From Paraburkholderia phenazinium (GTDB taxonomy: Bacteria > Pseudomonadota > Gammaproteobacteria > Burkholderiales > Burkholderiaceae), in the NCBI RefSeq assembly GCF_900142845.1, contig NZ_FSRU01000001.1, forward strand, positions 2,914,001 through 2,978,000: a DNA stretch of 64,000 bases, given 5' to 3'. Shown one piece after another: positions 1 to 64,000 of the stretch (position 1 is the stretch's first letter; each line of letters begins with the position of its first letter). Position numbers and translations under genes: made by a program. Under the pieces are notes generated by a model. That model was not told where the DNA came from, searched no databases, and saw nothing but the letters and a program-made list of their open reading frames with translations.

Positions 1-254
1 GAGTAGTCCTTCGCAATGTTCAATACCGTGGCTTCGACGTTTTCCGCGAGGCCCGCTTCGAGTTGCGGCGCATCGGCCAGCAACACCTTGGCGACGCCTG
101 CAACCTTCGCTGCCGCATCCGCCGCGCCTTGCGCGTTGTGACCCGCGATCAGCACGTGGACGTCGCCGCCAATCTTCGCGGCTGCCGCAACCGTATTGAG
201 CGTCGCCGCTTTCAGCGACGCGTTGTCGTGTTCCGCAATTACCAGAATCGTCAT
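1..254 (-). CDS. etfA: Electron transfer flavoprotein alpha subunit, N-terminal part (cut by window edge)
   Basis: EtfA binds FAD and, with EtfB, carries electrons from acyl-CoA and other flavin dehydrogenases to the respiratory chain. Only the first 84 or so residues lie in the window; the protein starts MTILVIAEHD and continues with the alanine-rich N-terminal fold of the family. The ATG at 252-254 has an AGGAGA ribosome site about 8 bases upstream. It lies 23 bases downstream of the etfB stop on the same strand, the usual etfBA operon order. The FAD-binding C-terminal half is outside the window. Confidence 0.93.
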   Translation of the reverse strand, partial: MTILVIAEHDNASLKAATLNTVAAAAKIGGDVHVLIAGHNAQGAADAAAKVAGVAKVLLADAPQLEAGLAENVEATVLNIAKDY

Positions 255-277
255 TTCGTCCGTCTCCTGCGTTGTCC

Positions 278-1027
278 TTAGAGCACCTTGGCTTCGGTCT
301 TCAGCTTCTCGACCAGCGTCTTCACGTCAGCAACCTTCACACCGGCGCTGCGCTTGGGCGGCTCGACGACCTTCAGCGTTTTCAGACGCGGCGTCACATC
401 AACGCCGAGGTCTTCCGGCTTGAGCGTTTCCAGCGGCTTTTTCTTGGCCTTCATGATGTTCGGCAGCGTCACATAGCGCGGCTCGTTCAGGCGCAGATCG
501 GTGGTGATCACGGCCGGCAGCGTCAGCGCCAGCGTTTCCGCCCCGCCGTCCACTTCGCGCGACACCGTTGCCTTGCCGTCGGCCACGACCACCTTCGAGG
601 CGAACGTCGCTTGCGGCAGATTCGCCAGCGCAGCCAGCATCTGACCGGTCTGGTTCGAATCGTCGTCGATGGCCTGCTTGCCGAGAATCACCAGCGAAGG
701 CTGTTCCTTGTCGACCAGCGCCTTGAGCAGCTTGGCCACGGCCAGCGGCTGCAGGTCTTCGTTCGACTCGATCAGGATCGCGCGGTCCGCGCCGATCGCC
801 AGCGCCGTACGCAGCGTTTCCTGCGCCTGCGCGACACCCGCCGACACGGCGATCACTTCCGTCGCCACACCCGCTTCCCGCAGACGCACCGCTTCTTCCA
901 CGGCGATCTCGTCGAACGGATTCATCGACATCTTTACATTCGCAATGTCGACACCCGTGCCGTCCGACTTCACCCGGACTTTCACGTTGTAATCGACCAC
1001 TCTCTTGACTGGCACAACAATTTTCAT
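278..1027 (-). CDS. etfB: Electron transfer flavoprotein beta subunit
   Basis: This 249-residue protein has normal EtfB length and starts [20 protein letters not shown], the family's N-terminus. EtfB holds the AMP site and the recognition loop for partner dehydrogenases. The motif [18 protein letters not shown] near residues 118-135 is the conserved ETF beta signature. A GAGGGA ribosome site precedes the ATG. It is the first gene of the etfBA pair. The acyl-CoA dehydrogenase encoded at 9.6 kb is a plausible electron donor, although ETF serves many dehydrogenases. Confidence 0.95.
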
Positions 1028-1312
1028 GGTTCCCTCTTCGGTCAGCTTGCACGCTAGTGTGCTTGCTTCACTCAGCGGCTGGAATTAGGCATTTTGGAAC
1101 GCCCCATTTCAGACCCTCGAATGACAACCCGTCGTGCGTGAATCCAGCCCGACCCAGCCCGTTAACCCCAGCCTAATCGCCTCTTCCGCAATCAGTAATT
1201 GAGCGGCGCCTTTCGCTGATGCACGCTATCACTCATCAAAGCACGGCAATCCATCAGCCCTGCTTGGCGCGACGGCTATCCGTTTTCATTCAACTCATCA
1301 AATCTCGTCACC

Positions 1313-1828
1313 ATGTCAGTCAACTGGCCGGAAACAATCTTCGAGCACTTCAAAGCCGCTGACGTGCGGCAAGTGGCATACGTGCCTGATGCGGGGCACA
1401 AACGTCTCATCGAACTCTGCGAAGCAGACGCGGACATTCACGCGGTTTCCCTGACCACCGAAGAAGAAGGTGTGGCCATGATGGGCGGCGCGTGGGTCGG
1501 CGGCCAGCGCGGCGTATTGCTGCTGCAGTCGAGCGGCGTGGGCAACTGCATCAACATGCTCTCGCTGCAACATGAATGCCGCATGCCCATCGTGATGCTG
1601 GTCACGATGCGCGGAGAATGGGGTGAATTCAATCCCTGGCAAGTCGCCATGGGCAAATCCACCCAGGAAGCCCTTGAATCGGCGGGCGTCTACGTCTACC
1701 GCGCGGACGATCCCGCCGAAGTCCCCGAGACCGTGCGCGCCGCGTTGAATTTTGGCTACAACACCTCCCGGATGATTGCGGTCCTGATTGGACAGCGCGT
1801 TATCGGCACCAAAAACTTTAACAAGTGA
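1313..1828 (+). CDS. Thiamine-diphosphate decarboxylase, alpha (PYR-domain) subunit
   Basis: This 171-residue protein is a stand-alone N-terminal ThDP-enzyme domain. It resembles the alpha subunit of sulfopyruvate decarboxylase (ComD) and the N-terminal half of phosphonopyruvate decarboxylase. The run TTEEEGVAMMGGAW (about residues 48-61) carries the glutamate that activates the cofactor in this superfamily. The next gene supplies the cofactor-binding half and overlaps it by four bases, so the two are almost certainly translated together as one heteromeric enzyme. The 2-oxo acid substrate cannot be read from the sequence. Sulfopyruvate or phosphonopyruvate are family precedents only. Confidence 0.85.
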   Translation: MSVNWPETIFEHFKAADVRQVAYVPDAGHKRLIELCEADADIHAVSLTTEEEGVAMMGGAWVGGQRGVLLLQSSGVGNCINMLSLQHECRMPIVMLVTMRGEWGEFNPWQVAMGKSTQEALESAGVYVYRADDPAEVPETVRAALNFGYNTSRMIAVLIGQRVIGTKNFNK

Positions 1829-2442
1829 GTACGAACATGACACAGCAGACGACGCCCCTGAATCGTCGACTGACGGTGAAGCGGATTCTCCGCGATCGGC
1901 AGCAGGACGTTCTGGCAGTGACCAGCCTTGGCAATCCAACCTTCGACGTGGCGGCCGCCGGCGACACGGCTCAAAACTTCTATCTGTGGGGCGCAATGGG
2001 GGGAGCCGTCAGCTTCGGCCTCGGCATTGCGCTTGCACAGCCCGAGAAACGCGTCATCATATTCGTTGGCGATGGCGAAATGATGATGGGACTGGGATCG
2101 CTCGCAACGGTCGGTGTCGATAAGCCGGCCAATCTCTCAATCGTCGTGATCGACAACGAGCACTACGCGGAAACCGGCATGCAGCTAGCCCATGCTGGAC
2201 GCGGTGTAGACATCACGGCAATCGCACGCGCGGCCGGCTTCGAAACGGCAACGACAATCTACACCGAGGGCGAACTCGAGGAGTATGTCGACGTCATTCT
2301 CAAGGCCACCGGTCCCGTGCTCGCCACGGTAAAGGTCAGAACGGATCCCGAACCCACCTCCCTGCCGCCCCGTGACGGACCCTATCTGCGAAGCCGCTTC
2401 CGCGAAGCGTTGCTCGGCGCGAGAGCTCACGCGAGCCAGTAA
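1825..2442 (+). CDS. Thiamine-diphosphate decarboxylase, beta (PP-domain) subunit
   Basis: This protein of about 205 residues is the cofactor-binding partner of the preceding gene. The ThDP/Mg motif runs from GDGEMMMG to IDNEHYAETG with the usual spacing of about 26 residues. The frame opens at GTG 1825, overlapping the upstream stop (GTGA). An ATG at 1837 (MTQQTTPLN) is an equally plausible start. The arrangement matches ComDE-like split decarboxylases. An aminotransferase and an aldehyde dehydrogenase on the opposite strand nearby could supply and remove its substrate and product, but no shared transcript links them. Confidence 0.85.
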   Translation: MSTNMTQQTTPLNRRLTVKRILRDRQQDVLAVTSLGNPTFDVAAAGDTAQNFYLWGAMGGAVSFGLGIALAQPEKRVIIFVGDGEMMMGLGSLATVGVDKPANLSIVVIDNEHYAETGMQLAHAGRGVDITAIARAAGFETATTIYTEGELEEYVDVILKATGPVLATVKVRTDPEPTSLPPRDGPYLRSRFREALLGARAHASQ

Positions 2443-2571
2443 GCGGCCACGTGGAAAGTCCCTGCATCAAGGCGGTGGCGCGGCAGACAGCCTCCCACCG
2501 CTTTACTGCATCGCGAGCCGTTTCACGCCCCTGTACAATCCGGATCAATGTGACTTCGCACTGATCCTTCT

Positions 2572-3336
2572 ATGCCCGCCAAGGCCGATTCCGATATGTT
2601 GGTGGAGGTCTTTAGACAACTGGACCGGCAGCCCGAGATGCTCGAGCGCGTCTTCGACTGCTTTCCGGACGTGCTCTACTACATCAAGGACGCGCAGGCG
2701 CGCTATCTGTCCGTCAATCAGACGCTCATTGCCCGAAGCGGGCTGGCGCGCGACGAGGTGATCGGCAAGACAGCCGACCAGTTATTTCCGGTGACCGGCG
2801 CCAGCACCAACGCGCAAGACCTGAGCATTATCGAAACCCAGTCTCCCATCGTCGACAGGCTGCGTCTCTACTCCTCCGGATTGGGTCATCGATACTGGTG
2901 CCTGAGCTCCAAGTTCCCGGTGCTCAACGAAGACGGACAAGCCATTGGACTCATCGGCGTATCGCGCGATTTACCCCGCCCTGATGAACGTCACCACGGC
3001 TACCGCCGCCTGCTCGAATATCTGGATTATCTGGAACAGAACCTGGGACAGAATATCCTGGTCACCGAAGCGGCGCAGCAAGTCTCCATCTCTGTCGACA
3101 CGCTGGAACGTCTGACCCGTGAGGTATTTCATCTGACGCCCAAGCAACTGCTGATGAAATTGCGGATCGATCATGCGTGCAAGCTGCTGGAGACGACTGA
3201 CCACAGCATCACGGAAATCGCGACCGAGTGCGGCTACGCAGACCACAGCGCATTTACGCGTCAGTTCAAATCTGCCACGCACCTCACGCCCCGGCAGTAT
3301 CGAAACGCACGCGGGCGTGGCCTGCATCCTCACTGA
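2572..3336 (+). CDS. AraC-family regulator with N-terminal PAS domain
   Basis: This protein has 254 residues. Residues 18-140 form a PAS domain (FPDVLYYIKDAQARYLSVNQ, then VIGKTADQLFP and GLIGVSRD). Residues 150-250 are an AraC two-helix DNA-binding domain with the signature ITEIATECGYADHSAFTRQFK. This layout is usual in Burkholderiales, where such regulators sit beside small catabolic operons. It lies 129 bases after the decarboxylase beta gene on the same strand and ends 18 bases before the convergent oxidase gene. It may control either side. No clear ribosome site was seen, and the second ATG at 2596 is possible. Confidence 0.9.
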   Translation: MPAKADSDMLVEVFRQLDRQPEMLERVFDCFPDVLYYIKDAQARYLSVNQTLIARSGLARDEVIGKTADQLFPVTGASTNAQDLSIIETQSPIVDRLRLYSSGLGHRYWCLSSKFPVLNEDGQAIGLIGVSRDLPRPDERHHGYRRLLEYLDYLEQNLGQNILVTEAAQQVSISVDTLERLTREVFHLTPKQLLMKLRIDHACKLLETTDHSITEIATECGYADHSAFTRQFKSATHLTPRQYRNARGRGLHPH

Positions 3337-3354
3337 TAAATCGCGCGCCGGACG

Positions 3355-4518
3355 CTAGTAGACGCCTTCCTCGATCACCAGTTGACCCGTCGCGAGCCGC
3401 GCCGGCGATAGCGGCGAGAGATCCAGCGTTTTGAATTCGCCGAAGTGCAACAGTTCGGCCACCGCGCGGCCAACGCCTGGACTGTGCATCATCCCATGGC
3501 CGCTGAAACCCGCCGCGACGAACGAGTTTTCCGGACCCGACTGACCGACGATGCCGTTCTGGTCGAGAACGTTGTATTCGTAGTAGCCGGCCCAGGCATG
3601 TTCCACACGCAGCGCTTCAAACGCAGGGATCCGCTCTGCCAGCGCCGGCCAGATGATCTCGTCAAATTCGGAAAACTGCACGTCGAGTGGCAGGTGATCC
3701 AGATCCTGTTCAGCCGAGGGCGAGACGATGCAGAGGAAATGATTCTGCTCCCTGCGCAGGTACACGCCGGACGTATCGATCAGGATCGGCATATCCGTGA
3801 TCGCTGTCGGGCATGACACGACGAACGCCGAACGCCGTCTCGGCCGAACCGGCAGATCGACACCGATGCTTTGCGCAAGAGGCGCGCACCACGCGCCGCC
3901 GGCATTCACGAACGCGTCCCCGGCGATTTCCCGTCCGTCCGTCAACTCGACATGGGTCACCCGGTTTCCTCGTGTCCGGTAGCGCGCCGCTTCACCGGTG
4001 ACGAAATGAACGCCCGCTTCACGAGCACGGTTTCTGAACCACTGCATGAGGCTGTACCCGTCAAACCAGCCCTCGCCTGCCAAACCTTCGACACCATAGG
4101 CCAGATCGCCGACGTTCATCCACGGGTAGCGGCGCTGCAACGTCTCGGGTGAATGCTCCTGCAGTTCCACCCCGAGCGATCGGGCAAGAGCGCTCCGGCG
4201 CCGCAGCACGCTCTCTTGCTGCGCGTTGCCCACGAACAGGTAGCCGCAGTCCACCAGATCGACGCCGGCGCCGTACCGTACCTTCTCTCGCTCGCAGGAG
4301 GAAAAGAATTCATAGCCGAACTGCGATAGCTGAATGCAGATGGGCGTTGAAAACTGTTGCCGGATCGAGCTCGCCGATAGCGACGACGATGCAATCTGAT
4401 AGGTCGGATCCTTTTCGATCACCCAGATCTCGCGACCCTCCATCTTCTGCAGGCTTAGAAAATACGCGATTGAACAGCCAATCGCTCCCCCGCCCGTGAT
4501 GACAATTCTTTCGCTCAT
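3355..4518 (-). CDS. FAD-dependent oxidoreductase of the DAO family
   Basis: This 387-residue protein has the size of D-amino-acid oxidase or sarcosine-oxidase-like enzymes. It opens MSERIVITGGGAIGCSIAYFL, a Rossmann GxGxxG FAD site. Later features are GYEFFSS/VDLVDCGYLFVG in the substrate domain and FSGHGMMHSPGVGRAVAELL near the C-terminus, the closing FAD motif of the DAO fold. Such enzymes oxidise amino or imino acids at the C-N bond. It is followed downstream on other transcripts by genes for amino-acid metabolism (aminotransferase, P5C dehydrogenase are upstream on the same strand). The exact substrate is unknown. Confidence 0.87.
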   Translation of the reverse strand: MSERIVITGGGAIGCSIAYFLSLQKMEGREIWVIEKDPTYQIASSSLSASSIRQQFSTPICIQLSQFGYEFFSSCEREKVRYGAGVDLVDCGYLFVGNAQQESVLRRRSALARSLGVELQEHSPETLQRRYPWMNVGDLAYGVEGLAGEGWFDGYSLMQWFRNRAREAGVHFVTGEAARYRTRGNRVTHVELTDGREIAGDAFVNAGGAWCAPLAQSIGVDLPVRPRRRSAFVVSCPTAITDMPILIDTSGVYLRREQNHFLCIVSPSAEQDLDHLPLDVQFSEFDEIIWPALAERIPAFEALRVEHAWAGYYEYNVLDQNGIVGQSGPENSFVAAGFSGHGMMHSPGVGRAVAELLHFGEFKTLDLSPLSPARLATGQLVIEEGVY

Positions 4519-4577
4519 GTTCTACCTTCGAAGATTCGTAGGCTCGCGAGAGCCAAAGCAATATGGATAACTGAAAG

Positions 4578-5792
4578 TCAAACCGCCACCGTCGCGAGGT
4601 TTTGACATGCGGTGCGAATCCGGCTGAGCGCTTCGTTCAGGTCATCGAGTGACGCGGCGTAAGAGAGTCTGAAGTACGGCGACAGCAGAAAACCGGAGCC
4701 TGACACCACCGCTACGTTTGCCTCCTCCAGCAGGTACATGACGAAGTCCTGGTCGCTCTGCAGAAGCGCGCCGTTCGGCGTGCGACTGCCAATCGCGCCA
4801 CGGCAGCCGACGAACGCATAAAACGCGCCCTCGGGCTGATTGCCATGCAGGCCTGGTATATCGCTCAACGCGTTGACGACGAGCTTCCGGCGTTCGTCGA
4901 AAGCCCGTCGCGATGTCTCGACGAAAGTCTGATCACCATTGAGCGCCTCGATCGCAGCATACTGCGACACCGATGACGCACTCGTCACAATCTGGCCTTG
5001 CACCAGATTCATGGCGCGGATGAGCGCCACAGGTCCAGCGGAATAGCCGATCCGCCAGCCTGTCATTGAGTACATCTTGGAGACGCCGTTGATGATGAGC
5101 GTCCGCTCCTGCAACTCCGGCGCGACGTTCAGGATGTTGACGAACGGACTGCCGGTGTAGATAAGCTTTTCGTATATATCGTCCGACAGTACCCAGACAT
5201 GGGGATGTCGACGCAATACTTCCGCGATGTGGCCGAGTTCGTCGGCCGAGTAAACCGCGCCTGTCGGATTCGACGGCGAATTCAGCATCAGCCACTTGGT
5301 GCGGGACGTAATCGATGCCTCCAGCTGAGCCGCCGTCAGTTTGAACCCTGCTGCCTCATCGCACGCCACGACGATCGTCGTCCCGTTCGCCATTTTGACG
5401 ATCTCCGGATAGGACACCCAGCACGGCGCCGGCACGATGACTTCATCACCTGGATTAAGGGTCGCGAAAAAGGCCGCGAAAATCGCCTGCTTCGCACCCA
5501 CAGCCACGCTGACACCGTCCACGGGGTAAGCGACGCCATTGTCACGCTGAAGTTTCGCGACGATCGCTTCGCGCAACTCGCGGATGCCCGCGGCCTCCGT
5601 GTAACGCGTCTTGCCTTCGCGCATGGCACGAATCGCGGCCGCCTGAATATTCTCGGGCGTATGGAAGTCGGGTTCGCCTTGCGACAGAGAAATAACATTC
5701 TTCCCCGCCCGGCGCAGTTCTGCCGCTTTTGCTGCCATTGCCATCGTCTGCGCAGGAGCGATCTGGCCAATGCGGTCTGCAATGAAGCCCAT
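4578..5792 (-). CDS. Pyridoxal-phosphate aminotransferase, class I/II (aspartate aminotransferase type)
   Basis: This 404-residue enzyme is full length. The PLP lysine lies in NGVSKMYSMTGWRIGYSAGP (about residues 237-256). NSPSNPTGAVY (about 171-181) is the cofactor-contacting asparagine segment, and FRLSYAASLDDL near the C-terminus holds the carboxylate-binding arginine. It resembles AspC-type aminotransferases of subgroup I. It lies between the FAD oxidase (59 bases downstream) and the P5C dehydrogenase (76 bases upstream), all on the minus strand, so the three may share a transcript. It could feed a 2-oxo acid to the split decarboxylase (inference). Confidence 0.9.
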   Translation of the reverse strand: MGFIADRIGQIAPAQTMAMAAKAAELRRAGKNVISLSQGEPDFHTPENIQAAAIRAMREGKTRYTEAAGIRELREAIVAKLQRDNGVAYPVDGVSVAVGAKQAIFAAFFATLNPGDEVIVPAPCWVSYPEIVKMANGTTIVVACDEAAGFKLTAAQLEASITSRTKWLMLNSPSNPTGAVYSADELGHIAEVLRRHPHVWVLSDDIYEKLIYTGSPFVNILNVAPELQERTLIINGVSKMYSMTGWRIGYSAGPVALIRAMNLVQGQIVTSASSVSQYAAIEALNGDQTFVETSRRAFDERRKLVVNALSDIPGLHGNQPEGAFYAFVGCRGAIGSRTPNGALLQSDQDFVMYLLEEANVAVVSGSGFLLSPYFRLSYAASLDDLNEALSRIRTACQNLATVAV

Positions 5793-5868
5793 TGTGTTTG
5801 TTCCGTTCGTTTCAAAGGCCTACCGTACGAACCGGGGCTGCCTCTGCGGCGCCCCGGAACACACATGC

Positions 5869-7422
5869 TTAGAGGCGTTCCGCCACGGCCTTCATTTGCA
5901 GGAACTGCAGAAGGTAATCGGGGCCGCCCGTCTTGGTATCGGTACCTGTGAGGTTGAAGCCGCCGAACGGCTGAACACCAACCAGCGCGCCCGTGCATTT
6001 ACGATTGAAGTACAGATTGCCCACGTGGAAGTCGCGGCGTGCCCGTTCGATGCGGCTGCGATCGTTCGAGAACAGCGCACCCGTCAGCCCGTAGACCGTG
6101 TCGTTAACAACCGCCAGGCCCTCCTCGAAGTCCTTGACGCGGATCGCCGCGACGAACGGGCCGAACACTTCCTCCTGTGCGATGCGCGCGCGCGGCGACA
6201 CGTCGCCGAAGATGGTCGGTTCAATCAGATAACCGACCGCATTTTCCACGGCCTTGCCGCCGGTCAGCAGCTTGCCCTCGGCGTGACCGATATCGATGTA
6301 CGACAGCACCTTCCTGTACTGCAGTTCGTTGCAGACCGGACCGAAACCAGGATTGTCCTTTGCTTCGCTGACAACCAGTTCTTTAGCCTTCGCAACGACC
6401 TTCTCGAGCAATGCGTCGTAGACCGAATCCACCACGACCAGACGCGAGCAGGCGGAACATTTCTGGCCGGAATAACCGAAAGCGGCCTGAATGACACCGG
6501 CTGCCGCGTCATCGAGATTGGCCGTCTCGTCGACCAGAATGGCGTCCTTGCCACCCAGCTCGAGGAAAACCCGCTTGAACCATTTTTGGCCTTCGGCCAG
6601 CTTCGCGGCGGACTCGTTGATCTGGGCGCCGGTCGCGAGCGAGCCCGTGAAGTTGATAAAGCGTGTCTTCGGGTGGGCGACCAGATATGAACCGATTTCC
6701 CGTCCGGTACCCGGCAGATAATTCACCACGCCGGGCGGCAGGCCCGCTTCTGCGAAGATGTCGAAGATCTTCGCCAACGAAACCACCGTGTCTTCCGCCG
6801 GCTTGCAAACAACCGTGTTACCCACCACGATCGCGCCCACCGTCATGCCAGTCATCAACGCCATCGGGAAATTCCACGGCGAAATCGTCACGCCGACACC
6901 TAGCGGAATGTAGAAGCTCTCGTTCTCTTCACCCGCGTAGTCAATCAGCGAACCCAGGCCGCCCACGTGCCTGATAGCCTGACGCGCGTAGTACTCGGTG
7001 AAGTCGATCATTTCCGCAACTTCGGCGCTTGCTTCGACATAGTTCTTGCCGATCTCATAGACGAGCCACGCCTCGAGCTCGCGCTTGCGCTTGCGCATGA
7101 TGGCTGCGGCCTTCAACATGACACGGGACCGATCCTCCTGGCTCCAACGCTTCCACGATTCGAACGCCACCCACGCAGCTTCGAGCGCGGCGTCCGCGTG
7201 CTGCGTCGTCGCCTTGGCGGTGTAGCCGACGATCTCCTCCGGATTCGACGGATTCGTCGAGACGAGCTTCGCTTCGGTTTGCACACGCTCGCCGTTGATC
7301 AACAGCGGATAGGTCTGACCAAACTCGGAACGCACCTTTTTCAGGGCTCGCTGCATATCGGCTTTGGCACTTTCAGTGTCGAACAAATCGAACGGCTCGT
7401 TCTTGAACGGTGCAATCAGCAT
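5869..7422 (-). CDS. pruA: L-glutamate gamma-semialdehyde (1-pyrroline-5-carboxylate) dehydrogenase
   Basis: This 517-residue NAD-dependent aldehyde dehydrogenase is of the stand-alone P5C dehydrogenase type (RocA/PruA). It oxidises glutamate semialdehyde to glutamate, the last step of proline and ornithine catabolism. The catalytic glutamate is in FLELGGKDAILVDE and the catalytic cysteine in GQKCSACSRLVVVD. The ATG follows GGAGAAAGCG. No proline dehydrogenase is fused or adjacent, so it may act on semialdehyde from another source such as the neighbouring oxidase or aminotransferase. It is divergent from a LysR gene, which is a likely regulator. Confidence 0.9.
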   Translation of the reverse strand: MLIAPFKNEPFDLFDTESAKADMQRALKKVRSEFGQTYPLLINGERVQTEAKLVSTNPSNPEEIVGYTAKATTQHADAALEAAWVAFESWKRWSQEDRSRVMLKAAAIMRKRKRELEAWLVYEIGKNYVEASAEVAEMIDFTEYYARQAIRHVGGLGSLIDYAGEENESFYIPLGVGVTISPWNFPMALMTGMTVGAIVVGNTVVCKPAEDTVVSLAKIFDIFAEAGLPPGVVNYLPGTGREIGSYLVAHPKTRFINFTGSLATGAQINESAAKLAEGQKWFKRVFLELGGKDAILVDETANLDDAAAGVIQAAFGYSGQKCSACSRLVVVDSVYDALLEKVVAKAKELVVSEAKDNPGFGPVCNELQYRKVLSYIDIGHAEGKLLTGGKAVENAVGYLIEPTIFGDVSPRARIAQEEVFGPFVAAIRVKDFEEGLAVVNDTVYGLTGALFSNDRSRIERARRDFHVGNLYFNRKCTGALVGVQPFGGFNLTGTDTKTGGPDYLLQFLQMKAVAERL

Positions 7423-7541
7423 CGCTTTCTCCAGATTGAATGGTTTGGGCTGCTCTGCCGCCCTGCTGAGCGCGGCACGCTACCGTGAACCGATTGTCCG
7501 GCGCGAAAACTTTGCGGTCTTGATCAGGCTCCATTGATTCG

Positions 7542-7555
7542 TGCGGAATTCTGCA
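7542..7555. promoter_or_regulatory. Palindrome TGCGGAATTCTGCA between pruA and LysR
   Basis: This 14-base site has the dyad form TGCNNAATTNNGCA. A related sequence, TGCGGATTTCTGCT, lies at 7652-7665 in the same intergenic region, and a near-identical one lies at 17373-17386 upstream of the quinone reductase gene. It may be bound by the adjacent LysR regulator, but that is inference. Confidence 0.35.
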
Positions 7556-7637
7556 TAGTTATGAAAATCGCGTTGGCGCCACCCACCGTCAATGTCACTT
7601 AAACACAGAGACACGAGTAAAAACAGCGGGAAATAGA

Positions 7638-7672
7638 GCAAATACTGATTTGCGGATTTCTGCTATTTGCTA
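7638..7672. promoter_or_regulatory. Inverted repeat just upstream of the LysR gene
   Basis: Arms AGCAAATA (7638-7645) and TATTTGCT (7665-7672) match perfectly around a 19-base centre, which itself contains the half-palindrome TGCGGATTTCTGC. It ends 41 bases before the LysR start codon, a usual place for autoregulation or a divergent promoter operator. Confidence 0.35.
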
Positions 7673-7713
7673 CACTGGATCAACGGGGCATCACTTCATT
7701 CGGAGCACGTATC

Positions 7714-8634
7714 ATGGCCATGCATTTCGACCTCGTTGATCTTCGTCTCATCACCTGTATCGCCGAGACAGATAGCTTGACGCGTGGCGCCGAGCGGTTT
7801 CATATGTCCGTACCCGCAGCAAGCACCCGGATCAAGAATCTGGAAGAAAGCATGGGGGCGAAACTGCTGTACCGGACGAGCCAGGGGGTTACCCTCACCC
7901 CACCGGGCCAGGCATTCCTTCACCACGCCCGGGTTGTCCTGTCGCAACTCGAGCAGTTGCGCGGCGACATGCAGGAGTACGCACGCGGGATCAAAGGTCA
8001 TGTGCGGATCTTCGCGAACACCACGGCCACCACGGAATTCCTTCCTAACGACCTGCGTGACTTCCTCGCCGAACACCCTGACGTGAACGTCGAGCTTCGC
8101 GAACGGCTGAGTCATGACGTGGTGCGCGCGGTGAGTGAAGGCACCGCGGACGTCGGCATCGTGGCAGGCAATGTCCGGCCCGAATCGCTGGAAGTCATGC
8201 CGTATCGTTCTGACCGGCTCATCCTGGCGGTATCGGAATCACACCCGTTGGCCGGGGAAACGTCCATTCCATTTGAGGAAGCAACGGAGTTCGACTTCGT
8301 CGGGATGCCCGAGGCGAGCGCGATTCACACCTTTCTGAACCGCGTCGCGCACGATATGCACAAGAAACTTCAGGTGCGAATTGAAGTGGGCAACTTCGAG
8401 GCGCTATGCCGAATGATCGAGGCTAACGTTGGGATAGGCGTGCTGCCTCGTTCGTCAGCGATACGCTACGTCAAAACCATGAAGATCCGGCTGGTCGAAA
8501 TCGAGGATGCCTGGGCGACGCGCAACCTGCTGATCTGCGTGCGCAGCCTCGATCTGCTACCGTCATTTGCGCGGGAGCTCGTCGACCTCCTCACGCAGAA
8601 ATGCAAGGGCGATTGCGAGTCCCTGCCGGCGTAA
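7714..8634 (+). CDS. LysR-family transcriptional regulator
   Basis: This 306-residue protein has a winged helix-turn-helix at residues 1-65 (LRLITCIAETDSLTRGAERF, then PAASTRIKNLE) and a periplasmic-binding-like effector domain from about residue 90. The ATG follows GGAG. It is divergent from the P5C dehydrogenase and lies 104 bases upstream of the MaoC-to-aldehyde-dehydrogenase operon on the same strand. It could control either or both. The palindromes in 7542-7672 are candidate sites. Confidence 0.92.
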   Translation: MAMHFDLVDLRLITCIAETDSLTRGAERFHMSVPAASTRIKNLEESMGAKLLYRTSQGVTLTPPGQAFLHHARVVLSQLEQLRGDMQEYARGIKGHVRIFANTTATTEFLPNDLRDFLAEHPDVNVELRERLSHDVVRAVSEGTADVGIVAGNVRPESLEVMPYRSDRLILAVSESHPLAGETSIPFEEATEFDFVGMPEASAIHTFLNRVAHDMHKKLQVRIEVGNFEALCRMIEANVGIGVLPRSSAIRYVKTMKIRLVEIEDAWATRNLLICVRSLDLLPSFARELVDLLTQKCKGDCESLPA

Positions 8635-8738
8635 GCGGTGGCAGTTAGTCTGCGTTTAAAGCCCTCTTCTCCACACACAAATTGTAGTCGGCAGGCCGGT
8701 GCGTCAATCTAGCGTGAACGACGCTACCCGACGCCCTC

Positions 8739-9626
8739 ATGACTACCGAACTCAATTATCTGCGCACGTGGATCGGCCGCACCCAGGCCGAACAGGAACT
8801 CGTCTCCCCTCGTCTTGCGCAACAACTCGCCGCCACGCTGGACTATGAGGACGTGCCGCGTGCCGGCTCTCCGTTGCCTCCCCTTTGGCACTGGGCGCTC
8901 TTTCCTCACATCGTTTCGCAACCGCAGGTTGGCATGGACGGGCATCCGAAACGCGGCGGATTCCTACCGCCCGTGCCTTTGCCCCGCCGTATGTGGGCGG
9001 GCAGCCGGGTCCGGTTCGAGCGGCCGCTCGTGGTCGGCAGCCTGGTCACCCGAACCTCGCAGATTGCCGACGTCGCCGCCAAGGAAGGACGCAGCGGAAA
9101 ACTCGTGTTTGTGCGTCTGCGTCATGAACTGGAAGACGCGGAAGGTCCGCTGCTTTCCGAGGAGCAAGACGTTGTTTATCGCGAGTCCGCGACGACGGCG
9201 TATAGCGCGGCGAACGGTCCGACGGCACCCGTGGAGTCCACATGGAAGCGGGATATCGTGCCGGACCCGGTCCTCCTGTTTCGCTACTCCGCCGATACCT
9301 TCAACGGGCATCGTATTCACTACGACCGGACCTACGCTCAGGAACAGGAAGGCTATCCCGCGCTGGTCGTACATGGACCGCTGACTGCGACCTTGCTGGT
9401 CGATCTCGTCCGACGCAGCCTTCCGGGCGAGTCGATCGCTTCGTTCTCGTTCAAGGCGGTCAACCCGCTCTTTGACGATGCCCCCTTTCATCTATACGCC
9501 GCGCGCGCAGCCGGATCGAACGAGGTGAAGCTTTGGGCGGCCAATCCGGAAGGCGTGTTGTGCGTCGAGGCAGCGGCAACGCTAACGGCGCGCGCGTGCT
9601 TTCCAACAATGAAACCGAAGGAGTAG
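8739..9626 (+). CDS. MaoC/hot-dog family enoyl-CoA hydratase (mesaconyl- or itaconyl-CoA hydratase-like)
   Basis: This 295-residue protein resembles the double hot-dog hydratases that act on mesaconyl-C4-CoA or itaconyl-CoA. The N-terminal half has the PLWHWALFPH run typical of that group. The C-terminal half carries the hydratase active-site pattern YSADTFNGHRIHYD, with the conserved histidine and acidic residues, followed by VVHGPLTATLLVDLV. It would add water to a 2,3-unsaturated acyl-CoA. It is the first gene of an operon that also encodes a CoA-transferase and a CitE-type lyase, the same enzyme set used for itaconate or mesaconate breakdown. The exact substrate is inferred. Confidence 0.83.
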   Translation: MTTELNYLRTWIGRTQAEQELVSPRLAQQLAATLDYEDVPRAGSPLPPLWHWALFPHIVSQPQVGMDGHPKRGGFLPPVPLPRRMWAGSRVRFERPLVVGSLVTRTSQIADVAAKEGRSGKLVFVRLRHELEDAEGPLLSEEQDVVYRESATTAYSAANGPTAPVESTWKRDIVPDPVLLFRYSADTFNGHRIHYDRTYAQEQEGYPALVVHGPLTATLLVDLVRRSLPGESIASFSFKAVNPLFDDAPFHLYAARAAGSNEVKLWAANPEGVLCVEAAATLTARACFPTMKPKE

Positions 9627-9632
9627 AGACAA

Positions 9633-10793
9633 GTGTTGGCTAACGTTGACCCCTATCAGGACATTCGCGAAGCGGTTCGCGATCTGTGTTCCAACTTCCC
9701 TGCCGAGTATTTCCGCAAGGTCGACGAGGAGCGCGCCTATCCCGAGACCTTTGTGCAAGCCCTGACCGACGCCGGTTGGCTGGCCGCCCTGATTCCGCAG
9801 GAATATGGCGGCTCCGGACTCGGGTTGACTGAAGCGTCGGTGATCATGGAAGAGATCAACCGCAGCGGCGGCAATTCCGGCGCGTGTCATGGACAGATGT
9901 ACAACATGGGAACGCTGCTCAGACACGGCTCCGCCGAGCAAAAGGCGCGATATCTGCCGGAGATCGCGAGCGGAAAATTGCGGCTTCAATCGATGGGCGT
10001 GACCGAGCCGACCACCGGCACCGATACCACCAGTCTGAAGACAACGGCCGTTCGCAAGGGTGACCGGTATATCGTCAATGGTCAGAAAGTCTGGATCTCG
10101 CGGATTCAACACTCCGATCTGATGATCCTGCTGGCGCGGACCACGCCGATCGCTCAGGTGGCCAAGAAATCTGAAGGCATGTCGATCTTCCTGGTCGACC
10201 TGCATCAGGCGGTCAAACAAGGCATGACGGTTCGCCCGATCCCAAACATGGTGAATCACGAGACTAACGAGCTCTTTTTCGACAACCTCGAGATTCCCGC
10301 GGAAAACCTGATTGGTGAAGAAGGCAAAGGCTTCAAGTACATCCTTGATGGCTTGAATGCCGAGCGGACGCTGATTGCCGCCGAGTGTATCGGCGACGGT
10401 TACTGGTTTCTCGACAAGGTTTGCAAGTACGTCAAGGAACGCGTCGTCTTCGGCCGCCCGATCGGACAGAACCAGGGCGTGCAGTTTCCGATCGCACGCG
10501 CCCACGTCAACGTCGAAGCGGCCAGCCTGATGCGCTATAAGGCCTGCGAGCTGTTCGACGCCAGACAACCCGCCGGCGCGCAAGCCAACATGGCCAAGCT
10601 GCTGGCCGCCGACGCCTCCTGGGAAGCGGCCAACGCGTGCCTGCAGTTCCACGGCGGCTTCGGCTTTGCGAACGAATACGACGTTGAACGCAAATTCCGC
10701 GAGACACGGCTCTATCAGGTGGCGCCGATCTCGACCAATCTCATTCTTTCGTATGTAGCCGAGCATCTGCTCGGGCTACCGCGTTCCTTCTAA
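9633..10793 (+). CDS. Acyl-CoA dehydrogenase family protein
   Basis: This 386-residue flavoenzyme has normal ACAD length. It contains MGVTEPTTGTDTTSLKT (FAD-binding region), VWISRIQHSDL, and FGRPIGQNQGVQFPIA. The usual YEGT catalytic motif near the C-terminus is replaced by YQVAPIST. A glutamate at about residue 244 in GLNAERT lies where isovaleryl-CoA dehydrogenase has its catalytic base. This suggests action on a 2-methyl or branched acyl-CoA. The GTG start at 9633 follows AAGGAG with ten bases between. It begins six bases after the hydratase stop. Electrons would pass to ETF. Confidence 0.9.
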   Translation: MLANVDPYQDIREAVRDLCSNFPAEYFRKVDEERAYPETFVQALTDAGWLAALIPQEYGGSGLGLTEASVIMEEINRSGGNSGACHGQMYNMGTLLRHGSAEQKARYLPEIASGKLRLQSMGVTEPTTGTDTTSLKTTAVRKGDRYIVNGQKVWISRIQHSDLMILLARTTPIAQVAKKSEGMSIFLVDLHQAVKQGMTVRPIPNMVNHETNELFFDNLEIPAENLIGEEGKGFKYILDGLNAERTLIAAECIGDGYWFLDKVCKYVKERVVFGRPIGQNQGVQFPIARAHVNVEAASLMRYKACELFDARQPAGAQANMAKLLAADASWEAANACLQFHGGFGFANEYDVERKFRETRLYQVAPISTNLILSYVAEHLLGLPRSF

Positions 10794-10803
10794 GGGGCTG
10801 CAC

Positions 10804-11982
10804 ATGAAACCGCTGGACGGCGTGAAGGTCATCACCCTCGAACACGCGATTGCAGCACCGTTTTGCACCCGCCAACTTGCCGATCTCGGCGCACGCGTGA
10901 TCAAGATCGAGCGTCCGGGCACAGGCGACTTCGCGCGCGCCTACGACGAGCGCGTACACGGCATGGCCTCGCACTTTGTATGGTGCAACCGCTCGAAGGA
11001 AAGCCTCACGCTGGACGTCAAGGCCCCGCAGGCGCAGGGCATCTTCGAGCGCCTGCTCGACGATACCGACGTGCTGGTGCAGAACCTGGCACCCGGCGCC
11101 GCGGCGCGACTGGGGCTGTCGTATGAAGCGTTGCGTGAGAAGTATCCCCGCCTGATTGTCTGCAACATCTCGGGCTACGGATCCGATGGCCCGTATCGCG
11201 ACAAGAAAGCCTACGATTTGCTGATCCAGAGCGAGTCCGGTTTTCTTTCAATTACCGGAGGCCCGGACTCGCCCGCGAAGGCCGGGTGTTCCATCGCCGA
11301 TATCGCAGCAGGGATGTACGCGTACACCAACATTCTCGCCGCGCTTCTGCAACGTTCGAAGACAGGTTTGGGAAGAGAAATCGACGTCTCGATGCTCGAG
11401 AGCATGGTGGAGTGGATGACGTATCCCCTTTACTACGCGTTCGATGGCGCATCGCCGCCGCCTCGCGCCGGAGCCGCTCACGCGACCATCTACCCCTATG
11501 GCCCTTTCCCTGCCGGGGACACAAAGACCGTCATGCTGGGGTTGCAGAACGAGCGTGAGTGGGGCGTCTTCTGCGCAAAGGTTCTGCTCGCACCCGAGCT
11601 GGCTACCGATCCCCGCTTCAGCTCCAATTCGAAGCGGGTGGCGGCGCGCGAGGCGTTGCGCGACATCATCGTCGCCGTGTTCGGCGAACTGACCTCGGAA
11701 GAAGTCATCAGCCGGCTCGATCACGCGCAGATTGCCAACGCGCGAATGAACGATATGTCCGACGTGTGGGCGCATCCACAGCTTAAAGAACGCAATCGCT
11801 GGGTGAACATCGACTCGCCCGCCGGCTCCATTCCCGCCTTGCTGCCGCCTGGCATCGATACGGCATCCGATGTCCGGCTCGACCCCGTCCCCGCACTGGG
11901 CCAGCACACCGAAGCCCTTTTGAGCGAATTGGGTTTTTCAACCGATGCCGTCCGCGAACTTCGCGACGGGGCCGTCGTATAA
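10804..11982 (+). CDS. Class III (CaiB/BaiF) CoA-transferase
   Basis: This 392-residue protein has the class III CoA-transferase layout, starting MKPLDGVKVITLEHAIAAPF and with GARVIKIERPGTGDFAR. The catalytic aspartate is probably Asp138 in KAYDLLIQSESG. These enzymes move CoA between carboxylic acids. Here it would activate the free acid that enters the pathway, with succinyl-CoA or acetyl-CoA as likely donor (inference). It sits ten bases downstream of the dehydrogenase in the same operon. Confidence 0.9.
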   Translation: MKPLDGVKVITLEHAIAAPFCTRQLADLGARVIKIERPGTGDFARAYDERVHGMASHFVWCNRSKESLTLDVKAPQAQGIFERLLDDTDVLVQNLAPGAAARLGLSYEALREKYPRLIVCNISGYGSDGPYRDKKAYDLLIQSESGFLSITGGPDSPAKAGCSIADIAAGMYAYTNILAALLQRSKTGLGREIDVSMLESMVEWMTYPLYYAFDGASPPPRAGAAHATIYPYGPFPAGDTKTVMLGLQNEREWGVFCAKVLLAPELATDPRFSSNSKRVAAREALRDIIVAVFGELTSEEVISRLDHAQIANARMNDMSDVWAHPQLKERNRWVNIDSPAGSIPALLPPGIDTASDVRLDPVPALGQHTEALLSELGFSTDAVRELRDGAVV

Positions 11983-12006
11983 TCCCTCAGTCAAGGTAAG
12001 CCTGTT

Positions 12007-13383
12007 ATGAGCAACGCACAGATTCTGGCTTCGTTTGCGGCCAATCTCGAGTTTGAGCAGATCCCCAAGGACGTCGTGGCACGCACGGAAGACCTCTTCC
12101 TCGACTGGTTCGGATCCGCATTGGCTGGCCGCGGTGCACGCCCCGTCGAGACGATCCGGAAACTCGCACAGGACTTCGGCCCGCATTACGGCCCCTGCGA
12201 AGTGCTGATCTCCCGCCGAACCACCAGCCCGCTCTTCGCGGCAATGATCAATGGTGCGGCGTCGCACTTCGCCGAGCAGGACGACCTCCACAACAGTTCA
12301 GTTCTCCACCCGGCAACCGTCGTTTTCCCGGCAGCGTGGGCTGCCGCTCAAGCACTCGGCAGAAGCGGCAAGGAGTTCATTGCCGCATCCGTCGCGGGCT
12401 ACGAAGTGGGCATCCGCGTCGGCGAATTCCTCGGTCGATCGCACTACAAGATTTTTCATACCACCGGGACCGTCGGTACGATCGCGGCCGCGGCGGCGGT
12501 CGGCAAGCTTTTGCGGCTGAGCGGCGAACAGATGGTGAATGCGTTCGGCTCCGCCGGCACCCAGGCAGCCGGGCTCTGGGAATTCCTGAAAGACGCTGCG
12601 GACTCCAAACAACTGCATACGGCCAAGGCGGCAGCGAACGGTCTCCTCGCGGCCTACCTGGCGGCCGACGGTTTCACTGGCGCGAAAGACATCTTCGAAG
12701 GCGGCAAAGGCATGGGCGCCGGCATGTCCACGCAAACGCATCCGGAGAAACTCGTTGACGCACTCGGCACGCGCTGGGCGCTGAGCGAGACGTCCTTCAA
12801 ATTTCACGCCTCATGCCGGCATACCCATCCGGCGACCGATGCCCTGTTGCAGGTCATCAGGCGGGAGCGGATCGTACCGGACGACATCGAGACGGTGGTG
12901 ACACATGTTCACCAGGCTGCCATCGATGTCCTCGGACCGGTAACCGATCCGCAGACAGTGCATCAGGCGAAGTTCTCCATGGGCACTGTGCTCGCCATCG
13001 CTGCCGAGTTTGGCCACGCCGGCGTCCGGGAGTTCGACGCCCACTACAGGGAAAGCCGGATCTCGCACTTCTGCAAGAAAGTTTCGATGGTGCTCGACCG
13101 TGAGGTCGATACAGCCTATCCGTCGCGCTGGATCGGCAAGGTCACCGTGCAGACCAAAGATGGTCGCACTTTCGCTGGTCGCGTGGATGATCCCAAGGGA
13201 GATCCCGGCAACACCCTCACGCGCGCCGAACTCGAGCATAAAGCGCTCACGCTTGGCTTGTACGGCAATGCGGCCACCGAAGACGAACTCAAGCACGCCA
13301 TTGCGTCCATATGGGCGATTGGCGATGCGCTCGTCGTCCCCAAACTGCTCCCCGACTCGAAACTGGAGACTCATCATGGCTAA
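12007..13383 (+). CDS. MmgE/PrpD family protein
   Basis: This protein has 458 residues. MmgE/PrpD includes 2-methylcitrate dehydratase, cis-aconitate decarboxylase and iminodisuccinate epimerase. Family features are DLFLDWFGSALAGRGARP, NGAASHFAEQDD, FHTTGTVGTIAAAAAVGKLL and FHASCRHTHPATDAL. It does not settle which reaction is catalysed. In this operon it might prepare a branched di- or tricarboxylic acid for CoA transfer. The stop overlaps the start of the CitE-type gene by eight bases, so the two are translationally coupled. Confidence 0.87.
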   Translation: MSNAQILASFAANLEFEQIPKDVVARTEDLFLDWFGSALAGRGARPVETIRKLAQDFGPHYGPCEVLISRRTTSPLFAAMINGAASHFAEQDDLHNSSVLHPATVVFPAAWAAAQALGRSGKEFIAASVAGYEVGIRVGEFLGRSHYKIFHTTGTVGTIAAAAAVGKLLRLSGEQMVNAFGSAGTQAAGLWEFLKDAADSKQLHTAKAAANGLLAAYLAADGFTGAKDIFEGGKGMGAGMSTQTHPEKLVDALGTRWALSETSFKFHASCRHTHPATDALLQVIRRERIVPDDIETVVTHVHQAAIDVLGPVTDPQTVHQAKFSMGTVLAIAAEFGHAGVREFDAHYRESRISHFCKKVSMVLDREVDTAYPSRWIGKVTVQTKDGRTFAGRVDDPKGDPGNTLTRAELEHKALTLGLYGNAATEDELKHAIASIWAIGDALVVPKLLPDSKLETHHG

Positions 13384-14203
13384 CCTGGCACCCCGGTCCT
13401 ATCTCTTCGTTCCCGGAAACCGGCCTGACCGGTTTGCCAAGGCTGCGGCGTCGGGCGTCGACGTTGTCGTTATCGATCTGGAAGACGCCGTCCCTGCCGC
13501 CGAAAAGAGGATTGCGCGAGCCGCTCTGGCCGAGTGGCTGTCCACCAACAGCACGCCGGTCGCGGTGCGGGTGAACGACGTGAACAGCGAATGGTTTCGC
13601 GATGACATCGCCGTATGCCGTGCGCCCTCCGTGGCCGCTGTCATGCTGCCCAAGACCGAACGCATCGACGATATTTTCCTGTGCGAGTTCGCCGGCAAGC
13701 CGACCGATATCCTGCCGATGATCGAGACCGCGCAGGGTTTTCGGAATGTGGTCGCGATCGCCCAGCACCGGCTGACCACGCGGCTCGTCTTCGGCAATGT
13801 GGATTTCCAGCTTGACCTCGGCATCGACGGAGACGATGAGCAGCTCCTGTACTTTCGCTCGCAGATCGTCTTCGCTTCTCGCATTGGCAACCTGCTTTCG
13901 CCGGTAGATGGTGTCAGTACCACGCTGGACGATCCCGAGCAGATCACACGCGACACCCTCCGTGCAAAGCGGCTCGGTTTCGGCGCCAAGCTTTGCATTC
14001 ATCCGAAGCAGGTGGCGGCAGTCAACGCTGCGTTCATTCCCGGCGAGAAGGACGTCGAATGGGCACAGCGGGTTGTAGACGGCGCCGCTGCATCTCATGG
14101 AGCGGCCGTCGCGGTGGACGGCCGTATGGTCGACCGGCCGGTCATTTTGAAGGCCCAGGAAATCCTCGCGGAGTCTCAGCGCCGTCGACGCCTGGGCGTT
14201 TGA
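13376..14203 (+). CDS. CitE-type CoA-ester lyase (HpcH/HpaI family)
   Basis: This 275-residue protein starts MANLAPRSYLFVPGNRPDRF, the standard CitE/citramalyl-CoA or malyl-CoA lyase N-terminus. It has VVVIDLEDAVPAAEK, MIETAQGF and FGNVDFQLDLGID, which supply the metal- and CoA-binding residues. The ATG at 13376 overlaps the MmgE gene. An upstream extension of the frame is not coding. It probably cleaves a 3-hydroxyacyl-CoA such as citramalyl-CoA to pyruvate plus acetyl-CoA, which fits the hydratase in the same operon (inference). Confidence 0.88.
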   Translation: MANLAPRSYLFVPGNRPDRFAKAAASGVDVVVIDLEDAVPAAEKRIARAALAEWLSTNSTPVAVRVNDVNSEWFRDDIAVCRAPSVAAVMLPKTERIDDIFLCEFAGKPTDILPMIETAQGFRNVVAIAQHRLTTRLVFGNVDFQLDLGIDGDDEQLLYFRSQIVFASRIGNLLSPVDGVSTTLDDPEQITRDTLRAKRLGFGAKLCIHPKQVAAVNAAFIPGEKDVEWAQRVVDGAAASHGAAVAVDGRMVDRPVILKAQEILAESQRRRRLGV

Positions 14204-14229
14204 TTCAACCTCAAGAGGAGACGAAAGTC

Positions 14230-15708
14230 ATGCAACGGTTTGAGATGTATATCAACGGCGAATCCTGCGCGCCGGCTTCGGGCGAATGGTTCGACACGGA
14301 GAATCCCTTCACCGGCGAAACGTGGGCGCAGATTGCCAAAGGCAACGCGACAGACGTCGATCGGGCTGTGCAGTCGGCGCATGCCGCCTTCAGTACAGGA
14401 CCATGGTCGCAGATGTCGCCGAGCCAGCGCGGTCTGCTGCTTCATCGGGTAGGCGACCTGATCGCACGAGACGCCAGGCGGCTTGCCGAACTCGAAGTTC
14501 GTGACAACGGCAAGCTCATGGCGGAAATGCTGGGCCAGTGCCAGTACCTGCCGCAGTGGTACTACTACTTTGGCGGCCTCGCGGACAAGATTCAGGGCGC
14601 GGTCATCCCGCTCGACAAGAAAGGCTACTTCAACTACACCCGCAACGAGCCGCTGGGTGTCGTCGCCGCCATTACGCCGTGGAATTCGCCCCTGTTGCTC
14701 GCCACATGGAAAATTGCGCCCGCGTTGGCCGCGGGCTGCACGGTCGTGATCAAGCCATCCGAGTTCACTTCTGCGTCCACGATCGAGTTCGCCAAGCTCT
14801 TCACCGAGGCCGGCTTTCCGCCGGGCGTCGTGAACGTCGTAACCGGATTCGGGGCGGACGTCGGCTCCCCTCTGGTAGAGCATCCTCTGGTCAAGAAGAT
14901 CACCTTCACCGGTGCGGACTCCACCGGCCGGGCCATCAACGAGGCAGCAGCCCGTCAGTTCAAACACGTGAGTCTCGAACTGGGCGGCAAGTCGCCCAAT
15001 ATCGTGTTCGAAGATGCAGATCTGGAAGATGCGGTGAATGGCGCGGTTTCCGGCATCTTTGCTGCGACCGGGCAAACCTGCATTGCCGGATCGCGGTTGT
15101 TGCTGCAAGAAAGTATCTACGACACCTTCGTCGACAAACTTCTGACGCTGGCACGGACCGCGGAAATGGGTAATCCGTCGAGTATGGACACGCAGGTCGG
15201 GCCGGTCACCACGCGCCCGCAGTATCAGAAGGTCCTCTCCTACATCGAAACCGCAACCCAGGAAGGCGCGACCTTGCTGCTCGGCGGGAAGCCTGGCAGC
15301 GGCCCCGAATGCGGCAACGGCTGGTTCGTCGAACCCACGATCTTCGGCGACGTGAACAACAAGATGCGAATCGCGCAGGAAGAGGTCTTTGGTCCTATCC
15401 TCTCGATCATCAGGTTCAAGGACGAGGACGACGCGGTGGCACTGGCCAATGACGTGCGTTTCGGCCTAGGCTCAGGCGTCTGGACGAAGGATATGGGCCG
15501 CTCCCTTCGTGTCGCCGAAAGGCTGCAGGCCGGCATGGTGTGGGTGAACAGCTATCGCGCGGTGAGCTACATGTCGCCGTTCGGCGGCTACAAGGATTCC
15601 GGACTGGGCCGCGAGAACGGCATCGACGCGATCCGCGAGTATCTGCAAACGAAGAGCATCTGGATCAATACCGGCGTCAAGACGGCGAATCCGTTCGTCA
15701 TGAGGTAA
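14230..15708 (+). CDS. NAD(P)-dependent aldehyde dehydrogenase
   Basis: This 492-residue enzyme has the full aldehyde dehydrogenase fold. ITPWNSPLLLATWKIAPALAAG binds the cofactor, SLELGGKSPNIVFED holds the general-base glutamate, and GQTCIAGSRLLLQ holds the catalytic cysteine. The start is set by MQRFEMYINGES, preceded by AAGAGGAG. It closes the operon 26 bases after the lyase. The aldehyde oxidised is unknown. It resembles betaine- or semialdehyde-type dehydrogenases. Confidence 0.92.
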   Translation: MQRFEMYINGESCAPASGEWFDTENPFTGETWAQIAKGNATDVDRAVQSAHAAFSTGPWSQMSPSQRGLLLHRVGDLIARDARRLAELEVRDNGKLMAEMLGQCQYLPQWYYYFGGLADKIQGAVIPLDKKGYFNYTRNEPLGVVAAITPWNSPLLLATWKIAPALAAGCTVVIKPSEFTSASTIEFAKLFTEAGFPPGVVNVVTGFGADVGSPLVEHPLVKKITFTGADSTGRAINEAAARQFKHVSLELGGKSPNIVFEDADLEDAVNGAVSGIFAATGQTCIAGSRLLLQESIYDTFVDKLLTLARTAEMGNPSSMDTQVGPVTTRPQYQKVLSYIETATQEGATLLLGGKPGSGPECGNGWFVEPTIFGDVNNKMRIAQEEVFGPILSIIRFKDEDDAVALANDVRFGLGSGVWTKDMGRSLRVAERLQAGMVWVNSYRAVSYMSPFGGYKDSGLGRENGIDAIREYLQTKSIWINTGVKTANPFVMR

Positions 15709-15718
15709 CAAGGAAATG

Positions 15719-15738
15719 CCCCGCGAAACACTGCGGGG
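15719..15738. terminator. GC-rich hairpin after the aldehyde dehydrogenase
   Basis: Perfect arms CCCCGC (15719-15724) and GCGGGG (15733-15738) enclose an eight-base loop, just after the operon's stop codon. No T-run follows, so its role as a terminator is tentative. Confidence 0.4.
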
Positions 15739-15748
15739 TAACCTGGCA

Positions 15749-15780
15749 ATCCATTCTGGTAATCAGGATAGCGAATGGAT
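15749..15780. terminator. Second hairpin between convergent genes
   Basis: Arms ATCCATTC (15749-15756) and GAATGGAT (15773-15780) match perfectly around a 16-base loop. It lies in the short space between the aldehyde dehydrogenase and the convergent VOC gene, so it could stop transcription from either side. There is no T-run. Confidence 0.35.
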
Positions 15781-15843
15781 CACGCGTTGCCTTGCGCAAC
15801 GCCTCGAATCATTCCACGAAACGCTTTGCAAGCGCCTGGACTG

Positions 15844-16329
15844 TCAGGACTTGATACCTTGAGCGGCCCGGGTACTCGGCGCCCGGACCTCCAGCGTGAT
15901 CCCAGCCCCTTCGTCGACGGTCTTGAAGTACGTGAAGCCACTTCGATCATCGAGACGCCCGCGGGCGAGCACATCCACTCCGGCGCGCGCAGCGAGTTCC
16001 TCGGCCTTGTCGCAACTCTCGACAGAGAAGCCGAGATGAAAGACACCTTCGCCTCGCGTTTCCAGAAACCGTCGTTGCGGCGTATCGCCGTCTCCCGGCT
16101 GGCAAAGCTGCAACTGGGCGTTGTCGATATTCGCAAACTTGTAGCGCATTTTGAGAAAGGCCGGACGATCATAGCCGTCCAGTTGGTACGCGTCCAACGG
16201 TGGAAAGTCAGTCCACGGACCGACCCCAATCGACTCGTAATACTTCACAGCGTTTTCGATATCGCGGACCACGATGCAGATGTGGTGCAGTTTCTGAAAA
16301 ATCGGCAGCTTGTCCATCGTGAGCTTCAT
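15844..16329 (-). CDS. VOC (glyoxalase/methylmalonyl-CoA epimerase-like) family protein
   Basis: This protein has about 161 residues. It has two paired beta-alpha-beta modules (FQKLHHICIVVRDIENAVKY and GVFHLGFSVESCDKAEEL) with metal-ligand histidines, as in methylmalonyl-CoA epimerase and related dioxygenases. The start chosen is MKLTMDK at 16329; MDKLPIF at 16317 is also possible, and the longer upstream frame is not coding-like. It lies 73 bases downstream of the quinone reductase on the same strand. An acyl-CoA epimerase role would suit the facing CoA operon, but this is inference. Confidence 0.8.
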   Translation of the reverse strand: MKLTMDKLPIFQKLHHICIVVRDIENAVKYYESIGVGPWTDFPPLDAYQLDGYDRPAFLKMRYKFANIDNAQLQLCQPGDGDTPQRRFLETRGEGVFHLGFSVESCDKAEELAARAGVDVLARGRLDDRSGFTYFKTVDEGAGITLEVRAPSTRAAQGIKS

Positions 16330-16402
16330 CCCTGGTCGGTGTTGACGCTGGACTGCAGAACCTTTCGAGGCTACCGCGGCCCGCTTTGAAGAAACGGCAG
16401 GA

Positions 16403-17212
16403 TCAACCCGCCTTGGCAATCTTCTTCGGCGTATACGTCTGTGCCGCATCATCATGCGACTGGCCGATGCCTGGGTTCCATTGGAAGCCGGAACGCGCCA
16501 CGACTCCCGGCTTCAGGCGCTGGTCCGGACCAAAGTCCGCAAACGGATGGAAGAACAGAGGCTCTGTGCTCTCAAGCGCGCGCAACCGCGCCGCGTAAGC
16601 GTCCAGGTACGCCTGCCGCTCCTCGACGCTCACGCGCCCGGGCATCCACGACACGTGCGGCGGCAGCACATCGAAGCCGAGGTAATTGAAAATCCCGTTG
16701 TGGATCGGCCAGAGAATGTGGTTGATATCGCCGTCCACGCCATCCGGTTCGTAGAGGCTCGCCGCCGTTCCCGTCGTGGTCGACACCATCGCCTTGCGGC
16801 CCTTGAACATGCCGGTCTCGTATTTACGGCCGGTGGCATAGGCGAACCCACGCGTCATGATGCGATCCACCCAGCCCTTCAGGATGGCGGGCATCCCGAA
16901 CCACCACATCGGATACTGGAAGATGATCAGATCGGACCACAGCACCTTCTGCTGCTCGGCATAGACATCCGGCGTCGGTTTCGTGGACGTCCCGAACATG
17001 TGCTCCTGTTCCGCCGAAAGATCGAGGAATTCAGGGTTGAGACGTTCGCCTACAAAGTCTTCCGCGCCGAGCTCGGGCCGCCACTTCATCTGGTACAGGT
17101 CCGTTACCTGAACCTCGTGCCCCTGCTCTATCAGGGTAGAGACAGCCGTGTCTTTGAGCGCACCGTTGAACGACTTAGGTTCGGGGTGGGCGAAAACGAT
17201 AAGCACTTTCAT
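16403..17212 (-). CDS. NAD(P)H:quinone oxidoreductase, flavodoxin-fold (NQO1/MdaB type)
   Basis: This 269-residue protein starts MKVLIVFAHPEPKSFNGAL, the classic FMN/FAD-binding start of the NQO1-like family. FQYPMWWFGMPAILKGWVDR is the second signature and TTTGTAASLYEPDG is a flavin-contact loop. It reduces quinones or other electrophiles by two electrons. The long C-terminal tail after residue 220 is specific to the bacterial group. It lies downstream of livF on the same strand, but a gap of about 350 bases with its own palindrome suggests a separate promoter. Confidence 0.88.
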   Translation of the reverse strand: MKVLIVFAHPEPKSFNGALKDTAVSTLIEQGHEVQVTDLYQMKWRPELGAEDFVGERLNPEFLDLSAEQEHMFGTSTKPTPDVYAEQQKVLWSDLIIFQYPMWWFGMPAILKGWVDRIMTRGFAYATGRKYETGMFKGRKAMVSTTTGTAASLYEPDGVDGDINHILWPIHNGIFNYLGFDVLPPHVSWMPGRVSVEERQAYLDAYAARLRALESTEPLFFHPFADFGPDQRLKPGVVARSGFQWNPGIGQSHDDAAQTYTPKKIAKAG

Positions 17213-17372
17213 GCGACAACTCCATAAAAACCGGTTCGTTGAGCGGGCTGGCCGTTGGCGTACGCTCGGATTCGGATCACCGCCGGGTGCAATCCCGTCA
17301 CGGTGACCGGTCAGGTCTGTAGCATTCTGGATGTTTACCCAAGCCCGGTCTTGAAGGGGCTCGGCTAATTTT

Positions 17373-17386
17373 TGCGGAATTTTGCA
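17373..17386. promoter_or_regulatory. Palindrome TGCGGAATTTTGCA upstream of the quinone reductase
   Basis: It differs from the site at 7542-7555 at one base and keeps the dyad TGCNNAATTNNGCA. It lies 161 bases upstream of the quinone reductase start, in the space after livF. The pair suggests one regulator acting on both loci. Confidence 0.35.
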
Positions 17387-17558
17387 CAGTATTTGATCGC
17401 CTTCGTCACTTGCAGGGTCAAAAATCCCTTTCCAGCATGCCGTTCCCGATCTTCGACCCACCCTGCGTGGTGCGGAGAATTGCCAAAATTCCCGCGCATC
17501 GCCGGCCGGATCGGTGCAGATGAGCGAGCCATGCGCCGGATCACCCCGGGTCAGCGGA

Positions 17559-18287
17559 TCAGGCCACCGCATCCAGTTGAGCAGTGTCGCCCTCCAGATA
17601 CGCTGTCCGAACCGCTGGGTTGGCCAGCAGGTCTGCGCCGCTCCCTTCAAGCGCAATCTGCCCATGCTGGAGCACATACCCTCGATGCGCCACGCGCAAC
17701 GCATGATGGGCGTTCTGTTCCACAAGCAGAATCGTCATGCCGAGCTGCTCGTTCAACTCCTTGATGACCGAGAAAATCTTCTTGATGAAAAGCGGCGCCA
17801 GTCCGAGCGACGGCTCGTCGAGCAGCAGCAGTCTCGGTTGCGACATCAAGGCGCGTCCTATCGCGAGCATCTGCTGCTCGCCTCCTGACAGTGTGCCGGC
17901 ACGCTGCGAGACTCGGCTCCGCAGGATCGGGAACATCTCGTAGATCCGTTCGAGGTCACCCGCAGTCCGGCGATTGGCCGACGTATCGCCCATGAGGAGG
18001 TTCTCAAGCACCGTCATCCGCTGAAAGATGCGGCGCCCTTCCGGCACGACTGCAATATCGAGCTTGCCGATCGCATGTGACGGCAGGGTCGTAATATTCC
18101 GTCCGTCGAATTCGACCCTGCCGCCGCTAGCGCGGGGATAGCCGAAAATAGTATTCATCAGTGTGGATTTGCCTGCGCCGTTTGCGCCGATCAACGTGAC
18201 AATCTCCCCCGTGTTCACACCTAGGCTGACTCCGCGTAGTGCCTGGACGCTGCCATAGTGGGCACTGAGTTCGGTAATCTTAAGCAT
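17559..18287 (-). CDS. livF: Branched-chain-type amino-acid ABC transporter, ATP-binding protein LivF
   Basis: This 242-residue ATPase starts MLKITELSAHYGSVQALRG. Its Walker A is GANGAGKST, the ABC signature LSGGEQQ and the Walker B LLLLDEPSLGL. The H-loop position reads LLVEQN, the LivF hallmark. The start at 18287 overlaps the livG end by eight bases, which rules out the longer upstream frame. It couples ATP hydrolysis to uptake through LivHM. Confidence 0.93.
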   Translation of the reverse strand: MLKITELSAHYGSVQALRGVSLGVNTGEIVTLIGANGAGKSTLMNTIFGYPRASGGRVEFDGRNITTLPSHAIGKLDIAVVPEGRRIFQRMTVLENLLMGDTSANRRTAGDLERIYEMFPILRSRVSQRAGTLSGGEQQMLAIGRALMSQPRLLLLDEPSLGLAPLFIKKIFSVIKELNEQLGMTILLVEQNAHHALRVAHRGYVLQHGQIALEGSGADLLANPAVRTAYLEGDTAQLDAVA

Positions 18288-19131
18288 GAGCGGTTTTCTC
18301 CTGCGATGCGTCATCGTGTGAAGACGTCTCGTCGTCCTCTCCGAGGTATGCGCCGATAACCTCGGGATTTGCCTTGATCTCGGCAGGCAGCCCCTCTGCA
18401 ATCTTCTTCCCGTGATTGAGCACGACAATATGATCTGAAACCTTCATGACGACGCTCATATCGTGCTCAATCAGCAGAATGCCAATCCCCTGCTCCCTGG
18501 AGAGGGAGGTCAACAGCGCCGTGAGTTCCGCCGACTCACGCGGATTGAGGCCGGCGGCCGGTTCATCGAGGCAAAGCAGGATCGGTTCAGCGCACATCGC
18601 ACGCGCGATCTCGACACGACGCTGTACGCCATACGGCATGTCGCCCGCAGGTTTGTTGGCGATATCGCGAACGCTCAGGCGCTCTAGCCACGTCAAGGCC
18701 TGTTCTATCGCCTTGTCGTTGGCATGCCGAAACGACTTCGAATTCAGCGCGCCGGCAATCGAAAACCTCGACGCCTGCTGCAGGACATTGTGCTGGGCAA
18801 TCATCAGATTTTCGAGCACGGTCATACGCGGAAACAGCCGTATGTTCTGAAACGTCCTCACCACCTGACCGACCCGCGCGACATCCACGTTCCTCATCGC
18901 GTCGAGTCGAAGTTCGCCGCGCTGTGGATGTCGCAGTTTGACGGAGCCTTTCGTGGGTTTATAAAAACCGGTCAGGCAGTTAAAGAAGGTCGTCTTTCCG
19001 GCCCCGTTCGGCCCGATCACGGCTGTCACCTCGCCGGCACGCGCCGTCATGGACAGGTCTTCGATTGCATGAAGTCCGCCAAACTGCATGGTCAGGTTCT
19101 CAACGCTGAGCAACGAACTGGAACCGTTCAT
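18280..19131 (-). CDS. livG: Branched-chain-type amino-acid ABC transporter, ATP-binding protein LivG
   Basis: This 283-residue ATPase has Walker A GPNGAGKTT, a degenerate signature MPYGVQRRVEIARAM, Walker B LCLDEPAAGLNP and the H-loop LLIEHDMSVVM. The pattern DEPAAGLNPRE is typical of LivG. It overlaps livM by four bases (ATGA). A hydrophilic tail of about 18 residues after GAYLGED is longer than usual. It forms the nucleotide-binding pair with LivF. Confidence 0.93.
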   Translation of the reverse strand: MNGSSSLLSVENLTMQFGGLHAIEDLSMTARAGEVTAVIGPNGAGKTTFFNCLTGFYKPTKGSVKLRHPQRGELRLDAMRNVDVARVGQVVRTFQNIRLFPRMTVLENLMIAQHNVLQQASRFSIAGALNSKSFRHANDKAIEQALTWLERLSVRDIANKPAGDMPYGVQRRVEIARAMCAEPILLCLDEPAAGLNPRESAELTALLTSLSREQGIGILLIEHDMSVVMKVSDHIVVLNHGKKIAEGLPAEIKANPEVIGAYLGEDDETSSHDDASQEKTAHA

Positions 19132-20414
19132 GGATTCGCCTCCACGCCCGGAGCGCTGACCGTCGCACGTCGATGGCTGATCAGCCCGCCGGGGCGCACG
19201 ATCATGATAAAAACCATCGCAATACCGAAGAGCAGCATTCTGTACTCTGCAAAATCACGTCCCAGTTCAGGCAAGATCACGAGCAAGGCTGCCGCGAGCA
19301 CAACGCCCAACTGACTGCCCATGCCACCCAGCACGACGATCGCAAGAATCGTCGCCGACTCCGAAAATGTGAAACTCTCTGGAGAGATGAAGCCCTGCCG
19401 TGCCGCGAAGAACACGCCGGCGAATCCGGCCAGCATGGCACCGGTCGCGAAAGCCGACAGCTTCACGTTCGTCACATTGATGCCCATTGCTTTGCAGGCA
19501 ATCTCGTCTTCGCGCACCGCCTCCCACGCGCGCCCCACAGGCAAGCGTCTCAGCCTGGAGACAAGGAGGTTGGTCAGCAACGCGAGTGCCAGGATCAGGT
19601 AGTACAGAAAGACGATCCTCTGGGCAGGCGAGTAATCGAGGCCGAACACAGTTGCAAACGTCGGGCCGTCGCTGGACGTCTGCATCGGAAGCCCAAAAAA
19701 CGTTGGCTTGGGAATCGACGAAATGCCGTTCGGCCCGCCCGTCAGGCCACCCCAGTTCACCAGCAGCAGCCGGATAATCTCTCCGAACCCGAGCGTAACG
19801 ATCGCCAGATAGTCGCCTCTGAGTCTGAGCGTCGGATAGCCAAGCAGCATGCCGAATGCCGCGGCAAGACCGCCAGCAATCGGGAGCGACTCCCAGAAAC
19901 CCAAGCCAAAATGCGTCGAGAGCAGACCGTAGGTGTACGCCCCTACCGCGTAGAAGGCGACATAGCCAAGATCGAGCAGGCCTGCCAGACCGACGACGAC
20001 ATTCAGGCCCCAACCCAGCATCACGTATATGAGGACCGTCGTAGCCGTATCGACGACATAGCGGTTTCCTGCAAATAGTGCGGGCAACAGCACGGCGAAC
20101 GCCACGCATGCCGCTCCGATCCAAACCAGCGAGTCGTTCCGTGCGGTTTCAGACGCGGGCCTCGCGCGCACGCTTCGCTTTGAAAAAAAACTGAACCGTT
20201 GCAGCATCCACTGCAATATCAAACGTCCGGCAAAGGCGACCACAATGAAGGCTGCCAGAAGCCCCCATCGTGTTTCGACCTGTAGGCCGTTTGCTCCGTC
20301 TCGCGTGGTCAGTCCCAGCATCGGCAAACCCACGAGAGCGGCAACCAGCGCGGCGCCAAGCGCATCCCTGAGGCGAAACTGAATATCCATTCTTTGCATG
20401 GTTGTCGGGCTCAT
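19128..20414 (-). CDS. livM: Branched-chain-type amino-acid ABC transporter, permease LivM
   Basis: This 428-residue membrane protein has many hydrophobic segments and the LivM hallmark AIVTLGFGEIIRLLLVNW, with RAWEAVREDEIACKAMGINV as the cytoplasmic coupling loop. The N-terminal 130 residues form extra membrane segments, as in E. coli LivM. The start codon overlaps the livH stop by one base. With LivH it makes the channel in the inner membrane. Confidence 0.92.
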   Translation of the reverse strand: MSPTTMQRMDIQFRLRDALGAALVAALVGLPMLGLTTRDGANGLQVETRWGLLAAFIVVAFAGRLILQWMLQRFSFFSKRSVRARPASETARNDSLVWIGAACVAFAVLLPALFAGNRYVVDTATTVLIYVMLGWGLNVVVGLAGLLDLGYVAFYAVGAYTYGLLSTHFGLGFWESLPIAGGLAAAFGMLLGYPTLRLRGDYLAIVTLGFGEIIRLLLVNWGGLTGGPNGISSIPKPTFFGLPMQTSSDGPTFATVFGLDYSPAQRIVFLYYLILALALLTNLLVSRLRRLPVGRAWEAVREDEIACKAMGINVTNVKLSAFATGAMLAGFAGVFFAARQGFISPESFTFSESATILAIVVLGGMGSQLGVVLAAALLVILPELGRDFAEYRMLLFGIAMVFIMIVRPGGLISHRRATVSAPGVEANP

Positions 20415-21337
20415 CAGACTTTCTCCACCTCTGGCCGGCCAAGCAGGCCGGAAGGACGGAACATCAGAACAATGATCAGGATGACGAACGTGGCCACATC
20501 CTTGTATTCGGGAGACAGGTAAGCCGCCCAGAAGGCTTCGATCAAGCCGATGATCAGGCCGCCGAGCATCGCGCCGGGGATTGAGCCGATTCCGCCCAGA
20601 ACCGCTGCGGTAAAGGCCTTGATGCCGGCCTGAAAGCCAATTGAGAAGTCGATCACGCCGTAGTAGATTGTCACCATGACGCCGGCGACGGCAGCCAGCG
20701 CAGCGCCGATCATGAAGGTCAGGGCGATAATCCTGTCGACGTTATAGCCGAGGAACTGCATCATCCGCTGATCTTGCTCGCAGGCTCGCTGCTGCCTGCC
20801 GAAAGGCGTCCTGTTGATAAACAACGTGAACGCGGACATCAGCACGACGGTCACAATGACAATGAGCATCTGCACGTACGAGACGTACGGCCCCGGTCCG
20901 TGAAGTCCCTCACTGGAGAAAAGATTCACGCCGCCCATGACAAGCGGCGGGATCGACTTGACCCGCGCGCCCTGGGTAAGCTGAACCATGTTCTGTAAAA
21001 AGATGGAAATCCCGATCGACGAAATCAGCGGCGCGAGACGATTGGAGCCTCGAAGCGGCCGGTAGCCGACGCGTTCGACGGTCCAGCCGAATACGGACGT
21101 CAGTGCAATCGAGACGATCAAGGTAATGGCAATACTCACCACCACAGACGAGATCCCACCGCTCGCGATAAGCGTGAAGCAGGTCACGGCGATGAATGCA
21201 CTGACCATATAGATATCGCCGTGAGCGAAGTTGATCATGCCGATAATGCCGTAGACCATCGTATAGCCGATCGCGATCAGGCCGTAGACGGCGCCCAATG
21301 TCAGCCCATTAATCAGTTGTTGCAGTGCCTGGCTCAT
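20414..21337 (-). CDS. livH: Branched-chain-type amino-acid ABC transporter, permease LivH
   Basis: This 307-residue membrane protein starts MSQALQQLINGLTLGAVYGL. It carries MINFAHGDIYMVSAF and AACEQDQ-like RACEQDQRMMQFLGYNVDRII, the cytoplasmic loop that contacts the ATPases. GGIGSIPGAMLGGLIIGLIE is the conserved C-terminal LivH segment. The ATG follows GGAGAGGAC. It is the first permease gene, 86 bases after the binding protein gene. Confidence 0.93.
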   Translation of the reverse strand: MSQALQQLINGLTLGAVYGLIAIGYTMVYGIIGMINFAHGDIYMVSAFIAVTCFTLIASGGISSVVVSIAITLIVSIALTSVFGWTVERVGYRPLRGSNRLAPLISSIGISIFLQNMVQLTQGARVKSIPPLVMGGVNLFSSEGLHGPGPYVSYVQMLIVIVTVVLMSAFTLFINRTPFGRQQRACEQDQRMMQFLGYNVDRIIALTFMIGAALAAVAGVMVTIYYGVIDFSIGFQAGIKAFTAAVLGGIGSIPGAMLGGLIIGLIEAFWAAYLSPEYKDVATFVILIIVLMFRPSGLLGRPEVEKV

Positions 21338-21423
21338 GTCCTCTCCGGTGAATCTGCTTCAGAGGCGGTGCAGTGGACAGACGCACCGCCTCATTCCGTA
21401 TTACAAAGACTGGAAAGGACCGG

Positions 21424-22539
21424 TCACTTCACATAGTCATAGTTGTTGCCGTTCCAACGGTAGACCACATAGCCAGGGCTCTTGAGATCGCCTTTCGCAT
21501 CGAAGTCCACCTGGCCGACTACCGTATTGAAGGAGGCGTTGTGGAGCTGCTTCACGATCGCCGCATAGTCTGTGGAATTGGCCTTCCTCGCTGCCTCTGC
21601 GAAAACCTGCATCGCGGCATACGAGTACAGCATGTAGCCTTCCGGCTCGATCTTCTGCGCGCGGAAGGTCGCCACGACCTTTGCGGCTGCCTCACTCTTG
21701 CGCGGGTCGGGCGGGAAGGTGAACAGTACCTTGTTGATTTCCGGTCCCGCCGCAGTGACCAGTTCATTGTTCGTGAGCGTGTCGCCGCCCAGCACGGTAA
21801 GATTCAGCCCTGCCTGCGCCGCTTGCCGCAGAATCAGCGCGACTTCCTGGTAGTACCCGCCGTACGCAAGGATCTGAACGCCGTTCGCCTTCAGTTTGCT
21901 GACCAGGCCTGAATAGTCCTTTTCACCGGCTGTGATCGACTCACGCAGCACCACGGGCGTCTGCCTGGCTGCGAGATCCTTGGCGACCTCGTCGGCGAGA
22001 CCGCCGCCATATGCGGTCTTATCGTCGATGATTGCGATTTTCTTGCCCTTGAAATGCGCAGCGATATAGTCGGCGGCAACCTGTCCTTGCTGATCGTCCC
22101 TACCGGTAATGCGAAAGATGCCCTTGATGCCGCGTTCCGTGATTTTCGGGTTGGTGGACACGGTGACCTGCGGGATCTGCGCGTCGTTATAGACGTCTGA
22201 CGCCGGCAACGTGGAACTGGAACACCAGTGACCGTCGACGAACGCCACCTTCTGATTGACGAAACTGTTGGCAACCGAAACGGCCTGCTTTGGATCGCAC
22301 ACGTCGTCGCCAACGACCAGGTTGAGTGACTGCCCGAGCACACCACCCGACGCGTTGATGTCCTTCACCGCCTGTTCTGCGCCCTTGCGAAACTGATCAC
22401 CGCCCGAGGCGTACTCCCCCGTCATTGGGCCAGCCACGCCCACCAGAACACTTGCATCCGCAGCGGCCGAGCATGCCAACGCCAAGCCGCCCATGCTCAG
22501 TACCGCGCCCATTCCAACCAATCTTTTCCGGCCGTTCAT
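21424..22539 (-). CDS. Branched-chain-type ABC transporter substrate-binding protein
   Basis: This periplasmic protein of about 371 residues has the LivJ/LivK fold. A signal peptide (MNGRKRLVGMGAVLSMGGL) is followed by VLVGVAGPMTGEYASGGDQFRKGAE, the ligand-binding start of the family. Start MNGRK at 22539 is preferred because GGAG stands six bases before it. The ligand cannot be read from sequence: these proteins bind branched amino acids, other amino acids, aromatic acids or amides. It heads the livHMGF operon, opposite the CoA-dependent catabolic operon. Confidence 0.92.
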   Translation of the reverse strand: MNGRKRLVGMGAVLSMGGLALACSAAADASVLVGVAGPMTGEYASGGDQFRKGAEQAVKDINASGGVLGQSLNLVVGDDVCDPKQAVSVANSFVNQKVAFVDGHWCSSSTLPASDVYNDAQIPQVTVSTNPKITERGIKGIFRITGRDDQQGQVAADYIAAHFKGKKIAIIDDKTAYGGGLADEVAKDLAARQTPVVLRESITAGEKDYSGLVSKLKANGVQILAYGGYYQEVALILRQAAQAGLNLTVLGGDTLTNNELVTAAGPEINKVLFTFPPDPRKSEAAAKVVATFRAQKIEPEGYMLYSYAAMQVFAEAARKANSTDYAAIVKQLHNASFNTVVGQVDFDAKGDLKSPGYVVYRWNGNNYDYVK

Positions 22540-22927
22540 AACCATCTCCAAGAGCAGGCTTCGATGCGGGAACGAACAGGTCTCAGCTATCGTTCCCGGG
22601 TATTACCTCGCTGTCACTGCCGCGAGATAGATCGAAGGTTGCCGACACCAAAAACGGCGCGGAATTTGATTGTGCGAAAGCGTGGATTAGGTACAGGCTA
22701 ACGATGCGCAACGGCGGCATTCCGCTGCGGGAAATCGCACAGTTTGCCAGTCCGTCCGCCGGACGGCCGCGTAAACGACTAGGCGGAAACGGCGAGAAAA
22801 TCTGCGCATCCGCTCAGCCGAAGATTCGTGTTCTGGCTGACATCCTCGTGCGGCTGGCGCGCACTTAGGGGTGCTCATCCCCCTACGCGGTTGATTTCAC
22901 GAGTCGCGCCGAAGAGCCACTCAACGG
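22540..22927. other. Intergenic region upstream of the Liv operon, no gene seen
   Basis: It separates the Liv binding protein start from the end of a short-chain dehydrogenase gene on the same strand. It should hold the Liv promoter. No open frame with a recognisable product was found. Confidence 0.5.
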
Positions 22928-23827
22928 TCAGCCGTTGACTCTCGGCGAAAGCAGATCCTGCAGACCGATCGAGTGGTACATCTCGCGGCGCATCCGGTCC
23001 GCCACGCCGTTGACGATCTCTGCGCCGTCCTGCGACGGGTCCACATGCACGCGAAACGGCCGCTTGCCGAACGGCAGGTCCACCACGCGAACGATCTCCG
23101 CTGCGACCTCCGCCGGATCCGCATCCGCGGGCTCCAGACTCGCCAGCCCCTTCAGCGCCTGGTCGGTCACGCCGGCATACGGGCCGCTTTCATATTCGGC
23201 GGCGATGTCGGCGTCCGCCGGCTTGCCTGAATGCGCAAAGTGATTCGTACCTTTGGTGAAGGCGCCCGGCACCATGATCGTGCTCTCGATGCCCCAGCGC
23301 GCCAGCTCGGTCGAGTACGACACGGCGAGCGCATCCATGGCCGCCTTCGCCGCGAAATACGGCGCGAGGAACGGCGGCGTGCCGCCGCGCGTGGACGACG
23401 AACCGACCCACACCAGCAACCCCCTGCCCTGCTTGCGCAGGAACGGCAGCGCGGCGCGGTTCACGCGCTGCGCACCGAGCACGTTGACGTCGTACTGCTG
23501 GATCATCTGTTCGGGCGTAAACGCCTCGGCCGGCCCGAACACCATGTGACCGGCGTTGTGCACGATCACATCGAGACGGCCGGCGTCCTTCAGGATGTGC
23601 GCAATGCCCGCGGCCACCGATGCATCGGACTGCACGTCCAGTTCGACCGTGCGCAGATCGAGCGACTTTTCCTGCGACCACTGCGCGATTTCCGCGACGC
23701 GAGGCGCGTTGCGGCCCTGCGTTTCGCGCATCGACGCGTAGACGGTATGGCCCGCTTCGGCCAGCGCACGAGCCGTCATCAAACCAAATCCGGATGATGC
23801 GCCAGTCACGAGAATGCTATAAGTCAT
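22928..23827 (-). CDS. Short-chain dehydrogenase/reductase
   Basis: This 299-residue SDR has the cofactor motif TGASSGFG at residues 8-15, NAGHM for the fold, the catalytic serine in VGSSSTRGG and YFAAK as the YxxxK pair. The long C-terminal region after residue 200 fits classical SDRs of the carbonyl-reductase type common in Burkholderia. It is the last gene of a three-gene minus-strand set with the lipoprotein and a second SDR. The substrate is unknown. Confidence 0.88.
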   Translation of the reverse strand: MTYSILVTGASSGFGLMTARALAEAGHTVYASMRETQGRNAPRVAEIAQWSQEKSLDLRTVELDVQSDASVAAGIAHILKDAGRLDVIVHNAGHMVFGPAEAFTPEQMIQQYDVNVLGAQRVNRAALPFLRKQGRGLLVWVGSSSTRGGTPPFLAPYFAAKAAMDALAVSYSTELARWGIESTIMVPGAFTKGTNHFAHSGKPADADIAAEYESGPYAGVTDQALKGLASLEPADADPAEVAAEIVRVVDLPFGKRPFRVHVDPSQDGAEIVNGVADRMRREMYHSIGLQDLLSPRVNG

Positions 23828-23851
23828 GAGATATCTCCTGTTGTCCTATGA

Positions 23852-24481
23852 TTAACGCCCGGCTACGGGCTGCGAAGGCTGACTCAGCTCGCCTCGGCCT
23901 GCGCCGGAACGATCGCCGAAAATCGACCGGTAGTAATCCATCCCGCTATCCAGATGGGTGTGGAAGCCAAACTTTTCGTCCAGCATTGCCAGCATGTCGG
24001 CACGCTCGACGCGCATCACATAGCTGTGCTCGTTCGTCACGAGCACGCACGGCTCGCCTTGCGCCTCGGCGGCGCTGAACCACTTGCCCGGATCGGCATG
24101 ACCACTCCGAAACGTGCGTCCGGCATGCTCGACCTGCCAACCGCCGTCGAGCAGGATCCAGTACGGCGCATCCGGTTCGACACCGTGATCGCACGTGGCG
24201 ATCACGGCACCGGCGTCCGCTTCCCACTCGCGTGAGTGGTCGATCACCCACTGCAGCTGCGCCGTCGACAGCGCAGTGAAGAACGGCGTATGCCGCAGCA
24301 GGTGCAAATACGTCACTGAGGCTCTCATCGTCATCTTCTGTGCGGCGTCCGGCTCGCGCTTTGCGCCGCATGAGGCCAATCCCAATACGGCGATCAGCGT
24401 CAGGAGGGAGGTCGAGAGGCGCCGGCGCCAACGCGCCGCGCCGCTCGAAGCCTGAGGGGACACCATGTCAGGTTCCGCCAT
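23852..24481 (-). CDS. Predicted lipoprotein resembling a cyclic-nucleotide-binding (Crp-like) domain
   Basis: This protein has 209 residues, starting MAEPDMVSPQ (MVSPQ at 24466 is also possible). A hydrophobic stretch ending in the lipobox LASC (about residues 35-38) predicts a lipid-anchored envelope protein. Next comes LLRHTPFFTALSTAQLQWVI, then WEADAGAVIATCDHG and VERADMLAMLDEKF. This order resembles the start, glycine turn and end of a cNMP-binding beta roll, as in Crp-like sensors. The similarity is by eye and weak. No DNA-binding or enzymatic part follows. It is placed between two SDR genes with short gaps, so it is probably co-transcribed. Confidence 0.6.
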   Translation of the reverse strand: MAEPDMVSPQASSGAARWRRRLSTSLLTLIAVLGLASCGAKREPDAAQKMTMRASVTYLHLLRHTPFFTALSTAQLQWVIDHSREWEADAGAVIATCDHGVEPDAPYWILLDGGWQVEHAGRTFRSGHADPGKWFSAAEAQGEPCVLVTNEHSYVMRVERADMLAMLDEKFGFHTHLDSGMDYYRSIFGDRSGAGRGELSQPSQPVAGR

Positions 24482-24496
24482 CGGTTTGCCGGTACG

Positions 24497-25240
24497 TCAG
24501 GCAAGGCCGCCGTTGGCGCGCAGCACCTGGCCGTTCACCCAGGCACCGTCCTTTCCAGCCAGGAAGGCCACGACGCCCGAGATGTCGTCCGGCTGACCCA
24601 GGCGCTCCAGCGGCGGCATCTTCGAGAACTGCGCGATCTGCTCTTCGGTCTTGCCGTTCAGGAACAGCTCCGTTGCAACCGGGCCCGGCGCCACGCAGTT
24701 CACCGTGATGCGGCGGCCGCGCAGTTCCTTCGCGAACACGCGTGAGAACGCTTCGACGGCCGCCTTCGTGCCGTTATAAACCGAGTAGCCCGGCAGGTTC
24801 AGCGCCAGTGTCGTGCTCGACAGGTTGATGATCCGGCCGCCGTCGTTCAGACGCGTCGCCGCTTCGCGCAGCGTGTTGAACACACCGCCGACGTTGATCG
24901 CGAACGTCTGGGCAAACAGCTCGTCGCTCGATTGCGCGAGCGGCGCGGTCTTCAGGATGCCGGCGTTGTTGACCAGCACGTCGACCTTGCCGAGTTGCTG
25001 CTCGACCGTCTCGAACAGACGGCGCACGTCCTCGACCTTCGACACGTCGCCCTGCACCGCGATGGCCTTGCCGCCGGCCTGGGTCAGTTCGGCCACGAGC
25101 TTGTCGGCTTCTGCCGGGCTCGATGCGTAGTTCACTGCAACCGCAAAACCGTCCTTGACGAGACGCCGGGCGATGGTGGCACCGATACCGCGCGAAGCGC
25201 CGGTGACGATTGCGACGGCGGATTGATTTGCTGCACTCAT
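24497..25240 (-). CDS. Short-chain dehydrogenase/reductase (FabG-like)
   Basis: This 247-residue SDR of classical type has TGASRGIG at about residues 13-20, NNAGI, the catalytic serine in INLSST and YNGTKAAVEAF as YxxxK, then NCVAPGPVATELF. It is likely NADP-dependent. It is the first gene of the minus-strand set and is divergent from a LysR gene 123 bases away, which probably regulates it. That layout is common in Burkholderia for stress or aldehyde-detoxifying SDRs. Confidence 0.9.
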   Translation of the reverse strand: MSAANQSAVAIVTGASRGIGATIARRLVKDGFAVAVNYASSPAEADKLVAELTQAGGKAIAVQGDVSKVEDVRRLFETVEQQLGKVDVLVNNAGILKTAPLAQSSDELFAQTFAINVGGVFNTLREAATRLNDGGRIINLSSTTLALNLPGYSVYNGTKAAVEAFSRVFAKELRGRRITVNCVAPGPVATELFLNGKTEEQIAQFSKMPPLERLGQPDDISGVVAFLAGKDGAWVNGQVLRANGGLA

Positions 25241-25363
25241 TGAAATTCTCCTGTTCAGGTGGATACCTGGACAGGATAATGACTGACATCACGGCGAAGA
25301 TAATTCGCCATGTTTTTCCATCAGTATTCCATTTACTTTAACTATTGAGCGGATCATCCCGTC

Positions 25364-26287
25364 ATGGACCGTTTCCAGGAAATGCAGGCGTTCGTTCGTA
25401 CCGCCGAACGCAGCAGCTTCTCGCAGGCCGCCGACGACCTCAACATTCCACGTGCAACGATCACCAACCTGATCAAGCGGCTGGAACTGCGGATCGGCAC
25501 CCGGCTGCTCGAACGCACCACGCGCACGGTACACCTCACTCACGATGGCGAGGCCTACTACCACCGGTGCGTGCGTCTGCTCGCCGATATCGAGGAGGCC
25601 GAAGGCACCTTCCGCAACGCATCGCCCAAGGGACTGCTTGTCGTGAACCTGCAGGGCACGCTGGCGCGGCACTTCGTGATCCCCGCCCTGCCCGACTTCC
25701 TGTCGAGCTATCCGGAACTGCGGCTGCACATCGGCGAGAACGACCGGCTGGTCGATCTCGTGCGGGAGGGCGTCGATTGCGTGTTGCGCGCAGGCACCCT
25801 GCGCGATTCGTCTCTGATCGGACGGCAGATCGCGTCCATGGAGCAGGTCACTGTTGCGAGCCCGGCTTACCTCGCACGCTTCGGCGAGCCGGCCAGCCTC
25901 GAGGACCTGTCCGAACATTTTGCGGTGGACTACGTGTCGAGCGCGACGGGCAAAGCGGTCCCGCTCACTTTTCTTGTCGACGGCATAGAGACTGATCTGG
26001 TGATGCGCTCGACCATCTCGGTGACAGGCGCCGACCTGTACACGGGATCGGCCATCGCCGGCGCCGGGGTGATTCAGGTGCCGCGCTACCGGATTGCGGC
26101 TGATATCGCCGACGCACGGCTCAAGGTGATTTTGCCGGGGTTTCCGCCGCCGCCGATGCCCGTGTCCGTGCTGTACCTTCACAACCGGCAGTTGTCGCCA
26201 CGGGTGCGGATTTTTACTCAGTGGCTTGAAGAGATATTCAGGGGGGTGCCGTATCAGACTGGTGTGAAGCGGAGCGGTAAGACTTAG
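25364..26287 (+). CDS. LysR-family transcriptional regulator
   Basis: This 307-residue protein starts MDRFQEMQAFVRTAERSSFSQAADDL, a helix-turn-helix of the group that includes AaeR/DmlR-like regulators. The effector domain spans about residues 90-290. It is divergently transcribed from the SDR gene and is the expected regulator of it. No clear T-N11-A box was picked out by eye. Confidence 0.92.
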   Translation: MDRFQEMQAFVRTAERSSFSQAADDLNIPRATITNLIKRLELRIGTRLLERTTRTVHLTHDGEAYYHRCVRLLADIEEAEGTFRNASPKGLLVVNLQGTLARHFVIPALPDFLSSYPELRLHIGENDRLVDLVREGVDCVLRAGTLRDSSLIGRQIASMEQVTVASPAYLARFGEPASLEDLSEHFAVDYVSSATGKAVPLTFLVDGIETDLVMRSTISVTGADLYTGSAIAGAGVIQVPRYRIAADIADARLKVILPGFPPPPMPVSVLYLHNRQLSPRVRIFTQWLEEIFRGVPYQTGVKRSGKT

Positions 26288-26519
26288 CGTGAAAGAACCC
26301 CGGAATCTCTCGTCCCCTTCAGGAAAGCCGATCGTAGCCGAGCATCTGGTTCACGTACCGAGACCGGCGTCCTTTCACTTTCATCTTTTCCCCTACAACG
26401 GTCTCATCTTGCTCTGCAATAGCGAAGCATCATACTCTCGTCGGAAGTCGGCGCTTCTTCGCGCTAACCGTGGGCTTCTCTGCGTCAATTTGCGAAATCG
26501 TAAAAATAACGAGGAAAGG

Positions 26520-26888
26520 ATGCGACCGTCATTGAATCGGATAGTGCTGTATGCGAAAGACGTGCAGGCAACCTGTGCCTTCTACGAGCGACACTTCGAA
26601 TTTGAGTGCGAGTTCGACGCCAATGGTCGCATAGCAGAGTTGGTCTCGCCGCATGGCGGCGCCATCATCATGGTTCATCAAGCCGGAAAGGGATTGAAGG
26701 CGGGGCAAGCGTCGGTAAAGCTGGTTTTCGACGTGGAAGACGTCGAGGGCTTTAAGACGCATTGTGCGAAGCAGGGACTTGAGTTCGGCACATCTCACCA
26801 AGCAGATGGATATAGTTTCGCAAACGCAAAAGACCCAGCAGGTAACCCGATATCCATTTCGAGCCGAAGGTTCGCCATCGGCCGATAG
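26520..26888 (+). CDS. VOC (glyoxalase-like) family protein
   Basis: This 122-residue protein is a single VOC module pair: LNRIVLYAKDVQATCAFYERHF, then KLVFDVEDVEGFKTHC and ANAKDPAGNPISIS, the usual closing segment. The ATG at 26520 directly follows GAGGAAAGG. The ligand is unknown. Such small proteins can be lyases, dioxygenases or antibiotic-binding proteins. Base composition is somewhat lower in GC than the LysR gene before it, and it marks the start of the accessory region. Confidence 0.8.
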   Translation: MRPSLNRIVLYAKDVQATCAFYERHFEFECEFDANGRIAELVSPHGGAIIMVHQAGKGLKAGQASVKLVFDVEDVEGFKTHCAKQGLEFGTSHQADGYSFANAKDPAGNPISISSRRFAIGR

Positions 26889-27271
26889 CAGCGACCGTTT
26901 GCGCCTTTCAGTAGCAGACTGGCCGGATCGGGCTGAGTTATGCCCAATGCATAGGCAACGTCCTGGACAAACGGCGGGTGCGGTCGTGAGACGCCGTGCG
27001 GCCGTGAGCGGTCGTTGGAACAGTGCTCATAAATCGGCGACAATCGGACATTCTGGAAAGCCATTCTTGCAACTGCGCTGATGTCCTGTCCACTGCGGGC
27101 TTAAAGTGCAGCCGATTCGCGCCGCTCTTGTCCACGGTAACTATCTCGGGCTCGCCGTTCTGTCTACCTTCTCGAAGTAACAGCGAGCTACTTGACCGCG
27201 CTAATGCGACAAAGCCTTCCAGACCTTCAAGGACGTACGGCCCGAGACACATCGAACCAGTTCGCCACATC
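26889..27271. other. Intergenic region with repeat copy 1, no gene seen
   Basis: Apart from the 48-base repeat at 26999-27046 no gene is supported here. An open frame continues upstream of the phospholipase-like gene from 27023, but its predicted protein has no family likeness before the signal peptide. Confidence 0.5.
26999..27046 (+). repeat. 48-base intergenic repeat, copy 1
   Basis: It begins CGGCCGTGAGCGGTC and ends ATCGGCGACAATCG. It is one of five copies of exactly equal length, all on the plus strand between plus-strand genes (others at 29114, 34904, 36971 and 37903). It follows the VOC stop by 110 bases. Confidence 0.7.
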
Positions 27272-28696
27272 ATGACCACGACGAGAAGCCTGGCGCTCAT
27301 TCTGGCATGCGTGTTTGCCTCTTCTCAGCACGGCCACGCGCAATGTGTCGACCTGGTCGCCAGTCTTGACGACGGTCAGTTGATGCAGTCGCGGATTGCG
27401 CTGGTCGACCGTGCCACGCCTACCGAGCAGATCCGCATCCTCGCCTACATTTTCGAAATCGATCAGACCGGCGGCCTGCTGTTGCGTCATCTGGTCGACG
27501 CCGCGCGCCGAGGCGTGCCGGTCAAGCTGCTGATCGACGGCATCGGCCCCGAGCCGCACTTCCCGTTCGAGGACGAGTTCATCGTCGCCCTGCACGAGGT
27601 GGCTCCCGGCATCGAACTCCGAATCTTCCATCCACGATCAGATCTCGTCGAGATTTCGCATCGCATGCACGACAAGCTGTTCCTGGTTGGCGACACGGCC
27701 GTGATCGGCAGTACCTCGATCTGGGATGCGAGCTTCCGCAACTGGCTCAGCGAGCGCGATCTGATGGTGTCGGGCGACGCCGGCCAGGATGCTTCCTCCC
27801 TGCACGCCATGTACCAGCATTTCGCCTTGTTCTGGAATAGCCCGGAAGTGGTTCGCCCCGAGCCGGAAAAATTCCTCAAAGTCGCAAGTCCTTATCGCGT
27901 CTCGCAGGGTTATGCGACGCTGGACCCGGCGCGCATCCGTCATTGGCGCGAATGGCTGCTGGCTCCGCTCGACGCTGCAGCCCGGGCGACGGACCTGGCC
28001 GCTACCGATACACCAACTGCCTCCGATACGCCCAATGATCCCGCCGCTCTGCCCGCACCCGAGGGGTATTTTGATCCCGCCTGGATGCCGATCGCCTGCG
28101 AGCGCCTGCGCTATGTCCACGACTGGCCCGACAAGCGCTCGCCAGGCACGTTGCAGGACATGCTACAAGCGTTCGATACGGCGCAGCACGAAATCCTGAT
28201 CATCAACCCCTACCTGATCCTGGTGCCGGAACTGCGCGAGGCGCTTGAGCGCAAGCGGCGCGAAGGTGTCCACGTGATCCTGGTGAGCGCCTCGCTGGCG
28301 AGCATCACGCAGGAATTCCCCGCAGTCGGGCGCGCCTATGCCGACGATCTGCCCGGCCTGGTGAATGCCGGGATCGAGGTGCGCGAATATTCCGACCGAG
28401 AGAACCGCATGATGCACGCCAAGCTGGTCCTCATCGACGGCCATCGATATTATCTCGGCAGTTTCAATTTCGATTCGCTGTCGGCCCGCTTAAATACCGA
28501 AAACGGCCTGTGGATAGATATCCCTGAGGACGGGCTCGATCCCTTGCAAGACAGCGTGGCGTACTTCCTGCGCAACTCAAGTTCGGTGAGCGACCCCAAT
28601 GGCCGCCTTCTGGCGGATCCCGATGCGCGCTGCCGGGCCGACGGCTGCGGCGGTGCCTGGCGGTGGGTGACGATGTTGATCAGGAACTTCCTCTGA
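27272..28696 (+). CDS. Secreted phospholipase D-like protein
   Basis: This 474-residue protein starts with a signal peptide (MTTTRSLALILACVFASSQ, cleavage near GHAQ). Two phospholipase D half-sites follow. HDKLFLVGD at about residue 133 has glycine where the first HxKxxxxD motif usually has aspartate, with the aspartate one place later. HAKLVLID at about residue 382 is perfect. LGSFNFDSLSARLNTENG completes the second site. The family hydrolyses or transfers phosphodiester bonds in phospholipids, as in cardiolipin synthases. The earlier frame from 27023 lacks family features. Confidence 0.85.
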   Translation: MTTTRSLALILACVFASSQHGHAQCVDLVASLDDGQLMQSRIALVDRATPTEQIRILAYIFEIDQTGGLLLRHLVDAARRGVPVKLLIDGIGPEPHFPFEDEFIVALHEVAPGIELRIFHPRSDLVEISHRMHDKLFLVGDTAVIGSTSIWDASFRNWLSERDLMVSGDAGQDASSLHAMYQHFALFWNSPEVVRPEPEKFLKVASPYRVSQGYATLDPARIRHWREWLLAPLDAAARATDLAATDTPTASDTPNDPAALPAPEGYFDPAWMPIACERLRYVHDWPDKRSPGTLQDMLQAFDTAQHEILIINPYLILVPELREALERKRREGVHVILVSASLASITQEFPAVGRAYADDLPGLVNAGIEVREYSDRENRMMHAKLVLIDGHRYYLGSFNFDSLSARLNTENGLWIDIPEDGLDPLQDSVAYFLRNSSSVSDPNGRLLADPDARCRADGCGGAWRWVTMLIRNFL

Positions 28697-28767
28697 GCGC
28701 GGCGTGCCCTGTCGCTAAACTACGTGGCGAGTTCGGGGGCGCCGAGCAAACCCGCGGAAGCGTGTAA

Positions 28768-29079
28768 GTTTGGATCAAGGCAGCGGGGCTCTTGCCTTCA
28801 GACTTCCTGTTTCCGGGCCGCATTCATGCGTCGCCCCATCTGTCGACGCGTCCGTACGCGCGGCTCGTGCATCGCTGGATACGGTCGATTGGACTGGACG
28901 ACGCCGCGTACGGCACGCACACGATGCGCCGGACCAAAGCGTCGCTGATTTATCGCCGGACAAAAAACCTCCGGGCCGTCCAGCTGCTGCTTGGCCATAC
29001 CAAACTTGAGAGCACAGTCCGGTACCTCGGCATCGAGGTCGACGACGCGCTCGAAATGGCGGAACGGACCGAGGTTTGA
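28768..29079 (+). pseudogene. Tyrosine recombinase (phage-type integrase), C-terminal remnant
   Basis: About 103 residues remain, ending in EVDDALEMAERTEV. Recombinase catalytic-domain residues are clear: THTMRRTKASLIY (histidine and arginine box), LRAVQLLLGHTKLESTVRYLG (LGH box and the nucleophilic tyrosine). A stop codon at 28765 cuts the frame, and the arm-binding and first-arginine parts are missing. A full integrase of this type has 180 or more residues. It marks a past integration event at the left edge of the defence genes and cannot be active as it stands. Confidence 0.8.
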
Positions 29080-29113
29080 GCCGCGATCCCGCCGGACGGT
29101 AACAGACACTGTC

Positions 29114-29161
29114 CGGCCAGGAGCGGTCTTTGGACAGGCACCCACGAATCGTCGACAATCG
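29114..29161 (+). repeat. 48-base intergenic repeat, copy 2
   Basis: It begins CGGCCAGGAGCGGTC and ends ATCGTCGACAATCG. It lies 34 bases after the recombinase remnant and 30 bases before the next start codon. CCACGA and TCGTGG arms surround its 3' end. Confidence 0.75.
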
Positions 29162-29191
29162 TGGTTACCCATTTGCTCAAGTTGAATACCG

Positions 29192-29458
29192 ATGAAAGTA
29201 TCGAGAGACTTCGGAATCGTTGTCCGACGGGCTGCGCTTGTGTCCAAGGATGTCGACCTATCGACGGTCATGGCCGAATTCAATTTTCAGACATACTTTG
29301 ACGAATCCAGCAATCTGATATCGCTCGGTCCGTTTTTTGGAGGCGATGCAGCCGACGAGTGCATGAGGTCATTGGAAAGGCTTGGTCTCGCATACGTCGA
29401 CGACTTTTTTATCTTTGAGGGGTTTGTGCCCGACTGGTGTTCATTCGAAGTCTTTTGA
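29192..29458 (+). CDS. Small hypothetical protein (88 residues)
   Basis: The protein is acidic and rich in aromatic residues (DDFFIFEGFVPDWCSFEVF at the end). No family is recognised. It has no signal peptide or membrane segment. It stands alone between repeat copy 2 and the RloC-like gene. An immunity or antitoxin role is possible from its size and place, but nothing in the sequence shows it. Confidence 0.5.
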   Translation: MKVSRDFGIVVRRAALVSKDVDLSTVMAEFNFQTYFDESSNLISLGPFFGGDAADECMRSLERLGLAYVDDFFIFEGFVPDWCSFEVF

Positions 29459-29759
29459 GGCGCGACGGCTGACGAGCAGCTTCTGCTGTCGGCCACAACC
29501 TGCCGTTCAGCGAGTTGAGGAATTTGCAGTTTGAACGGCAGCCGCACTCCGGAACCCGATGCTCGCGCTATGCGCGCGATTCGACCATTGCGTATCCGTC
29601 AATCCAATGTCAGCTACTCTAAACGCACGATAACGGTTGAACTGTTCAGCGGCCCAACTCGCCGTTGCGGCCCCTCAATCTTCTATCGAGCGGGTAAGAT
29701 TGGGTTCCACACTGCGGGCATATATGCGCGATGAGTATGTTTTCGAGGAGGCCGAGCCT

Positions 29760-32186
29760 GTGATCAATCATATAGACATAGAAAACTTTGGTAGCTTCCA
29801 AGGTTTGGAGTGGAAAAAGACAGTTCGAGACAACGGGAAGAACGTCAAGCCTTTCCAGCGCCTGAACATCCTCTACGGACGCAACTACTCTGGAAAGACG
29901 ACCCTCTCTCGTGTTTTTCGTGCGCTGGAGACGCGCAAGCTCCCGCTGAACTATGTGGGCTCGTCGTTCACCGTGACGGGTGAAAAAGGTGCGGTCACTA
30001 ATGCTGACCTTTTGACCCACAACTATGACGTGCGCGTCTACAACCGCGACTTTGTAACTGACAACCTGAGTTTTCTGGTCAACCAAGAGATCGGCGGCGT
30101 TATCAAGACCTTTGCCATCGTCGGTGAGCAGAACAGGGAGATCGACGACGCCATTGCTGCCATCGAAACCAAGCTTGGCAGTGTGGAGGCCAAGGCTGGA
30201 CTGCGCTTTGACCTAGAGAACAAGAAGAAAGAACGCGATCGCACCAAGACTGCCCATAGCACGGCTTTGAGTGGATTAGAAGGCAAGCTGCGCTCGCATG
30301 CTGCTGAGAAGATAAAGAAGAATCCGCAGTACCTCGTGCCCGTCTACACCATAGAGCACATCAGACGCGACATTGCTTCTACCAGTAAGCCCGGCTTCAT
30401 CGCGCTGACCACCGAGGAACAAGCAGGTAAGCTCACCTTGCTCAAGCAAGAAGCCTTACCCGACATTACAGGCACTCTGGCCGTCACCCTCAAGCTGGAG
30501 TCGCTGAAGGCCATTGCTGGCCCTCTTCTGTCCAAGGCGATAACGCCTACCAAAGCGATTGAAGAACTGCTTAAGGACAGCGCTTTGCAGCTTTGGGTCA
30601 AACAAGGTATCGGGCACCACCGGGACAAGCGGAACACCTGTGCTTTCTGCCGACAGGACTTGCCGTACGACATTTGGCAGGTGCTGGACGAACACTTCAG
30701 CAAAGAGTCGGATGACCTAGAAACGGCCTTGGATGCTGCTATCGCGTCAGTCACGAACGAGATCAAGTCCATTGCTAGACTCAATACCTTCACAGGAGCT
30801 CAGTTTTATGCGGATGAGCGTATCGCGTTTGAAGCGAGCAGCAAGGCACTATCGGAAGCACTTGGTGTCTACCAAGACGATTTGGATGCCCTGAAGAAAT
30901 CGCTTGAGACTCGCAAGAGCAACCTGTTCCAGCCCGTGCTTCTGAAGGCCACTTCACATGACGCCAAGGAGATCGAGAAGCATGTTCAGGACATCAATTC
31001 GCTGATTGTCACGAGCAACGGAAAGACAAAAACCCTGGAAGACGACAAAAACACTGCTAGAGATGCACTTCGCTTGGCTGACGTGTTTGCGTTTGCTGAG
31101 GCGATCACCTATGAGAAGGAGGTTGCGCGCATAGCTAAGCTCAAGACCGACGCCAACACGGCAGATACGGCCCATACGGACACTGAAAGAGATATCCGTG
31201 AAGCTGAGGCAGAAGTCCAAGCCTTGAGAGCCAAGCAAAAAGATGAGCGGAAGGGGGCCGAGAGAGTCAACTCTTTGCTCAACAACTTCTTCGGCCATGA
31301 CGGTATAAAGCTTGAGGCCCGTGACGGCGCAGACAAAGCCACGGTCAAGTTTGAAATCACACGAAACGGTACGGCCGCGTACAACCTCAGCGAAGGCGAG
31401 TGCAGCTTGATTGCCTTTTGCTATTTCATTGCCAAGCTAGACGACCCGGAGAGCAAAGGCAAAGAACTGATCATCTACATTGATGATCCAATTTCTAGCC
31501 TCGACGGAAACCATATCTTCTTCATGTTCAGCTTGATAGAGAGTTTAATTGCGAAGCCGATTAAGAATGCTGACGGTTCAAACGTCTACCGCTACAAGCA
31601 GCTTTTCATCTCGACCCATAACCTGGACTTCCTGAAGTACCTCAAGCGCCTGTCCATTCCGAAGAAGAAAATCCCTGCTGGTGAAGGCAAGACGAAAAGT
31701 GTCGATGACCATGAGCATTTCATGATTGAGCGCAACGGCGCTTCAAGCAACATCTTGCTCATGCCGTCTTATCTTAAAGACTACATAACTGAGTTTCACT
31801 ACCTCTTTCATCAAATCTACAAGTGCAAAGATCAAGCTGCCGCAGCAGATAGCCATGAGCCATTTTTCGGCTTTGGCAACAACCTGCGAAAATTTCTAGA
31901 AGCCTTCTTGTTCTTCAAGTACCCTTATCATGATGATAGGAACGACGCCTTTGAACGGATCAAGAAATTCTTCGGGGAAGAGGAAGATGCAGCAGTTGCG
32001 CTGGTCAACCGCCTTAACAACGAGTTTTCGCACCTAGAATCTGCTCCAGACAGAGGCTTTAAGCCCGTGGAAATTCCTGAGATCGCCAAGGTGGCAAACT
32101 ATGTCTTGGACAAGATTTACGCTGCTGACAAGGTGCAATACAACGCTCTGTTGAAGAGCATAGGAGAGCCTGAGCGAGCAGGCTAA
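29760..32186 (+). CDS. RloC/PrrC-like anticodon nuclease (AAA_13 ABC-type ATPase with HEPN nuclease)
   Basis: This protein of about 808 residues starts MINHIDIENFGSF. The GTG at 29760 follows GAGGAGG by eight bases, so the ATGs at 29637 and 29724 are less likely. Walker A is GRNYSGKTT (40-48), the signature NLSEGECSLIAF, Walker B IIYIDDP (Asp575-576), and the H-loop STHNLDF. A long coiled coil carries CAFC (294-297), the zinc hook of RloC. The C-terminal part has RKFLE (Arg710, Glu714) and RLNNEFSH (Arg751 to His758), the HEPN Rx6H pattern and a candidate R-E-H catalytic triad of PrrC/RloC. Such enzymes cut tRNA anticodons on phage infection. GC is clearly lower than in neighbours, pointing to transfer. 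Confidence 0.83.
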   Translation: MINHIDIENFGSFQGLEWKKTVRDNGKNVKPFQRLNILYGRNYSGKTTLSRVFRALETRKLPLNYVGSSFTVTGEKGAVTNADLLTHNYDVRVYNRDFVTDNLSFLVNQEIGGVIKTFAIVGEQNREIDDAIAAIETKLGSVEAKAGLRFDLENKKKERDRTKTAHSTALSGLEGKLRSHAAEKIKKNPQYLVPVYTIEHIRRDIASTSKPGFIALTTEEQAGKLTLLKQEALPDITGTLAVTLKLESLKAIAGPLLSKAITPTKAIEELLKDSALQLWVKQGIGHHRDKRNTCAFCRQDLPYDIWQVLDEHFSKESDDLETALDAAIASVTNEIKSIARLNTFTGAQFYADERIAFEASSKALSEALGVYQDDLDALKKSLETRKSNLFQPVLLKATSHDAKEIEKHVQDINSLIVTSNGKTKTLEDDKNTARDALRLADVFAFAEAITYEKEVARIAKLKTDANTADTAHTDTERDIREAEAEVQALRAKQKDERKGAERVNSLLNNFFGHDGIKLEARDGADKATVKFEITRNGTAAYNLSEGECSLIAFCYFIAKLDDPESKGKELIIYIDDPISSLDGNHIFFMFSLIESLIAKPIKNADGSNVYRYKQLFISTHNLDFLKYLKRLSIPKKKIPAGEGKTKSVDDHEHFMIERNGASSNILLMPSYLKDYITEFHYLFHQIYKCKDQAAAADSHEPFFGFGNNLRKFLEAFLFFKYPYHDDRNDAFERIKKFFGEEEDAAVALVNRLNNEFSHLESAPDRGFKPVEIPEIAKVANYVLDKIYAADKVQYNALLKSIGEPERAG

Positions 32187-32524
32187 AGGATCGCTTCCGA
32201 TGTCGGATTGTTGGACGGAAGCCGCCACTTAACTCGATCTATACCGAATGGCCGTGCCGGGGCGCGTTGAGCCGGTCAACGGGTCCACGTGCCGACGTGC
32301 CAATGCAAAACGCATGAAGCCGTGCTCGACCAATTTCGGTCTTTCGACATAGGTGTTGCAAATCATTGGCAACCTATCCGGGGCAATTGCCCGTCTCCTA
32401 AGCGGCCTCGTCGGAGATAACACGTTTGATTAGCACCAGACAACAGACAGGTTAGGATATCAACCCGGCGAGGAGGCGCAATACGCTCGTTGTCCCATTC
32501 AAATAAGTGTTTCGGGTAAAGAGA
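32187..32524. other. Intergenic region between the two defence genes, no gene seen
   Basis: No coding frame is supported. Near its left end a stem of GCTTCCG (32193-32199) and CGGAAGC (32216-32222), with a 16-base loop, could end the nuclease transcript. It probably contains a promoter for the next gene. Confidence 0.4.
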
Positions 32525-34834
32525 ATGCAACCGACCTACATTTCTGTTGGAAAGCTGTTTGGGGACCAAGTTCGCCACACGGTGCCGCTGTTTCAGCGGC
32601 CGTACGTCTGGGTTAGGGAGGATCAGTGGGAGCCATTATGGGAAGACATTGCCGGTCTGCTGGACCGCATCGAGCGCCGTGTCGACGGGCAGTCGGTCGC
32701 CGGCCATTTTCTCGGCACGGTAGTCCTCGAGCAAACACCGAACGCTACCGGCAGTCTGCCGCGTCGAGAAGTCATCGACGGGCAGCAACGCTTGACCACG
32801 CTGCAGCTTATGTTGAAAGCAGCCGAGCATGCGTTGTCGCACGCGCTCGACTCAGCCGATGAATCGCAGCGCCGGCCGATTGATGTCGCCCATCGACAGA
32901 TTGCGCCGCTGACGATAAATCCAGGTTGGTCTACCGAAGATGAACAGTATAAGGTCTGGCCGACCAATGAAGATCGTGCACCGTTCACGTCAGTCATGGA
33001 TTCCAAGGCGACCGACACGTGGGCGAAGCCCACAAACCGAATGGCCGAAGCTTACGCCTATTTCCGCGATATGTTTCAGACGTACCTGTCGGGCGCGGAC
33101 GTCGGCCAGCGTGCACAACGTTTCGCAGCCGCTCTCAAGGACCACCTGCGTCTCATCGTTCTAGATCTCGATACGGAAGACGAGCCACAAGCCATCTTCG
33201 AGACGCTGAACGCGCACGGGACGCCACTGCTGCCGGCGGATCTGATCAAGAACTGGCTGCTGTGGGAAGCCAATCGCCAGCAAGTGAACATCGCGCCGCT
33301 CTACGACGCGTATTGGAAGCAGTTCGATCGCGACCACGGTTATTGGCGCGCGCGCGTCGGTGTTGGCCATGCGGCGCGCGCACGTATTGACACCTTCCTA
33401 CAGAACTGGCTGTCGAAAGAAACACTCGAGCAGGTCTCGCCGAAGCATCTCTACGATCGCTTCCTACGATACATGGCGGTTTTGAAGAAACGATCGCTTG
33501 GTGAATTAATTGATGTTGCGCAGCTGATGTCGGCTGTCAAAGCGGATGCGCTTCGATACCAGCGAATCGCTAACGCCACTGGCACTACACGTTTCGATGC
33601 ATTTCTGCGGCGCTTGGCGGTGCTGGATGTGACTGTATTCCAGCCGCTGCTGCTCTTTATCATGGGCCGACCGAACATCACGATCGCCGATCTCGACGAC
33701 GTGGCGGTCGTGTTGGAGAGCTACTTCGTGCGCCGCATGGTCTGCGGCATGCAAACGCGTGGGGCTGGATCAATGGCACTGGCGTTGGTGAGGGTTGTTG
33801 CTCAGATTCCCGAAGGAATGGGCATCGCCGCGTCTTTGGAGAGCTATCTGCTGGCCGCGGCAGGGGCTGACCAATGGCCTAACGACAGCGTGTTCCAACT
33901 GGACTGGAGAACCCGGCGCTTTTATGGCGGGTTGAAGCGCGAACGCGTCAATATGATTCTGCAGGCTATCGAGGAGGCCTACCAGAAGTCGACGTCCAGC
34001 AAGGCCGAACCGCTATTGACATTCGATTTTTCCCAGCTCGAGATTGAACACATCATGCCGCAAAAATGGCGGGAACATTGGCCACTGGGCGACGGTCAAA
34101 TTGCAGACGGTCGCGATATTGTTGTGCATGGAATCGGGAACTTGACGCTGGTGAGCAAGAAACTGAATCCGAACCTATCGAACGCTCCGTGGATATCGGA
34201 GAACGGTGGCAAGTCGAAGCGCGAAGGATTGGAAGAGCACAGCAAGCTCGAGCTAAATCGTTGGCTGCTTAAGCACAACGGGATATGGGACGAGACATCG
34301 ATAGCAACCCGGGCCGATGAGCTGTTCAAACAGGCAATGATATTGTGGCCGATTCCGAGCAAATCTGCTCCCGATACAAGTACATCGGATACAGGTACCA
34401 CACCGCCAATTGAAAGCAGCACGCGCAGCGCACCGATCATGACGAACACCGACCTGGCCACTGCGGTAAGTCGCGCCTCTAGTTCCGCGGGCGTGTCCGC
34501 GGCCGATTCCATCTCTAACTTCTACGTGACGTTGCAACCGACTTATTTCAACATGGGATTCTTCAACGTCACCGTCAAGGCGTCAGATCTGTTTCCGGCG
34601 GCCGGTGGCAGTATAAAAATCGTCTGCGGTTCCGAGAAACTGGTTGTCGACGGGCGCTTCGATCGGTCGACCAATACCAACGGTGCGCCGCGCGTGTTTG
34701 GCTATGCCCCGTTGAAAAATTGGTTTCAACAAAACCTAGCGCCGATGGAAGAATTTGTAGTCGAGATGATCGGCCCTTCCACGATAAGCGTGAACAAGTC
34801 TCAGCCCGGCGCCTCGACCTCTTCTCTTCGATGA
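32525..34834 (+). CDS. DUF262/DUF1524 protein (GmrSD/SspE-like restriction nuclease)
   Basis: This protein has 769 residues. The N-terminal DUF262 domain has PLFQRPYVW (21-29) and the ParB-like IDGQQRLTTL (84-93), a nucleotide-dependent regulatory site. The DUF1524 domain has LEIEHIMPQKW (about 505-515) with the His-Met-Pro nuclease core, then GNLTLVSKKLN. GmrSD and SspE of this design cut modified or unmodified phage DNA. An extra domain of about 130 residues (from about residue 640) follows, unlike ordinary GmrSD. The ATG at 32525 is chosen over a GTG at 32507 as the domain begins there. No partner genes (SspABCD) are near. Confidence 0.85.
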   Translation: MQPTYISVGKLFGDQVRHTVPLFQRPYVWVREDQWEPLWEDIAGLLDRIERRVDGQSVAGHFLGTVVLEQTPNATGSLPRREVIDGQQRLTTLQLMLKAAEHALSHALDSADESQRRPIDVAHRQIAPLTINPGWSTEDEQYKVWPTNEDRAPFTSVMDSKATDTWAKPTNRMAEAYAYFRDMFQTYLSGADVGQRAQRFAAALKDHLRLIVLDLDTEDEPQAIFETLNAHGTPLLPADLIKNWLLWEANRQQVNIAPLYDAYWKQFDRDHGYWRARVGVGHAARARIDTFLQNWLSKETLEQVSPKHLYDRFLRYMAVLKKRSLGELIDVAQLMSAVKADALRYQRIANATGTTRFDAFLRRLAVLDVTVFQPLLLFIMGRPNITIADLDDVAVVLESYFVRRMVCGMQTRGAGSMALALVRVVAQIPEGMGIAASLESYLLAAAGADQWPNDSVFQLDWRTRRFYGGLKRERVNMILQAIEEAYQKSTSSKAEPLLTFDFSQLEIEHIMPQKWREHWPLGDGQIADGRDIVVHGIGNLTLVSKKLNPNLSNAPWISENGGKSKREGLEEHSKLELNRWLLKHNGIWDETSIATRADELFKQAMILWPIPSKSAPDTSTSDTGTTPPIESSTRSAPIMTNTDLATAVSRASSSAGVSAADSISNFYVTLQPTYFNMGFFNVTVKASDLFPAAGGSIKIVCGSEKLVVDGRFDRSTNTNGAPRVFGYAPLKNWFQQNLAPMEEFVVEMIGPSTISVNKSQPGASTSSLR

Positions 34835-34903
34835 ACGACTGCTTTCGGCAAGAGCGACTGTCTCTTTGGGGTCGAGTACGGAAGTTCAGCGTCGGACCGG
34901 GTT

Positions 34904-34951
34904 CGGCCAGAAGCGGTCAGACGACAACCCGGCACGGATCGCTGACAATCG
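34904..34951 (+). repeat. 48-base intergenic repeat, copy 3
   Basis: It begins CGGCCAGAAGCGGTC and ends ATCGCTGACAATCG. The bases CCGGGTT directly before it recur before copy 5. It lies 69 bases after the GmrSD-like gene. Confidence 0.7.
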
Positions 34952-35090
34952 GATCGCAGTACCATCCGCTCGATAACGGCCGCCAGTAGATGATCTGGAC
35001 GGCCGAACCGTCGGCCCATGCCGCCAGGAAGCGGAGTCCGAGTGTCCGATACAATCTCGTACTCCCATCGGTCCCTGACAGTGAGCCCAA

Positions 35091-36080
35091 ATGGCAAATC
35101 GCCGAATAACTGAGTTGGTACAGGAGGCGCTCGCGATTCGTGCAAGAGCTTACGGCCTGGACAGTGATTCGACTTGGGCGGGGGTAAAAAAGCGAATGCA
35201 CGAACTTAAAGGCCTCGCAGCGACAGTCGACAGCAACGAAGTTCGTCGGCACGTGATTGTTGCGTCGATTGCAACGCTTCAAACGTTCGTTCGCTTTTCA
35301 ATCTCCGAACTCGTCAATTCCGAAGCGCAATATCGCGTACGTGCGGCGGAAAGGATTCCGGAGAAATATTCGGTGAAGGACGCGCTCACGCTGTTGGACG
35401 ATCAGACCATCAGCTTTGGCGAGCTAGTGGCGCATATCGCTTCGTACAATTCGGTTACGGATGTAGTGTCTTGGCTCGGTGCGATCCTCGGACTTGATCT
35501 TAAAAGTGCGCTATCTAACGCCCGTAGTCATTACATGCTGCGCAGAGGTTCGAAGGGGGCACCTCTTCTGATTGCCGATGTCGATCAGTTGTTAGGTGAC
35601 GTAGAAAACGCCTTCCGGCTCCGGCACATATTGGCCCACGAAATGGCCTACGGACTTTCTATCGAAACCGAAGAGTGCCGACGCTTGGTAGGAGCGGTGG
35701 ACCGATTTATCGCCGCTCTCAACGCAGTTATCTGGAACACCGCTTACACGGAAGTGCCATTGGTTCCGGAGGAATACCGCGAGCGAGCAAGCGAAACGCG
35801 ATGCGCTGCTAGGAGCGAACTCGCCAAGAGCCTATTCCGAGCAAGGGAGGTGGCGCGAATACTGGGATTTTCATCATGGCTCCGCAACAGTCACCTCCAC
35901 TGGGTGCGGTTCGGACGAGCGTGGGCGGGAGGAGGACTGCAAGACCAGCTTGTGGGACCCATACCAGAATTTCTTCGATTTGGAGAAACAGACATGATCC
36001 TTCGACGATCTGCGCAGGTAGCAGAATGGGTCACCTTTTGGGGAGACCCACTTACGCTTCAGGATCGTTGGCGCAAATAG
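35091..36080 (+). CDS. HEPN-motif protein, candidate RNase toxin
   Basis: This 329-residue protein of unrecognised family is mostly helical. Residues 176-183 read RLRHILAH, containing R178xxxxH183, the Rx4H motif that forms the active site in HEPN ribonucleases. It has no signal peptide. The remainder, including a tryptophan-rich C-terminal part (SSWLRNSHLHWVRFGRAW), shows no known domain. Its placement after two defence-type nucleases suggests a role in phage defence or toxin-antitoxin function, but the motif is short and can arise by chance. Confidence 0.6.
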   Translation: MANRRITELVQEALAIRARAYGLDSDSTWAGVKKRMHELKGLAATVDSNEVRRHVIVASIATLQTFVRFSISELVNSEAQYRVRAAERIPEKYSVKDALTLLDDQTISFGELVAHIASYNSVTDVVSWLGAILGLDLKSALSNARSHYMLRRGSKGAPLLIADVDQLLGDVENAFRLRHILAHEMAYGLSIETEECRRLVGAVDRFIAALNAVIWNTAYTEVPLVPEEYRERASETRCAARSELAKSLFRAREVARILGFSSWLRNSHLHWVRFGRAWAGGGLQDQLVGPIPEFLRFGETDMILRRSAQVAEWVTFWGDPLTLQDRWRK

Positions 36081-36422
36081 CGTCACAGAACTGGGGCGCG
36101 CTCGGCGACGGTGCGTTCGCGCGACAAGCCAATGTACTGAGAGATGCGTGTCGGGGTTAGATGTCCGCTATGTAGATACGGGTCCGACTGCTCAGGGTCG
36201 CGTGCCGACCATCGCCGTCGGGCAGTGACCGGCCTGTAGCCGCCCATCGTGAACGTCTTCTTTCGGGTATGCTGGGATCCCTACGATTTCAAGTCTTGCA
36301 GGGGCGATCGTCATCGGCCTGGTGGGTGCGATACGAATCATCGAAATCGCCTGCAACGTGTCGATTCGACAGCCCTTCGTTCGTCGTGGTTTTGAAGCAC
36401 CATTCAACTCAGGAGAACGACG
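36081..36422. other. Intergenic region, no gene seen
   Basis: No supported gene. A short coding-like stretch near 36094-36162 (ending ANVLRDACRG) may be the last trace of a lost gene, but is too short to name. Confidence 0.4.
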
Positions 36423-36860
36423 ATGCGATTCATCATCACAGCCCAGGCAAGTGCAGACAATGTGAAGCCGGATGCCGGCGGCGGTTTGGACGAGGCCCTT
36501 CTCACGGCATACATGAGATTCAACGAAGAGATGTACAAGGCCGGTGTCCTGGTGGCTTCCGAAGGCTTGAACCCAGCAGCGCCCGGAGCGCGAATTGCGG
36601 TTAGCAAGGGGAAACGCTACATCGTTGATGGCCCATTTGCCGAGTCCAAGGAACTGGTCGGTGGCTTTTACATCGTCGAAGTTGGATCGCTCGAGGAAGC
36701 GATTTCCTGGGCATTGCGCGCGCCATCCGGTCTCGGCTCGGACGATGTACTGGAGGTGCGCCAACTCACCGGAGCGGGCGACGTCCCGCCCGACGTCCTC
36801 GACATCATCCGGGCAGCGGCACCGACCTGGAGCGAGTCGGTTTGGCAGGCGCGGAAGTGA
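36423..36860 (+). CDS. YciI-related (DGPF domain) protein
   Basis: This 145-residue protein starts MRFIITAQASAD and carries the hallmark VDGPFAESKELVGGFYIVEV (about residues 68-87), the DGPF motif of YciI-like proteins. The histidine/aspartate pair of the fold is not obvious at the N-terminus. Members often sit beside ECF sigma factors, but none is adjacent here. The biochemical role is unknown. It has a good ribosome site (AGGAGAACG). Confidence 0.85.
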   Translation: MRFIITAQASADNVKPDAGGGLDEALLTAYMRFNEEMYKAGVLVASEGLNPAAPGARIAVSKGKRYIVDGPFAESKELVGGFYIVEVGSLEEAISWALRAPSGLGSDDVLEVRQLTGAGDVPPDVLDIIRAAAPTWSESVWQARK

Positions 36861-36970
36861 AGGCCACAGACGGAACCGCCGAGTTGCCGCCCAGCCGCGT
36901 GCTCGAGTCGACGACCGCCGGCTTCAGGTCGGTGGCGTTACGTTCGGCCTGACCGATTTCAGGCTGGACT

Positions 36971-37018
36971 CGACCACAAAGGGACATCCACACATGCAAG
37001 TAGAATCGTCAACAATCG
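36971..37018 (+). repeat. 48-base intergenic repeat, copy 4
   Basis: It begins CGACCACAAAGGGAC and ends ATCGTCAACAATCG, and is the most divergent copy at the 5' end. It lies 110 bases after the YciI-like gene and 44 before the next start codon. Confidence 0.65.
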
Positions 37019-37062
37019 GCCCAGGCGATTTGATGGCCGTTCCTCTTTCGTGAGACACAGCG

Positions 37063-37800
37063 ATGAAGGTAACGATTGCCTATATCGAGGAACCACCGTT
37101 CGGTTGGACGGAAGCGAACCGTACCGTTACCGGCGCTGACATCGAGTTGGCCGAAGCGGTTCTTCGGGAGATTGGCGCCACCCGGATCGAGCATCGTCTG
37201 ACGATATTCAGCGAACTGCTCCCAGGCGTCGAAGCCGGCCGGTGGGACATGAACGTTCCGCTGTTCGTGACACCCGAACGCGCCGCCCGGGTGGCGTTCA
37301 GCGTGCCCGTCTGGGCGATCGGGGACGGCTTCCTGGTTCGGGCGGGCAATCCAAAGTCGCTCAAGAGCTATGCGTCACTTGCTGAACGCCAGGATGCGCG
37401 CCTTGGCATCATTGCCGGCCAGGTTCAGCACGACTCGGCAAGGGAATCGGGAGTAACCGAGAACCAAATAGTCATCTTCGAACATCAGAACGACGCTATC
37501 GCGGCAGTACGTTCGGGCGCGATCGACGCGTACGCAAGCACTGCGCTGGGAAATCGCATGCTTGCGGATCGGATCGGTGGCTCTGTCCTCGAGGCCGTGG
37601 AGCACGAGAGGGGAACGAGTGAGAAGCAACAACATCTCCCTCTCGGAGCGTTCTCGTTTAGTAGACGAAATAGCGAATTGCTTAATGCGGTAAACGAGCG
37701 CCTGCGTTCATATCTGGGCTCATCAGACCATCGCGCTCGTATGGCGAGATTCGGCCTGACTCACAACGAGATCGAACCTGCTCTCCCACGTCGAGCATGA
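37063..37800 (+). CDS. Substrate-binding protein of the polar amino acid type, without signal peptide
   Basis: This 245-residue protein has the type II periplasmic-binding fold: VTIAYIEEPPFGW, VTGADIELAEAVLREIG, RWDMNVPLFVTPERAARVAFS and LGIIAGQVQHDSA. It begins directly at the fold with MKVTIAYIEE, and no hydrophobic leader was found in frame upstream. It may be a cytoplasmic relative of amino-acid binding proteins, or its leader has been lost. No permease or ATPase lies nearby. The ligand is unknown. Confidence 0.75.
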   Translation: MKVTIAYIEEPPFGWTEANRTVTGADIELAEAVLREIGATRIEHRLTIFSELLPGVEAGRWDMNVPLFVTPERAARVAFSVPVWAIGDGFLVRAGNPKSLKSYASLAERQDARLGIIAGQVQHDSARESGVTENQIVIFEHQNDAIAAVRSGAIDAYASTALGNRMLADRIGGSVLEAVEHERGTSEKQQHLPLGAFSFSRRNSELLNAVNERLRSYLGSSDHRARMARFGLTHNEIEPALPRRA

Positions 37801-37902
37801 GACGGCCTTCGGCCGACGGGATACAAATTCTCCGGATCGACAAAGGAAGTTCGCGTCGAGGTTACGTAAACGATTGACGGACGCTGACTAAACTTCCGGG
37901 TT

Positions 37903-37950
37903 CGGCCACGAAGAGACGGTCAAACGCGACGCGTAGGTCGTCAACAATTC
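37903..37950 (+). repeat. 48-base intergenic repeat, copy 5
   Basis: It begins CGGCCACGAAGAGAC and ends GTCGTCAACAATTC. It is 102 bases after the previous gene and 67 before the next start codon. As with copy 3, CCGGGTT stands just before it. Confidence 0.65.
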
Positions 37951-38017
37951 ACCGTTGCAGTGTTGGTGTGCCACCCATGTGGCAAACTTAGCAGCCCAGC
38001 ATCTAAAGCGGAGTGAT

Positions 38018-39127
38018 ATGCGAGTCGTCGTACTCGGTGGTTACGGTAATTTTGGTGCGCGGATCTGCCGTGGGCTTGCAGAAGATGCGGCGATAGAGCT
38101 CGTGGTTGCCGGGCGGGACGAGGCGCAAGCTGCTGCCTTTGCGAGGACACTCGGGAGAAACGTATCGGCAATGTCACTCGACGCATGCGCTTTGGATTTT
38201 TCTAAACGTCTAGGCGTGCTCAAACCCGATTTGGTAATCCACACAGCAGGGCCGTTTCAGGGACAAGGTTACGATGCCGCTCGAGCGATCGCAGAGTGCG
38301 GAGCACACTACATCGATCTCGCAGACGGCCGGCGGTTTGTGTGTGACTTCTCCGAAGCACTGGACGCGTCGTTCAAGGCCGCCAAGCGCACAGCCTTCAG
38401 CGGTGTGAGCACGCTACCCACCCTGTCGGCGGCGGTCGTCGATGATTTGCGTCATCGTTTCGCCGAACTATCTTCGATTGAGATTTGCATCGCACCGGGG
38501 CAGCAGGCTCCGCGCGGCAAGGCGACTTTGGCAGCGGTGTTGTCATACTGTGGCGAGACCGTTCAAGTATGGCAAGGTGGCCGCTGGACATCACAAACGG
38601 GGTGGTCGAACCCAATACGAATTTCGTTTGCGAAACTGAAGTCGCGCCTCGGAGCCTTATGCGACGTTCCAGACCTCGAGCTATTCCCGCAACGGTATCC
38701 GGGCGTGACCAACGTCATTTTCCATGCCGCGCTTGAAGTTGAGCTAACGCAGCGTGTTTTCGCCTTGATCGCATGGGCAAGGCGTCGACGATTAATTTCG
38801 CGTGCAAGTCTGCTGGCCCCTGTGCTATACCGCACGGGGACGTGGCTTGATCGTTTCGGCTCAGGGCTCGGCGGCATGGTAATTCGGCTCGATGGGCTTT
38901 CCTCGCAAAGGCAGCCTCTTCATCTTGAGTGGCACCTTACCGTAGACAATAACCACGGGCCGGAAATCCCTTGCATGGCGGCGATCTTGTTGGCACGAAG
39001 GTTGGCACATGGCGACACGTTCGCGTCTGGTGCGCAGACTAGCGCGGGCTCGCTACTCCTGCGGGAGTTTGAGCCGGAATTCGCACGGTGGGGCATCCAG
39101 ACTGAGGTGATCGAACGCGTTGGTTGA
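38018..39127 (+). CDS. Saccharopine dehydrogenase-like NAD(P)-binding protein
   Basis: This 369-residue protein starts MRVVVLGGYGNFGARICRGL, a Rossmann GGxGxxG motif, then VVAGRDEAQAAAFA, DLVIHTAGPFQGQGYDAARAIAECGAHYIDLADGR. This is the Sacchrp_dh_NADP domain found in saccharopine reductases and trans-acting enoyl reductases. The C-terminal half is not diagnostic. The ATG at 38018 follows GGAG. The function is unknown; lysine metabolism is not supported by neighbours. Confidence 0.8.
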   Translation: MRVVVLGGYGNFGARICRGLAEDAAIELVVAGRDEAQAAAFARTLGRNVSAMSLDACALDFSKRLGVLKPDLVIHTAGPFQGQGYDAARAIAECGAHYIDLADGRRFVCDFSEALDASFKAAKRTAFSGVSTLPTLSAAVVDDLRHRFAELSSIEICIAPGQQAPRGKATLAAVLSYCGETVQVWQGGRWTSQTGWSNPIRISFAKLKSRLGALCDVPDLELFPQRYPGVTNVIFHAALEVELTQRVFALIAWARRRRLISRASLLAPVLYRTGTWLDRFGSGLGGMVIRLDGLSSQRQPLHLEWHLTVDNNHGPEIPCMAAILLARRLAHGDTFASGAQTSAGSLLLREFEPEFARWGIQTEVIERVG

Positions 39128-39411
39128 TGATTGCGCGCGGTATCGCAAAGGGCAGCCATGTCGAAACTGGGATGGCGGCCTAGGGTCGCCCCGAAGCAAT
39201 CGTCGCCGGCCCGCGTTCGACCAGTTCAGGTGGCATGTATTCCTGAAGATGGTTCCGGGTGGCTTGGCCTTCGTTTCCCACGAGTTTGCAGAAAACGTGG
39301 TTTCAGTGACGCCCATCTGCTATAGCCGAGCAGTTTCCCGAGATCGTTCTTGATCCCATCGCAGACTACATTGTCCAGACCATCAATGCCGGCACCTAAG
39401 CACTCAGCGAG

Positions 39412-39816
39412 ATGAACAGAAGAAAGAGACTGACTTTTTGGGGCGCTGACGAAAACGACGACAGTCTTCCGCGCGCTGTCATGGAGGGTCGAAAGACCGT
39501 CACCGCCGACACAGTCGCGGACTACCACACGCCGTACGGCGAATACGGCGACGGTGGCTATGTGCCTGGTGACATCATCGAGGTTTACGATTTGAAGCAG
39601 CGGCTTCGCTGCATCATCAAGGCGACCAAGGTGTATACGATCGAATTCGGAGACATCCCGGAGGAAGTCTGGCGCGGCGAAACGTTTTCCAGTGCGGAGG
39701 AGTTCCGCGAATGCCATATTCGGTGCATGCCGCACCTTGAACTGCATGATCACTTCGAACTGGTGACGCTGCACTTTGAATTGATTGAGATCATCGCGCG
39801 CGACGTAGTGGACTGA
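39412..39816 (+). CDS. ASCH-domain protein
   Basis: This 134-residue protein starts MNRRKRLTFWGAD. VMEGRKTVTADTV and YVPGDIIEVYDLKQRLRC match the ASCH (PUA-like) beta-barrel, with a lysine-threonine pair at the putative RNA or nucleotide site. FSSAEEFRECH near the C-terminus is also typical. ASCH proteins bind or act on RNA or modified nucleosides. It is the last gene of the accessory region before the TonB receptor. Confidence 0.75.
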   Translation: MNRRKRLTFWGADENDDSLPRAVMEGRKTVTADTVADYHTPYGEYGDGGYVPGDIIEVYDLKQRLRCIIKATKVYTIEFGDIPEEVWRGETFSSAEEFRECHIRCMPHLELHDHFELVTLHFELIEIIARDVVD

Positions 39817-39919
39817 CGCTAAACGCGCGTCGCGATGAAGTTACTCGGCAGGCCCGCTTTTCCAGAGCGTCCTCGCGAACCTCAACAGCTCACGATTTCG
39901 TTCACTGAGCTAAAACAGG

Positions 39920-42376
39920 TTAGAACAGGTACTTCGCACGGAGGTAATAGAACCCACCGTCCATACCGATAGCAGACGTCGTGGGGTCGAAATCGGCCCC
40001 TGCGTATTGAGCTGCCGCAGGCAGTTTGTTCGGATACTCATTGAACAGGTTCTTCGCGCCCACCGCCACCTCAAAGCGCTTTGTCACGTCGTAACGTGCT
40101 TCGACATCCGTGGTGTATTCCACCTTGTTGGTGAACGGTATGAATACGGTGACCGAACCGGCATTCGGTCCGGTACGGTACGACTCCTCCGCCGAGGTGG
40201 TGCCGAAGCGCGTCTCGTGCAGAGATACGCCCCATTTGCCATAGTTCCACACTCCCCCAGCAACGATGTTGCTCTTCGGTGTCCCACTGGTCAGATAGGC
40301 AATCTGCTGAGCATTGAGCAGCGGCTGGCCATTCGTTCCGGGAGCCAGATGCGTCAACGTCGTGTTGTTGAAGTTGACGCCGAGGTCCCAATCGATCGTG
40401 CCATATTGTCCAATGTACGTATGGTACGTCGCCGCCAGATCGATGCCGTCGGTGCGCGTGTTCGCACCGTTGGTGAAATAACTGGCTGAGATCGCCGAGG
40501 CCGGAATGCCCAGCGGGGTCGAGAATCCCGCCAGGCCAATCGCGTTGATTGCAGCCTCGCCGGCCTGCGAGCCGCCTTCGACGATACGGTTGCGGATATC
40601 GATCTCATAGGCGTCGAGCGTGACGTTGATATCGTGCGTCGGCGTCAACACAAGACCCAGGTTGTAGCTTGTCGATTCCTCCGGCTTCAGCGGCTGCGCA
40701 CCGAGCGCTCTAGCGGCCGCTGAATTCGCCGCAAGCAATGCGAACGCCGAGGTCGGCGTCGGACTAATCGTTGTGTAATATTGTTCGGCCAGCGTCGGCG
40801 CACGGAACCCCGTGCCGACACTCCCGCGCAACGCGATCCATGGAGTGAAGTCGTAGCGGGTCGAGATCTTGCCGTTCGTGGTGTCGCCCACGTCGCTATA
40901 GTGCTCGAATCGTCCCGCGAGATCGAGCTGCCACTTTTGGGTTAGCCTGGTCGCCAGATCGATATAGGTGCCGAGCACGTCACGCGTATTGTCGCTCGCG
41001 CTCGCCGGTGTCAGACCGACCAGTGCCGGCGTCCCTCCGTATAGATACGCATCCGGCTCGCCTGCGCCGACCGAATAGCCCTCGGTGCGCTGTTCGAAGC
41101 CGAACGACACGGTCACAGGCGCCGGCAAGCCAGGCAAACTGAACGGGCGCGTGAAATCAAGGTTATTGGTCCACTCGGTGTTCTCCTGATTGCCGATATA
41201 GAACTGCGTCGGCGTGTGACCCGTCGCGTCGTACAAGCCGATGTTCTCCGACGTCACCTGACTAAAGCCAGCGTAATCGCCGCCGTATGTCGTGCTCAGA
41301 TCCCACTTCCAGCCCAACAGATCGTCCCCTTTCACGCCGACCGTCACCGAGAAGTCGTTTTCGTTAATGAGGTCCTGCGGAATGAAGCCGTTTGGATAAA
41401 CCGCAGGAAGAACAACGGAGCCCCGGATCGACTGATAACTGGCCGCATCCCGATGGGCATAGGTGCCGAACCCGTAGAGCTCCACACTGTCGCTCACGTA
41501 ATAGCCGGCGTTGAATCCGACAACCTCACGCGTGCTTGACGGATCGCCAAAGTAAGCATTGCTTACCGAGCCGGCGAGCGCCCCGGTGTGAGCGTACTGC
41601 CCCGTCCGGTCCGTATGATTCTCCCGAGACACCTCTGCGCTCAAATCCAGAAACCCGCCTACTCCCAGCGCAAGCCCGTAATGGGCGGACTCGTCCTGAC
41701 GGAGGCCATCTCCCTGATAGGTCTGCCCCGTCGACGTTTCGATTGAACCACCCTTGGTGTCCGACTTGAGAATGATGTTGATCACCCCCGCGATGGCATC
41801 GGAGCCGTACTGCGCGGCCGCACCGTCACGCAGAATTTCCACGTGGTCGACGGCACTCACCGGGATCAGATCGATGTCGACGCCGGTGGAACCTTGCTGC
41901 GGCCCCGGGTTAAGCGCAATCGTCGCAGTCGAATGCCGGCGCTTACCGTTGACGAGCACCAGCACCTGGTCAGGTGTCAGGCCATGGAGTGTCAGCACAT
42001 CGACCAAGGCGGCTTGCGCTCCACCCATGGCCTGACGCTGGATCGACGGCGACAGTGAAACCAGCGCATCGCGCAGGTCGGTCTGGCCAGTGCTCTGCAA
42101 CTGGGCAGCCGTAATCACATCCACCGGCGTCAGGCTCTTTGTGGCCTTGGTCGCCGTACGGGTCCCCGTAATCACCAGTTGATCTTGAACCTGCACGCCA
42201 TTCGTCCCACCTTGCTGCGGCACGGCGCCGGCCGGTTGCGCCGCAGGTGGCACGGCCGCACTCTGCGCGAAGGCGGCGCCGGTGCATGCGAACGCGGCCA
42301 CCGCCGCCGAAATCGCCTTGCACCGAGCCCCTACTCTGGCCTTGCTACCCAGCATTGCTGAACGTCTGTCACGCAT
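39920..42376 (-). CDS. TonB-dependent outer-membrane receptor
   Basis: This 818-residue protein has a signal peptide (cleavage near GAAFAQ), a plug domain (LVITGTRTATKATKSLTPVDVITA, then AAQYGSDAIAGVINIIL) and a 22-strand-type barrel ending in AKYLF, the terminal aromatic needed for outer-membrane insertion. It imports a substrate that cannot be inferred from sequence. A lone periplasmic binding protein gene lies 112 bases upstream on the same strand and may share the transcript. Confidence 0.92.
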   Translation of the reverse strand: MRDRRSAMLGSKARVGARCKAISAAVAAFACTGAAFAQSAAVPPAAQPAGAVPQQGGTNGVQVQDQLVITGTRTATKATKSLTPVDVITAAQLQSTGQTDLRDALVSLSPSIQRQAMGGAQAALVDVLTLHGLTPDQVLVLVNGKRRHSTATIALNPGPQQGSTGVDIDLIPVSAVDHVEILRDGAAAQYGSDAIAGVINIILKSDTKGGSIETSTGQTYQGDGLRQDESAHYGLALGVGGFLDLSAEVSRENHTDRTGQYAHTGALAGSVSNAYFGDPSSTREVVGFNAGYYVSDSVELYGFGTYAHRDAASYQSIRGSVVLPAVYPNGFIPQDLINENDFSVTVGVKGDDLLGWKWDLSTTYGGDYAGFSQVTSENIGLYDATGHTPTQFYIGNQENTEWTNNLDFTRPFSLPGLPAPVTVSFGFEQRTEGYSVGAGEPDAYLYGGTPALVGLTPASASDNTRDVLGTYIDLATRLTQKWQLDLAGRFEHYSDVGDTTNGKISTRYDFTPWIALRGSVGTGFRAPTLAEQYYTTISPTPTSAFALLAANSAAARALGAQPLKPEESTSYNLGLVLTPTHDINVTLDAYEIDIRNRIVEGGSQAGEAAINAIGLAGFSTPLGIPASAISASYFTNGANTRTDGIDLAATYHTYIGQYGTIDWDLGVNFNNTTLTHLAPGTNGQPLLNAQQIAYLTSGTPKSNIVAGGVWNYGKWGVSLHETRFGTTSAEESYRTGPNAGSVTVFIPFTNKVEYTTDVEARYDVTKRFEVAVGAKNLFNEYPNKLPAAAQYAGADFDPTTSAIGMDGGFYYLRAKYLF

Positions 42377-42488
42377 GGTCAGTCTCTACAAGTCAGAAAT
42401 GCAATCGGCTCAATGCGGGCCGCGCACAGGTTCAATCCCCGGTCTTTTCGCGTATCGGGTAATTGAACAAAAATCCCGTTCCACTCGA

Positions 42489-43433
42489 TCAGGAATCCTT
42501 ATATCCTGGCGGATTGGTCTCCGAGTGCGAGATTGCCTCGGCTTCAAGCCCCCACCGGGCGAGCGCCGCCTGATATTGCCCTCCCGCGATCAAGCCATTG
42601 GTCGCCTCGGTCAGAGCATCAGCGAGTCCAGCGCCCTTGCGCGATGCAATCGCTACGTCGGCCCTGAGCGGCCAACCCGCATTGACGGTTCCGACGAGAC
42701 GAATCTTTCCTTGCGTCGCCGCCGCATAGGCGAGCGGTGCGTGGGGATTGAAAATCGCATCGGCGCGATTGGACAACAATGCGAGCGAGGCCGTGTCCAG
42801 ATCGTCGAAATACTGGAGCGAGGTTTCCTTGAGTCCCTGCGCTACGTTCTGCTTGTTCCATTCCAGCAGGATGCGCTCCTGGATCGTTCCCGAACCCGTG
42901 ATGACGCGAAGACCGGCGATATCCTTCGGCTCGCGAATTGACTGGATTGCGCTGGCCACCGGTACATAGAAGGCATGCAAACCGAGCCGATAGGTCGTGA
43001 AATCGAATTTCTGCTTGCGCTGCTCCGTCACGCCCACATTCGAGATCACCGCGTCGTACTTGCTGGAAGCGAGCCCCAACGGCCAATCCGGCCATGCGAC
43101 AGGCACGAATACCAGTTTCAGGCCAAGCGCGTCAGCCACGAGCAGAGCGTAGTCCGGATCCGAACCGACAATCGAGCGCGCGTCGGTGGCATAGCTTGCA
43201 ATCGGCGCTGCGAATGGCGCAACGGCAACCGTCAGCACGCCAGCCTCGACAAAACGGTATCCATTGCTCAAGCGTTGCACTGCCGCGGGATTCTTCCGGG
43301 CTCTCACCCGTCCGCGCTGTTCCGGGCTGAAGTCGAATGAGTGGGTATCGGCTAGCGCCCGTTGCACCGGCCAGAGAGTCGATGCGGCAGCAAGCGCCGC
43401 AAGATTCGAGAGGAATTTTCTGCGTCGTGTCAT
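42489..43433 (-). CDS. Periplasmic amino-acid-type substrate-binding protein
   Basis: This 314-residue protein starts MTRRRKFLSNLAALAAASTL, a signal peptide with a Tat-like RRRKFL stretch. The type II binding fold follows: DYALLVADALGLKLVFVPVAWPDWPLGLASSKYDAVISN, then VTEQRKQKFDFTTYRLG and VITGSGTIQERILLEWN. This is the SBP_bac_3 pattern. No ABC permease or ATPase lies beside it. Its neighbour is a TonB receptor gene, suggesting it accepts the receptor's cargo in the periplasm (inference). Confidence 0.87.
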   Translation of the reverse strand: MTRRRKFLSNLAALAAASTLWPVQRALADTHSFDFSPEQRGRVRARKNPAAVQRLSNGYRFVEAGVLTVAVAPFAAPIASYATDARSIVGSDPDYALLVADALGLKLVFVPVAWPDWPLGLASSKYDAVISNVGVTEQRKQKFDFTTYRLGLHAFYVPVASAIQSIREPKDIAGLRVITGSGTIQERILLEWNKQNVAQGLKETSLQYFDDLDTASLALLSNRADAIFNPHAPLAYAAATQGKIRLVGTVNAGWPLRADVAIASRKGAGLADALTEATNGLIAGGQYQAALARWGLEAEAISHSETNPPGYKDS

Positions 43434-44120
43434 AAGTTGGGCTCTTTGGATGGCAATGCATGCCAGGTGCGCTGACGCTCGGAATCAAAACAGGTAATGC
43501 GCGCACGTAACAGACGCCACCGTTCGGGCAGATCTGCGAGGCGTAGACAATCAATCAATAGTGCTTAGCATATTAAGACCACGCAATCCGGCTAGATCCA
43601 TCATGAAACATGGGCTGCCGGAATAGTGCAGGAGCATCACTCTGGAGCAAACCAAGTATTTGGCAGATCGTTATACAGACCTAATTCAATACCTAAGCCC
43701 GCACGCATCCCAATGGCCACGTCCAATCAAGCGTCGCCGCTACTGCCATTAAATGAACAATATTTGATCCGCCACACCTCATCCGGCACCGGTTCGGCGA
43801 GATGGAACAGACAGTCAACTGATTGGCCAGCGATTGCATTGCACAGCGCAATACGTTGGGTTTAGGCACGACGGGCTTGACCGTTCTGCGCGCTGAATCC
43901 GTGGGACGGTCTCGCTTACCTGTCTTTCAGCTTTCAACCATCAAAACAAAGGGTTGGTAAGGAAGTTTGTCAACGAATCAAAACTTATTAACTTGTATCT
44001 AAAAAATTTTGATCCGCTAATCCGGGCCTGCTATGTTCCTTTCCGCTATTGGCTTCTACGACATGGGTCCGGGGCGCAGTTCGCGCACATCGTGCCATTA
44101 CACGCGAGGGGAACGTAAAC
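43434..44120. other. Intergenic region between divergent transport genes, no gene seen
   Basis: This is the longest non-coding stretch of the window. It should hold promoters for the binding protein on the left and the second receptor on the right. Its last 150 bases are AT-rich. No operator was recognised. Confidence 0.5.
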
Positions 44121-46799
44121 ATGAAAAAACGAGCACTGGCGGTCGCCGCCAGACACCTGATCTGGACACATGTTGCGCTAGGTGCAACGCTGGCAGGACC
44201 GGTATTCGCACAGACCGCACCGGCCACCGGCAGCGGGACCAACCCGGCTGCCGGTGCCGCGGCAGCGCCTGCGGCCGCTTCCGGCTCGTCGGCCATCACC
44301 ACCACCACCGACGAACACGGCACACAAGCGAAACTCAAGACGTTTGAAGTCACCGGCTCGCTGATCCGTCAGACGGACAAGACCGGCTTCAACGCGGTGC
44401 AGACCGTCACTCAGAAAGACATCACGCAGAGCGGCGAGACGACGGTCGCGGGTTACCTGCAATCGCTCTCGGCAAACTCGGCCAGCAGTTGGGGAGAAAC
44501 CACACCGTTCAATCTCGCGCCGGGCGGCGCGGGTATCGCCCTGCGCGGCCTCAGCGAAAAGTACACGCTGGTGCTGATCGACGGGCAGCGGGCGGCGCCC
44601 TACGCGTTCGGATCGAACGGCACGGATACCTTCTTCGACATCGACACGATTCCGACCAACATGGTCGACCGCATCGAAGTGGTCAAGTCAGGCGGCGTGT
44701 CGCAGTACGGTTCGGACGCCATCGCCGGTGTCGTCAACATCATCACCAAGCACGATTACCAGGGTCTGCAACTGGACGGCAGCCTGGGCGGCGCAGCGCA
44801 AGGCGTGGATGGAACGGTCAAGTTCAATGTGCTGGGCGGTTTCGGCAACCTGGCCTCCGACGGCTATAACGTCACCGCGGCAGCAAGCTTCTATCGCGCG
44901 AGCGGCTTGACGCTCGGCGATCGCTCGACGACGGATGCGCTCGACTATTCGGCGCTGGGCGGCCCCAATGTCTCGCCGCTTTCGTATCTGGCGTCGCCGA
45001 CCGGGGTGTTGCAGGCGCCCAAGAACTGCTTTGGCTCGGTCGGCTCGCCGAACCCTGCGAGCGAATTCGCCGGCGGCTCGACGGGCACGGTCTGCCAACC
45101 GCCCAACGCGGCTTCCGCGTATAGCCTGGCGCCGCAGGTCGATCGCTCGAACCTCAAGGTTCACGCGGACTTCAAGATCAACGATACGACCCAGGCATGG
45201 GTGGACGCGTGGGAAAGCTACGACACCACGCAACTCAGCAAGGGGTACGCCTATCTGGGCACGGCTGCGCCGGGTGTGACCGCGCCGACCGTCTATTCGC
45301 CTTCGGCGGGCTATGGCCTGTTCAACAACCAGACGAGCGACGGTTATACGGTCAACTACGCCTTCCCGAACCAGGTGGTGCAGAACACAGACTCGAACTT
45401 CTATCGCGTGTCGACCGGTGTGAAGGGCGAGATCGATACCAGCTCGATCGGTAACTGGAACTGGGAGGCTTCGGCGGGTCACTCGCAGAGCACGGTGACG
45501 AACACCGTCAGCAATCAGCTCAACGCAAACGTGCTGGGCACTTACCTGAGCGGCGTGACCGCCTCGACGTTCGACGGCAACACCCTGCAAAATCTGCCCG
45601 GCCTTTACGGCACGACCTCGCAGCTCGCGATTTCCAAGCTCGAAACGGTGGATGCGTCGATCTCGACGCCGAACCTGTTTCATTTGCCGACGGGTGACGT
45701 GGGCGCGGGCTTCGGTACGCAGTTCCAGCACCAGTCCGAATACGTCGGGCCGGGTTCTTACAATTACCTGAACCCGTATCTGCAGTCGGTGGATGGCGAG
45801 CGCAACATTGCCGCCGTGTTCTATCAGTTCGATATCCCGCTGCTGGATAACCTGAAGTTCAGCCAGTCCGGCCGCTACGACCACTATAGCGACGTGGGCG
45901 GCGCCTTCTCGCCCCGCTTCGCATTGCGTTACCAGCCTATCCAGGCGCTGACGGCTTATGCGAGCTACGACCGCGGTTTCCGCGCGCCGACGCTGATCGA
46001 GGCAGACCAGAAGGTCAATGCGGTGTTCCAGAGCGTCACGGTAAACGGTTCCAACTACAACGTGCCGGAGTTCATCACCGGCAACCCGAACCTGGCGCCG
46101 GAACGCACGAAGAACTACAACCTTGGCTTCGAACTGTCGCCGACGCGCAACACGGACGTGGGCCTGGATTGGTATCGAATCTCGGTTTCGAACGTGATCG
46201 GCACGCCGAACCCGACTAGCGAGGTGGCGGCGGACATCGCTCAAACGGGATCTGCGCCGGCCTTCATCACCGAGCAATTCGAGAACCTTGGCACGATGCG
46301 CACGGACGGATTCGAGGCGACCTTCCGCCAGGCGCTGCCGACGCAACTGGGCACGTTCACGCTGGCAGCCGATTGGGCGTGGGTGTGGCACTTCGATCTG
46401 GCCAATGGCCCGGGTCAACCGAGCGTGAACCTGGCCGGCAACAACCTTGGCATCGATACGGTGTTCGGTGCATCGTTCCCGCGCTGGAAGGGCAACACGA
46501 GCGTGAACTGGGTTTCGACAAACCGCAACTGGAACGCGACGCTCACGTGGCAATACACGGGGCCGTATGCGCAAGCGGCCGGAAGCCCTGGCTCAGTCGG
46601 TTCGTACAGCCAGTTCAATCTGTTTGCGTCTTACTCGGGCATCAAGCATTGGACGCTGTATGCCGGTATCAACAACATCTTCAACCACAAGCCGCCGTAT
46701 GACGCGCTGTGGCCGTATGTTGACGGCAGCTTCTACGACTCGTCGCTTTACAGCGATCTCGGTGTCTACGCGCAGATCGGGGCAACGTATAAGTTTTGA
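44121..46799 (+). CDS. TonB-dependent outer-membrane receptor
   Basis: This 892-residue protein starts MKKRALAVAARHLIWTHVAL with a signal peptide ending near GPVFAQ. The ATG at 44121 follows GCGAGGGGA. An alanine-rich linker precedes the plug (FEVTGSLIRQTDKTGFNAVQTV, YGSDAIAGVVNIITKH). The barrel ends in GATYKF. The plug GSLIRQTD pattern is that of the group often tied to sugars or peptides in proteobacteria, which is weak evidence. It is divergent from the binding protein and the first receptor. Confidence 0.92.
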   Translation: MKKRALAVAARHLIWTHVALGATLAGPVFAQTAPATGSGTNPAAGAAAAPAAASGSSAITTTTDEHGTQAKLKTFEVTGSLIRQTDKTGFNAVQTVTQKDITQSGETTVAGYLQSLSANSASSWGETTPFNLAPGGAGIALRGLSEKYTLVLIDGQRAAPYAFGSNGTDTFFDIDTIPTNMVDRIEVVKSGGVSQYGSDAIAGVVNIITKHDYQGLQLDGSLGGAAQGVDGTVKFNVLGGFGNLASDGYNVTAAASFYRASGLTLGDRSTTDALDYSALGGPNVSPLSYLASPTGVLQAPKNCFGSVGSPNPASEFAGGSTGTVCQPPNAASAYSLAPQVDRSNLKVHADFKINDTTQAWVDAWESYDTTQLSKGYAYLGTAAPGVTAPTVYSPSAGYGLFNNQTSDGYTVNYAFPNQVVQNTDSNFYRVSTGVKGEIDTSSIGNWNWEASAGHSQSTVTNTVSNQLNANVLGTYLSGVTASTFDGNTLQNLPGLYGTTSQLAISKLETVDASISTPNLFHLPTGDVGAGFGTQFQHQSEYVGPGSYNYLNPYLQSVDGERNIAAVFYQFDIPLLDNLKFSQSGRYDHYSDVGGAFSPRFALRYQPIQALTAYASYDRGFRAPTLIEADQKVNAVFQSVTVNGSNYNVPEFITGNPNLAPERTKNYNLGFELSPTRNTDVGLDWYRISVSNVIGTPNPTSEVAADIAQTGSAPAFITEQFENLGTMRTDGFEATFRQALPTQLGTFTLAADWAWVWHFDLANGPGQPSVNLAGNNLGIDTVFGASFPRWKGNTSVNWVSTNRNWNATLTWQYTGPYAQAAGSPGSVGSYSQFNLFASYSGIKHWTLYAGINNIFNHKPPYDALWPYVDGSFYDSSLYSDLGVYAQIGATYKF

Positions 46800-46847
46800 C
46801 GGATCGCTGGCCGGTTGAGGTTGGATCTGATAACCCGGCAAGAGAAT

Positions 46848-46869
46848 GCGCGGCCCAGTGCGGCCGCGC
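46848..46869. terminator. Strong hairpin between convergent receptor and HxlR genes
   Basis: Arms GCGCGGCC (46848-46855) and GGCCGCGC (46862-46869) match perfectly around six bases. It lies 49 bases after the receptor stop and 68 bases from the HxlR stop. It has no T-run, but position and stem strength support a shared terminator. Confidence 0.5.
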
Positions 46870-46936
46870 AGCAAAGAACAACACCCGTACATCGTCTTCT
46901 GGCAAGCGGTCGCAACCTGTCGCTGCCGCGCGCCTC

Positions 46937-47356
46937 TTACGCGGATTTCCTCTCGCTATCGAAGCCGTCGCGAGCCGCGGTAACCGCATCGTGATTGTCC
47001 TCCGCCCACTGCAGCAGCACGTGTAGCGCTTCGAACATCGAATGGCCGAGGTCGGTCAGGCTGTATTCCACGCCTGGCGGTTTGGTCGGAAAGACCTCTC
47101 GATGCACATAGCCGTCGCGTTGCAACTCCTGAAGCGTCTGCGTGAGCATGCGCTGCGATATGTCAGGCACGAGCCGGCGAAGTTCTCCGAACCGGTAGGG
47201 TTGCTCGGCCAGTGCAGTCATCAGCAACGAACTCCACCTGCCGCTAATGACGTCAATGACGTCGCGCACGGGGCAATTCACGAACGCCCCGTATTTTGCC
47301 TTGGCCCCTTCAAGCTTCGCTCTGAGCGTACTCGTCGTCGCCGTGGTGGTTCCCAT
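46937..47356 (-). CDS. HxlR-family transcriptional regulator
   Basis: This 139-residue protein starts MGTTTATTSTLRAK, with AGGAGA eight bases before the ATG at 47356. A winged helix follows: CPVRDVIDVISGRWSSLLMTAL, with the redox-type cysteine of the family, then FGELRRLVPDISQRMLTQTLQELQRDGYVHRE. It is divergent from the reductase at 47462. HxlR proteins commonly control such reductases on electrophile stress (the YodB/QorR type). Confidence 0.9.
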   Translation of the reverse strand: MGTTTATTSTLRAKLEGAKAKYGAFVNCPVRDVIDVISGRWSSLLMTALAEQPYRFGELRRLVPDISQRMLTQTLQELQRDGYVHREVFPTKPPGVEYSLTDLGHSMFEALHVLLQWAEDNHDAVTAARDGFDSERKSA

Positions 47357-47430
47357 TTGGTAACTATCTCCTGAAAAACTGCCTTCTTTACGATTGCCCG
47401 CGAACGCCCGATTATCGAGGCGCTCTCGAA

Positions 47431-47447
47431 TTGAGAGTAACACTCAA
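47431..47447. promoter_or_regulatory. Dyad in the HxlR/reductase divergent region
   Basis: TTGAG (47431-47435) and CTCAA (47443-47447) form an inverted repeat; the inner bases extend it with one mismatch. It ends 14 bases before the reductase start, so a bound HxlR protein could block that gene. Confidence 0.4.
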
Positions 47448-47461
47448 AATGAGGTTCGCGC

Positions 47462-48346
47462 ATGAACGACAGTATTTTTGTGACCGGTGCGGCCGGTCAA
47501 CTCGGGCAACTCGTCATCAAGCACCTGCTAGCGCGCGGCGTAGCGCCCAGCCGGATCGTCGCCGGTACCCGCAGCCCTGAGAAGCTGGCCGGCCTCGCTG
47601 CGGCAGGCATCGAGGTGCGCAAGGCGGACTTCGAAGACTTACATGGCCTGACCGAGGCTTTCAACGGTGCCGGCACCGTCCTCATTATTTCTACGGATGC
47701 CTTGGACGGAACCGATACGCGCCTGCAGCAGCATCGCAATGCGGTCGCGGCGGCCGTCGCCGCGGACGTGAAGCGTCTCGCCTATACGTCTCAGCCCAAT
47801 CCAGCCAGTTCGCTTTTGACCTTCTCGCCCGACCACCTGGGAACCGAGCAGGCCATCAAGGCCACCGGTCTGCCCTACGTGATTTTCCGGAACAGCTGGT
47901 ATCACGAGAATCTGCTCCGGTCGCTTCCCAATGCGCTGAAGAGCGGACAGTGGCACTCCGCGGCCGAAGGCGGGAGAACGTCGTACGTTGGACGTGAGGA
48001 CATTGCCGAAGCGATTGCCGCAGCGCTCACCACTTCAACATTGGAAAGCAGGACATATACCCTCACGGGTTCTGAGGCACTGTCTACCGAAGAAGTTGCC
48101 CGCCTCGCCAGTCAGGCGACAGGCCAGCCCATTTCCGTCGTTCACGTGACCGACGGACAACTCGCTACGGGGCTGAAGGCCGCCGGCGTTCCTGAGATAT
48201 TCGTCTCTGTCCTGGTGTCGGCTGAAGCGGAGACGCGGGCGGGCAATCTCTCCATCGTCACGGACCATGTCGAGTCGCTTATCGGTCGCACTCCAAAACG
48301 TCTCGCCGAGTATCTCAAGGAAGCAAAGGCCGCTTTCGGAGCTTGA
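47462..48346 (+). CDS. NAD(P)H-binding reductase (NmrA/QorB-like atypical SDR)
   Basis: This 294-residue protein starts MNDSIFVTGAAGQLGQLVIKHLLARG, an atypical SDR Rossmann motif TGxxGxxG. FRNSWYHENLL and YTLTGSEALSTEEVARL are typical of quinone oxidoreductase 2 (QorB/YtfG). It probably reduces quinones with NADPH. HxlR regulator plus QorB is a common divergent pair (YtfH-YtfG in E. coli). Confidence 0.87.
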   Translation: MNDSIFVTGAAGQLGQLVIKHLLARGVAPSRIVAGTRSPEKLAGLAAAGIEVRKADFEDLHGLTEAFNGAGTVLIISTDALDGTDTRLQQHRNAVAAAVAADVKRLAYTSQPNPASSLLTFSPDHLGTEQAIKATGLPYVIFRNSWYHENLLRSLPNALKSGQWHSAAEGGRTSYVGREDIAEAIAAALTTSTLESRTYTLTGSEALSTEEVARLASQATGQPISVVHVTDGQLATGLKAAGVPEIFVSVLVSAEAETRAGNLSIVTDHVESLIGRTPKRLAEYLKEAKAAFGA

Positions 48347-48452
48347 GAGCCTAAGGCGCGATGCGAGCCGCCCGGGCTGCACCGCGATGTGGTTCGCGTG
48401 GACAGCCTGAGCCCGCGACGACCCGTTCAGTCCAACTCAAAAAAATCTTTGC

Positions 48453-48476
48453 ATATATCTGCGAAGTCAGATATAT
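48453..48476. promoter_or_regulatory. MarR operator 1
   Basis: Perfect nine-base arms ATATATCTG and CAGATATAT around CGAAGT lie 27 bases upstream of the first MarR gene. The core CTGNNNNGTCAG recurs at three other sites in this cluster. It is probably an autoregulatory operator. Confidence 0.7.
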
Positions 48477-48503
48477 TCCGCATCAGAAACAGAGGAATCA
48501 GAG

Positions 48504-48941
48504 ATGAATCATGAGTTCGACAACTTTCTTTGGCCGGGTCAGAGCATCGTCTTTGCGTTGAGCAAAGCCCGCCATCTGCTCACGGCGGAAATGGACGTGG
48601 CGCTTGCGGGCACAGGCGTCACCAGTTCGCAAGTCGGTACACTGCTGCTCCTGTTTCAGGACATGACGCACACCTCGGCGGGCTTGTCCAGGCTGCTGCG
48701 CATCGATTCGGGATTCGTCACACGGACGGTGGATCGACTGGAGAAGCAGGGTCTCGTGCGCCGGACTCGCGACAGCGAGGACCGGCGAGTGGTCAGCCTG
48801 ACGCTGACCGAAGCGGGACGGGATGCCGCCGCGCGGATCGCGGAAATTGCGCCGGAGATTTTGAACCAGCACTTGTCAGGCTTTACCCCAGCAGAATTCG
48901 CAAGCTTGTGCAGGCTCCTCGGCAAGTTGCTGGATGGGTAG
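48504..48941 (+). CDS. MarR-family transcriptional regulator
   Basis: This 145-residue winged-helix repressor starts MNHEFDNFLWPGQSIVFALSKARHLL. The DNA-binding part is SAGLSRLLRIDSGFVTRTVDRLEKQGLVRRTRD, with the DxRxx wing SEDRRVVSLTLT. It precedes the EmrB-type pump gene by 89 bases and shares operator-like palindromes with it. It is a paralogue of the second MarR at 50692. Confidence 0.92.
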   Translation: MNHEFDNFLWPGQSIVFALSKARHLLTAEMDVALAGTGVTSSQVGTLLLLFQDMTHTSAGLSRLLRIDSGFVTRTVDRLEKQGLVRRTRDSEDRRVVSLTLTEAGRDAAARIAEIAPEILNQHLSGFTPAEFASLCRLLGKLLDG

Positions 48942-48960
48942 GCCATTTTTTTTACCCAAA

Positions 48961-48979
48961 TAACTGACTTGTCAGATAA
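48961..48979. promoter_or_regulatory. MarR operator 2, before the drug pump gene
   Basis: CTGAC (48964-48968) and GTCAG (48971-48975) are perfect arms with a two-base centre inside TAACTGACTTGTCAGATAA. It lies between the first MarR gene and the transporter start. Confidence 0.7.
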
Positions 48980-49030
48980 AAGGCGCCGGCTTCAGGACAG
49001 CCGGCCGTCAACCCCCTTAAAGGACGCAAC

Positions 49031-50593
49031 ATGAATCCGCCAAAAGCCGCAAGCGCGCCTGCCCCATTGGTTGGCTGGCAGTTCGCACTGGGCACCTTCG
49101 CCGTGGCCCTCGCTACCTTCATGAATGTGCTGGACTCGTCGATCGCCAACGTTGCGATCCCGACGCTCTCCGGCGACCTTGGCGTGTCAGTCGACGAAGG
49201 CACGTGGGTCATCACGATGTTCTCCGCGGCCAACGCGGTGTCGATTCCACTGACCGGCTGGCTCACGCAGCGGGTCGGGCAGGTCAAGCTTTTCGTGGCA
49301 GCGATCCTGCTGTTCGTGGTGTCGTCAGCGGCGTGTGGCCTGGCGCCGAACCTGCCCGTGCTGCTCCTCGCGCGTATCGTGCAGGGCGCGGTGGCGGGGC
49401 CGCTGGTGCCGCTGTCGCAATCGCTCCTGCTCGCTTCGTTTCCGCGGGAAAAAAGCTCGAGCGCGCTGTCGCTGTGGGCGATGACCGCAACGGTCGGGCC
49501 GATCGCCGGGCCGGCTCTCGGCGGCTGGATCACCGACAACTACAACTGGTCGTGGATCTTCTACATCAACGTGCCTGTCGGCCTCTTTGCCGCCGCAGTG
49601 ATCTGGGCGCTCTACCGCAAGAGCGAAACGCCGGCGCGCAAGCTGCCGGTCGACAAGGTGGGGCTCCTCTCGCTGATCGTCTGGGTGGGCGCGCTGCAGG
49701 TCATGCTCGACAAGGGCAAGGATCTCGACTGGTTCAATTCGCCGACGATCTGGGCGCTGACGATCGTCGCGCTGATCGCGTTCCTGTTCTTCGTGATCTG
49801 GGAACTGACGGAGGCCAAACCGATCGTCGATTTGCGCCTCTTTGCAGGGCGTAACTTCCTCGGCGGCACGGCGGCGATATCGGTCGCATACGCGGTCTTC
49901 TTCGCCAACCTCGTGATCCTGCCGACGTGGATTCAGGAGTATCTGGGCTACCGGGCCGTCGATGCGGGGCTGGTGACCGCGCCGCTCGGCATCTTCGCCG
50001 TGCTCCTTGCGCCCGTGATGGGCAAGATCATGCCGAAATCGGACACACGGGTGCTGGCGACGCTCGCCTTCCTCGGCTTTGCGGGCGTGTTCCTGATGCG
50101 TTCGTGGTACACGACGGGCGTCGACTCCTACACGCTCATTCTGCCGACGCTGCTGCAGGGCATCCCGATGGCGCTGTTCTTTACGCCGCTCACGGCAATC
50201 ATCCTGTCGGGCTTGCCGCAGGAGAAGATCCCGGCCGCCGCGGGGCTGTCGAACTTCGCGCGGATCTTCGCCGGCGCGGCGGGCACGTCGCTCCTGAGCA
50301 CCATCTGGAACGACAGGACAATCCAGCACCATTCGCAGCTCGCCGAGCAGACCAGTTTGACGAACCCGAACTACGTGCACGCGCTCGCCAATATTCAGAC
50401 GACGCTGCACGCGAGTCTCTTCAAAGCCCAGGCCTTTTTCGAAACGCAATTGAGCGCGCAGGCGTCGATGCTCGGCCTGAACGACGTGTTCTGGCTGTCG
50501 GCGGTGATCTTTGTGCTGATCATTCCACTCATCTGGATCACCAAGCCCAGCAAGGACGGCGCGGCGAACGCAGCGGGGGCCGGCGGTCACTGA
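49031..50593 (+). CDS. DHA2-type multidrug efflux transporter (EmrB family)
   Basis: This 520-residue inner-membrane proton antiporter is of the 14-helix DHA2 group. Motif A is near LTGWLTQRVGQVKLF, the antiporter motif C near MTATVGPIAGPALGGWI, and MNVLDSSIANVAIPTLSGDLG is the DHA2 start. It pairs with the membrane fusion protein at 52723 and the outer-membrane factor at 51180 to span the envelope. The pumped compounds are unknown. Confidence 0.93.
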   Translation: MNPPKAASAPAPLVGWQFALGTFAVALATFMNVLDSSIANVAIPTLSGDLGVSVDEGTWVITMFSAANAVSIPLTGWLTQRVGQVKLFVAAILLFVVSSAACGLAPNLPVLLLARIVQGAVAGPLVPLSQSLLLASFPREKSSSALSLWAMTATVGPIAGPALGGWITDNYNWSWIFYINVPVGLFAAAVIWALYRKSETPARKLPVDKVGLLSLIVWVGALQVMLDKGKDLDWFNSPTIWALTIVALIAFLFFVIWELTEAKPIVDLRLFAGRNFLGGTAAISVAYAVFFANLVILPTWIQEYLGYRAVDAGLVTAPLGIFAVLLAPVMGKIMPKSDTRVLATLAFLGFAGVFLMRSWYTTGVDSYTLILPTLLQGIPMALFFTPLTAIILSGLPQEKIPAAAGLSNFARIFAGAAGTSLLSTIWNDRTIQHHSQLAEQTSLTNPNYVHALANIQTTLHASLFKAQAFFETQLSAQASMLGLNDVFWLSAVIFVLIIPLIWITKPSKDGAANAAGAGGH

Positions 50594-50641
50594 GTAGCGC
50601 GCCGTCCGGACGGGAAGAAATCGCAGAAATTCTTCTTGACA

Positions 50642-50661
50642 ATATCTGACTTTACAGTCAT
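50642..50661. promoter_or_regulatory. MarR operator 3 within a promoter
   Basis: ATATCTGACTTTACAGTCAT resembles operators 1, 2 and 4. A TTGACA -35 box lies directly before it (50636-50641), so a bound repressor would cover the spacer and -10 region ahead of the second MarR gene. Confidence 0.6.
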
Positions 50662-50691
50662 TGTAGAAGTCACTTGAATTGAGGATGCGCC

Positions 50692-51129
50692 ATGAAGCAC
50701 TACACGTCGGAAAGTTTTTCCCTGACGCACAGCGTCGGGTTCTTGCTGACCAAGGCTCGCAACCTGATCACGGCGGAAATGGACACGGCCCTCAAGGATC
50801 TCGACATCACCGGCCCGCAGATGGGCATTCTGCTCGGCATGCAGCGCGGTTTGGCCTCAACGCCGTTCGAGCTGTCGAAGATGTTGTCCGTCGACACGGG
50901 CCTGATGACGCGGATGCTGGACAAGCTGGAAACGAAGGGGTTGCTGGAACGCTCGCGCAGCGTGGACGATCGCCGGGTGGTAAACCTGGTGCTGACGAAG
51001 CAGGGCAAACAGATCGCGGCCGAGATTCCGAATATCGCACCGGAAGTGCTGAACGCGCGGTTGAAGAAGTTCACGAAGACAGAGTTCGAAGAGCTGTGCC
51101 GTCTACTTAACAAGTTCATTGGAGAGTGA
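50692..51129 (+). CDS. MarR-family transcriptional regulator
   Basis: This 145-residue protein is a paralogue of the regulator at 48504. The N-terminus is MKHYTSESFSLTHSVGFLLTKARNLI. DNA-binding segment: TPFELSKMLSVDTGLMTRMLDKLETKGLLERSR, then SVDDRRVVNLVLT. It sits between the pump gene and the outer-membrane factor gene, so one efflux locus has two repressors of the same type. Confidence 0.92.
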   Translation: MKHYTSESFSLTHSVGFLLTKARNLITAEMDTALKDLDITGPQMGILLGMQRGLASTPFELSKMLSVDTGLMTRMLDKLETKGLLERSRSVDDRRVVNLVLTKQGKQIAAEIPNIAPEVLNARLKKFTKTEFEELCRLLNKFIGE

Positions 51130-51160
51130 GCGCTGCGGCGCCCCCCCTTTTTTTAATCAT

Positions 51161-51179
51161 TAATCTGACAGGTCAGAAA
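51161..51179. promoter_or_regulatory. MarR operator 4, at the outer-membrane factor start
   Basis: CTGAC (51165-51169) and GTCAG (51172-51176) are perfect arms with a two-base centre. It ends next to the ATG at 51180, so it would block translation initiation region transcripts and points to repression of the OMF-EmrA pair. Confidence 0.65.
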
Positions 51180-52688
51180 ATGAAAGAGCAGATTACTCAA
51201 CCCGGCAGCGGTGCCCGTGCGATAAAAGCGGGGCTGTCGGCGATCATGGCGGCGGTGCTCTCGGCATGCGTCAACTATGCGGGCATCCACAGCGACAAGC
51301 AGATGGCCCAACCGCAACAGTACGAGACGACGCAAAGCCTGCCGGCCGAAAGCGGTCACTGGCCGGCGGCCGACTGGGCCGACCAGTTCGGCGATGCGCA
51401 ACTGAAGGCCTTGCTCGAGGAAGCGCTTAAGGGCAGCCCGACGATCGCGCAGGCGCGCGCCCGCCTCGCCGGGGCGCAAGCCTATGCGGACACCGCGAAG
51501 GCCAGCACGATGCCGCGCGTCGACGCCGAGTATTCGCTGCAACGCCAGCAGTTCAGCGGCACGGCGGAAGTGCCGCCGCCCTACGCGGGCACCTGGCAAA
51601 CCCAGAACACCGGGCTGCTGAGCGCCTCATACGATCTGGATCTGTGGGGCAAGAATCGCGAATCGATGAAGGCCGCCGTCTCCCAGGTAGAAGCAAGCGA
51701 GGCCGATGCGGAAGTCGTCAAGCTCACGCTCACCACCGCGATCGCCCGCACCTATAACCAGTTGGCAAGGCTTTACGTGCTGCACGATATTGCCCAGCAG
51801 GAAGTCGGCCGCCGCGAACAGATCGACCGCATCACGGCCGGCCGCATCGCAACCGGGCTGGATACCGAAGTCGAGCGCAAGACGGCCCAGGCGAATCTCG
51901 CGACCGCGCGCTCGGCGCTCGCCGGGCTTGACGGCAGCATCCTGACGACCCGCTACCAGTTAGCCGCGCTGATGGGTGAAGGTCCGGACCGCGGGCTCGC
52001 GATCACGCGGCCGGCGCTTGGTGTCGGCGACGAAGTGCGTCTGCCGGACAACCTGCCCGCCAACCTCGTGAGCCGCCGCCCGGATATCGTCGCGGCCCGT
52101 TGGCGCGTCGATGCGATCACGCACGAAGTGAAGGAAGCGAAGGCCGAGTTCTACCCGGACATCAACCTGAGCGCCGCAATCGGTCTGGACGCGTTCGGCT
52201 TCGGCCGCTTTCTGACGGCGGCGAGCCGCACGTCCAATGTAGGTCCGGCGATCAATCTGCCGATTTTCGACGCCGGTGCGTTGCGTGCGCAATTGAAGGG
52301 CCGTTACGCCGATTTCGACGACGCCGTCGCGACCTACAACCAGACGTTGATCACCGCCTTGAGCAACGTGGCGACGCAACTTGCGCAGATCCGCTCGAGC
52401 GACGTGCAGCTTGGCGATGCGCAAGCGGCGCAACAGGCCGCACGCGAGGCCGACGATCTGGCGATCACGCAGTACAAGGGCGGCCTGACGAATCAGCTGA
52501 CCGTGCTCAACGCCGACATGAACGCGCTGCAGGCCGATCAGGCCGTCGCCAACCTGCTGATGAACCGGCGCGACCAGCAGATCGCGCTCGCATCGGCGCT
52601 CGGCGGCGGCTACGTCGATACGTCATCCGAATCAATACACAGTGCGGCTGCAGCCGCGCCTTCCAACCCTGTCGTCGCCGCGCGTTGA
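51180..52688 (+). CDS. Outer-membrane efflux lipoprotein (NodT/OprM family)
   Basis: This 502-residue protein starts MKEQITQPGSGARAIKAGLSAIMAAVLSAC, a signal with lipobox LSAC. It has the two TolC-type repeats: DAQLKALLEEALKGSPTIAQARARLAGAQA and the second half beginning NLVSRRPDIVAARWRVDA. It forms the trimeric outer-membrane channel of the efflux system. The coding frame upstream of 51180 has no family sequence. Confidence 0.92.
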   Translation: MKEQITQPGSGARAIKAGLSAIMAAVLSACVNYAGIHSDKQMAQPQQYETTQSLPAESGHWPAADWADQFGDAQLKALLEEALKGSPTIAQARARLAGAQAYADTAKASTMPRVDAEYSLQRQQFSGTAEVPPPYAGTWQTQNTGLLSASYDLDLWGKNRESMKAAVSQVEASEADAEVVKLTLTTAIARTYNQLARLYVLHDIAQQEVGRREQIDRITAGRIATGLDTEVERKTAQANLATARSALAGLDGSILTTRYQLAALMGEGPDRGLAITRPALGVGDEVRLPDNLPANLVSRRPDIVAARWRVDAITHEVKEAKAEFYPDINLSAAIGLDAFGFGRFLTAASRTSNVGPAINLPIFDAGALRAQLKGRYADFDDAVATYNQTLITALSNVATQLAQIRSSDVQLGDAQAAQQAAREADDLAITQYKGGLTNQLTVLNADMNALQADQAVANLLMNRRDQQIALASALGGGYVDTSSESIHSAAAAAPSNPVVAAR

Positions 52689-52722
52689 ACCGGCACGTTC
52701 GCAAACTCTCTGGAGAATTGAC

Positions 52723-54021
52723 ATGAGCGATACCACCACGACCGACCGCACGAGCGCGGACCCGGTGTCATCGAAAAGCAACGGGGCACACGCTGCTCCC
52801 GCCGGGACCTCGCCGAACGCGCCGCCGCCCGGCGCCTCAGGCAAGCGCAAGCTATGGCTTGCACTGCTGGGCATGGGCGTGGTGGTCGCGGGTGCTGCGT
52901 ATGGTGCGTACTATTTCACGTATGCGCAATATCACGAGTCGACCGACGACGCGTACGTCAACGGCAATCTCGTGCAGCTCACGCCGCAGGTGACCGGCAC
53001 GGTTAACGCAGTCGACACGGACGATACGCAGATCGTGAAAGTGGGCGACCCGGTTGTCACGCTGGACCCGGCCGATTCGAGGATCGCACTCCTGAACGCC
53101 GAGGCGGCGCTCGGCCAGGCCGTGCGCCAGGTGAGCACCCTCTACGTGAACAACGACTACTACGCGGCCAACGTCGCGCAGCGCGCGTCGGACCTGGCCC
53201 GAGCAGAGGACGATCTGAAGCGCCGCGTCGCGGTGCAGAACACCGGCGCGGTATCGGCGGAAGACGTCTCGCACGCCCACGACGCCGTGGCCGTCGCGCA
53301 GGCCGCGCTCGACGCCGCCCGCCAGCAGGCGCAATCGAACCATGCGCTGACCGACCGCACATCGGTCGAAAACCATCCGGACGTGCAAGCCGCCGCCGCG
53401 AAGGTCCGCGACGCCTACCTCAACTACGCGCGCAATACGCTGCCGGCGCCGGTGACGGGCTACGTGGCGCAGCGCTCGGTGCAAGTGGGCGAGCGCGTCG
53501 CACCGGGCACGCCGCTGATGTCGATCGTGCCGCTCGACGGCGTGTGGATCGACGCAAACTTCAAGGAAGTGCAATTGCGGCGGATGCGCATCGGTCAGCC
53601 GGTCACGATGACGGCGGATATCTACGGTTCGAGCGTCAAGTACCACGGGCGGGTGATCGGTTTCTCGGCTGGCACGGGCAGCGCGTTCGCGACGCTGCCG
53701 GCACAGGACGCAACCGGCAACTGGATCAAGATCGTGCAGCGCCTGCCGGTGCGTATTGCCCTCGACCAGAAGGAGCTGGAGGCGCATCCGCTTCGTATCG
53801 GGCTGTCGATGGTGGTTGACGCCGACACGCGCGACGAGTCCGGCACGCAGCTCGGCGCTGCTGTGAACACGACCTATCACACGGATGTGTTTGCGCAGTA
53901 CGGCGCGCAGGCCGATGCGGAGATCGCGAAGATCATCGGGCAGAACGAGATCGCAGCGCAGGCGAAGGTGGCGACGTCGGCGGCAGGGAAAGCGGCGATG
54001 CGGGATCCTGCGCGCGGTTAG
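52723..54021 (+). CDS. HlyD-family membrane fusion protein (EmrA type)
   Basis: This 432-residue protein has a cytoplasmic tail of about 45 residues, one membrane segment (LWLALLGMGVVVAGAAYGAYYF) and YHESTDDAYVNGNLVQLTPQVTGTV, the lipoyl/barrel-sandwich domain of EmrA. Coiled-coil helices follow (about 140-240), then RSVQVGERVAPGTPLMSIVPL. It bridges the DHA2 pump and the outer-membrane factor. The ATG at 52723 follows GGAGAATTGAC. Confidence 0.92.
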   Translation: MSDTTTTDRTSADPVSSKSNGAHAAPAGTSPNAPPPGASGKRKLWLALLGMGVVVAGAAYGAYYFTYAQYHESTDDAYVNGNLVQLTPQVTGTVNAVDTDDTQIVKVGDPVVTLDPADSRIALLNAEAALGQAVRQVSTLYVNNDYYAANVAQRASDLARAEDDLKRRVAVQNTGAVSAEDVSHAHDAVAVAQAALDAARQQAQSNHALTDRTSVENHPDVQAAAAKVRDAYLNYARNTLPAPVTGYVAQRSVQVGERVAPGTPLMSIVPLDGVWIDANFKEVQLRRMRIGQPVTMTADIYGSSVKYHGRVIGFSAGTGSAFATLPAQDATGNWIKIVQRLPVRIALDQKELEAHPLRIGLSMVVDADTRDESGTQLGAAVNTTYHTDVFAQYGAQADAEIAKIIGQNEIAAQAKVATSAAGKAAMRDPARG

Positions 54022-54073
54022 GCGCCGGTCACTCTGGTCGCCATGACAGCCAGGCGTCTGAGAACGCAGGCAG

Positions 54074-54661
54074 CTAAAGTCCCAATCCGCTAAGGAATGC
54101 ATCGATCTGCCGCTCGAAACGAGGCCGGTCGTAGTCCACCAGCGCCATACGCCAGATGCCCTGCAGATAGGTGACAACAACTGATGCGGTAACGTGCGGA
54201 TCCAGCGTTGCAGACAATCGACCCTCGTCTCGATCCTGGCTCAACCGCTCGACGAGACAAGCGTGAAAACTTCCCAGGCCATCCTCGACAAGCTTGCGCA
54301 GCTCGGGCTCCGACAGCACCTCTTCGGAGGCCATCGCCGCCATCATGCAGAGCCTCGACGGCGTGGACGGATTGTCCAGGCAGTCGAGCACCGCACCGAA
54401 CAGCGCGCGAATCCCCTGGCTAGCCGTCGGGGCGCTCATCAGAGCCTGCCCGCGCTTGCGCCCTTCCGTCTCTTCGTAGCGCCTCACGCATGCCAGATAA
54501 AGCTGCTTCTTGCTCTTGAGGGTGTTGTAAAAGGAGCCTTCGCCGATGTCCATGATCTTCAGCAGATCGCGCAGCGACGTGCCGGCATAGCCGCTCTTCC
54601 AGAACAGCCACGTCGCCCGCTCCAGAGCCCGATCGTAGTCGAATGCAATTGTTCGTGCCAT
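54074..54661 (-). CDS. TetR-family transcriptional regulator
   Basis: This 195-residue regulator starts MARTIAFDYDRALERATWLFWKSGYAGTSLRDLLKIMDIGEGSFYNTLKSKKQLYLA, the TetR DNA-binding domain. It is divergent from the peroxiredoxin gene at 54871. Two palindromes in the 209-base gap (54679-54698 and 54732-54751) are good operator candidates. It is convergent with the emrA-type gene. Confidence 0.92.
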   Translation of the reverse strand: MARTIAFDYDRALERATWLFWKSGYAGTSLRDLLKIMDIGEGSFYNTLKSKKQLYLACVRRYEETEGRKRGQALMSAPTASQGIRALFGAVLDCLDNPSTPSRLCMMAAMASEEVLSEPELRKLVEDGLGSFHACLVERLSQDRDEGRLSATLDPHVTASVVVTYLQGIWRMALVDYDRPRFERQIDAFLSGLGL

Positions 54662-54678
54662 GGCGCCATCATAGCTTA

Positions 54679-54698
54679 TTTGTAGCAGTAGCTAAAAA
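54679..54698. promoter_or_regulatory. Candidate TetR operator, proximal
   Basis: TTTGTAGC and GCTAAAAA arms around AGTA match at seven of eight positions. It lies 17 bases upstream of the TetR start and shares the TTTGTA half with the second site. Confidence 0.5.
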
Positions 54699-54731
54699 TT
54701 GCATTGACAGGCTGGGCGGGCGTGAGCGATA

Positions 54732-54751
54732 TTTGTATCGATCGCTACAAA
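54732..54751. promoter_or_regulatory. Candidate TetR operator, distal
   Basis: TTTGTA and TACAAA arms with the central palindrome CGATCG form a 20-base dyad with a single mismatched pair. It lies between the TetR and peroxiredoxin genes. Confidence 0.6.
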
Positions 54752-54870
54752 CAAGCATGTGGCGAAACATCGAGGCGCGCCGAACATCAAGGCGGATGTG
54801 CCCTTCTCTACCCTGTGCCCGGCGATGTCAGCCGGTCATTCACCGTGTCAACGAATATAAGGAGTACGGC

Positions 54871-55521
54871 ATGTCGGTCAAACAGGCCTCGGCGGAATAC
54901 AAGGCAATGGTTCAGGAAAAGCTAGGCGAGAAGTTCAATATCATTGCCGGCGATATGGAGCGCGTCCGCGCATCCGGCGCGATCGACGGCGCGTTGAAGA
55001 GCGGACAATCCGCACCGGACTTCACGCTGCCCGACGCGTTCGGCAATCAGGTCTCGCTCAAGACTCTGCTGGCCAAGGGGCCGGTAGTGATCAGTTTCTA
55101 TCGCGGCGAATGGTGTCCGTTCTGCAATCTCGAACTACGCGGCTTGCAAGAAGCACTGCCGAAGATCGAAGCGCTTGGCGCAAGCCTGATTGCCATCTCT
55201 CCGGAGAAGCCGGATCACAGCATCGTGGCAACCGAGAAGAGCAAGCTGACGTTTCCGGTGCTCAGCGATTTCGGCAACACGGTGGCACGGCAGTTCGGCA
55301 TCGTGTTCCGGGTCGGGGATGAGTTACAGGCATTTTCGAAGAACGTCTTCAAGAACGATATCGCGCTGCGTAACGGGGAGGATTCGTACGAACTTCCGGT
55401 TCCGGCAACCTATGTGATCGATGCGGCCGGCGTCATTCGCTTCACGCATGTCGACGTGGATTACATGACAGGTCGAGCGGAACCCGATGAGGTGGTCGCC
55501 GCGCTGGCAACCTTGAAATAA
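54871..55521 (+). CDS. AhpC/TSA-type peroxiredoxin-like protein
   Basis: This 216-residue thioredoxin-fold protein has SAPDFTLPDAFGNQVSLKTLLAKGPVVISFYRGEWCPFCNLEL, with Cys82 and Cys85. The second cysteine in a CxxC instead of the usual peroxiredoxin arrangement puts it in the PRX-like2/AhpC-TSA group. It probably reduces peroxides. The ATG follows AAGGAG. The divergent TetR gene is its likely regulator, which suggests induction by a small electrophile or oxidant. Confidence 0.9.
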   Translation: MSVKQASAEYKAMVQEKLGEKFNIIAGDMERVRASGAIDGALKSGQSAPDFTLPDAFGNQVSLKTLLAKGPVVISFYRGEWCPFCNLELRGLQEALPKIEALGASLIAISPEKPDHSIVATEKSKLTFPVLSDFGNTVARQFGIVFRVGDELQAFSKNVFKNDIALRNGEDSYELPVPATYVIDAAGVIRFTHVDVDYMTGRAEPDEVVAALATLK

Positions 55522-55549
55522 GCTCGACGGATCCTGAAAACGGATCCTG

Positions 55550-55690
55550 TCAATCCATCATCTTGTCTCGCGTATCGCGTGTAATGAGCCGCGTGCTGCG
55601 CCGGTAGGTGAGATACGCCCAGAGCCAATCGAGAATGACGATGGCCCGGTTCCGTCCGCCGACCAGAAAGGCGATATGAGTTGCGCCGGC
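55550..55690 (-). pseudogene. Type II NADH dehydrogenase, C-terminal remnant
   Basis: About 46 residues remain: ATHIAFLVGGRNRAIVILDW then LWAYLTYRRSTRLI. This matches the membrane-binding C-terminal tail of NDH-2 enzymes, where GxRNR and the aromatic-rich WxWxYxTYRR segment are conserved. All FAD- and NADH-binding parts are missing. It lies just after the end of the peroxiredoxin gene on the other strand and before the NrsF gene, so a rearrangement at this place has removed the rest of the gene. Confidence 0.55.
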
Positions 55691-55721
55691 TGAACGCAGT
55701 TTGACCTTCCAACGGTCCAAT

Positions 55722-56363
55722 TCACCAGTCCAGCAGCCGTGGGCCCAGCGCCACGCCAGCAAGCGTGGGAATCAGCATGCCGAGGAGATACCAGACCGCC
55801 CAGAATGGCACGCCCATCTCGGGACAGTGGAAACAGTAAGCAACCGCTGCAGTCGCTCCCGCCAGCAGGCCGCCTGCGGCGCCGGCCAGCCTGGGACGCG
55901 TGGGAGCCAAACCTCGCATCGCCCAGAACACCATGATGAACACTGGCACTGAGAGCAACGCGATATTACGCGGACATACGCGCCACGTACTGCCCATGAC
56001 CAGCGGCAAACGCGCGTCGGAAGGGGTCAACCACAACAGGACGAGCGTCGCAATCCAGACGGCGAGCACTGGCGCAGCAAGCGCGGCCCACGCGCGGCCT
56101 ACCGCCACGCCTGGCCGGGATAGTCGCGCCGTCGCCAGCAACGCAGCGAGTGTGAGGCACAGAGGCAGAGCCAGCTTGATCCAGAACAGCGGCGTCTTCA
56201 TCGCCGCGCCGATATCGGGGCGAACGCCATAAACGATTGCCATGAGCACCGTGGAACCGACACCGCCGCATAACATCGCCCGGCTGAATCGCTTTGCCGA
56301 CACGTTATGATCGATAGCGGGCACCCCCGCGGCCAGCAGTGAAACAAGATCCTCTGTCTTCAT
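55722..56363 (-). CDS. NrsF-type (DUF1109) membrane anti-sigma factor
   Basis: This 213-residue protein has six predicted membrane segments. Conserved residues are Cys130 in TWRVCPRN, and Cys177 and Cys180 in AYCFHCPEM. In Caulobacter, NrsF holds sigma F at the membrane and its equivalent cysteines sense metal or thiol stress. The start overlaps the sigma gene stop by four bases (ATGA). It is a paralogue of the protein at 61820 with the same length. Confidence 0.9.
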
Positions 56364-57010
56364 GATGCGCCTTGAAACTTCAGTGCCAATGCTTTTAGAC
56401 CGCGATGCACGCCAACCTTGACCGCCGACTCCGACAGGCCGGTGAGCTTTGCGGTTTCAGTCACCGACAGCCCCTCCAGCTTCATGTGCAGAATCGGCAG
56501 ACGCTGGCGATCGGGCAACTGTTCGAGCAGCTTGCTCAGATCACGCCGGGCCTCCGCCGGTTCGACATCGCAGGTGGCGAATATCTCGAGCTCGTCGTCC
56601 AGCGGCGTGTGCAAGGCTTCCCGGCGCGATCGGGCGCGAAAAAAGTCCGCCAGTTTGTAACCTGCGATCGCATGCACCCAGGCAGTCAACGGCTGGTCCT
56701 GACGATAGGTATGGCGTCCATTATGCACTGCCAGCAAAATCTCCTGAACCAGGTCCTCGATATCGTCTTGCAGATAAAAGAGACGCTTTCTCAGGAACCC
56801 GCGCAGATGCCCGGTCAGGTCGCCGAGAAATGCCTGATAAGCCGCCGCGTCCCCATCCAGACCACGTACGAATAGAGCCTTCAGCCGCTCTTCGACGGGA
56901 CGCGCCGGTCCATCTCGGTAGTTCGGTTCATTGCGGGTTCTGGTTACAGTTGGCACGAAATAAGCTACGTGAACAGCATTGACGCGGGTAGTAGAGAAGT
57001 GCTTTTCCAC
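56360..57010 (-). CDS. ECF sigma factor paired with NrsF
   Basis: The frame gives 216 residues. The sigma2 region is [22 protein letters not shown] with [19 protein letters not shown], and sigma4 is [39 protein letters not shown]. The paralogue at 61278 begins just before RLKTLFV, and here the matching segment ([11 protein letters not shown]) has no ATG, GTG or TTG close by. The GTG at 57010 is used but adds about 38 unsupported residues, and a good ECF promoter lies inside this 5' part (56919-56948). The true start is therefore uncertain. Confidence 0.87.
56919..56948 (-). promoter_or_regulatory. SigF-type ECF promoter at the 5' end of the sigma gene
   Basis: On the minus strand TGTAACC, 16 bases, then CGAACTA matches the GTAACC-N16-CGAA promoter of Caulobacter SigF, as does the site before the DUF2282 gene. 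Its -10 lies inside the open frame. It would allow autoregulation of the sigma-anti-sigma operon. Confidence 0.6.
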
Positions 57011-57249
57011 ACGCCATGATCTCCAGCGGGACGGTCGTTGATCGTTAAAACGGGCACTTTTCTTCCGTCCTTTAGTCGTGGCTCGCCGCCAAACATGACA
57101 CGAGGTATAACCGGAATCGTTCCGCCTTCCCGGTTTTCCACTAACAACAGATGCTGCTCAAGAGGTTCCTCAGTTTTTTCTCATCGGGCTGTCATATCGC
57201 CTTCCCCGCTGCGACCAATGCATGAACGATCCTCACCAGGAGTCAACTC

Positions 57250-57942
57250 ATGCTATCCCGTCTGCTTGCGTCCATTTCACTGCTTGTGGCCCTCCCGGTT
57301 GCTGCGGCAATGCCCCGACCGGTGGTTGTCGAACTGTTTACGTCCGAAGGCTGTTCATCCTGTCCGCCGGCTGACGCCTATCTGTCGGAGTTAAGTCAGC
57401 AGCGAAGCGACATTCTCCCTTTGGCTTTTCATGTCACCTACTGGAACAGCCTCGGATGGAAGGATCCTTTTTCCCTCGATATCGCCACCCAACGTCAGGC
57501 TGAATACGGGCGACGCTTTGGCGACGGCTCCTACACGCCCGAAATGGTCGTCGACGGAACAACGGCCTTCGTGGGTTCAGACCGCTCGTCCGCCGAGGTC
57601 GCGATTCAGAAAGCGAAGGACGCGGATTCAACGTCCGCGCCGTTGTCCGCGGTGCGCAAGGGCAACGCCATTACTGTTTCGGTCGGCGCCGGCTCCGGAA
57701 GCGCGCGCGTGATTCTGGTTGGTTACGACGCGCAGCACATGACCGCCGTCGGGCGTGGCGAAAACGGAGGGCGAACGCTGAAGGAGTCCAACATCGTTCG
57801 CTCGTTCCAACAGATTGGTCAATGGACCGGCGAACCGGCTGTGTTCGACCCGCAGTTACCTGCCGGTGAGAAGTCCGCGGTATTGCTCGAGGCGCCGGAC
57901 GGACACATTGTCGGAGCTGCCCGCGTGACAGATGCGCCTTAG
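57250..57942 (+). CDS. DUF1223 secreted thioredoxin-like protein
   Basis: This 230-residue protein has a signal peptide (MLSRLLASISLLVALPVAAA). Then come VVVELFTSEGCSSCPPADAYL, with Cys35 and Cys38 in a CxxC, and FHVTYWNSLGWKDPFS, both hallmarks of DUF1223. It probably has a redox or metal-handling role in the periplasm. It is followed on the same strand by a DsbD-like reductase (76 bases later), which could keep its CxxC reduced. It is divergent from the sigma/NrsF pair. Confidence 0.88.
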   Translation: MLSRLLASISLLVALPVAAAMPRPVVVELFTSEGCSSCPPADAYLSELSQQRSDILPLAFHVTYWNSLGWKDPFSLDIATQRQAEYGRRFGDGSYTPEMVVDGTTAFVGSDRSSAEVAIQKAKDADSTSAPLSAVRKGNAITVSVGAGSGSARVILVGYDAQHMTAVGRGENGGRTLKESNIVRSFQQIGQWTGEPAVFDPQLPAGEKSAVLLEAPDGHIVGAARVTDAP

Positions 57943-58018
57943 CGTGCTCTCACCCCGTCTCGGACAGACGCATTGTAAAAGTCCTATGTGCTTACCATCT
58001 CTTCGGGAGAAGCAAGCG

Positions 58019-60121
58019 ATGTCGCGCGTCACACGCATCAGTACCTTCTTTGCCGTTGTCGCAACACTTGTTCTTGCTCCATCGTTCGCGTCTCATGCGG
58101 CGTCGTCCAACTGGTCCGGCGATCAGCGGGCCAGTGTGCGCATCATCACAGCAACCAACGGCGTACAAGGCAGCACGCTTCAGATAGGTGTCGAGTTCCG
58201 GTATCCGAACGGGTGGCATGGTTACTGGCGCACCCCTGGCGATGCCGGCATCGCGCCGATTTTCGACTGGTCTCGGTCCCGCAATGTCGCATCGGCATCC
58301 GTGTCCTGGCCGGCGCCGTCCCGCCTCGTTATCTCGGGTCTGCAAAACAGTGTCTATACAGGCGATTTGATTCTGCCAGTGAGCCTTAAGCTAGACCATC
58401 CGCTCGAGGCGACCCGCATTGCGCTGACTCTCGACTATGCGAGTTGCGCGAATGTCTGCGTGCCCGAACATGCGGAGGTGACGCTCACGTTGCCGCCGGG
58501 CACGGACGAACCATCAAGTGAAGCAGCGGAGATCGTCGCAGCGGCGCAAAGGGTGCCGCGGACGCCCACAGAGGCCGGCATCGGCGTGGTGCATAACACG
58601 CTGGAGCAAACCTCCGGCGGCCGGCGCCTGAAGGTCGATCTGCTTAGCGAGGGTACCCCGTTTCGGTCGCCCGACCTGTTCGTCGAAGGAGCCGAGGCCG
58701 GTCTGCCCGCAGCGCCGCAGGTACACCTTTCAAACCACGGGCACCGGGCTGCACTGGAAGTCGAACTGCCACCTGCCGGTGCAGCGAAAGACCCGCTGCG
58801 CCTGACCGTGGTGGACGGATCCAGAGCGGCCGAGTTCATGGCCGCACCCGTCATCGCCACGGGAGGCGACGATCGCGGCATCGTCGTTATTCTGGCCTTG
58901 GCGCTTCTTGGCGGCCTGATTCTGAACTTCATGCCATGCGTGTTGCCCGTTCTTTCAATCAAGGTTTTCTCGGTAGCGAAAGCCGCAGGCACCGAACGCA
59001 AAACGGCAAGGCGGGTGGCGCTCGCGACGGCACTTGGGATTGTCACGTCATTCGGATTGCTTGCGGCCGTGCTGTCGGTGCTCAAACTCGCGGGTGCGTC
59101 ACTTGGTTGGGGCATACAGTTCCAGCAACCATGGTTCCTCGCAGGCATGGCGGTCTTCACAACGCTGTTCGCGGCAAGCTTCTTTGACTGGCTCCCGATC
59201 GGTCTTCCGCCAATCCTTTCCGGAGGTGCAAGCGGCGCAACGAGTCGGGGGCCGATTGTCGAGGCGTTCGTCGGCGGCATGCTTTCCACGCTTCTGGCGA
59301 CACCGTGCTCGGCTCCGCTCGTCGGTACGGTGGTCGGCTTTGCGTTGGCACGTAGCCCGCTCGAGATTACCGCGGTGCTTCTCGCACTTGGGGTAGGAAT
59401 GGCACTCCCGTTCCTGACGTTGGCGCTCGCTCCGTTGCTCGCGACGTGGCTTCCGCGCCCCGGCCAATGGATGATCCAGTTGCGCAAAATCATGGGCCTA
59501 ATGCTGCTCACGACTTCGGTCTGGCTGATCGTGTCGCTGTGGAATATCGCGGGTATGGCAGTCGCGTCACTCGTCGGCATCGTGCTGATTGCCATTCTCG
59601 CCGTACGGGCCGTCGTTACCCGATTGGGAAGCCTGCGGACCCACCGATGGTCAGGCGCGACGACTGCGCTCCTTGCGTGCAGTGCCATTGCAATGGCCTC
59701 GCTTACCCCTTCCGGAGCAGCAGATCGCAGCGCTCCACCCTCCGAATGGCAAGCGTTCGATCCAAATGCAATCAGCCCGCTGGTCGCCAGCGGCAAGACT
59801 GTGCTCGTCGACGTAACGGCAAGCTGGTGTCTCACCTGTAAGATCAATGAGCTGTCTGTTCTGGACACGGCTGCCGTGCGCACTCGGCTCAGACAGGACA
59901 ATATCGTGCGCATGCGAGCCGACTGGAGCCGGTATAACCCCGGAGTCCTCGCCTACATTCAGGATTTCGGTCGCTTTGGCATTCCGCTCGACGTCGTATA
60001 TGGGCCTCGCATGCCACAGGGGCAATTGCTGCCGGAGGTCTTGCAAACTTCGACGCTCTTCCGCGCGCTCGACAATGCCACCCTCCCGCAAACGGCGAAG
60101 AGCCATTCATCCGCCGGTTGA
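58019..60121 (+). CDS. DsbD/ScsB-like protein-disulfide reductase
   Basis: This 700-residue protein has a signal peptide (MSRVTRISTFFAVVATLVLAPSFASHAA), then an N-terminal periplasmic domain with a CANVC pair (Cys143, Cys147). An eight-helix membrane domain follows, with NFMPCVLP (Cys307) and ATPCSAP (Cys430), and a C-terminal thioredoxin domain with WCLTC (Cys604, Cys607). It passes electrons from cytoplasmic thioredoxin to periplasmic proteins. The N-terminal size fits ScsB, which is linked to copper tolerance. The start at 58019 is set by the signal peptide. Confidence 0.9.
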   Translation: MSRVTRISTFFAVVATLVLAPSFASHAASSNWSGDQRASVRIITATNGVQGSTLQIGVEFRYPNGWHGYWRTPGDAGIAPIFDWSRSRNVASASVSWPAPSRLVISGLQNSVYTGDLILPVSLKLDHPLEATRIALTLDYASCANVCVPEHAEVTLTLPPGTDEPSSEAAEIVAAAQRVPRTPTEAGIGVVHNTLEQTSGGRRLKVDLLSEGTPFRSPDLFVEGAEAGLPAAPQVHLSNHGHRAALEVELPPAGAAKDPLRLTVVDGSRAAEFMAAPVIATGGDDRGIVVILALALLGGLILNFMPCVLPVLSIKVFSVAKAAGTERKTARRVALATALGIVTSFGLLAAVLSVLKLAGASLGWGIQFQQPWFLAGMAVFTTLFAASFFDWLPIGLPPILSGGASGATSRGPIVEAFVGGMLSTLLATPCSAPLVGTVVGFALARSPLEITAVLLALGVGMALPFLTLALAPLLATWLPRPGQWMIQLRKIMGLMLLTTSVWLIVSLWNIAGMAVASLVGIVLIAILAVRAVVTRLGSLRTHRWSGATTALLACSAIAMASLTPSGAADRSAPPSEWQAFDPNAISPLVASGKTVLVDVTASWCLTCKINELSVLDTAAVRTRLRQDNIVRMRADWSRYNPGVLAYIQDFGRFGIPLDVVYGPRMPQGQLLPEVLQTSTLFRALDNATLPQTAKSHSSAG

Positions 60122-60381
60122 AATGGCGCAATTTCTTCAGAAGCTATTCAGACTTACGACCAACTGAAGGTAAGGGCTCGTTGAGATAGGGGGTGTAAGC
60201 CGCCACATGCTTCGAGTGGGCGCCTCGACTCAGGAAAGTCTTCTCCATGTTCTTCGTACATGGCTTGCCCTCGTTCGTGTAACCCGAAGCACTTTTTGGA
60301 CGAATTTAAAGGGCGAGGTCGAACCGGCACAACACGTCGACCGCATAAAGCAAAATGGACAATCCGTCGTGTGTAGCGGCT

Positions 60382-60975
60382 TCACTTGACGTTGGGCTCC
60401 AGAAGCGCCAGCGCTGGCCGTACAACTCCCTCCAGCAGCGCACGCTCCGGTCTTACCCGGGCAAGCACCCGTATGCCCAGGTGTACGCCCAGCAGCAACC
60501 GGGCAAGATCATCAGCAGGCTGTGTAGTCGAAATCTCGCCAGCCTGCTGACCAGCGCGCACACAACGCAGGAAAAACGCTTCGACCGCGATCAGTACGTT
60601 TGCGATCATCGCCTGAAAATCGGCGTCGTGTGGTGCAACCTCAAGCGCCGAATTCACCAGCAGGCATCCCTTACGGTCCCTGTCGCAGACCGACCGCTCG
60701 ACAATCTCGCGGAAGAATGCCTTGATGGCGTCCAACGGTGGGAGGCTTCGCTCAAATCTCGATACCCGGTCACCAAAGCTTCTTTCAATGTAATGTGCCA
60801 GCGCTCGTTCAAACAGCGACCGTTTGTCCCCGAACGCGTTGAACAGGCTTGCCCCCGTAATTCCCATACCCTGCGCGAGATCCCGGACGGACGTAGCTGT
60901 ATAGCCATAGATCCAAAACTGGTGGGCGGCGGCATCAAGAACCGCATTTTCATCAAATTCCCGTGGTCGGGCCAT
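60382..60975 (-). CDS. TetR-family transcriptional regulator
   Basis: This 197-residue protein starts MARPREFDENAVLDAAAHQFWIYGYTATSVRDLAQGMGITGASLFNAFGDKRSLFERAL, the TetR DNA-binding domain. An effector domain follows. The upstream frame to 61026 lacks family sequence. It is divergent from a glutathione S-transferase remnant at 61151, which may have been its original target. A 16-base palindrome lies between them (61043-61058). Confidence 0.9.
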   Translation of the reverse strand: MARPREFDENAVLDAAAHQFWIYGYTATSVRDLAQGMGITGASLFNAFGDKRSLFERALAHYIERSFGDRVSRFERSLPPLDAIKAFFREIVERSVCDRDRKGCLLVNSALEVAPHDADFQAMIANVLIAVEAFFLRCVRAGQQAGEISTTQPADDLARLLLGVHLGIRVLARVRPERALLEGVVRPALALLEPNVK

Positions 60976-61042
60976 GTTAACTCCTGCCATCGCGTAACGT
61001 TTTGCCGGTCGGCATTGCAACGTCACACACGTTACGATATTC

Positions 61043-61058
61043 TAAATCAATTGATCTA
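61043..61058. promoter_or_regulatory. Candidate TetR operator
   Basis: TAAATCAATTGATCTA is a 16-base palindrome centred on AATT with a single mismatched pair. It is 67 bases upstream of the TetR start and 92 bases before the remnant's ATG. Confidence 0.5.
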
Positions 61059-61150
61059 AAATGACCTGAGGCGATAGCAAACCTCCCCTAGGGTGCTACG
61101 AAAGCCGTGACGCACGCATCAGGCGGTCTGAACGCCACGCACAGTAAACC

Positions 61151-61261
61151 ATGATCGACTTCTATTTTCACCCTACGCCCCACCCTGCAAAGCTTGCCCT
61201 GATGCTTGCCGGCATGAAAGCCGTGCTTGACGCAGCGGTTCGGGACCACTCTGCTCTTTGA
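61151..61261 (+). pseudogene. Glutathione S-transferase, N-terminal remnant
   Basis: The frame starts MIDFYFHPTPHPAKLALML, very close to the thioredoxin-fold start of bacterial glutathione S-transferases. It then leaves the family after about 20 residues and stops at residue 36, just before the second sigma gene. The rest of the gene is gone. It indicates that the sigma module was inserted here, or that a deletion joined the two. Confidence 0.5.
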
Positions 61262-61277
61262 CCCGGGAGTCAGAACC

Positions 61278-61823
61278 GTGTATTCCGCAGAGCAGCGTCT
61301 GAAAACATTGTTTGTCGCGGGCCTCGCGGGCAACGCATCCGAATATCGCTCGTTCCTGTTCGAACTGACGCGTCACCTGCGGGGCTATCTTCGCAAGCGG
61401 ATTCCACAACTCCACGACGACGTCGAGGATCTCGTTCAGGAAATCCTGCTTGCCGTGCACAATGCACGTCATACATACCGCCCGGACGAACCTCTCACCG
61501 CGTGGGTCCACGCGATCGCGCGTTATAAGCTGATGGATTTCTTCAGGACGCGTGCACGACGCGAGTCGTTGCACGAACCGCTTGACGAGCACGACGACAT
61601 TTTCGCCGAATCCGACGACGAGCCGGCAGATGCCCGTCGTGATGTCGGGAAACTACTTGGTCATCTGCCTGACAAACAGAGGCTCTCGATCCTGCACGTC
61701 AAGTTGCAGGGACTTTCGGTTGCCGAAGCCGCCCAGTTGACAGGGCTATCGGAGTCGGCCGTCAAGGTCAGTATCCATAGGGGCCTCAAGGCTCTGGCCG
61801 CACACGTGCGGAGAATCGCATGA
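61278..61823 (+). CDS. ECF sigma factor paired with NrsF, second copy
   Basis: This protein of about 181 residues starts at GTG 61278 with GGGAG nine bases upstream. A TTG at 61227 is less likely because it reads through the remnant region. Sigma2 is [22 protein letters not shown] with [19 protein letters not shown]; sigma4 is [39 protein letters not shown]. It is closely related to the sigma factor at 56360. The downstream NrsF-type gene overlaps by four bases (ATGA). Confidence 0.9.
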
Positions 61824-62461
61824 GAACAGATGATCTTGTCGGGTTGCTCTCGACCGGCATAACACCTGTAAGAAGAGGCGCTGCAGCCCGTCGGTTCGGC
61901 ATCTCACTGCCTATCGCCGCTCTTGGCGCAACGGCGTTGATGGCTACAGTGTTTGGCCTTCGCCCCGATCTGGGTGTTGTCGTCAAAACCCCGATCTTCT
62001 GGGAGAAGCTCACGTTACCACTATGCCTCGCAATCGGTGCCCTGCTTGCGACCGTTCGGCTGGCGCGCCCCGGCGCCAAGGTTGGAGCCGGATGGCCCGT
62101 CATGACGACACCGGTGCTGGTCGTCTGGATCGCGGCAATTATGATTGTCGTCACCGCGGCACCCAAAGACCGCCTGCCTGCGATACTCGGGCACTCATGG
62201 CGGTCATGTCCGTTCAATATTCTTCTGCTCGCCGTTCCAGGTTTCATCGCCATATTCTGGGCCGTCAAAGGTTTGGCACCCACGAGTCTCCGGCTTGCCG
62301 GTGCTGCCTCCGGGCTGCTCGCGAGTTCGATCGCCACAGTCGCGTACTGCTTTCATTGCCCTGAGATGAGTCCGGCATTCTGGAGCGTCTGGTATATGGC
62401 TGGCATGTTGCTCCCAGCCGCGCTCGGAGCAGTGCTTGGTCACAAATTCCTTCGCTGGTGA
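61820..62461 (+). CDS. NrsF-type (DUF1109) membrane anti-sigma factor, second copy
   Basis: This 213-residue protein is a paralogue of the one at 55722, starting [20 protein letters not shown]. Six membrane segments are predicted. Cys130 (SWRSCPFN), Cys177 and Cys180 (AYCFHCPEM) are kept at the same positions, matching the sensing cysteines of Caulobacter NrsF. It is translationally coupled to the sigma factor and followed by the DUF2282 gene after 157 bases. Confidence 0.9.
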
Positions 62462-62542
62462 GCAACGCTCCGACACTATGCAGTGGTGTCCCTGATCAAA
62501 TGGCTGATGTCGACCACCACAGGCAAAAAAAGAAAACTCCCC

Positions 62543-62572
62543 TGTAACCGGACGTCTGTGACCCACGAATTA
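62543..62572 (+). promoter_or_regulatory. SigF-type ECF promoter of the DUF2282 operon
   Basis: TGTAACC (62543-62549), 16 bases, then CGAATTA (62566-62572). This matches GTAACC-N16-CGAA of Caulobacter SigF. It stands 47 bases before the DUF2282 start, so the operon is probably transcribed by one or both sigma factors in the window. Confidence 0.7.
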
Positions 62573-62618
62573 GATGACGTATCCATCACGGATACCTTCT
62601 AACTTCTGGAGAAATTCG

Positions 62619-62930
62619 ATGTCCACAAAAGCCACTGTTAGTTCCACACTGCTCGTCGGCGTTGTTGCGAGCCTGCTTGCATCAGTCGCCCACGCAGCAC
62701 CGCTCACAAAAGCGGAAGAAGGTGCAGCCATTGCGGCCCACAAGGAAAAGTGCTACGGCGTCGCCCTGAAGGGGCAGAACGATTGCGCCGCCGGTCCCGG
62801 CACGACGTGCCAGGGAACGTCGGCAATGGACTTCCAGGGTAACTCGTGGAAGTTCGTTCAAGGCGGCACCTGCACGAGTATCGAAGTGCCGGGCGGTGGC
62901 CATGGCTCGCTCACGCCGCTAAAGTCCTGA
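62619..62930 (+). CDS. bufA1: DUF2282 (BufA1, bufferin precursor) protein
   Basis: This 103-residue secreted protein has a signal peptide (cleavage near VAHA) and four cysteines at 45, 56, 64 and 85 in the DUF2282 pattern ([27 protein letters not shown]). Bufferins of this family bind copper after cysteine modification by a DUF692 enzyme. The start follows TGGAGAAATTCG. The promoter at 62543 is of the SigF type. Confidence 0.88.
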
Positions 62931-63061
62931 ACCGGCCAACGGCTTGATGAACGGGAGCGGCCATGAACGATACCTCAAGGACAACAGCGGTTTGCGAGCC
63001 TGGCTGTTCGAGTGGCACATCATGGCTGAGGAAACGGTGTCACTCGCTGAGGAGGCCAGCC

Positions 63062-63841
63062 ATGCAGCCGGAAAATCCTTCGGGCGGCCACGCCACCGCG
63101 TTTGCACTGGGTTTGACGGACCCATCGATCACCGCACCTGAAGACGTGATCGCCGCGCCGGGCAAGCGTGTGGTCAAGCGTTACAACGTTTATCGCAACA
63201 ACGTCACGGTCACCCTCATTGACGCGCTGGCTGCGGTCTATCCTGCTATCCAGCGCATCACAGGCGTCGACTTCTTCAGGGCGATGGCCCGTTTCCATCT
63301 CCGCGCGACGCCTCCCACTTCGCCGCTGCTGTTCGAGTACGGACGGGACTTTCCTGCGTTCATCGAATCCTACGAATATGCGCGTGAAATGCCCTGGCTT
63401 GCGGACACCGCGCGCATCGAGCGGGCGTGGCTGGATGCTTATCACGCAGCCGACATGCCTGTGCTCGCTGCCGAGGCGTTAGCCACGATCGAACCGGCGT
63501 CTCTCGCTGAAGTCCGTTTCACACCACACCCCGCCGCGCGGGTGGTGCGATCACGCTATCCCGCCGTCGCCATCTTTGCGATGAACCGGACCGATGGCCC
63601 CGTTACGCCGCTCCGCTCAGGCGAAGCGGAAGACGCGCTCGTGACGCGACCCGGACACGAGGTGCTGGTATCGCGCCTGCCGGCTGGCGGTGCGGCCTTC
63701 CTGACCCATCTTCTAGAAGCTGCATCACTGGGCGAAGCGGTCGCGGCGGCGTTACAGGAGGCGCCCTCCTTCGACATCCAGGCCAACCTGGCAGGGATGC
63801 TTTCAGCCGGCGTATTGACCGGCATTCAACACGGAGATTGA
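63062..63841 (+). CDS. bufC: DUF2063 (BufC/HvfC-like) protein
   Basis: This 259-residue protein starts MQPENPSGGHATAFALGL; AGGAGG lies seven bases before the ATG, so an upstream frame start at 62963 is rejected. RYNVYRNNVTVTLIDALAAVYPAIQRITGVDFFRAMARFHL is the DUF2063 N-terminal domain that binds leader peptide and partners the DUF692 enzyme. Here no DUF692 gene stands between it and the DUF2282 gene, unlike the usual order. The 131-base gap encodes nothing recognisable. Confidence 0.88.
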   Translation: MQPENPSGGHATAFALGLTDPSITAPEDVIAAPGKRVVKRYNVYRNNVTVTLIDALAAVYPAIQRITGVDFFRAMARFHLRATPPTSPLLFEYGRDFPAFIESYEYAREMPWLADTARIERAWLDAYHAADMPVLAAEALATIEPASLAEVRFTPHPAARVVRSRYPAVAIFAMNRTDGPVTPLRSGEAEDALVTRPGHEVLVSRLPAGGAAFLTHLLEAASLGEAVAAALQEAPSFDIQANLAGMLSAGVLTGIQHGD

Positions 63842-63846
63842 CCAGG

Positions 63847-64000
63847 ATGTCGAATCAACAAAACCTGAAACTGCCCTTTCCGGAGCCGCTCGTCTCCGCC
63901 ATTGGCGCGGCGAAGCGACTGATCCAGACGCTCGCGCAACCGTGGCTGGTTCAGCTCGTGCTGCGGCTTGCGCTGGCTGTGCCATTCTGGAAGTCGGGGA
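63847..64000 (+). CDS. DoxX-family membrane protein (cut by window edge)
   Basis: About 51 residues are visible: MSNQQNLKLPFPEPLV, then IQTLAQPWLVQLVLRLALAVPFWKSG, the first membrane segment of DoxX-type proteins. It begins five bases after the DUF2063 stop. A DoxX gene is the usual fourth gene of bufferin operons. The rest lies outside the window. Confidence 0.75.
   Translation, partial: MSNQQNLKLPFPEPLVSAIGAAKRLIQTLAQPWLVQLVLRLALAVPFWKSG

Follow-up and report, generated by a model that had tools for sequence, protein, structure and literature searches.

A probable RloC-type anticodon nuclease encoded by a lone mobile gene of Paraburkholderia phenazinium

The window analysed here, a 64,000-nucleotide stretch of the Paraburkholderia phenazinium genome, contains an open reading frame whose product joins the motifs of an ABC ATPase to those of a ribonuclease, and the question it raises is whether this is an RloC that carries its own switch, or one of the several proteins that resemble RloC in part. 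We propose that the product of 29760-32186 is very probably an RloC-type anticodon nuclease, standing alone and self-switched. Its membership in the family rests on published criteria and on the names given to its relatives in databases. The features of the gene are as follows.

29746..29753, forward strand: purine-rich gaggagg preceding the GTG start, a likely ribosome-binding site judged by sequence
29760..32186, forward strand: rloC-like gene, GTG to TAA, 808 aa, intact frame
29877..29903, forward strand: Walker A region GRNYSGKTT, residues 40-48; R41, N42, K46 and T47 invariant (n=88)
30639..30650, forward strand: zinc-hook motif CAFC, residues 294-297; C294 and C297 invariant (n=88)
31383..31400, forward strand: ABC signature NLSEGE, residues 542-547; S544, G546 and E547 invariant (n=88)
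31470..31490, forward strand: Walker B and start of the D-loop, IIYIDDP, residues 571-577; D575 and D576 invariant (n=88)
31617..31619, forward strand: switch (linchpin) histidine H620 in STHN, invariant (n=88)
31887..31901, forward strand: R710-K-F-L-E714, first half of the nuclease triad; R in 88/88, E in 87/88
32010..32033, forward strand: R751-LNNEFS-H758, HEPN R-x6-H with the predicted catalytic His; R, H and the spacing of 6 in 88/88

The 808-residue frame proposed in the initial annotation is borne out, open from GTG to TAA, and the ATPase motifs, CAFC, R710/E714 and R751/H758 all lie where that annotation had placed them. Longer in-frame starts are available at TTG 29637 and ATG 29724, and the same gene is given as 828 aa in one database record (P0002). 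Among the loci that cover the start, DNA similarity sets in at 29745-29775, and against the four closest relatives at 29746-29755; because similarity to relatives begins around there, 29760 is likely the position of the true start codon. The aligned codon is GTG in 12 of 16 relatives and ATG in four, a comparable purine-rich stretch lies 5' of the start in most of the 15 relatives shown, and GUG starts were counted in 13 of 70 proteins in the RloC survey of Davidov and Kaufmann (2008, PMC2610378).

As that survey defines it, RloC has the ABC motifs of PrrC, a CX2C insert that splits the ATPase, a length of 658-897 residues and a nuclease triad R-X3-E-X36-52-H, often with a Ser before the His (PMC2610378). 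The nuclease domain has been placed in the HEPN superfamily (Anantharaman et al., 2013), and the region thus carries two published descriptions: Davidov and Kaufmann give R-x3-E...H as the ACNase triad, and Anantharaman et al. give R-x4-6-H as the HEPN motif. All published traits that can be read from sequence are found in our protein, in support of the RloC reading with which the locus was first annotated: Walker A, signature, Walker B/D-loop and switch His; an ATPase split by a helical insert with CXXC and long predicted helices; R710, E714, S757 and H758 near the C-terminus; R751-x6-H758 (88/88); and 808 aa, within the published range. The initial annotation had further spoken of two catalytic signatures, and both motifs are indeed present, but they describe one site twice, with H758 in common.

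Profile searches place the protein similarly. The comparison with Pfam AAA_13 that had been suggested as a check gave a near end-to-end match (497.5 bits, E 1.1e-148, residues 22-783), and the PADLOC model PDC-S06 (PDLC04887) matched residues 2-805 of the 808 with a score of 1028 bits. A homologue search scored 7997 candidates, 1028 of them at E 0.001; the 120 listed, our protein included, share 79-100% identity along their full length, and 11 of them are called "wobble nucleotide-excising tRNase" by JGI. A second search, with a 39%-identical relative as query, returned 1984 matches, 120 of them listed. From these we aligned 88 proteins, namely our own, 21 identifiers from the first search, five named loci and 61 identifiers from the second search, the other 87 being 37-90% identical to the 808-aa protein.

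We dropped bare motif significance as evidence, since the triad pattern R-x3-E-X36-52-H arises in 67% of 5000 whole-protein shuffles and occurs three times in the protein itself (starts 149, 354 and 710). The triad combined with R-x4-6-H on the same His appears in 15% of whole-protein shuffles and in 2.8% of shuffles of residues 676-808, and CxxC in 2.3% of shuffles. We take the C-terminal and hook motifs as real because of their conservation in the 88 proteins, where K711 and S757 are invariant along with the residues listed above, and position 714 is E in all proteins except one, which has D. The gap from E to H is 39 in 57 proteins, 43 in 26, our own among them (E714 to H758), and 37, 38, 40 or 42 in the remaining five. 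Among the three triad-like stretches, only that at 710 is kept in all 15 uninterrupted relatives of the 16 loci read. The sixteenth, the relative in Rhodoferax sp. BLA1 (L009:8001-10415), has a stop after residue 305.

The predicted head has Rad50 as its best fold match, with SMC and RecF also among the best and chain 9hqx_f of Lamassu LmuACB at a Foldseek E of 1.1e-5; these fold matches span residues 1-679. Long helices are predicted between the two ATPase halves (148-186, 303-340, 351-387, 402-448 and 451-493), and CAFC is flanked by predicted helices 274-290 and 303-340, in a model whose confidence is low over 261-320. The C-terminal part is likewise predicted as helical (705-720, 742-755, 757-760, 772-789 and 791-800), with confidence lowest around H758 (pLDDT 57 around 751-760 and below 50 at 758-764). 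A search for solved structures with a sequence match to the 808-aa protein found none, and a structure profile search gave 16 chains to E 1 (apolipoprotein, keratin and similar proteins), the best at 0.0062 and in the helical insert.

The history of the gene is best read against its surroundings, in which three further features matter.

28792..29079, forward strand: truncated tyrosine recombinase, C-terminal half (PF00589 8.5e-10, profile positions 92-166 of 172)
32507..34834, forward strand: GmrSD-like (type IV restriction) protein, 775 aa (GmrSD_N 1.3e-36, GmrSD_C 9.9e-27, PADLOC Orf5 2.8e-91)
35091..36080, forward strand: HEPN-like protein of an unnamed family, 329 aa, with RLRHIxxHE (R-x4-H) invariant in 23 aligned proteins

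Transfer had been proposed earlier from a GC drop and an adjoining recombinase remnant. Both are present: GC is 0.531 at 30001-31000 and 0.483 at 31001-32000, against 0.548-0.673 in the 57 1-kb bins outside 29001-36000, and the remnant is the PF00589 match at 28792-29079. The proposal gains support from the low GC together with relatives in other genera with which the locus has rloC alone in common. Relatives were found at 20 genome loci from named species, the four closest, at 88-90% DNA identity, being in Paraburkholderia fungorum, Ralstonia soli, Achromobacter xylosoxidans and Alcaligenes faecalis. Similarity to these four runs from 5-14 bases 5' of the start through 75-91 bases 3' of the stop; they share only rloC itself, and the gene therefore moves as a lone single-gene module. 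In one of them (L003) a related recombinase piece, at 85% protein identity, lies on the downstream side of rloC. Among the flanks, DNA matches above 150 bases were limited to a few pairs (L002-L016, L003-L007, L005-L023 and the Acidovorax MAGs L011-L019). We dismissed a conserved partner gene, as the GmrSD-like gene and the 35091 and 29192 reading frames have no match at the 20 relatives' loci. A Pfam scan of the flanks covered 106 of 114 ORFs at 16 of the 20 loci, eight ORFs being left out (a fragment of the interrupted L009 rloC and seven short ORFs); among the families listed (the top 25 from lists of 54 and 39), the commonest were Phage_integrase and Radical_SAM, with three each.

Larger collections were searched as well. 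The 59 genomes of relatives, our own included, gave two matches at 1e-50, the other one at 31% identity, and 369 genomes of the class gave six at 1e-20, again with our own. A collection of 72,556 plasmid records holds 107 with a match at 1e-40, 103 of these below 60% identity and 96 typed as conjugative; 50,697 phage records yielded a single match, at 27%. These counts indicate a lone gene that moves widely and, in these collections, mainly not by phages. On the conjugative Pseudomonas fluorescens plasmid pG69 (L058:6001-14421), the rloC relative adjoins genes annotated as a phospholipase D-like anti-phage protein and an anti-phage-associated DUF1156 protein.

In the neighbouring DNA, the stretch 28730-29160, which holds the recombinase remnant, has 70-90% matches in many same-genus genomes, in some of them, such as G445 C27, at several places that lie no more than a few kilobases apart, and may mark a recurrent integration site; in our own genome it is single, besides a weak 50-base match. 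The segments 26997-28737 and 36231-36922 each have 92-96% DNA matches in same-genus genomes, and none of the six same-genus stretches compared has both, as an empty site would. Since these flanking matches never occur together in the six stretches, the neighbouring pieces look like separately mobile blocks. The forward-strand segment 26997-28737 is a PLD-family gene block, matched at 93-96% DNA identity in several same-genus genomes, without the rest of the locus in the stretches read. The GmrSD-like protein has about 160 extra residues at its C-terminal end.

The reading frame at 35091-36080 matches nothing in Pfam or PADLOC at E 0.1 and has a weak fold match to HEPN entries; it possibly represents an undescribed family of HEPN ribonucleases. 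We suggest, tentatively and at somewhat less than even chances, that the island pairs RloC with this second HEPN ribonuclease beside the GmrSD-like gene, that two RNA-cutting enzymes, each independent of the other, would there stand behind DNA restriction, and that the second enzyme would found a new, rare HEPN defence family. This frame is more novel and less explored than rloC and may merit a study of its own.

Among other explanations for rloC itself, one is that it relies on a restriction-modification partner in the manner of PrrC, as might be expected from the eight of 73 RloC genes reported at a type I or III locus (PMC2610378). That low count is itself in keeping with our locus, where the ORFs scanned in the window include no type I or III restriction-modification genes. 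In our own genome, a search limited to hsdR found no TIGR00348 match, although this model matches in 10 of 14 control genomes, and a single partial PF04313 (HSDR_N) match, which lies in a frame of 383 aa and covers 123-197 of the 198 profile positions. A type I partner is thus unlikely. At the 16 loci scanned, no neighbour family among those listed exceeds three of the 106 ORFs. The GmrSD-like gene, 320 bases downstream, has no match at any of the 20 relatives' loci, and neither do the 35091 and 29192 reading frames. We consider a dependent RloC unlikely; the missing full HsdR fits an enzyme that would be silenced by its own ATPase part and not by a restriction enzyme as in PrrC, and it does so all the more alongside the very clean single-gene mobility.

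A second explanation keeps the protein among the ABC-HEPN ribonucleases, with RloC and PrrC, and gives it a target other than the anticodon loop, such as mRNA or another tRNA site. The RNA target of such an enzyme cannot be read from sequence, and the account of Anantharaman et al. includes several ABC-HEPN groups together with the mRNA-cutting HEPN enzymes RNase LS and LsoA. However, the triad spacing, the Ser before the His, the hook and the size all match the RloC definition, and the Geobacillus protein of the same architecture cuts tRNA anticodon loops (PMC2610378), which makes a different target very unlikely. That the protein might instead be a DNA-repair ATPase of the Rad50/SbcC/RecF or SMC type without ribonuclease activity, as the best fold matches of its head and a sub-threshold top NCBIfam match to RecF (28.4 bits, far under the cut-off of 172) might suggest, is barely credible, since Rad50 and SbcC end at the second ATPase half and work with a separate nuclease, whereas our protein continues for some 130 residues with R710, R751 and H758 in 88/88 and E714 in 87/88, a region of which Davidov and Kaufmann report no equivalent in Rad50, SbcC or gp46 (PMC2610378).

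For the RloC that we favour, the following mechanism is suggested by characterised relatives. The N-terminal two thirds would form a Rad50-like ABC ATPase head, its halves parted by the helical insert with the CXXC hook, and a pair of molecules would be held together by zinc at their hooks and by ATP at their heads. The C-terminal 130 or so residues would be a HEPN ribonuclease, with R710, E714, R751 and H758 as a metal-independent active site that the ATPase part holds silent at rest. Contact with DNA ends that are broken or foreign, coupled with hydrolysis of ATP, would free the nuclease to cut tRNA anticodon loops; activation by a DNA break inducer has been reported for the RloC of A. baylyi (PMC3874168). 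The cut may go with loss of the wobble nucleotide, as in the Geobacillus enzyme, and would halt translation in the infected or damaged cell. By the same analogy, zinc would have a regulatory part. The gene would act alone, with no fixed partner, and spread as a single-gene module.

The gene is thus very probably an intact, ordinary rloC with good evidence of transfer, and would extend a known family by one well-preserved member. By published description it is like the RloC of Geobacillus kaustophilus and Acinetobacter baylyi in its CXXC-split ABC ATPase, its triad with Ser, its size and its GUG start, as well as in having no fixed restriction-modification partner, and we see no structural difference. 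In databases the closest label is PDC-S06 of PADLOC, a candidate without a mechanism that was reported from one S. thermophilus strain, RloC being the literature name that we apply here; RloC has been counted among the known defence systems of S. thermophilus, in one study without being tested.

The head fold of Rad50 and SbcC is alike, but these have no HEPN C-terminus according to the same survey (PMC2610378). Lamassu LmuB is a further protein with a similar head fold. It too is not known to have a HEPN C-terminus.

PrrC is alike in its ABC motifs and in the C-terminal order R-x3-E ... R-x6-H. Ten PrrC-type proteins were taken for comparison with the PADLOC PrrC model, which matched in 12 of 369 genomes at 1e-40, two short matches being excluded; the same model spans residues 501-783 of one RloC relative (P0250). 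When the profile comparison was confined to the C-terminal region, neither a single PrrC-type protein nor the C-termini of four of the ten matched significantly (for the four, probability 0.4, with a reversed control higher at 1.9). At full length, the match to PrrC-type proteins has a probability of 97.1 and an E of 5.1e-11 over RloC residues 541-808, a strength that comes largely from the ATPase part; the alignment is collinear and sets R710 and E714 opposite the R and E of PrrC "LRNLYE", and R751 and H758 opposite its R and H. The two remain distinct: PrrC is described by 341-416 aa, no hook insert and type Ic linkage, and the PrrC-type proteins compared here are shorter (356-407 aa in nine and 386 in L049), whereas our RloC, at 808 aa, has some 400 further residues that include the CXXC hook.
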